Below are positions 1-24,637 of a stretch of 24,637 nt of DNA, in pieces (position 1 is the first letter of the stretch; each line of letters begins with the position of its first letter). The position numbers and the translations under genes were made by a program. Below the pieces are notes generated by a model. The model saw nothing but the letters and a program-made list of their open reading frames with translations, ran no database searches and was not told the DNA's origin. The stretch comes from a virus, in the IMG/VR virus record IMGVR_UViG_3300045927_000327, positions 1-24,637 of that record. One strand, given 5' to 3'.

Positions 1-1398
1 CGGCGCTCGTTCGCGCGCCTCTTCCTCGAGGCCCTGGTCGATCTGCCCAAGGACCTCTACGCGCCGGTCCTGGTTATGGTGGACGAGGCGCACCTCTTCT
101 GCCCGGAGAAGAGCGCAGGGGAATCCGAGAGCACGAGCGCGGTCATCGAACTCATGACGCGCGGGCGGAAGCGCGGGCTCTGCGGGATCCTGGCGACGCA
201 GCGCCTCTCGAAGCTCCACAAGGACGCGGCCGCCGAGGCGAAGAACGTGTTCATCGGGGGGATCACGCTCGACGTCGACCAGAAGCGGGCCGCGGACACG
301 CTCGGGATCGCCGGCCGCGAGGGCCGCCTCGGCCTCCGCCAGCTCGAGCCCGGGACGTTCCTGGCGTTCGGGCCCGCGCTCGGGCACCGGGACGTCCTCC
401 CGTTCCGGGTGGGGGAGACGCGCACGACGCACCCCAAGGCCGGGGAACGCCACGAGCAGAAGCCGCCACCCCCGCCCGAGGCGATCCAGAAGGTCGCGTC
501 AGAGCTCAAGGACCTCCCCCAGCAGGCCGCGGACGAGATCCGCACGCTGCAGGCAGCGCAGGCCCGGGTGCGCGAGCTCGAACGCGAGCTCAAGGCCGCG
601 CGCACCGCGACTCCGGCGCCGGCGCCACCGAAGCGGGTCGAAGTGCCGGTGCTTCGCGAGCCCCAGCTCACCCGCCTCGAGAGAGCCCTGGGATCGCTAG
701 TGGACGCGATCGACCACGAGGCCGAGCTCAAGGCGAAGCGCACGGAGCGCATCCGGGAGGTCCTGGTCCCGATCCAGGAAGCGGTGACGAGCCTTCGCGG
801 ACACGCAGGCCGTACCTACGAAACGCTTCTCGGTCCGGTGCACGTGGCGAAACCCCTGAAGGCGATGAGGTTCCACGCCGATTCACGAATTCATGAATCC
901 CTGAATCGGAAGGGTGCCCAACCTGCACAACCGACCGGCGCGCTCGGCAAGGGCGAGGCTCGCATCCTGACCGCGATCGCCCAGCACAGCACACAGGGTG
1001 GGGTCACCCGCGAGCAGCTCTCGGTCCTGACCGGCTACAAGCGCTCGAGCCGAGACGCCTACCTGCAGCGCCTCTCGGCCGCGGGCCTAGTGGGCACGGT
1101 CGGGGACCGGATCAACGTGACCGATTCTGGGATGGATGCGCTGCCCTCGGACTTCCGCCCGCTCCCGACCGGCGACGAGCTGCGGAGGCACTGGCTCGAG
1201 CGCCTCCCCGAAGGGGAGCGGCGGATCCTCGCGCTCCTGATCGAGCGCTACCCCGAGGCCGTGGCGCGCGAGGAGCTGGGTGACCCGATCGGTTACAAGC
1301 GGTCCTCGCGGGATGCTTTCATCCAGCGGCTCGCCGCGCGTCGGCTTGTGCAGACCGAGCGGGGGACCGTGCGCGCGTCGGGGGTCCTCTTCTCGTGA
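1..1398 (+). CDS. HerA/FtsK-like ATPase, 5' end outside window
   Basis: The frame is open from the first base, so the N-terminus with Walker A lies upstream. The visible part starts just before a Walker B strand, VLVMVDEAH (about bases 64-90), followed by a sensor-like segment with MTRGRKRG and ILATQRL. This is the usual C-terminal half of HerA/DUF87-type DNA-pumping ATPases. A charged, probably coiled-coil stretch follows (bases 480-620). Then come two similar winged-helix-like repeats, each centred on GYKRSSRDA (bases 1003-1130 and 1261-1370). In this family the ATPase moves or remodels double-stranded DNA, often with a nuclease partner. Here it heads a coupled run with a methyltransferase, so a role in phage DNA processing is likely. 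The family call is fairly firm; the exact role is inference. Confidence 0.75.
   Translation, partial: RRSFARLFLEALVDLPKDLYAPVLVMVDEAHLFCPEKSAGESESTSAVIELMTRGRKRGLCGILATQRLSKLHKDAAAEAKNVFIGGITLDVDQKRAADTLGIAGREGRLGLRQLEPGTFLAFGPALGHRDVLPFRVGETRTTHPKAGERHEQKPPPPPEAIQKVASELKDLPQQAADEIRTLQAAQARVRELERELKAARTATPAPAPPKRVEVPVLREPQLTRLERALGSLVDAIDHEAELKAKRTERIREVLVPIQEAVTSLRGHAGRTYETLLGPVHVAKPLKAMRFHADSRIHESLNRKGAQPAQPTGALGKGEARILTAIAQHSTQGGVTREQLSVLTGYKRSSRDAYLQRLSAAGLVGTVGDRINVTDSGMDALPSDFRPLPTGDELRRHWLERLPEGERRILALLIERYPEAVAREELGDPIGYKRSSRDAFIQRLAARRLVQTERGTVRASGVLFS
879..908. repeat. AT-rich nested palindrome inside the ATPase gene
   Basis: Seven-base arms CGATTCA and TGAATCG enclose sixteen bases that contain a further perfect palindrome, ATTCATGAAT, and a second TGAATC copy. 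It is AT-richer than its surroundings and lies between the coiled-coil part and the first winged-helix repeat of the ATPase. It could be a protein-binding site or chance. Confidence 0.35.
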
Positions 1399-2600
1399 CC
1401 GGGCCCACCTGGTGCCTCCTCCAGGGCGACGCCCGCGAGCAGCTCCGGACCCTGCCCGAGGAGTCGGTGCACTGCGTGGTGACCTCACCGCCCTACCTGG
1501 GCCTTCGGCGCTACGGCGGAGGTCCTGGGGAGATTGGGATGGAGGAGACCCTAGAGGAGCACCTCGCGGCTCTCGTGGAGTCCTTCCGCGAAGTGCGGCG
1601 CGTCCTCCGGCGGGACGGCTCCCTCTTCGTCTGGATGGGGGACATCTTCAACGAATCGGGCCGGGGGGGCGGCGAGGGCGGCACGTGGACCTACCGCGGC
1701 CGCGCCAAGGGGCGCATCCGTCTCCCAGGCTTCCGGCGGAAGGAGCTGATCGGACTCCCTTGGCGGGTGACGTTCGCGCTCCAGGCCGACGGGTGGCTCC
1801 TCCGACGGGACATCATCTGGTTCAAGAAGAACCCCCGACCTGAGCCCGCACGCGATCGACCCGCGAGCGCTCACGACTTCGGCTTCCTCCTCACCCGTCG
1901 CAGCAGCTACTACTACGACGGCGAGGACTTCCGGGAGCCGCATCAGACCCCGTTCAAGCACCGCCGGCGCAAGCAGGGGAAGCGGCAGTTCCGCGGGAAT
2001 GAATCGCTCCGCCCGCGCGGCAACCTGGACCACGACGAGAACCCGGAGGATCGGTACTGGAACCGGAGCGGCCGCGCGCTCCGGGACGTCTGGGAGATCG
2101 CGACCCACGCCTTCCGCGGGGCGCATACCGCGACCTTCCCGCCGGAGCTCGCGCGCCGGTGCATCCTCCTCGGGACGTCCGATGGTGGGGCGTGCGCCGA
2201 ATGCGGGAAGCAGCTCGCGCGGGTCCTCGAGCTCGGGCCTCACGATGTCGAGCATCAGCGGGCCTGCGGCGCGGACGAGAACAGGACCTACGCAGGACGG
2301 TCGCTCAAGGACTACGGGGCGGCCGGCTCGACACAGGCGCCGAACTCGATCAAGCGGCGGGTCCTGAACAGCCTCCGGAAGCGGCGCACGGCCGGTTGGG
2401 CGCCTGTCTGCAAGTGCGAGGCTCCGTCCGCACCCGCCGTCGTTCTGGACCCCTTCGCGGGATCCGGGACAACGGGCGTGGTCGCGCTCGAGCAGGGCCG
2501 GTCCTTCGTCGGGATCGACCTCAACCCCCGCTACGTGGCGATGGCCCGCCGGCGGATCAACCTCGAGGTCCCGTTCCTGGGCCAGGAGCTCCGCCCATGA
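1395..2600 (+). CDS. site-specific DNA methyltransferase (N4-cytosine/N6-adenine type)
   Basis: The GTG start overlaps the ATPase stop as GTGA. The 401-residue protein has the catalytic motif TSPPY at residues 30-34 and the S-adenosylmethionine-binding motif DPFAGSGTT at 352-360, followed by FVGIDLNPRY. This is the order expected for beta-class amino-methyltransferases. SPPY rather than DPPY favours N4-cytosine methylation, though phage enzymes with this motif also modify adenine. Cysteines at 267/270 and 339/341 form a putative zinc knuckle before the SAM motif, seen in other phage relatives. No restriction endonuclease partner is visible, so it is probably a solitary phage methylase protecting DNA from host restriction or marking DNA for packaging. 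The class call is strong; target sequence and base are unknown. Confidence 0.88.
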   Translation: MTGPTWCLLQGDAREQLRTLPEESVHCVVTSPPYLGLRRYGGGPGEIGMEETLEEHLAALVESFREVRRVLRRDGSLFVWMGDIFNESGRGGGEGGTWTYRGRAKGRIRLPGFRRKELIGLPWRVTFALQADGWLLRRDIIWFKKNPRPEPARDRPASAHDFGFLLTRRSSYYYDGEDFREPHQTPFKHRRRKQGKRQFRGNESLRPRGNLDHDENPEDRYWNRSGRALRDVWEIATHAFRGAHTATFPPELARRCILLGTSDGGACAECGKQLARVLELGPHDVEHQRACGADENRTYAGRSLKDYGAAGSTQAPNSIKRRVLNSLRKRRTAGWAPVCKCEAPSAPAVVLDPFAGSGTTGVVALEQGRSFVGIDLNPRYVAMARRRINLEVPFLGQELRP

Positions 2601-2926
2601 AGCCCTACGACTTCGCGCAGGCCATCCGGCGCTGCCTGCGCCTCCGGCACCTCGTGGTCACGGTCAGCGTGGATCTCCTTTCGCCCGCCGAGCGCTACCG
2701 CGGGCGGATGAAGAAGCGCCGCTCCGTCGCCTCCATGCAGATCGGGCGGGTGGACGTGCGGGCCCGTGCGGACCGCTACCTCGCGCTCTTCTTCACGGGC
2801 GCGGGCGCCCTCGCCGGAGGTCTGGACGGCCGATGCGCCACGCGCGGGTTCTGGCACGCTCGGTCCCGGCCGGTCTGGGACCTGGTCGAACGGGCGCTCA
2901 GGGAAGGGAGGAGACGGAGAGCGTGA
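2597..2926 (+). CDS. hypothetical protein
   Basis: This 109-residue protein starts at an ATG that overlaps the methyltransferase stop as ATGA. I do not recognise the family. It is basic and arginine-rich, especially in the last 30 residues, and has a hydrophobic segment (LALFFTGAGALAGGLDG) in the middle. The start is chosen by the four-base overlap; the frame stays open upstream but only as a shadow of the methyltransferase gene. Its place in a tightly coupled chain supports expression with the DNA-processing genes. Confidence 0.55.
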   Translation: MKPYDFAQAIRRCLRLRHLVVTVSVDLLSPAERYRGRMKKRRSVASMQIGRVDVRARADRYLALFFTGAGALAGGLDGRCATRGFWHARSRPVWDLVERALREGRRRRA

Positions 2927-3180
2927 GCACCGGCCCACGACCCGCGTGCATCTGCGAGTTCCCGCCCGATTGCGGCGGGCTGGGGGTGCTGGTCTGCGAA
3001 GGCTGCGGCGGAGACTTCTGTGTCTGCGGCGCCTGCCTGGGGCACGGGGAGATCGAGTGTGAGGGGTGCGAATACTGCACGGGAGACGACGAGGATCCGT
3101 GCACCGGCGCTGGGCAGAGCGCGACGCAGCCCTCTTGGCGGATAGCCCTCAACAGACCCAAGGAGCCCCGGAAGCCGTGA
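2923..3180 (+). CDS. small cysteine-rich, probable metal-binding protein
   Basis: The GTG start overlaps the previous stop as GTGA, giving 85 residues. The central 40 residues hold many cysteines in CxxC and CxC pairs (CEGCGG, CVCGAC, CEGCEYC), resembling a zinc-ribbon or DnaJ-type zinc module. The C-terminal third is polar and has no motif. No family could be assigned with confidence. It lies directly before another cysteine-cluster gene, so both may bind metals. An in-frame ATG upstream exists but would overlap the preceding gene by about 90 bases, so the coupled GTG is preferred. Confidence 0.6.
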   Translation: MSTGPRPACICEFPPDCGGLGVLVCEGCGGDFCVCGACLGHGEIECEGCEYCTGDDEDPCTGAGQSATQPSWRIALNRPKEPRKP

Positions 3181-3602
3181 CCCCGGACGACGTCTACGCC
3201 CGCCTCCCCGCGCTGTACTGCAAGGGGCTCTGCCATGCCTCCTGCGGGCCGGTCCCCATGACCCAGATCGAGGAGGAGCGGGTATGCGAGCTCCTTGCAC
3301 CGGAGGACGCGGCGCGCATCCGAGAATCCGCTTCCACGGGCCGCCTACGCGGTCGGGCCTTCCTGAGCGCGCTCAGCGTCGAGCTGAACCGAGCGGTCGA
3401 GGCCGGCCGGGATCCTCGGTGCGCCGCGCTGGACCTTGAGACGAAGCGCTGCCGCGTCTACGACCGCCGGCCGCTGATCTGCCGGCTGTTCGGGATGGTG
3501 AAGGCGATGCGGTGCCCGCATGGATGTCGCCCGGTCGCTTGGGTTCCGCATCGGGCAGCCTCGCGCTACTTACAAGAGTTGGATCAGATGCAACTGCGAT
3601 AA
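3177..3602 (+). CDS. YkgJ-family cysteine cluster protein
   Basis: This 141-residue protein starts at a GTG overlapping the previous stop as GTGA. Cysteines at 15, 19 and 23 (CKGLCHASC), 82, 92, 102, 113 and 117, with the CRVYDRRPLICRLFG segment, match the CxxCxxCC/YkgJ family. These proteins are thought to chelate zinc or iron, possibly as an Fe-S cluster; the biochemical role is unknown. Relatives are common in phage and bacterial genomes. The last codons overlap by 19 bases the end of the convergent gene at 3584, exactly where base composition falls. The C-terminus may therefore have been altered by the acquisition of the neighbouring cassette. Confidence 0.75.
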   Translation: MTPDDVYARLPALYCKGLCHASCGPVPMTQIEEERVCELLAPEDAARIRESASTGRLRGRAFLSALSVELNRAVEAGRDPRCAALDLETKRCRVYDRRPLICRLFGMVKAMRCPHGCRPVAWVPHRAASRYLQELDQMQLR

Positions 3603-4023
3603 GGATGTGGAAGGCCCCGACCGGCCGCGCAAACCGTTTGTATGGCGAGGTGCAAGATGTTAGCGGCTTCACGGCTTTTGGGGATGGACAAAGATCGTTC
3701 GGGACCAACAGTGAGGACCCCGTTGGAATTGTCCCAGTTAATCCTGAATGGCCAGTTCCCATTCTTCTTCTGATCGTCCCCATTCCCTTGATCATAGTCG
3801 TCGAAGTGCTCTAGGGCATTGCGGACTATCTCAAGAGCAGGGATAGCCTTCTTGAAATCGTTGATCGCTTGGGTGAGTCGAGCAGAGTGCTCACGCTCTA
3901 CGTTCATGCTTGCATAGCTGGCGGCGCGCAACAACCCGCGAAGGGAAAAGGTAAAGAGCGTGGCGTGGATGAATCTATCCGGATGGGAATTGCTCTGTTC
4001 GATGATCTTGGCTTCATTCTCTA

Positions 4024-4043
4024 GAAGCGGTTTCATAACCGGT
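4024..4043. repeat. left terminal inverted repeat of the IS
   Basis: This end is the perfect reverse complement of bases 4927-4946. Read on the minus strand it carries both the transposase stop codon (4035-4033) and the ATG (4036-4034) that opens the truncated downstream frame. The TA at 4022-4023 is the probable target duplication. Confidence 0.93.
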
Positions 4044-4838
4044 TGAGCGTGATGAGGACGCAGGCAACGTGGAGGAAGGCGAGAAACATCTGGGGCGAGC
4101 GATCATGGCGCACCAGGAGACGACGATAGGAGCCCAACCAGGCAATCGTTCGCTCCACGATCCATCGTCGGCGGTAGCGTCGAAGCACGCGCCGGTCTTC
4201 GAATCGGCGGACGCGGCGGTTCTTCCGGTAGGGGCAGATCAGCTGGATCCCGCGCTGGGCGAGGGAGCGCCGGAGTGGATCGCTGTCGTAGCCGCGATCA
4301 GCGATCAAACGCGTGGGCTTCGGTCGAGGGTGTCCGTGGCCTCCAAGGGGAACGGAAATGGTCTTCAGCGTGCTGTGGACGAGCGTCGTTTCCGCCGGTG
4401 AGGCGGAGGCAACTGATACTCCCAGAGGAAGACCCTGGCCGTCGACCACCACCATGCACTTTGAGCCTTTCCCCCTCTTAGTTTTCCCGACTGCGGACCC
4501 CCTTTTTTCGCAGGCATGAACGTGGCATCGATGAAGGACTCTCCCCACTCGAGCCGCCCGCGCTCGTTGAGCTGTCCCAGGAAGGCCCTCCAGATCGCCA
4601 GCCAGGTTCCGTCTTCCTCCCAGCGCGCGAGCCGTCGCCAGCAGGTGGACGGGCTCGGGTACCCCTCGGGTAAGTCTCGCCAGCGCGCTCCCGTCTTCAG
4701 AACCCAGAGAATCCCGTCCAACACCGCCCGATGAGAAATCCACGGTCGGCCACCTTGCCGCCCCCTCTTGGTTCGGGGCAGGAGTGGCTCGATCTTGGCC
4801 CACTGCTTGTCGGTCAACCGTACGCCGCCTCTTGCCAT
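4033..4838 (-). CDS. IS5-family DDE transposase, two frames joined by -1 frameshift
   Basis: The first frame starts at ATG 4838 (MARGGVRLTDKQW) with GGAGG nine bases upstream. It carries the N-terminal DUF4096-like domain (PLLP, GRPW, GILWVLKTGARWRDLP) and the first catalytic Asp in FIDATF. The second frame supplies the rest: GKTKRGKGSK, the second Asp in LIADRGYDSD and the Glu in RRRWIVERTIAWL, ending at 4033. A run of six A followed by five G on the coding strand (plus-strand positions 4508-4498) is a suitable site for -1 slippage. The homologous motif AKKGG...VGKTKRGKG reads across the junction only with that shift. The joined product is about 268 residues, normal for IS427-type elements. 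The stop lies in the terminal repeat. Confidence 0.9.
4498..4508 (-). other. probable programmed frameshift site of the transposase
   Basis: On the coding strand six A residues precede five G residues. A one-base backward slip here moves the ribosome from the first frame (PAKKGG) to the second (KRGSAVGKTKRG) at exactly the point where conserved family sequence changes frame. Confidence 0.7.
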
Positions 4839-4926
4839 GCAGAAATCCCTCCGCATGACAATTAGCAGAGAGAGGCGTCGCGTACAAGGCCCTTCTAAGT
4901 CTCCTTCAGATCCGGACTTGCGACCG

Positions 4927-4946
4927 ACCGGTTATGAAACCGCTTC
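4927..4946. repeat. right terminal inverted repeat of the IS
   Basis: This end pairs perfectly over 20 bases with 4024-4043. The adjacent TA at 4947-4948 is the second copy of the probable target duplication. It lies about 90 bases upstream of the transposase start. Confidence 0.93.
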
Positions 4947-5050
4947 TACAGACCAAGCCCACTGGAGAGCGTAAGAGGCGCACCGATCCCTGACGTCTTT
5001 CATTCTGAACCTTATCGGCGAAGCTCGGTCCTCTTCATGAGACGCTCTCG

Positions 5051-5347
5051 ATGATCCTCGCCTCTCGCGTCCTCTCGGACGGGCGCCAGATCGACGTGGA
5101 CGCGCTGCTCTACGGGCGGGCGCGCCTCTGCGTGGGCACCGACCCGATCAAACACAGCTACGACGACTGCTGGTGATACGAGACGCCCGAAGCTGCGGTC
5201 GCGGCGATGAACGAATGGGATGCGAGCGGCGAGCCGAAGGGTTGGATGAGTCATCTGAGCAGCGGACGGCGGCGACCGATAGTGGACGCCAAGAGGGAGT
5301 ATCCCGAAGTTAACCTAGGCGTAGGTCCTTACGACCTAGCTCTGTGA
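5051..5347 (+). pseudogene. phage hypothetical gene with in-frame TGA
   Basis: From ATG 5051 the frame reads MILASRVLSDGRQIDVDALL, then ARLCVGTDPIKHSYDDCW, followed by TGA at 5174-5176. The same frame continues as YETPEAAVAAMNEWDASGEPKGWM without further stops to 5347. Codon use on both sides of the stop is GC-rich, like phage genes, whereas the last 15 or so codons fall in AT-richer sequence. The pattern (VCVG, DD-W-YETP, WD--GEP-GW, GRRRP) resembles a small phage protein I have an impression of but cannot name. A TGG-to-TGA change between two aromatic residues is the simplest explanation. It is sandwiched between two minus-strand cargo genes, so it is probably a remnant of the original phage backbone. 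Confidence 0.6.
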
Positions 5348-6105
5348 AAACGGATCGTTCTCACGTTCTTGTCATCCTTCGTTGTAACTGAAGCTGACAC
5401 CGAGAATGTGAACTCACCATATGGATCACTTGGCCAGATATCTTCGATGAATGACAATGGCAGATTGGCGTGATGCCCGAGCTTGTCCTTGATTTCGATA
5501 ACGTGGTTGTGGACCTTGACTATAGACCATTTGTCGTCATGGTTATAGGCATTCGGTCGCGAATCACGTGCGCAATCAAGTACTATCTTGTTAGACCAAC
5601 TTGTATGAGGCACAGACATTAGCATAACTGTCGCTCGACGTTCGCGCGAATCCAAAGCAATGTACTCCGAAAGAGTGTAGTACTTTCTCCGATTCAGGTA
5701 TCTATAAGGGAAGGTGTACGCAGGGATATCGCCAATGCTGCGCACACCAAGCAGAACGAGTGATGGAGCAACAGCAATGGCCAGTACCGCCCCATCTTCG
5801 GGAGTTGTGAGTCGCACACTGGTGAATCGCGGGCTAGGCTCTATTCGTTCCAGTGCTGTATCCCTGATTCGCTTTTCCTGATCCGCGGCATCAGGTATTC
5901 CTTGATATGAGGCAACGCGGCCATCAGCATCCTCGGAAATACCGAGGTAGAGGACGCCTCCACGATGATTGCTGAACTGAACTATGTCAGTAGCCAATTC
6001 GTGACGCTGCTTATCGGTCGCTGCGTAGCCGGTTCCCTTTATCTCAAGAACTTCAGACTCCGGTGTTCCTATCCGTGGCAACGTTGATGGAATAGAGAAG
6101 TCCAT
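5329..6105 (-). CDS. Schlafen/AlbA_2-domain protein
   Basis: This is a 258-residue protein. The N-terminal 75 residues carry the AlbA_2 signature: ESEVLEIKG at 17-24, a helix, then IVQFSNHRGGVLYLGISEDADG at 41-62 with the characteristic N-x-x-GG turn. Prokaryotic AlbA_2/Schlafen-core domains are found in putative nucleic-acid-binding, ATP-binding or RNA-cleaving proteins, and several anti-phage genes contain them. The C-terminal part (residues 130-258) is not recognised; it has no winged helix or helicase domain that I can see. Base composition is lower in GC than the phage backbone. It lies 41 bases downstream of the 210-residue gene on the same strand, so they are probably co-transcribed. 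No strong ribosome binding site is visible upstream. Confidence 0.7.
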   Translation of the reverse strand: MDFSIPSTLPRIGTPESEVLEIKGTGYAATDKQRHELATDIVQFSNHRGGVLYLGISEDADGRVASYQGIPDAADQEKRIRDTALERIEPSPRFTSVRLTTPEDGAVLAIAVAPSLVLLGVRSIGDIPAYTFPYRYLNRRKYYTLSEYIALDSRERRATVMLMSVPHTSWSNKIVLDCARDSRPNAYNHDDKWSIVKVHNHVIEIKDKLGHHANLPLSFIEDIWPSDPYGEFTFSVSASVTTKDDKNVRTIRFHRARS

Positions 6106-6146
6106 ATTGCACTCGCTTCTGCAGGGAGGCTGGCCCTATGTATGCC

Positions 6147-6779
6147 CTACTTGGGCCCCTTGTCGAGGAGTCGAAGCGCGGCGTGGTTCATCTCCCGCAC
6201 TGCCAGGGCTGCCTCATACAGGAAGATCAGAACGCTCACTAGGGTTCCTTCGTAGAGCGCCGTGAACGGTCCGAAACTCATGAGACGTTGGAATGTCTTG
6301 CGCTTGCTCTGCTCGACGTGAATCACCTCGCCGTACTGGAAGGACTCCAAGAGCTCCTTCAAGGTCAACTTGGTGAAGTTGAACTCGAATGGGACGTAGC
6401 TCGCCATGGTCTTCTGAACGGCGGCCCTGGCGCCACGGAAGCCTTCCAAGAGTGCCTCGTCCTTGACGAAGGTCTCGTAGATCTCGGCGAGGCAACCAAA
6501 GGAGATGCCGTCCCCGTCATGGACGAACGCCCTGAGTGTGGTGGTGGCGTTCTCGATCGCTTCCCAATCAGGCCCGGTCCTCTCTCCGTGTACGACTCCT
6601 TCCGCATCGGTCCATACGCGCGCCTTGGCGTTACCGGCTCGCAGGATTTGGATGAACCGCGACCCGTCGATCTTCGAGACTCGTTCATTGAACAGGCTCA
6701 AGGCGTCCTTGGCCGTCTCGACGGTCAAGGCGTCTTGCTTCTGCTTTCTCTTCTGCGCGCTCTCTCTCTTTCCAGCCAT
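6147..6779 (-). CDS. hypothetical protein, 210 aa
   Basis: I do not recognise the family. The N-terminus is highly basic (AGKRESAQKRKQKQ). The middle has LRAFVHDGDGISFGCLAEIYETFV, and the last third has a hydrophobic stretch, ALYEGTLVSVLIFLYEAALAV, that could be a membrane segment or a buried helix. Composition matches the adjoining AlbA_2 gene and differs from the phage backbone. Same strand and close spacing suggest an operon of acquired genes. The start at 6779 is the only ATG near the open end of the frame and lacks a clear ribosome binding site. Confidence 0.6.
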   Translation of the reverse strand: MAGKRESAQKRKQKQDALTVETAKDALSLFNERVSKIDGSRFIQILRAGNAKARVWTDAEGVVHGERTGPDWEAIENATTTLRAFVHDGDGISFGCLAEIYETFVKDEALLEGFRGARAAVQKTMASYVPFEFNFTKLTLKELLESFQYGEVIHVEQSKRKTFQRLMSFGPFTALYEGTLVSVLIFLYEAALAVREMNHAALRLLDKGPK

Positions 6780-6835
6780 TGCGTCACGTACCTATCTTCC
6801 AGAGTTCCATTAGCACCGGTCAGGTAACCCCAGAG

Positions 6836-7045
6836 CTACTTTGGTTGAGGGAATTTCACGTCCTGAATTCCCGATTCGGTTCTGGATCCACTGAGCTGCA
6901 CTCGCACGACGGTGAGGAGGGTGCCCAGAGCATCTTCACGACGGAACCATATCTCTCGCATCTGGCCGCCCATGTCTAGGACGGCGACCGGCGTGCCGTA
7001 ATTTCTGGCTTTCATCATGAGTTCTTCGAGGTCTTTCGTGTTCAT
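6836..7045 (-). CDS. small hypothetical protein, 69 aa
   Basis: The start at 7045 (MNTKDLEELMMKARNYGTPV) is chosen because GGAGG lies five bases upstream; the longer frame from 7084 would overlap this site. The protein has an acidic helix, then a VAVLDMGGQMREIWFRREDAL segment, and no domain I know. It is 31 bases downstream of the HNH gene on the same strand. Small size and position beside the two unknown cargo genes would fit a regulator or antitoxin, but nothing in the sequence proves it. Confidence 0.6.
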   Translation of the reverse strand: MNTKDLEELMMKARNYGTPVAVLDMGGQMREIWFRREDALGTLLTVVRVQLSGSRTESGIQDVKFPQPK

Positions 7046-7076
7046 GGCTTCCTCCAAAAACCGTGGGCTTTCCCAC

Positions 7077-7508
7077 TCATCCAACCGCCATCCCCTTCAG
7101 CACCCGCTCCCTGATGAACTCGCTCACCCCTACGCCCTTGCCCTCCGCCTGTTCCTGCAGCCAGCCCCATTCGCCATCGCTGAACCGGATCGCGCGAAGC
7201 CGCCGCACGTTCCCGTCGCGGCTCCGGATCGGAGGTCCACTTCCTCGGAGCTCGAGGTGGTGGGGGTTATAGCAGGCGCGCTTCCCGCAGGAATGGGTCA
7301 CGACCTGGTTCTTCGGAATCCGGCCCTTGAGCCGCTGGTAGACCAGGCGGTGGACCTTCCGGCCCTTCTCGCCCAAGACGAGGACCCCATAGCCGCCCGG
7401 TTCGATCTGCCAGGGCCAGATCAGGCACGGACCGAGCTTCGCCGCGCGGGCCTGATCGATCGCCGCCTCGATCCGTTCCTTGGCTGGGGGTGTGTCGGAG
7501 TAGCGCAT
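7077..7508 (-). CDS. HNH endonuclease
   Basis: This 143-residue protein has the motif THSCGKRACYNPHHLEL (residues 71-87). Its H-x-C...C-x-N-P-x-H-L spacing is the HNH_3-type metal-binding nuclease core, preceded by the GYG and VHRLVYQRLKG strand-helix typical of the family. The C-terminal half (AIRFSDGEWGWLQEQAEGKGVGVSEFIRERVLKG) resembles a ribbon-helix-helix DNA-binding domain and may give target specificity. In phages such enzymes act in packaging or as homing nucleases. GC content is higher than in the cargo genes downstream. The frame continues far upstream, but that part is antisense to the ParB-methyltransferase gene, so ATG 7508 is used. Confidence 0.8.
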   Translation of the reverse strand: MRYSDTPPAKERIEAAIDQARAAKLGPCLIWPWQIEPGGYGVLVLGEKGRKVHRLVYQRLKGRIPKNQVVTHSCGKRACYNPHHLELRGSGPPIRSRDGNVRRLRAIRFSDGEWGWLQEQAEGKGVGVSEFIRERVLKGMAVG

Positions 7509-7543
7509 GGTGTGGGTATCGACCTCCAGGGACTTTCCGCCTA

Positions 7544-7591
7544 AACGTGGTTGGCTATGTAGTAACGTGGAGTATACTTCATAGGTGAAGT
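7544..7591. promoter_or_regulatory. divergent promoter/operator region
   Basis: On the plus strand TTGGCT (7551-7556) and TATACT (7573-7578) are 16 bases apart, a good sigma70-type promoter for the gene at 7603. The core AGTATACT (7571-7578) is its own reverse complement, so a -10 element is also present toward the HNH gene. Two AACGTGG copies (7544-7550 and 7564-7570) are 20 bases apart, about two helical turns. A perfect ACTTCA-TAGG-TGAAGT palindrome (7576-7591) covers the end of the -10 box. Together they look like a regulated divergent switch. Confidence 0.6.
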
Positions 7592-7602
7592 GAAAGGCCA
7601 GT

Positions 7603-8742
7603 ATGAAGACGACCTCTATCCGCCGGGTCACCCTCAAGGACCTCAAGTACGACCAGCGCAACCCTCGGTCGCACTCCCGGCAGAACCTCCGACACATCGA
7701 GGAGAGCCTGAAACGTTTCGGCCAGGTTGAGCCGCTCGTCGTCCAGAAGGGGACCGGTCGGGTGATCGGCGGGAACGGGCGACTCGCGGTGATGGCGCGG
7801 CTGGGGTGGACCGACTGCAACGTCGTCGAGGTCGAGCTCGACGACCTCCAGGCCAGCGCACTCGCGGTCGCGCTCAACCGGGCCTCAGAGGATGGGGACT
7901 GGGACCTATCCGCCCTGGAGGCGATCCTCTCCGAGCTCGAGGCCAGCCAATCGCTGGAGGGGGTCGGGTTCTCCACGGAGGAGTTCGAGCGCCTGAAGGG
8001 CGAGGTGGAAGCGCTCGCAGGCCCGGCCCCGGAGGAGGCGGCTTCCGAGCCGACTTCCGACCCGCGCACGAAACCGGGTGACCTCTGGGAGCTGGGCGAG
8101 CACCGCCTCCTCTGTGGCGATTCGACGGAACCGGGGGACGTAGACCGCCTCCTGACGATCCCGCCCGCGGCGATCTATTTCGACCCGCCCTTCGAGGAGG
8201 AGTACGACCGCTGGCCGCTCCCGACGGTTCCCGCGCGCGTGATCGCCCTCTTCGGACGTCAGACCTCGCGCATCGTTTTCGGCGCGAAGCTCGCCCGGAG
8301 CTTCCCGGTGCTCCACGAGTTCGTGGTCACGGGCAACGCCCGACAGGGCCAGGGCCTCCTCTGCCAGATGCACGACTCGGTCTGGCTCCTCTGCAAGGGT
8401 GCCATGAACCCGACCGTCGATCCGGTGCCGCTGGTTCGTTCCCGAGTGAAGCTCGCGAGCAACGGCCGACCGCACAGCGTGATCCAGTCGATTGGGGGCG
8501 TGGTGGACCTCTTCCACTCGAAGCCGGTCGAGACCGCGTTGCTCCTGGCCTCGCTGATCGATCAGGGGGAAATCATCTACGATCCCTGCTGCGGGAGCGG
8601 GACCACGATCGTCGCCGGCGAGCAGTCGCGGCGTCGCGTCTTCGCGATGGAGTCGGACCCGGCCCGGTGCGACGGGATCGTTCGTCGCTGGGAGCAGGCC
8701 GCCCGGAAAACGGCGTCCCTGGAGGCGCGCGCCGATGGCTGA
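7603..8742 (+). CDS. ParB-domain DNA methyltransferase fusion
   Basis: This is a 379-residue protein. Residues 5-110 form a ParB/Srx-like nuclease-fold domain: NPRSHSRQNLRHIEESLKRFGQVEPLVV, then VIGGNGRLAVMARLGW, the equivalent of the ParB GxHR box. Residues 160-370 form a methyltransferase: GDLWELGEHRLLCGDS, the catalytic DPPF at 194-197 and the SAM-binding DPCCGSGTT at 327-335. This two-domain arrangement is frequent in phages. The protein presumably binds DNA through the ParB part and methylates adenine or cytosine (DPPF favours N6-adenine), protecting phage DNA or marking packaging sites. It is the first gene after the promoter and overlaps the next gene by eight bases. Confidence 0.9.
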   Translation: MKTTSIRRVTLKDLKYDQRNPRSHSRQNLRHIEESLKRFGQVEPLVVQKGTGRVIGGNGRLAVMARLGWTDCNVVEVELDDLQASALAVALNRASEDGDWDLSALEAILSELEASQSLEGVGFSTEEFERLKGEVEALAGPAPEEAASEPTSDPRTKPGDLWELGEHRLLCGDSTEPGDVDRLLTIPPAAIYFDPPFEEEYDRWPLPTVPARVIALFGRQTSRIVFGAKLARSFPVLHEFVVTGNARQGQGLLCQMHDSVWLLCKGAMNPTVDPVPLVRSRVKLASNGRPHSVIQSIGGVVDLFHSKPVETALLLASLIDQGEIIYDPCCGSGTTIVAGEQSRRRVFAMESDPARCDGIVRRWEQAARKTASLEARADG

Positions 8743-9505
8743 GGAGACGCGGATCGCTTGGACCGACGCCACGCTGAACCCGTGGATGGGGTGCGAGAAG
8801 GTCTCGGCTGGGTGCGCCAACTGCTACGCCGAGACGCTTACGACGAACCGCATGGGCCTCTCGGTCTGGGGCCGAAACGGACGGCGCCAGAGGACCTCTC
8901 CCCAGAACTGGAAGAAGCCCTTGAAGTGGAACCGCGACGCGGAGCGCGCGGGCCATTCTCTCCGCGTCTTCTGCGCCTCGCTCTGCGACGTGTTCGAGGA
9001 TCATCCCCAGGCCAACGCCTGGCGCCCGGACCTCTGGGACCTGATCCGCCGCACGCCGAATCTCGATTGGCAGCTCCTGACGAAACGGCCCGAGCGGATC
9101 GAGGACAACCTGCCTCCCGACTGGGGTGCGGGCTGGCCGCACGTCTGGCTGGGCACGTCGATCGAGGACGAGCGCGTCATCGCGCGAGCGGATCATCTCC
9201 GGAGCATTCCGGCTGTGGTGCACTTCGTCAGCTACGAACCCGCGTTGGGCCCGCTCGCGCATGCGCTGGACCTCTCTGGGCTGCAGTGGGTGATCTACGG
9301 GGGTGAGTCGGGCCCGGGCTTCCGCGCCGAGGACAAGCAGTGGGCGCGCGACATCCGCTCCGCGTGCGCGCTCGCCGACGTGGCCTTCTTCCACAAGCAG
9401 AGCGCGGCGATTCGGACCGAGATGGGAATAGAGCTCGATGGCGAGATCGCACGGGCGTGGCCTCTGGACCGCAGGAAGCTCGCACCGGCCGGGGTGCTGG
9501 TCTGA
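8735..9505 (+). CDS. Gp37/Gp68 family protein (DUF5131)
   Basis: This 256-residue protein opens with IAWTDATLNPWMGCEKVSAGCANCYAE. Its C-x6-C-x2-C pattern (C20, C27, C30), the later LLTKRPERI, WLGTSIEDERV, FVSYEPALGPL and VIYGGESGP, and the order of these blocks are the hallmarks of the phage Gp37/Gp68 family. The cysteine arrangement and barrel-like motifs resemble radical-SAM or SPL-type enzymes, so an Fe-S cluster is plausible; the reaction is unknown. The start overlaps the end of the ParB-methyltransferase gene and the next gene follows after one base, so the three are one transcription unit. The family call is strong. Confidence 0.88.
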   Translation: MAEETRIAWTDATLNPWMGCEKVSAGCANCYAETLTTNRMGLSVWGRNGRRQRTSPQNWKKPLKWNRDAERAGHSLRVFCASLCDVFEDHPQANAWRPDLWDLIRRTPNLDWQLLTKRPERIEDNLPPDWGAGWPHVWLGTSIEDERVIARADHLRSIPAVVHFVSYEPALGPLAHALDLSGLQWVIYGGESGPGFRAEDKQWARDIRSACALADVAFFHKQSAAIRTEMGIELDGEIARAWPLDRRKLAPAGVLV

Positions 9506-9506
9506 G

Positions 9507-9926
9507 ATGGCGGTCATCTACCACTTTGGCTACCGAGGCCGGGCTCTGTCGGAGGTGACGGTGGCTTTGTGGGCGCTCCGAAACGGAATCCTCGTCGATG
9601 TCCGCATGCAGCCGCACACCCGCCAGTGGGGGAAGGAGGAGCTCGTCCGTACGCTCGGCAGCCTCTATGTGCACGTCCCGGAACTCGGGAACGTGAATTA
9701 CCGCGGCGGTCCGATCCAGCTCCTGGACCCAGGAGTCGGAGTCGCGCGCGTACTCAGCATGATGGATTCCCAAGAGGTGGTCCTCATGTGCGCGTGCGAG
9801 GACTACGATCGGTGCCATCGGAAGGTGGTGGTGCAGGAGTTGGTGGCCGCCGCGCCCTTCTTGATCGAGCCACGGGCCCTCTTTCCTGCCCAGCGGAAAG
9901 CACAGCCGGAGCTACCATTCAGGTAG
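9507..9926 (+). CDS. DUF488 family protein
   Basis: This 139-residue protein begins at ATG 9507, one base after the previous stop; longer starts would run back into that gene. The N-terminus (IYHFGYRGR) and the motif LMCACEDYDRCHRKVV, with C95, C97, C103, H104 and R105, match DUF488, a family of unknown function often found beside DNA-modification genes. The conserved cysteine-histidine pair suggests a redox or nucleotide-modifying enzyme. Coupling with Gp37/Gp68 hints that the two act together. The family is clear, the function is not. Confidence 0.78.
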   Translation: MAVIYHFGYRGRALSEVTVALWALRNGILVDVRMQPHTRQWGKEELVRTLGSLYVHVPELGNVNYRGGPIQLLDPGVGVARVLSMMDSQEVVLMCACEDYDRCHRKVVVQELVAAAPFLIEPRALFPAQRKAQPELPFR

Positions 9927-9936
9927 GTCAAACCCC

Positions 9937-10470
9937 GTGGGCCAGTCCCGCCGGATTCCCTGGCACGAGCTCCAGCTCCGTTACGTCACCGACCCCATGG
10001 TGACGCAGCGAGGACTCGCCCGGGAGTACCGGAAGCTGGGCTTCCGCATCCACGCACGCGACGTCTGGAAGCGGGCACAGCGGGAGAAATGGGACGCGGC
10101 GCGGCAGGCCGGGATCGACGAGGCGGCGAAGGCGGCGCGGGCCCGGCTCACCGACGAGCTGGTCACGCTCGCCAAGCAGGAGGTCCTTGAGCAGCTCAAG
10201 GCCCTCCGCTCGGCCCGGAAGCGCCTGATGAAGAAGGTCGAGCAGGCCACCGAGCCCGGCGCCGAGCCGCAGCGCTTCGAGGACAGCGTCGAGTCGATCG
10301 AACGCCGGGCGGACGGCAAGGTGATCCGCTCGACCGTGCGACGCCGCGGCGTACCTGCCGATAGCCCCTTGACCGGTCAGGTCCTGAGGCTCCAGCAGGA
10401 GCTGATCCGGGATGTGCTGAAGCTCACGGGTGCCGAAACCGAGGCGGAAGTGGAGATCACGATCGACTGA
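9937..10470 (+). CDS. putative terminase small subunit
   Basis: This 177-residue protein starts at GTG 9937 with an AGGTAGG-like site upstream. The first 60 residues look like a helix-turn-helix DNA-binding domain (WHELQLRYVTDPMVTQRGLAREY...RDVWKRAQREKW), as in small terminase subunits that insert into or scan DNA. A long charged helical stretch (residues 60-110) would serve oligomerisation. The C-terminus has VLRLQQELIRDVLKLTGAE, similar to the end of other phage small terminases. Position ahead of the large terminase supports the call, although about 2.5 kb of cargo lies between them. Recognition of cos/pac sites is the family role; similarity is only by pattern. Confidence 0.55.
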   Translation: MGQSRRIPWHELQLRYVTDPMVTQRGLAREYRKLGFRIHARDVWKRAQREKWDAARQAGIDEAAKAARARLTDELVTLAKQEVLEQLKALRSARKRLMKKVEQATEPGAEPQRFEDSVESIERRADGKVIRSTVRRRGVPADSPLTGQVLRLQQELIRDVLKLTGAETEAEVEITID

Positions 10471-10474
10471 CCTC

Positions 10475-10502
10475 TTGACACCTTCCGGGTTGTCAATACC
10501 CT
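10475..10502 (+). promoter_or_regulatory. possible promoter with operator
   Basis: A consensus TTGACA (10475-10480) is followed after 16 bases by TACCCT (10497-10502), which keeps the three most conserved -10 positions. The -35 box also forms an inverted repeat with TGTCAA (10491-10496), ten bases apart, which could be a repressor site. It would drive the genes from 10695 onward. Confidence 0.4.
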
Positions 10503-10694
10503 CCGAAGTTACAGAGCTGGGCTACACGATCTGGAGCACCTGCGGCCCCGGCTCGCGATCGGTGGTGCTCGCCCGATCGCACACAGCATGAGGCGGCGTG
10601 CCCCCCACTCCCGGGGGGCGCTGGAGCGGCTCGCAAGAGCCCCTCGTCCTGCCGGTCCGATGCGGAACCGGCCCCACCTACGGATCGCGCCGCC
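10503..10694. other. intergenic leader with a GC hairpin
   Basis: No convincing gene lies here. A perfect seven-base stem, GCCCCCC (10600-10606) with GGGGGGC (10613-10619), has a six-base loop and no following T-run, so it is not a classic terminator. A short arginine-rich frame from ATG 10588 overlaps the signal sequence of the next gene and is not accepted. Confidence 0.4.
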
Positions 10695-11807
10695 ATGCGC
10701 CACACCCCTCTCCTGTTCACCCTCCTCTTCCTCGTGGGCCTCCTCCATGGGGCTCCTCGACTAGGCGAGCACCCGCCGGTCCTCGTCGTCCTGAACCCAC
10801 GTCACTTCCCGGAGCCCGCCCGCGCGGTCGCGCTAGACGCCGAGACCATGCAGCTCCAGGACCTCCCCATCCCGATCACGCCCTATCCGGCGATTTGGGC
10901 CCTGCCCGGGAGCCGAGTGGCCTTCGCGAACGGGGTGCCGCACCGATTCTCCGTCCGCGTCCTCGAGGACCTCCTCCCGGGAGGCGGTGGCTCGGGCGGT
11001 GATCCTATCCTCGAGGTGGAAGCCCCCGACTCGGGGCTCGGGTTCCTCCCCGTGGCGGACGGCTGCGGCTGGCTGGACGGGATCGGCCTCGTGCTCACGA
11101 CCGCGTTTCAGGATCAGGCAGGGAAGCACGGGCGGGTGACCGTCTGGGACGGGCAGTCGCCGACCGCGCCCGTCCACCTCCTCGAAGGCATCCTGCCCGG
11201 GGCGGTCGCGCGCGCCGGCCATCTGATCGCGTTCCTGGACCTGGAACTCGAGCCCGTGGGCGGAGTGCTCGCGCTCCTCGACCCCGCGACCGGGGCCTGG
11301 TGGCGCAGCGACGGCGATGGCGCCGCGCTCGGCTGGGGACGCTGCCTCGCCTCGGTCCAGACGCCGCAGGGCCCGGAGGTCTGGATCGGGGCCGGGAAGG
11401 TGGGCCCCCGCTACGGCCCGCCCGCGCAGCGGTATCGGGTCATCCCGGGCGGGCTCGAGTACGCGGGGCAGGTGGCCGACGAGGTCTGCCCGCCAGAGCC
11501 TCAGGCCATTCGCCGGCGCGAGGGCCATTTCCCGGTCTACGTCCGGGCCCTCAACGAGCTCGTGGCCTACAGCCCGATCGATGGGGTGGCGCTCGGGCGG
11601 ATCGGCCTCGGCTTGCCCTGCAATGAGTGGTACTGGGGCCCCTTCGACCTTGCCTGGGATCCCCGGTCCTGGACGTGGCTCGCGCCCGCCGCGCGCGCGA
11701 CGGAAGCGGGTCCCTGGTACCTCGCGCGCGTGAACGAGGACCTCTCGGCCGTGACGCTCGCGACCGTTCCCTGGCGGATGGGGCTCCTGACCTTGGTCGG
11801 TCCTTGA
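10695..11807 (+). CDS. putative exported protein, beta-propeller-like
   Basis: This 370-residue protein begins with a convincing signal peptide, MRHTPLLFTLLFLVGLLHGA, with a likely cut after HGA. The mature part has few charged helices and many short strand-turn repeats with D/G-rich loops (for example PVADGCGWLDGIGLVLT, PEVWIGAGKVGPRY, PFDLAWDPRSWTWLAP). This suggests a beta-propeller, but I cannot assign a family. Composition and codon use match the phage genes. A secreted protein between small and large terminase is atypical of a head module, so it is probably a moron that alters the host envelope or surroundings. No Shine-Dalgarno is evident before the ATG. Confidence 0.6.
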   Translation: MRHTPLLFTLLFLVGLLHGAPRLGEHPPVLVVLNPRHFPEPARAVALDAETMQLQDLPIPITPYPAIWALPGSRVAFANGVPHRFSVRVLEDLLPGGGGSGGDPILEVEAPDSGLGFLPVADGCGWLDGIGLVLTTAFQDQAGKHGRVTVWDGQSPTAPVHLLEGILPGAVARAGHLIAFLDLELEPVGGVLALLDPATGAWWRSDGDGAALGWGRCLASVQTPQGPEVWIGAGKVGPRYGPPAQRYRVIPGGLEYAGQVADEVCPPEPQAIRRREGHFPVYVRALNELVAYSPIDGVALGRIGLGLPCNEWYWGPFDLAWDPRSWTWLAPAARATEAGPWYLARVNEDLSAVTLATVPWRMGLLTLVGP

Positions 11808-11901
11808 GGACATGCCCCATGCTTGGCGAGCCCCGCTCTCCCGCGCGTCAGTGCGGCGCCGCCGGTCCCCTCGGCCCTCGGACGAGGACACGGAGGGACC
11901 G

Positions 11902-12090
11902 TTGCGGCTCCTGATCGACGGGCGGCCAATCGGCGCGACCGAGGTTGCCGAAATCGTCGCGGCGCTGCGTGCGCTGCTCAGCCGTTGCGATCCAGAGTGG
12001 CCTGAGACCCGGCGGGCGCAGGCCGCCCTTCGCGGCATGGGCGGCGGGCCAGACAGTGGACCCAGGACCGTCCTCAAGGGCGGTCGGTGA
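11902..12090 (+). CDS. small hypothetical protein, 62 aa
   Basis: The TTG at 11902 has GGAGG five bases upstream and gives LRLLIDGRPIGATEVAEIVAALRAL, a normal strand-helix start. The alternative ATG at 11812 adds 30 arginine- and serine-rich residues that look like a non-coding extension and has poorly spaced GAGG. I do not recognise the family. It lies between the exported protein and the YjzC-like gene and is probably co-transcribed with them. Confidence 0.5.
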   Translation: MRLLIDGRPIGATEVAEIVAALRALLSRCDPEWPETRRAQAALRGMGGGPDSGPRTVLKGGR

Positions 12091-12102
12091 CCTGGAGGTG
12101 AG

Positions 12103-12573
12103 ATGAGATTCAACGAGAGCGGACTCAAGGCGGCGGTGCTGCAGGCAATTGCGTGGACATGCGGCGCGGGGTTCGAGGGCGTCGCGAACGTGCTCGCCTG
12201 CAAGCTCCTCGCGGGCGACGCGCCTACGCCGGAGACGGTCGCGCACTGCTTCGAGGCCCAGCACCAGCCCTATGACCGCGGCGGCGTCCGCGCGATCGCG
12301 CGCGCCTGTCAGATCGCGGTCCTGGCGGCCGAGCTGCCCGAGCCGGTGCTCCTCAAGAAAGACAGCCCGCCGCCGCAGGCCACGCCTCCCGCACAGCTCT
12401 TCAAGCCGGGCGAGACATGTCCGGTCTCGGGCCAATACGAGCTCGTGGACGAGACCGGCCAGGGCACCGAGATCGAGCGCACGGTGACCGCGGGCGAGCC
12501 GTTCCCGCCCACCGAGGAGGCCGGTTGGACCTTCCGCCTCATCGATATCACTCAACACCGGAACCCGGTGTGA
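12103..12573 (+). CDS. protein with C-terminal YjzC-like domain
   Basis: This 156-residue protein has a strong ribosome binding site (GGAGGTGAG) directly before the ATG. Residues 1-80 are helical and unrecognised, with cysteines at 20, 33, 49 and 69. Residues 98-147 read FKPGETCPVSGQYELV, ERTVTAGEPFPPT and GWTFRLID, the pattern of YjzC-like small domains found alone in bacteria and phages, whose function is unknown. A proline-rich linker separates the two parts. The next gene begins shortly after the stop. The domain call is moderately sure. Confidence 0.6.
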   Translation: MRFNESGLKAAVLQAIAWTCGAGFEGVANVLACKLLAGDAPTPETVAHCFEAQHQPYDRGGVRAIARACQIAVLAAELPEPVLLKKDSPPPQATPPAQLFKPGETCPVSGQYELVDETGQGTEIERTVTAGEPFPPTEEAGWTFRLIDITQHRNPV

Positions 12574-12593
12574 AACCCTTGGAGGAATCGCTC

Positions 12594-12998
12594 GTGAAGA
12601 AGCTCCGCTGGACGTTCTCGCTCGTCCTGATCTGCCTCCTCGCCTGCGGTCTCGGGACCGGTTGCGCCAGCCTTCTCGGTGGTGCTCGGGAGGCCGCGGC
12701 CCCGGCCGATCCCAACCGGCCGGTGTCGATCGAGAACCCCTCCCCGCTCCTGCAGACGGCCCTGGAGCTGAAGGCCGCCGCCGAAGCTCTGAAACAGGCT
12801 CAGAAGGAGAAGACCCCGGAATCCCAGACCGGCGCGACCGTCGCGATCGCGGGCGCCGCCACGTCCCTCATCGGACTGATCGGGATGTTCTTCAAGCAGC
12901 GCGCCACCGACGCCAAGGTGGCCGAGGTCAAGGCCGAGACGAACGAGCTCTACGACAAGACCCACGCTGCCGTTCCGATCGCTGCGAAGGCGGCCTGA
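12594..12998 (+). CDS. putative lipoprotein
   Basis: The GTG at 12594 is preceded by GGAGG with eight-base spacing. It opens a lipoprotein signal peptide, KKLRWTFSLVLICLLACGLGTGC, with possible lipobox cysteines at 18 (LLAC) and 24. A second hydrophobic segment lies at residues 81-100 (ATVAIAGAATSLIGLIGMFF), followed by a charged helix. An earlier in-frame GTG at 12570 lacks a ribosome binding site. Total length is 134 residues. Two membrane-directed segments would fit an envelope-lysis or superinfection-exclusion role, but no family is recognised. It directly precedes the large terminase gene, five bases away. Confidence 0.6.
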   Translation: MKKLRWTFSLVLICLLACGLGTGCASLLGGAREAAAPADPNRPVSIENPSPLLQTALELKAAAEALKQAQKEKTPESQTGATVAIAGAATSLIGLIGMFFKQRATDAKVAEVKAETNELYDKTHAAVPIAAKAA

Positions 12999-13003
12999 GC
13001 GGC

Positions 13004-15112
13004 GTGAAGCTCCGGATCCCGGCGCTCTATCGTGATGCGGTGCCCCGAAACTGGGGCACCGCCCGCCGGATCGCCGTCTCCCATCCCGCTCTCGATTGCC
13101 GGGCCCTCGAGGTCTTGCTCGCCTTCGCCCTCTTCGCCGTCGCGGGCGAGGCCGCGGTCATCACGGCCACGCCCGGACGCGCGGTGCTCCTCGCCGAGCA
13201 GTGGGCGCACCCCAAGACGCGCCGGGTCGAGGGCGTGACGAGACTCCGGCTCCGGACGAGGACGGTCTGGATCGCAGAGACGCCGGCGGCCATCCCATCC
13301 CGCTCGATCGAGCACCTCTTCGTCGATGGGGCGCAGGCTTTGGGCCGAGATCCAGCCCACGAGGTGGTCGGGAGCTTCGCGGGGACCTGCCTCTGCGCCG
13401 GCCAGCGAGCGCGTGGGCATTGGTTCGACGGCTTCTGCGCTGGCGCGGATCGGCTGGTCACCCTGGAGCCGGCCGCCGTGGCCGCGGCCTTCCCAGACCA
13501 GGCGCAGCGAATCGGCAAGCGGGATGTCCCCTTCGTAACCTTCGCGCGCCGGCGCTTGAAGGTCCGCTCCGACAAGCGGGACGAGTTCCTGGGGCCGGAG
13601 CAGATCGCCGAGGCGAGGGATCAGCTCGGCACTGGCTGGGCTTCGGGCCGGATGGGCACCCCGGTCCTGAGCTTCCACCTGACGCCGATGCAGAAGCGCT
13701 ATCTCGCGATCAAGCGGATGGCGATACGGAAGGGGTTCAACAAGTTCCTGCTCCTCAAGTACCGCCGCGGCGGGTTCACGACGCTCGAGCAGGCGCTCTC
13801 GTACCGGATGGTCGCGACGCGGCCGGCGTGCCACGTCACCACCCTTGCGCACACCGACGACAACACCCGCCGCATCTTCCGGATCGCGTCCCTCTTCCAC
13901 GCCCGAGATTCCGAGGCGCCGCGCGCCATCACCGACTCGCGCACCGCACTCGAGCTCGAGAACGGGTCCTACTTCTTCATCGGAACCGCCGGCGGGAAGG
14001 GTTCCTCCCGCGGCGACACGCTGCAGCGGGTTCACGGGTCGGAATGCGCGCGCTGGTGCAAGACCAACCACGAGCAGGTCCGCGTCGAGGACCTCATCGC
14101 AGGCCTCGTGGGCGCCGCCAGCCACGGGGAGATCGTCCTCGAGACGACCCCGAACGGGCGCGAGTGGTTCTGCCAGACCTACACCGAGGCGAAGCAGGGC
14201 CAGAACGACTGGTACCCGATCTTCCTTCCGTGGTTCCGCGACCCGGGGAATGTCGCGCGCCCTGGCACGTACTCTGAGGAGGAGATCCGGGACACCCTCA
14301 CCGAGGAGGAGCGGAACCTCAAGCTCTCCATCCCCCAGATCGCCTTCCGCCGCGCGATCCGGAAGGCCTACAAGAAGCTCACCCCGCAGGAGTACCCCGA
14401 GGACGACGTGAGCTGCTTCCTCACGTCCGGGGTCTGCTACTTCGACACGGAGCGACTCCTCTGGCTGGTCGCGAAACTCCCGGAGTACGAGCGGAAGCAC
14501 CTCCCCGGCGGCTACGAGGTCGTCTGGGAGGAGCCCAAGGCCGGCCTCGAGTACTGCGCGGGCTGCGACACCTCGGAGGGGATTCCAGGCTGTGACCCCA
14601 ACGGGGTCGGCGTCGTCCGGCGGGACAACGGCGCACAGGTGGCCGCCGTGCACGGGCTCTTCAACCCGCGCACTCTGGCTGAGCACGCCATCCGGCTCAG
14701 TAAGCGCTACAACGAGGCGCTGCTGGGGATCGAACGCCAGAACCACGGGCACGCGGTTCTCCAGAAGGTGGAGGAGTTGGGCTACGCGCGGCCGCACTTC
14801 CGCGGCGGGCCGCTCTTCTATTGCCACGAGGGCGCGGACCTCCGCAGCTCCCGGCCCGGCTGGGACACGAGCGCCATCACGCGCCCGCAGCTCCTCGACA
14901 CCCTCTCGGACATGCTCGACGCGGACACGTCCTGGGTCCGCGATCGTGACTTCGTGGACGAGTGCCTGACCTTCCGGAAGCAGACGACCGGAGATTTCGA
15001 GGCGGACCCGGGTTCGCACGACGATCGGGTGATCCTTTGGGGGATCGCGCAGCAGATGCGAAAGCAGCGACGGCACCGTGGGCGCCTCACCATCTTGCCC
15101 GGGGAGCTCTGA
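13004..15112 (+). CDS. terL: terminase large subunit
   Basis: The 702-residue frame begins at GTG 13004, just after the lipoprotein stop. The ATPase lies at about residues 225-400: FHLTPMQKRYLAIKRM, a Walker A variant KYRRGGFTT (252-260), a Walker B-like QRVHGSECA with E347, and the coupling motif ETTPNG (380-385). The RNase-H-like nuclease has D522 (GCDTSEG), E577 (LLGIERQNHG) and D673/D674 (SHDDRV). The enzyme cuts concatemers and pumps DNA into proheads. The first 220 residues precede the usual start and show no motif I know, yet GC-rich third positions show they are coding; they may be a fused accessory domain. The gene ends in an overlap with the next ATG. Confidence 0.9.
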   Translation: MKLRIPALYRDAVPRNWGTARRIAVSHPALDCRALEVLLAFALFAVAGEAAVITATPGRAVLLAEQWAHPKTRRVEGVTRLRLRTRTVWIAETPAAIPSRSIEHLFVDGAQALGRDPAHEVVGSFAGTCLCAGQRARGHWFDGFCAGADRLVTLEPAAVAAAFPDQAQRIGKRDVPFVTFARRRLKVRSDKRDEFLGPEQIAEARDQLGTGWASGRMGTPVLSFHLTPMQKRYLAIKRMAIRKGFNKFLLLKYRRGGFTTLEQALSYRMVATRPACHVTTLAHTDDNTRRIFRIASLFHARDSEAPRAITDSRTALELENGSYFFIGTAGGKGSSRGDTLQRVHGSECARWCKTNHEQVRVEDLIAGLVGAASHGEIVLETTPNGREWFCQTYTEAKQGQNDWYPIFLPWFRDPGNVARPGTYSEEEIRDTLTEEERNLKLSIPQIAFRRAIRKAYKKLTPQEYPEDDVSCFLTSGVCYFDTERLLWLVAKLPEYERKHLPGGYEVVWEEPKAGLEYCAGCDTSEGIPGCDPNGVGVVRRDNGAQVAAVHGLFNPRTLAEHAIRLSKRYNEALLGIERQNHGHAVLQKVEELGYARPHFRGGPLFYCHEGADLRSSRPGWDTSAITRPQLLDTLSDMLDADTSWVRDRDFVDECLTFRKQTTGDFEADPGSHDDRVILWGIAQQMRKQRRHRGRLTILPGEL

Positions 15113-15465
15113 TGCTGCCCACTGCCCAGACCGACCTCACCCCCTGGATGCAGCTCGGGGCCATGGGGCTCCTGGGAGCATTGCTCCTGGTCGTGGGTCC
15201 AAAGCTCCTGGACCGGATGTTCCTCGCGCATCGGAAGGCGCTCGAGGACGTCATGACAGCCAACCGTGCGGCGAACCTGGAGGTCGTCTCCGAGCTCAAG
15301 TGCATCTCCGGGGAGCTCCGGAATGTCTGGGAGCGCCTGAACACCAACAACAACGCGGTCACGCGGATCGCCGTTGCCCTGGTGAGCCGTCACCCGGAGC
15401 TCGCACGCGAGATCCAGAAGGCGCTCGACCCCCAAGACCAGAAGTCAGAGGTCATCAAGCCGTGA
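15112..15465 (+). CDS. small membrane protein, holin-like
   Basis: The ATG overlaps the terminase stop by one base. The 117-residue protein has one transmembrane helix (about residues 13-30, MQLGAMGLLGALLLVVG), then a long charged helical cytoplasmic part ending in a lysine-rich tail. One membrane helix with a coiled tail resembles some holins and phage superinfection proteins, but a structural role cannot be excluded. No family assigned. Confidence 0.55.
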   Translation: MLPTAQTDLTPWMQLGAMGLLGALLLVVGPKLLDRMFLAHRKALEDVMTANRAANLEVVSELKCISGELRNVWERLNTNNNAVTRIAVALVSRHPELAREIQKALDPQDQKSEVIKP

Positions 15466-15626
15466 GCCGGAAGAAGAAGACCGCTGGGGAGCCCGCGGCG
15501 GCGCCGCCCGCACCGAAGGCCCACGGGCCAATCATCGGCGTGACCAAGACGCTGCCCCCCGAGCCGCCGCCCACGCTCGTGATCGCGGACGAGGAGCTCG
15601 TGCTCGATCTGATTCTGGGCCGCTGA
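15462..15626 (+). CDS. small proline-rich protein, 54 aa
   Basis: The GTG start overlaps the previous stop as GTGA. The product has a lysine-rich start (SRKKKTAGE), an Ala-Pro stretch and an acidic end (VIADEELVLDLILGR). It is probably disordered. Phage head modules often hold such short linker proteins; the function is unknown. Confidence 0.5.
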   Translation: MSRKKKTAGEPAAAPPAPKAHGPIIGVTKTLPPEPPPTLVIADEELVLDLILGR

Positions 15627-15654
15627 CGCTGGCCCCTTGAAGTGAGGTGACCGC

Positions 15655-16215
15655 ATGGAGTTCGACAAGGTTCCGCCGGTAGGGACGTTCGGCATCGGGT
15701 TCGACATCGCCCCGGCGACGACCCTCGTGAACGACAGCATCTTCCTGATCCTCAGGAACGATCACGCGTCGAAACGTATGGTGATGCGCCGCCTCTACCT
15801 CGAGCTCTGGGGCGCATCGACCTCGCTTTCGACCGTCGGTCTGTTCCGCGCTTCGGGCACGGAGGCCGGCGCCACCATGACGGCGATCGTGCCGACCGCC
15901 CGCAACAAGCGGCACGCTGCGGCGACGATCGCGGTGGCCAAGGCGGTGCCCGACCCGGCCTCCATGTCGGGCATCACGATCGCGGGCGACCCGCTCTACG
16001 CCTGGCTCTTCCCGGTCAAGGACGGCACCGCGGCGGGCATCTACCAGCCCAAGGTCGTCGATCTGCGGTTCTCGAACGAGAGGGACGTGGAATCGGTCGG
16101 CGAAATGCTCGACATCCACGGCGAGGACACCAGCCTGGTCATCGCGGCAGTCGGGACGATCCAGGCCAGCCTGCGCATGGTCGGCCACATGAGCTGGGAC
16201 GAGGAAGACGACTAG
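15655..16215 (+). CDS. putative virion-associated protein, 186 aa
   Basis: It starts at ATG 15655 with GAGGTGA six bases upstream. The protein appears mostly beta-stranded, with strands such as FGIGFDIAPATTL, IFLILRNDH and LYAWLFPVK, few cysteines and an acidic end (SWDEEDD). I do not recognise the family. Placement between terminase and portal suggests a structural role such as decoration or fibre attachment. Thirteen bases separate it from the portal gene, so both are in the same operon. Confidence 0.55.
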   Translation: MEFDKVPPVGTFGIGFDIAPATTLVNDSIFLILRNDHASKRMVMRRLYLELWGASTSLSTVGLFRASGTEAGATMTAIVPTARNKRHAAATIAVAKAVPDPASMSGITIAGDPLYAWLFPVKDGTAAGIYQPKVVDLRFSNERDVESVGEMLDIHGEDTSLVIAAVGTIQASLRMVGHMSWDEEDD

Positions 16216-16228
16216 TCACCTCCGCGAC

Positions 16229-18439
16229 ATGGTCGATCGGCTGAGCACGATCCTCGACGCGAACGCGCGCCCGTTCTCGCTCCCCGAGCGGAATGGGAAC
16301 GGGCGCGCTCGGCCTCGCATCAGCGAAAAGGACCTGCTCGGCTACCTCAACTCCTACCTGGACTCACTCGCGTCCATCCAGCTCCCAGCGATCACGCGCG
16401 CGCGCGACCCCTTCCGGAATCACGCGTGGGTGTTCGCCGCGGCCGTCCTCATCGCCAGCGTCGCCTCCCAGGCGCCGTTCCTGGTGTTCCACGAGCGGGG
16501 GACGCCCGATGGCCGGCGCTACCGCGCGGGGAAGCGCCGGACCGCGATCCTTCGCCGGCACCGGCTCCCGGCCCTCTTCCGCCAGCGCGGCGCCGAGCCG
16601 GACTTTGATCACCCCATCTCTCAGCTCCTCAATCAGCCGAACCCATACCAGCGCGGGAACCAGCTCATCCAGACGACGCACCTGTGGATGGCGCTTCGCG
16701 GGGAAGCCTTCTGGGTGCTCGAGCGGGGCCCGAATGGACTTCCCGTCCGCATCTGGCCCATCTCGCCGGACTGCTTCGAGCCGATCCTCACCGGCGTCAG
16801 CCGTGGGGAGCTGATCGGGTGGTGGTACCTGCCGCCCGAGTTCGTGCCGGAGGCCGCCAGCTCGCGCCGAATCCGGCTCGACCTGGACGATGTGATCCAG
16901 TTCAAGCGGGCCAATCCGCGCACGCTCGTTCGCGGGCAGAGCCGCCTGGACGCGGTCGCGGAATCGGTCCTCGCCGACCTGAAGATCCGCTCCTCCGAGT
17001 CCCGCCTCCTGGACCGCCAGGCCGTGCCCAAGGGTGTCATCGAATCGGACGCCTACGTGAAGAAGGAAGAGCGCGAGGCCTTCCTCCAGGAATGGCAGGA
17101 GCAGTTCGGCGGGTCAGACAACCAGGGCGGCACGGCGTTTCTGCCCGCCGGCTTCGTCTTCAAGCCGTTGAGCCTGTCCCCGAAGGACATGCAGCACCTC
17201 CAGCAGCTCAAGTGGGATCGCGAGGAAATCCTGGCGGTGATGGGGGTCCCTCAGTCGGTGCTCGGGATCACCGACTTCGTGAACTACGCGACCCAGCTCG
17301 GGCAGGACAAGAACCTCTGGGACAAGACCATCCTCCCCATGTTCCGGGACGAGGAGACGACCCTGGAATGGTCACCGCTCTTCGCGCCCGAGACCGACGA
17401 CACCTTCGGCATGTTTGAGCTCAAGGACATCGAGGCGCTCCGCGCGGGGGTGGACGAGAAGATCAAGATGGCGGACCAGCTCGCCGGCGAGCGGCTCCAC
17501 TGTCCGCCGCGGGTCGCCTATCAGGTGGTCGGCCTAGAGGTCCCCGAGTACGAAGGCGACGAGGTCTGCCTCGTCGGGAGCCTGGCGACCCCGCTGGACG
17601 TGGCGCTCTCGTCCGAGCTGCCCGAAGAAGAGGATCCTCCCGAGGACCCGCCGGAGCCGGTCGAGCCTCCCGCCGAAGCCGCGAGCCGCGCCAAGGCCCC
17701 GAAGCGCCGCAGGACCTGGAAGGAATTCGTCAAGGTCCAGTCGAAGCTCGAAGGCTCCATGCGGCGCGCCTACCGCGCCTGGATTGATCGGGTCCAGAAG
17801 GAGACGCTCCGCCGCTTCGATCGGGAGACGAAACAGCTCGACCTTGAGGCCGTGCTGCCGGATCCCGCCGCGATCCGGGAGCAGCTCAAGGGGGTCGCGC
17901 GCCCGGTCTATTCCCGCTCCCTGCAGCAGGCCTATGCGCTCACGCTCGAGGAGATCGGCATCCCGACCTTCGAGATCGACGACGAGCGCCTCATGGCGTT
18001 CTTCGACGTCCGGGAGCGACGCTTCCTGAGCACGACCCCTGAGAGGCTCCTCAAGAACCTGCGGAACCAGCTCACCGAGGGCCTCCGGCTCTCCGAGACG
18101 GTCCAGGAGCTCCGGGTCCGGGTCGCCCGCGTCTTCGAGATCAGCGCCTCCTCGGCCAAGGCGCTCGCGGTGGCGCGGACAGAGACCGCTGGTTTCGTCA
18201 ATGGAGCCCGGGACGTGATGTTCCGCGCCCAGGGCTTCGGGAAACACGAGTGGGTGTCCGCCGGGGACGAGAACGTCCGGGACTCGCACGTGACCTACGG
18301 CGCGGCGGGCCCTCAGGACATCGGCTTCAACTTCATGACGCTCACGGGGGGCGGCGGCGTGCTGCGTCACCCCGGAGATGTCGAGGCGCCTGTCGGCGAG
18401 ACCGTGAACTGTCGGTGTCTCGCGGTGCCCATCGAGTAG
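16229..18439 (+). CDS. portal protein fused to MuF-like head morphogenesis protein
   Basis: This is a 736-residue protein. Residues 60-460 match HK97-type portal proteins: NHAWVFAAAVLIASVASQ, LLNQPNPYQRG, LWMALRGEAFWVLER, ILAVMGVPQSVLGI and NYATQLGQDKNLWDKTILPMF. A proline- and glutamate-rich hinge (about 465-498) leads to a C-terminal part. There ALAVARTETAGFVNGARDVMF, HEWVSAGDENVRDSH and the terminal NCRCLAVPIE are typical of SPP1 gp7/Mu gpF minor head proteins. The portal forms the dodecameric DNA channel; MuF-type proteins assist assembly or DNA ejection. They are usually separate genes, so the fusion is notable. The start follows the preceding stop by 13 bases. Confidence 0.88.
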   Translation: MVDRLSTILDANARPFSLPERNGNGRARPRISEKDLLGYLNSYLDSLASIQLPAITRARDPFRNHAWVFAAAVLIASVASQAPFLVFHERGTPDGRRYRAGKRRTAILRRHRLPALFRQRGAEPDFDHPISQLLNQPNPYQRGNQLIQTTHLWMALRGEAFWVLERGPNGLPVRIWPISPDCFEPILTGVSRGELIGWWYLPPEFVPEAASSRRIRLDLDDVIQFKRANPRTLVRGQSRLDAVAESVLADLKIRSSESRLLDRQAVPKGVIESDAYVKKEEREAFLQEWQEQFGGSDNQGGTAFLPAGFVFKPLSLSPKDMQHLQQLKWDREEILAVMGVPQSVLGITDFVNYATQLGQDKNLWDKTILPMFRDEETTLEWSPLFAPETDDTFGMFELKDIEALRAGVDEKIKMADQLAGERLHCPPRVAYQVVGLEVPEYEGDEVCLVGSLATPLDVALSSELPEEEDPPEDPPEPVEPPAEAASRAKAPKRRRTWKEFVKVQSKLEGSMRRAYRAWIDRVQKETLRRFDRETKQLDLEAVLPDPAAIREQLKGVARPVYSRSLQQAYALTLEEIGIPTFEIDDERLMAFFDVRERRFLSTTPERLLKNLRNQLTEGLRLSETVQELRVRVARVFEISASSAKALAVARTETAGFVNGARDVMFRAQGFGKHEWVSAGDENVRDSHVTYGAAGPQDIGFNFMTLTGGGGVLRHPGDVEAPVGETVNCRCLAVPIE

Positions 18440-18447
18440 GAGGACGC

Positions 18448-19671
18448 ATGTCACGAGTAAGGGAACTGCTCGCGGGCTTCAAGTCCGCGGTCGTGGTCGA
18501 GCTGACGCCCGAGCTCGCGCGGGAGCGGGGGCTCCGGCATCGCGTCTCCAAGAGCGGCCAGATCATCATCGAAAAGGACGCGGGCAGCCGGGCCCTTCTT
18601 CTGGAGGGGCGGGAGAACGAGGGGCCTGGCGTGCCCTCGCTCGAGGAGCTCCGCGCGTTGGCCGCGGCCCGCGGGATCGAATGGAACGACGGGTGGGGGG
18701 ATCCCAAGACCGGCCGGGTCATCCCCTACTGGTACTCGGACGAGAGCGTGGACGCCCACGGCGACATCGTCCTCCAGAACTGGCGGTTCGAGACCTTCGC
18801 GAAGAACCCCGCGATGCCCTTCTCGCACAACTGGGGGGGGAACCCGATCGGCGGGCACATGGACTGGAAGGTCCTGGACCGCAAGGATGGCCCCGCCCTC
18901 TGGCTCCTCTCCCTCTTCGCGACCGCGGAGGTCTCGATGGAGGGGGACTCGGTGCTGCGTCAGGTCCGCGCCGGCTTCCTCCGCGGGAGCTCGGTCGGGT
19001 TCATCAGCCACAAGGTCATCGACGTCAAGGACGAGGAGGAGCGCGCGCAGCTCGGCCTGGGCCGCTGGGGCTTCGTGCTCGACGAGAACGAGCTTCTCGA
19101 GGGCTCGCCCACGCTCCTCCCGGCCAACACGAACGCGGGCGCGATTCTCGCCCTCGGGAAGAAACAGGGCCTGATCCAGCCGCTCGACCTCGAGGTCATC
19201 CGCGAGTTGAGCCGCCTAGCCTTCGTGAACGAGCGCGCCGAGGTCCCCCAGGGGAAAACCGCGCAACAGGCCTGGAAGGAGCAGGACGATACCTGGCTCG
19301 CGATCGCGCGCCTGCTCTTCCCCAGCGACCACTGGCTCAGGGCTCGGACCCTGTCCGAGCCCATCCTCCGCCACGAGGACGAGGAGCCGAAGCCCCCCGC
19401 GGAGGAGCCGAAGGCTTCCAGCCTCGAGGAGAAAGTGGATCGGGTCCTAGCGCTCGTCGAGACGATTGGCGTCAGCCTCAGCCAACGGCTGGAGGACATT
19501 CGGGGGCTCCTCGAGGACCGTGAGGCAGAAACCCCCGCGAACGAGAACGGACGCGCCGCGGCCCATGCGGAGAGGACGCCGGCGCCGAACCCGCTCCAGG
19601 AAGTGGATGAGCGGATGGAGCGCATGCTCCGCACGATCGACCAAGGTCGCGCTGCCGCGGCCGCGAAGTGA
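18448..19671 (+). CDS. prohead protease with C-terminal coiled coil
   Basis: The ATG at 18448 follows AGGAGG four bases upstream, and the protein has 407 residues. Residues 90-235 contain the HK97/U35 prohead protease core: SDESVDAHGDIV, FSHNW with H127, VRAGFLRGSSVGF with S181/S182, then ENELLEGSPTLLPANTNA. The catalytic His and Ser are therefore in place. Residues 290-407 form acidic and coiled-coil segments (EEKVDRVLALVETIGVSLSQRLEDIRGLL) that could serve as an internal scaffold. The protease matures the capsid after assembly and removes scaffold. The gene runs directly into the major capsid gene. Confidence 0.85.
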   Translation: MSRVRELLAGFKSAVVVELTPELARERGLRHRVSKSGQIIIEKDAGSRALLLEGRENEGPGVPSLEELRALAAARGIEWNDGWGDPKTGRVIPYWYSDESVDAHGDIVLQNWRFETFAKNPAMPFSHNWGGNPIGGHMDWKVLDRKDGPALWLLSLFATAEVSMEGDSVLRQVRAGFLRGSSVGFISHKVIDVKDEEERAQLGLGRWGFVLDENELLEGSPTLLPANTNAGAILALGKKQGLIQPLDLEVIRELSRLAFVNERAEVPQGKTAQQAWKEQDDTWLAIARLLFPSDHWLRARTLSEPILRHEDEEPKPPAEEPKASSLEEKVDRVLALVETIGVSLSQRLEDIRGLLEDREAETPANENGRAAAHAERTPAPNPLQEVDERMERMLRTIDQGRAAAAAK

Positions 19672-19682
19672 TGGGAGGGTCC

Positions 19683-21089
19683 ATGGAACCGAACGGCGCG
19701 AAAGAGCAGGTGGCGGCGAAGCTGCTCCTCAAGATGGAGCAGGTCGGCGACCTCCTCGGGCAGCTCCCGAGCTTCTCGGACCGCATCAAGGCGGTCGAGG
19801 AGAACCTGGGGAAGCTGAACGTGAAGGCAGTCCTCGACGAGTTCGAGAAGCTGAAGGCCGGCCACGAGGCGATCGTGGAGCAGCTCCGCCGGAGCCGCCA
19901 GGGCCTCTACTTCCCGGGCCTCGAGGACGCGAAGTTCTCCCTCTCGAACGGCATCGCCATTCTGGCCTTCGGCTACGAGTGGCTGAAGTCCCAGGGCTAC
20001 AAGGTGGACCGCGAGTACGAGGTGATGCGAAACGCCACCGCGGTCTACAAGGCGCAGCAGGGCGGGGACGACGCCAAGGGCGGGCTCTTCATCCCGGACC
20101 AGGCGCTCGCGGGCTACAACGCCGCGCTCTACGCCGAGAGCGAGTTCATCGCCCTCGACGGCGCGACCGGCCGAACCCGCGTCACGGTCCTGCCCAACCT
20201 GACCGGCGGCAGCGTCTCCCTCAACCGCTTCCTCGGTGGGGTCAAGACCTACTGGGTCGGCGAGAAGCAGGCCCCGCCCGAGTCCGAGGCCCTCGACGAC
20301 CAGATCGTCCTCAAGCCGCACAAGATGGCCCAGCTCGTCATCGTCACCGACTTCCTGAAGCGGATGGGCGATCCGGGCTACGACGCGTTCCTCCAGCAGG
20401 ACATGACGGGGAGCGCGGCGGAGATGCTCGACTTCGTGGTCCCCTACGGCGCCGGAAGCGCCCACCAGCCGCGCGGGATCATGAAGACCGACGGGATCAA
20501 GGTCTACAGCGCCCAGTCGAAGAAGACGGGCGTCAAGGGCGTGGACGCGCTCGACGGCGCGAAGTTCCAGGCCAACTGGATCGGCGGCGAGTTCGGCTTC
20601 GACAACATGTCGGACATGAAGCTCGCGCTCGTGAACGACAAGGTGAAGCCCAACGCCGCCTCGGCCTGGGTCTCTTCTCCCGCGCTCTTCGACCGGCTGA
20701 AGCGGCTCAAGGTCGAGCAGTACCCGGCGCAGCCGGCCAGCGACGGGCGCATCTACGTCCTCGGGGACCCGATGCTCTCCGACGCTCGGCTGGCGGAGCG
20801 GATCGGGCCCTACGGCGAGACGCCGCAGATCCCGTTCGCGAACAAGCCCGGCGCGTCGATCAGCGCGCCCACCACGAGCACGGAGACCAAGTTCACGGAC
20901 GTGATCTACGGCCGCCTGAACGAGGTGATCGTCGGGACCTGGGCGGGCATGACGATCGAGAACGACAACGGGAAGGGCGTCTACTTCGCCAACGACCAGA
21001 CCCAGATCAAGCTCCGGCGCGAGATCGACATTCAGGTCCGCCAGCCGCGAGCCATCATCGTCTGCCCGGACGCTCGGGCGGCGTCGTAG
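19683..21089 (+). CDS. major capsid protein, HK97 fold
   Basis: The ATG at 19683 has GGGAGGG close upstream; earlier in-frame GTG/ATG codons at 19668 and 19671 overlap that site. The 468-residue protein has an N-terminal helical delta/scaffold-like region (residues 1-75, RIKAVEENLGKLN and DEFEKLKAGHEAIVEQLRRS), likely cut by the upstream protease. It is followed by the capsid core, with ATVLPNLTGG-type strands, SLNRFLGGVKTYWVGE and VIVTDFLKRMGDPGYD, and ends in IKLRREIDIQVRQPRA. Length and order suit an HK97-type capsid protein. It precedes a small head protein and the connector genes. Confidence 0.88.
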   Translation: MEPNGAKEQVAAKLLLKMEQVGDLLGQLPSFSDRIKAVEENLGKLNVKAVLDEFEKLKAGHEAIVEQLRRSRQGLYFPGLEDAKFSLSNGIAILAFGYEWLKSQGYKVDREYEVMRNATAVYKAQQGGDDAKGGLFIPDQALAGYNAALYAESEFIALDGATGRTRVTVLPNLTGGSVSLNRFLGGVKTYWVGEKQAPPESEALDDQIVLKPHKMAQLVIVTDFLKRMGDPGYDAFLQQDMTGSAAEMLDFVVPYGAGSAHQPRGIMKTDGIKVYSAQSKKTGVKGVDALDGAKFQANWIGGEFGFDNMSDMKLALVNDKVKPNAASAWVSSPALFDRLKRLKVEQYPAQPASDGRIYVLGDPMLSDARLAERIGPYGETPQIPFANKPGASISAPTTSTETKFTDVIYGRLNEVIVGTWAGMTIENDNGKGVYFANDQTQIKLRREIDIQVRQPRAIIVCPDARAAS

Positions 21090-21107
21090 TCGAGGGAAGC
21101 GGAAACC

Positions 21108-21130
21108 AGGGCCGCGCCCTTGGCGGCCCT
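21108..21130 (+). terminator. hairpin after the capsid gene
   Basis: An eight-base perfect stem, AGGGCCGC with GCGGCCCT, has a seven-base loop in the 68-base gap between the capsid gene and the next gene. No T-run follows. It could be an attenuator or mRNA-stabilising hairpin that keeps capsid message abundant over the downstream genes. Confidence 0.5.
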
Positions 21131-21157
21131 TCAAGAAAGCGAGACCGGAGAGGACCG

Positions 21158-21634
21158 ATGAAGGGCAACAACTTCTTCCATCACAACATCGTCGGGAGGG
21201 CCCTGGCTCCCGAAGCGATCAACAACGAGACGATCGACGGAGACATCATCGTCGAGCCCTGGACCAAGGGGCGGCAGCTCTCGTTCATCGCCATCGGCGG
21301 GGCGTTCGCGGCGACCACCGACGGGACCTTCGGCGTCAAGGGCCGTCTCCGGGGCACCAACACCTGGGAGAAGGTCAAGGACAAGAACAACGCCGACCTC
21401 GAGGTCACCGGTGCCAAAGTGGACGATGGGGGTGAGCTCGAAGCCGGGCGTCTGCTCGGGACGATCGCGCTCGAGGACTTCGACGGGGTCAAGTACGACG
21501 CCGTTCGGTGCTTCTTCACGAACGGCGCGGCGGTGGACGCCTTCATGGGGGTCGCGTACGTGATCTCCGACCTCTACCAGGCACCGCCGGTGGCCGCTCA
21601 GACCGAGGAGTTCTGGGCTCGGATGCACCCGTAG
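21158..21634 (+). CDS. putative head accessory/decoration protein
   Basis: This 158-residue protein starts at ATG 21158 with GGAGAGGA upstream. It is rich in short strands and glycine (FIAIGGAFAATTDGTFGVKGRLRG, GTIALEDFDGVKYDAVRCFFTNG) and looks like a compact beta protein. Location right after the capsid gene suits a decoration or head-stabilising protein. I cannot name a family. Confidence 0.55.
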   Translation: MKGNNFFHHNIVGRALAPEAINNETIDGDIIVEPWTKGRQLSFIAIGGAFAATTDGTFGVKGRLRGTNTWEKVKDKNNADLEVTGAKVDDGGELEAGRLLGTIALEDFDGVKYDAVRCFFTNGAAVDAFMGVAYVISDLYQAPPVAAQTEEFWARMHP

Positions 21635-21637
21635 ACC

Positions 21638-21793
21638 ATGGGCGATTCGCCCCGGGATCGGGTGTACGGAGACGGACCGAGGCCGCCGGTGGTCACCCCA
21701 CCGGCGGTCCCGCCGTCGGTCCGTTTCCTCTTCCAGCGCCCCCAGGTCCGCTGGCGGTTCATCCACCGGGTGCTCGAGAAGCAGGGGGACTGA
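21638..21793 (+). CDS. small hypothetical protein, 51 aa
   Basis: The frame from ATG 21638 runs to TGA 21791-21793, starting three bases after the previous stop and ending three bases before the next start. It is proline- and arginine-rich (GDGPRPPVVTPPAVPPSV, then RWRFIHRVLEKQGD). Snug fit between flanking genes supports it despite its short length and the lack of a clear ribosome binding site. Function unknown. Confidence 0.5.
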   Translation: MGDSPRDRVYGDGPRPPVVTPPAVPPSVRFLFQRPQVRWRFIHRVLEKQGD

Positions 21794-21796
21794 CCG

Positions 21797-22159
21797 ATGA
21801 GCACGCTCCCCCCCGAAGAGCTCAAGATCATCAAGGGCTCGACCCTCTCCCTCCTCCTCCTGGGGTTCGACGAGAACAACCAGGCGGAGTCGCTCGCCGG
21901 GGCCGATGCCGCCACCTTCGCCGTGAAGAAAGACCAGGGGCAGGCGACCTCCGTCCTATTGCGGCGGACTGCGGACGCGAATCTCTCAATCGACATCCCC
22001 GGATCCAAGCTGACCGCGACGCTCAGCCAGGCCGAGGCCGACGGGCTCACAGTGGGGGTCTACGTTGGAGAGGTGGCCGTTCGCTTCGGCGGTTCCGGTT
22101 GGTTCCACTCGCGACCCTTCCGGGTCCTGATCCGCGCGGCGGCAGCGCCGCACTCCTAG
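21797..22159 (+). CDS. hypothetical virion protein, 120 aa
   Basis: This 120-residue protein reads like an immunoglobulin-like beta sandwich: KGSTLSLLLLGFDENNQAESLAGADAATFAVKK, then LTATLSQAEADGLTVGVYVGEVAVRF and SRPFRVLI. The pattern resembles N-terminal domains of phage baseplate and connector-associated proteins of the KG-(D/S)T-x-P...LTGA type. Family not certain. It lies three bases after the small gene and four bases before the connector gene. Confidence 0.55.
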   Translation: MSTLPPEELKIIKGSTLSLLLLGFDENNQAESLAGADAATFAVKKDQGQATSVLLRRTADANLSIDIPGSKLTATLSQAEADGLTVGVYVGEVAVRFGGSGWFHSRPFRVLIRAAAAPHS

Positions 22160-22163
22160 CGCC

Positions 22164-22715
22164 ATGACCATCCTCTCGATCTCTCAGCTCCGGGAGCGTG
22201 TGACTCTGGAGGAGCCGCGCTACGTGCCCCTCCGGGACGGAGTCGTGGCGCTCTGGGAAGGCGTCACGGACCTGAAGTGGGTCCTGAATGCCGCGGAGAT
22301 CGAGACCCTCACCCCGCGGGGTGCGACCATCCGGACGATCGCGCTTCGGCGCCGGCCGGTGAACTCCATCACCAAGGTCGAGGAGCGGACGGCCAGCCAA
22401 GCGGAATGGGATGAGCTTGAGGCCTCAAACTACGAGCTGCTCGAGGGGGGCCGGATCGAGCGCATCGGGTGCTACTGGCCGGACCGGGTCCGCGTCACGT
22501 ACTCCGGCGGCTACCCGGAGGGCGGGGCGCCCGCGGACATCCTCGAGGCCCTCCTCCTCCAGTGCGAGTTCAACGTCCGGAGGATCGGGGGCGACAAGGT
22601 CGGGATCCGCAGCCAGGGCTCCGGCGTGCCCGGCGGCGGATTCACGTCCTTCGACGAGGCCTACCTCCATCCGACCTTCGCGAAGCTCGCGCGGCAGTAC
22701 CGGAGGGTCGTCTAG
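22164..22715 (+). CDS. head-tail connector protein (gp6-like)
   Basis: This 183-residue protein has the features of phage gp6/gp8-type connectors: helical start (SISQLRERVTLEE), strands RTIALRRRPVNSITKVEER, then VRVTYSGGYPEGGAPADILEALLLQCEFNVRR and an Arg-rich end. Connectors bind the portal after packaging. Order (capsid, connector, gp10, terminator) agrees with HK97-type genomes. The stop shares a base with the next start. Confidence 0.7.
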   Translation: MTILSISQLRERVTLEEPRYVPLRDGVVALWEGVTDLKWVLNAAEIETLTPRGATIRTIALRRRPVNSITKVEERTASQAEWDELEASNYELLEGGRIERIGCYWPDRVRVTYSGGYPEGGAPADILEALLLQCEFNVRRIGGDKVGIRSQGSGVPGGGFTSFDEAYLHPTFAKLARQYRRVV

Positions 22716-23428
22716 TGGCCATCTCGCTGCGGCTCGGGCGGGACACCATCGAACTGATCCGCCACCTCGAGCGGGAGCTCGGCAAGACGCGCTTCGCCAA
22801 GGCCCTGCTTCTCTTCTTCAACCGCCAAGCTCTGCTGGTGGCCGGGCGCATCTCGAAACGGTTCCTCTCGGGGCAGAGGGTCAAGCGCCGTACCGGCTCG
22901 CTCGCCCGCTCGATCACGGGCTCAGGCGTGCTCGTGAAGGGCGTGCCGGGGATGCGGGTCGGCGTCTTCCGCGGTCCGGCCCTCCAATACGCTGGCGTCC
23001 AGGAGTACGGCACCCGTGGGAAGAGCCCCGAGAGCCCCTACCCGACCATCGTGCCGAAGAAGGCCAAGGCGCTCGCGGTGCCGGTCAATCCGGGCGGGTC
23101 CTCCCTGACCTTCGCGGGGGTGCCCCGCTACACGGGGCCCCGGCAGTTCCCGGGGAAGCTCCGGTTCGTCCCGTTCCGCCGCGGCATGGCGATCGGCGCG
23201 CTCTATCCCGAGGCCGCCCTCAAGAACGCGCCCAAGAGCCCGGACGGGAAGCTCACGCTCCCCCGCGGCAAGGCCGCCTACCTCCTGCTCCGCAAGGTCG
23301 ATCTCCCCGCGCGCCACTACCTCCGGGACGGGTTCCGACAGTACCTGCCGGAGCTCGCTGAAAGCCTCGCCCGCTACATCCGGGACCTCGTGGTCCTTCG
23401 CGGGCGGCTCCGGGGAGGGACCACGTGA
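22715..23428 (+). CDS. HK97 gp10-like/virion morphogenesis protein
   Basis: The GTG at 22715 overlaps the previous TAG by one base and has GGAGGG upstream. The 237-residue basic protein contains VKRRTGSLARSITGSG, VGVFRGPALQYAGVQEYGTRG and ARHYLRDGFRQYL, the successive blocks of HK97 gp10/tail-completion proteins. It is longer than the usual 130-150 residues because of an insert between the EYGT block and the C-terminal block (about residues 105-195). Its role is in closing the head and joining the tail. Confidence 0.72.
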   Translation: MAISLRLGRDTIELIRHLERELGKTRFAKALLLFFNRQALLVAGRISKRFLSGQRVKRRTGSLARSITGSGVLVKGVPGMRVGVFRGPALQYAGVQEYGTRGKSPESPYPTIVPKKAKALAVPVNPGGSSLTFAGVPRYTGPRQFPGKLRFVPFRRGMAIGALYPEAALKNAPKSPDGKLTLPRGKAAYLLLRKVDLPARHYLRDGFRQYLPELAESLARYIRDLVVLRGRLRGGTT

Positions 23429-23865
23429 GCCTCCCGACCAGCTCGTGGGAAGTGCTCATGGAGCGCCTCGTGGACCTCTGCCGGAAGGTCCGCTCGGGCG
23501 CCTACCACGTGAAACGGGGCGCGATCGATTGGGCCGAGTTCCCCTTCGACCAGATACCGCGCGCGATCGCGGTCATCACGGACGAGGAGAACCTGCTCGA
23601 GAAGCAGATGGGGAACGACGCCTCGATCTCGCTCGAACTCTTCGCCAAGCGCCAGGAAGGCGACGCGAAGGAGCTGAGCGACGCGCTCCAGGAGGAGCTA
23701 CGGAAGGACGCCAAAGAGGTCGTGCTCCAGCTCCTGACCGAGCAGGATCGCTCCGGCGACTCGGTGATCTTCCACATTCCGCCCGCGACGGCTCGCCTCG
23801 TCCACGTGCACGACGACGGGCTCAAAGTTCAGGGCATCTACGCTCAGTTCGACGTGTCGTTCTGA
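23425..23865 (+). CDS. putative tail terminator protein
   Basis: The GTG start overlaps the previous stop as GTGA; product 146 residues. The sequence has an initial helix, an edge strand (RAIAVITDEENLLE), a helical middle (KELSDALQEELRKDAKEVVLQLL) and a final strand (GLKVQGIYAQFDVSF), matching the general layout of tail terminators. Position between gp10-like and putative tail tube genes is the main support. Not recognised by sequence alone. Confidence 0.5.
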   Translation: MSLPTSSWEVLMERLVDLCRKVRSGAYHVKRGAIDWAEFPFDQIPRAIAVITDEENLLEKQMGNDASISLELFAKRQEGDAKELSDALQEELRKDAKEVVLQLLTEQDRSGDSVIFHIPPATARLVHVHDDGLKVQGIYAQFDVSF

Positions 23866-23879
23866 GAGGAGGTTAGGCG

Positions 23880-24637
23880 ATGTCGATCGTGGGGTTCCAA
23901 GAGTTCTGGACGGTGGGCTCGCGCCTGCTCTTCAAACGCGATGACGTAGACGGCGCTCAGCAGCCCTGGATCGACCTGGGCGTCATGCAGTCCGTGGCAC
24001 CCGCGGTCACCCCTGAACGGATCACGCTCTTCGACCCGGAGGGGGGCGTGCGGCGGCTCGTGGACGAGGCGCTGACCTCGATCGAGGAGGTCTACGAGTT
24101 CGTCTGCTCCAACTTCAACGAGGACAACCTGAGCCTGATCTTCCTCGGGAAGCCGCCCCAGACGTACACCCAGACGGCGTCCGAGAAGGTCGGGGTCACC
24201 CACCGCGGGTTCCCGGGGCGACTCATCAAGCTCACGGATAGCGACACAGCGAAGACGCCGGTGGCCGCACTCGCCGCGGTCGCGGGCATCTACACCGGTG
24301 CGGTGGCTACCAAGACACTCACGACCATCGTCGCGGCCACCAAGACCATTACCCTCTCGGGCGACCAGACCGCGGTCGCGGGCCTCGCCCCGGGCAAGGT
24401 GATGATGGTGAACCGGCTCGGGCTGACCAACATCCTGAACAGCCGGTCCTACACGATCGTCACCCGCACGCTGAACGGCGGGAACACCGATTTCGTCGTG
24501 GATGCGACCCCCGCGGCGAACGAGACCGCGATCACGGGCCAGGCCACGCACGAGAACGGCGGAACGGTCTACAAGCAGGACACCGACTGGGAGCTCGTTT
24601 CGCTCGATCGCGGCGTCGTGCGGATGATGGCCGCGGG
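23880..24637 (+). CDS. putative major tail tube protein, 3' end outside window
   Basis: The ATG at 23880 has AGGAGG nine bases upstream. The visible 252 residues begin SIVGFQEFWTVGSRLLFKR and contain strand-rich, threonine-rich segments (TKTLTTIVAATKTITLSGDQTA), with a PGKVMMVNRLG turn. A strong ribosome binding site, an order after the terminator and beta-rich composition suit a tail tube protein, perhaps with an inserted Ig-like domain at about residues 140-225. Assignment is by context; the stop is not in the window. Confidence 0.6.
   Translation, partial: MSIVGFQEFWTVGSRLLFKRDDVDGAQQPWIDLGVMQSVAPAVTPERITLFDPEGGVRRLVDEALTSIEEVYEFVCSNFNEDNLSLIFLGKPPQTYTQTASEKVGVTHRGFPGRLIKLTDSDTAKTPVAALAAVAGIYTGAVATKTLTTIVAATKTITLSGDQTAVAGLAPGKVMMVNRLGLTNILNSRSYTIVTRTLNGGNTDFVVDATPAANETAITGQATHENGGTVYKQDTDWELVSLDRGVVRMMAA

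What the first reader, a model, noticed from the sequence alone, without database searches (positions are those of the whole stretch)
10695..12998. Exported and lipoprotein cargo between small and large terminase genes
A signal-peptide protein of beta-propeller appearance, a small protein, a YjzC-like protein and a lipoprotein lie where terminase genes are normally adjacent. They may alter the host envelope, for example by superinfection exclusion or lysis.
Basis: partly seen in the sequence, partly recalled or inferred. Interest (0 to 1): 0.5.

Follow-up and report, generated by a model that had tools for sequence, protein, structure and literature searches.

The report
Secreted phage proteins beside terminase gene
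An unnamed phage carries genes for a probably secreted protein and a probable membrane lipoprotein between its two DNA-packaging genes, and some distant relatives keep fast-changing envelope genes at the same spot, which suggests tools for altering or breaking open the host's outer layers.

Summary
The block is real. Between a TerS-like gene (9937-10470) and a well-supported TerL gene (13004-15112) lie a 370-aa exported protein, a YjzC-domain protein and a probable lipoprotein with a downstream hydrophobic segment. The 92-aa 'small protein' is not supported by codon use.

In relatives with about 41-51% TerL identity, L003 keeps TerS - exported 359 aa - small ORF - YjzC - TerL, and L011 keeps TerS - exported 389 aa - TerL. 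The window and L003 exported proteins are mutual best matches; the window and L011 proteins share a PQQ-propeller-type motif. Predicted lipoproteins are enriched near TerL (12 of 189 genes against 1 of 187 further away).

Best reading: a late-gene envelope/lysis cassette. The lipoprotein has unimolecular-spanin-like topology but a non-consensus lipobox; the exported protein is a periplasmic accessory, most plausibly for exclusion or envelope alteration. No function is shown, and no endolysin of five families was found over cut-off in 14-15 related virus records.

Side finding: this TerL group carries an apparent degenerate second ATPase domain.

The parts
9937..10470 (+). TerS-like gene, 177 aa
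   Evidence: Similar to genes upstream of TerL in L003 (E 2e-4) and L011 (E 1e-4); the L011 gene has a weak PHROG terminase-small-subunit match, E 0.0027; codon score +63.5
10471..10694 (+). 224-bp gap between TerS and the exported gene, with several inverted repeats (TTGACA-N10-TGTCAA at 10475-10496, GCGATCGG/CCGATCGC, GCCCCCC/GGGGGGC)
   Evidence: no sigma-70 promoter or + strand terminator pattern found; fold little better than shuffles, z -1.49, 21 of 200 shuffles at least as stable
10695..11807 (+). 370-aa exported protein, possible PQQ-type beta-propeller
   Evidence: N-terminal signal-type segment; codon score +76.8; mutual best match with the L003 exported protein; motif LLDPATGAWW shared only with the L011 counterpart among 1614 proteins (pattern written after seeing both); no family hit itself
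11812..12090 (+). 92-aa ORF, doubtful gene
   Evidence: Codon score -7.3; the shorter TTG-11903 version is worse, -26.2; only a chance-level Pfam match, E 0.23, and none in PHROGs
12103..12573 (+). 156-aa protein with C-terminal YjzC-like domain (about residues 98-153)
   Evidence: PF14168 E 1.7e-4, below cut-off; phrog_3202 E 5.6e-4; 56% identity over 55 aa to L003_6689
12594..12998 (+). Probable lipoprotein, 134 aa (alternative start 12570, 142 aa), with a hydrophobic segment at about residues 82-100 and a charged tail; candidate unimolecular spanin
   Evidence: Codon score +40.8, relaxed lipobox at C24, hydropathy 1.93; no meaningful family match and no phage-record match
13004..15112 (+). 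Large terminase, 702 aa: N-terminal ~170 aa region resembling a degenerate ATPase domain, then ATPase, then nuclease
   Evidence: PHROG terminase hits; AlphaFold pLDDT 86.7, pTM 0.60; T4 gp17 Z 23.5 over residues 172-691
15112..15465 (+). 117-aa protein with one N-terminal hydrophobic segment and a polar tail (holin/BhlA-like by eye), overlapping the TerL stop
   Evidence: Similar to the L011 gene at the same place (Smith-Waterman 47 against shuffled 25.9, 0 of 500 shuffles as high); no meaningful family match and no phage-record match

Best explanation
This is the window phage's version of a variable late-gene envelope cassette that sits around the large-terminase gene in an uncultivated tailed-phage group. 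Inferred mechanism: the genes are transcribed with the packaging and head genes late in infection. The 370-aa protein is exported to the periplasm, folds as a PQQ-type beta-propeller and binds a host envelope component. That would keep further phages out or alter the envelope for the phage's benefit. The 134-aa lipoprotein is anchored by its N-terminal lipid, with its second hydrophobic segment in the inner membrane. Together with the N-terminal-TM protein encoded just after TerL, it would belong to the lysis or outer-membrane-disruption equipment, working like a unimolecular spanin. The YjzC-domain protein is a passenger of unknown role shared with L003. Shown: gene positions, export-type N terminus, shared order in two relatives, rapid divergence, and enrichment of predicted lipoproteins near TerL. 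Inferred: fold, targets, timing and function.
For: Order TerS - exported - small ORF - YjzC - TerL is shared with L003, and TerS - exported - TerL with L011. The window and L003 exported proteins are mutual best matches: rank 1 of 321 and 1 of 323 proteins of 250-500 aa, 2 of 1000 shuffles as high. The PQQ-type motif occurs only in the window and L011 exported proteins, 2 of 1614 (pattern written after seeing both). L011's protein has weak PQQ_2/BamB matches, E 0.0024 and 0.016, both under cut-off. Predicted lipoproteins: 12 of 189 genes within 3.5 kb of TerL against 1 of 187 further away in 22 long-TerL loci without the window, p 0.0016; with the strict lipobox 7 of 189 against 1 of 187, p 0.035 (uncorrected). 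In 4 of 5 long records the only flagged lipoprotein among the called genes lies beside TerL. One lipoprotein family lies downstream of TerL in L011 and L091 but upstream in L012. The window's TM protein after TerL matches L011's (0 of 500 shuffles).
Against: The window's lipobox is non-consensus. Its lipoprotein shows no convincing similarity to 10 relatives' lipoproteins (lowest 15 of 500 shuffles as high, for L095), and its TM protein matches only one of five tested relatives clearly. No endolysin of five Pfam families was found over cut-off in the virus records searched (14 for PF00959, 15 for the other four, the window not among them): four families gave nothing, PF08291 one sub-cut-off hit in a frame with a stop. 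The L011 exported protein is not similar to the window's by alignment (286 of 1000 shuffles as high), L003's lacks the PQQ motif, and in a search against all proteins the L003 match is only E 2.5. The L003 exported gene barely passes my codon-score limit (6.2, limit 6). The exported gene's codon use is ordinary in the window (8th lowest of 21), though lowest in both relatives. The single-sequence AlphaFold model of the 370-aa protein is unusable (pLDDT 37). Strand propensity of the 370-aa protein is only moderately high (47th of 329).
Confidence: 0.4

Rival explanations
1. Superinfection-exclusion block: both the exported protein and the lipoprotein coat or block host receptors in the outer membrane or periplasm, like the lipoprotein exclusion factors Cor, Llp and Ltp (names recalled; Ltp also seen in the listing). 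Neither has a lysis role.
For: Rapid divergence of the exported protein (29% over 138 aa against about 51% for TerL between window and L003). Lowest codon adaptation among 17 and 14 genes in two relatives, as for acquired genes. One relative's lipoprotein (L101) has a weak Cor match, E 0.11, beside weak spanin matches, E 0.048 and 0.11.
Against: TM genes that look like holins by eye lie near lipoproteins in several relatives. The window's lipoprotein has a second hydrophobic segment that exclusion lipoproteins would not need. No integrase appeared among the 20 window proteins scanned with Pfam, so lysogeny, where exclusion is commonest, is not indicated; the record is a fragment.
Confidence: 0.27
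2. Virion proteins: the 370-aa protein and its neighbours are structural or ejected parts of the particle and merely look exported.
For: The block lies in the packaging/head gene cluster. Some relatives have a beta-helix-looking protein upstream of TerL (L009_1370; by eye only).
Against: Cleavable signal-type N terminus, clearest in L003 (VTPAFAQ), and lipobox-type N termini are not expected of proteins assembled in the cytoplasm. Codon use of the exported gene in L003 and L011 is far from that of the structural genes, though not in the window.
Confidence: 0.13
3. Ordinary passenger genes: a mixed accessory patch of unrelated genes with no common envelope purpose, kept by chance near TerL.
For: The interval also holds a YjzC-domain protein and, in L003, ten other called genes of which only two show a hydrophobic segment.
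Against: Presence of exported or lipoprotein genes beside TerL in many lineages and their enrichment there. Order shared between window and L003.
Confidence: 0.2

Closest known systems
Unimolecular spanins (type phage T1 gp11; Kongari et al. 2018, PMC6139136, outline, abstract and found passages read)
   Same: N-terminal lipid-attachment-type signal, one further hydrophobic segment, no cysteine after the lipid cysteine, small size, late-gene setting
   Different: Lipobox non-consensus; about 34 residues follow the membrane segment; no endolysin seen next to it; no sequence similarity found; function untested
Phage moron / accessory genes (definition recalled)
   Same: Extra genes between otherwise conserved genes, content differs between relatives, atypical codon use in two relatives
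   Different: No own promoter or terminator found by simple patterns; an exported gene is kept at this site in three lineages; codon use in the window itself is ordinary
BamB / PQQ-type periplasmic beta-propellers (PF13360, TIGR03300)
   Same: Exported, about 370 aa, LDPATGxxxW-type motif; weak profile matches for the L011 counterpart
   Different: The window protein has no profile match; no lipobox, whereas BamB is a lipoprotein (recalled); no evidence for binding the BAM complex
T4 gp17-type large terminases
   Same: ATPase plus nuclease, Z 23.5 to gp17
   Different: Extra N-terminal ~170 aa whose predicted strands and helices follow the ATPase domain's order without a Walker A motif

Membership tests
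Unimolecular spanin | N-terminal lipoylation signal with lipobox | tested here: inconclusive
   Signal-type N terminus with C24; fits a relaxed but not the strict lipobox
Unimolecular spanin | C-terminal transmembrane domain | tested here: inconclusive
   Hydrophobic segment from residue 82 of 134, mean hydropathy 1.93, but with about a 34-residue tail; no TM predictor was run
Unimolecular spanin | No periplasmic cysteine after the lipid cysteine (none of 58 u-spanins has one, PMC6139136) | tested here: met
   Sequence of window 12594-12998 read directly
Unimolecular spanin | Encoded with holin and endolysin; complements outer-membrane disruption | tested here: inconclusive
   TM genes that look like holins by eye near TerL in relatives; five endolysin families gave no hit over cut-off in 14-15 virus records, the PF05838 search being uninformative because its controls did not ring; function not testable here
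Moron (accessory gene between conserved phage genes) | Present between conserved genes, absent or replaced in relatives | tested here: met
   Gene content around TerL differs among 27 relatives whose gene lists were read; 16 of these 27 appear in the 18-row portal-match list
Moron (accessory gene between conserved phage genes) | Own promoter and terminator | tested here: inconclusive
   No sigma-70-like promoter and no + strand terminator pattern in 9900-13100; other promoter types are not covered
PQQ-type beta-propeller (PF13360/BamB) | Profile match above curated cut-off | tested here: not met
   Window protein: no family; L011 counterpart 18.0 against 27.6 bits
PQQ-type beta-propeller (PF13360/BamB) | Propeller fold | tested here: inconclusive
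   AlphaFold model pLDDT 37, so no fold search was made on it
YjzC (PF14168) | Score over the gathering cut-off of 25 bits | tested here: not met
   Window 22.3 bits; the L003 counterpart passes at 31.2
Large terminase (TerL) | ATPase motifs plus RNase H-like nuclease fold | tested here: met
   Walker A KYRRGGFTT, Walker B HGSE, motif C TTPNG, motif names recalled; fold matches to T4 gp17 and to terminase nuclease domains

The most novel reading that the evidence does not exclude
A phage group secretes a fast-evolving PQQ/BamB-like propeller, encoded inside its terminase operon, that intercepts the host's outer-membrane assembly or receptor proteins during infection. It is coupled to a TerL-linked lipoprotein/TM lysis cassette without a recognised endolysin family, and so is a new kind of envelope-takeover module.
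Probability: 0.1. Interest if true: 0.7.

Novelty: new variant of a known kind. Interest (0 to 1): 0.42.

Why it matters
If right, the terminase neighbourhood of a whole uncultivated phage group can be read as an envelope-modification and lysis site. That gives a way to find holins, spanins and exclusion proteins that sequence searches miss. The exported protein would be a concrete candidate for a phage factor acting in the host periplasm; tblastn found no match to it in 50,697 phage records.

Tried and rejected
Single-sequence AlphaFold of the 370-aa protein: pLDDT 37, discarded, not searched against fold libraries. Pattern scans of viral contigs with the window, L003 and L011 exported proteins found nothing, or only the query's own contig. 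tblastn of the exported protein, YjzC protein, lipoprotein and TM protein against 50,697 phage records: no match; the L003 and L011 exported proteins likewise. PDB sequence searches gave nothing for the window protein, a weak quinohemoprotein hit (E 0.11) for L011's and a nanobody (E 0.66) for L003's. Promoter/terminator scan and RNA fold of the TerS-370 gap: nothing clear. Profile-profile test of the TerL N-terminal region against its own ATPase domain by hhalign: score 14.1 against a mean of 12.4 and maximum of 18.5 for 100 column shuffles, and 13.9 for the reversed profile, so not significant by sequence. Pfam scan of that N-terminal region from the window and eight relatives: no terminase match. 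The fold searches covered mainly TerL residues 172-691, so the N-terminal region's fold was barely tested. Lambda-type two-component spanin was considered: the TM protein after TerL has positive charge after its hydrophobic segment, which suits a C-inside holin topology more than an i-spanin (read by eye). Moron in the strict sense (own promoter) not shown.

Rows dropped before counts: loci of contigs fetched again with longer flanks (L001, L003, L010-L017, L022; also L155 and L156) were removed from the counts; near-identical contigs from different samples remain (for example L009 and L027). Many loci are short contigs without full flanks. The 141-locus and 22-locus counts exclude the window; one search includes it (17 of 791 against 2 of 670). 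Three lipobox patterns were used: relaxed, wider and strict. The codon comparison used only genes over 400 bp. The gene caller is my own and may miss genes.
Full report
What the window is. The window is a whole IMG/VR record of 24,637 bases, probably a fragment. Genes run mostly on the + strand, from a ParB-methyltransferase (7603) through DUF5131 and DUF488 proteins to a TerS-like gene, the block in question, TerL, portal, protease-like, capsid and connector genes.

The observation. The 370-aa ORF is a real gene by codon use; the other five frames score negative. It has no match in Pfam, PHROGs, NCBIfam, PDB sequences or 50,697 phage records. The 92-aa ORF is doubtful (score -7.3). The YjzC protein and the lipoprotein score as genes (+37.6, +40.8). 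The lipoprotein's best start is GTG 12594, and its lipid cysteine would be C24 in LGTGC, which fails the strict lipobox.

TerS and TerL. TerL is certain: PHROG terminase matches, and an AlphaFold model with mean pLDDT 86.7 and pTM 0.60 that matches T4 gp17 at Z 23.5 with high rmsd (17.1) over two domains, and separate terminase ATPase and nuclease domains at Z about 20-22 with rmsd 2.0-3.5. TerS is inferred: weak similarity to genes upstream of TerL in L003 (E 2e-4) and L011 (E 1e-4), and a weak terminase-small-subunit match for L011's (E 0.0027).

Relatives. One direct scan gave L001. Alignment-based TerL scans gave 80 loci each from viral contigs (overlapping) and 2 from genomes, a Robiginitomaculum MAG and a Planctomycetota MAG. 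Many also have homologous portal, protease and capsid genes. In L003, TerS and TerL are 4.6 kb apart with 11 called genes between them. These include an exported 359-aa protein (signal VKTLRALVLLFAAVTPAFAQ), then a 90-aa ORF, then a YjzC protein. In L011 only one called gene lies between TerS and TerL: an exported 389-aa protein. The window's order therefore recurs in part.

Are the exported proteins related? Window against L003: Smith-Waterman 72, against 57 for the next of 321 proteins of 250-500 aa, mutual best, 2 of 1000 shuffles as high; blastp 29% over 138 aa, pairwise E 0.007. In searches against everything the match drowns: E 2.5 by blastp over all called proteins, and not among the 22 best rows shown by phmmer over all ORFs. 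The case rests on position plus the pairwise signal. Window against L011: no alignment signal (286 of 1000 shuffles). However, both carry a PQQ-repeat-like motif, LLDPATGAWW and AVDAATGATLW, found in no other of 1614 proteins by a pattern that I wrote after seeing both; L003's lacks it. L011's protein has weak PQQ_2 and BamB matches (E 0.0024, 0.016, under cut-off). Strand propensity is moderately high: ranks 34 (L003), 47 (window) and 75 (L011) of 329. I read all three as secreted propellers, at modest confidence for the window protein.

Foreign composition. Codon adaptation to each phage's own late genes, among genes over 400 bp: the exported gene is the lowest of 17 in L003's locus and the lowest of 14 in L011's, whose lipoprotein is second lowest. 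In the window it is 8th of 21, unremarkable, and the lipoprotein 5th. This fits recent acquisition in the relatives but not in the window. L003's exported gene also scores low as a gene (6.2, 22), so its reality rests on its signal peptide and similarity.

Lipoproteins and TM proteins. With a relaxed lipobox, 12 of 189 genes within 3.5 kb of TerL are predicted lipoproteins (in 11 loci by the list), against 1 of 187 further away, in 22 long-TerL loci (p 0.0016). With the strict lipobox it is 7 against 1 (p 0.035). In four of five long records (G002, G003, G005, G009) the one flagged lipoprotein among the called genes lies beside TerL; G001 has none flagged, but has a cluster at 51.5-53.6 kb with TM proteins and a lipoprotein-like gene. 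Lipoproteins of L011, L091 and L012 are related to one another (L011 against the other two 0 of 300 shuffles each, L091 against L012 1 of 300), yet lie downstream of TerL in two and upstream in one, so the module moves around TerL. The window's lipoprotein is not clearly related to any of ten tested. The window's TM protein after TerL is related to L011's (0 of 500), but not clearly to four others tested. The layout of lipobox-type start, spacer, hydrophobic segment and charged tail is also seen in L090 and L086. It is the layout required of unimolecular spanins, none of which in the published set of 58 has a periplasmic cysteine (PMC6139136, passages read); nor has this one.

What speaks against lysis. 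Phage lysozyme, Amidase_2, M15_4, M15_3 and GH108 were searched in 14 virus records (PF00959) or 15 (the others); the window itself was not among them. In these only one sub-cut-off M15_3 hit, in a frame with a stop, appeared; the hits over cut-off were in the bacterial genome behind L082. The GH108 control rang nowhere, so that search is uninformative. Other endolysin families were not tried; one protein of L011's record (L167 11324-11890) looks like an NlpC/P60 peptidase by eye. Matches of the TM proteins and lipoproteins to spanin PHROGs are at E 0.02 to 0.35 and of L014's TM protein to a holin family at E 0.012, under cut-off: not significant.

Verdict. This is a real, variable envelope-gene neighbourhood of the terminase, with an exported gene at the same site in three lineages. 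The mechanism is inferred. I give 0.4 to the combined reading of a lysis-type lipoprotein/TM cassette plus a periplasmic propeller accessory. The listings of four library searches showed no title on this arrangement; apart from passages of PMC6139136 I saw listings only, and the library holds open-access papers only.

Side result on TerL. In the model, residues 22-153 follow the order of strands and helices of the ATPase domain 247-407, with one extra strand. The Walker A position reads HAALDCR in many members, and the motif C position GHWF where the active domain has TTPNGREWF. Five shorter relatives in the alignment (L014, L017, L083, L022, L029) lack this part. Sequence profile comparison did not reach significance, and the fold searches hardly covered this part. 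I call it a probable degenerate second ATPase domain, to be checked by superposition. The listings of two paper searches showed nothing on it.

Noticed in passing
window 13004-13540 (TerL residues 1-180) and the same region in L001, L003-L009, L011-L013, L015, L082, L085-L087, L090, L091, L096, L101, L106: N-terminal ~170-aa extension of TerL whose predicted strands and helices follow the order of the ATPase domain but without a Walker A motif: a probable degenerate second ATPase domain, absent from five shorter relatives; not significant by sequence profile.
   Followed up: partly
L027 7992-11258: TerL of 1088 aa with a ~350-aa in-frame insertion starting at a conserved Cys and ending in His-Asn before Cys (intein-like by appearance), absent from the 92-95% identical L009 TerL.
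   Followed up: partly
window 4033-4887 (- strand): DDE transposase gene (PF01609) inside the phage record.
   Followed up: no
window 5329-6105 (- strand): Schlafen/AlbA_2 domain protein (PF04326, E 1.1e-9), near the transposase.
   Followed up: no
window 7603-9926: ParB-N/DNA methyltransferase fusion followed by DUF5131 and DUF488 proteins just before TerS; DUF5131 and ParB-methyltransferase relatives occur in some related loci.
   Followed up: no
L007 866-1630, L009 4028-4792, L027 5973-6737: 254-aa exported-looking protein upstream of TerL that looks by eye like an outer-membrane beta-barrel; L007's copy has no match in PHROGs, Pfam or NCBIfam.
   Followed up: partly
L163 11631-15633 (record G001 49.6-53.6 kb): Cluster of TM proteins that look like holins by eye, a lipoprotein-like gene and a 525-aa exported-looking protein after the tail genes in L003's record, possibly the same cassette at another site.
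   Followed up: partly
L167 11324-11890 (record G002): 188-aa protein that looks by eye like an NlpC/P60 peptidase among the tail genes of L011's record; possible endolysin or tail hydrolase, not tested.
   Followed up: no
L012 10910-12139: 409-aa protein between TerL and portal that resembles a sulfatase/phosphatase by eye; no Pfam match.
   Followed up: partly
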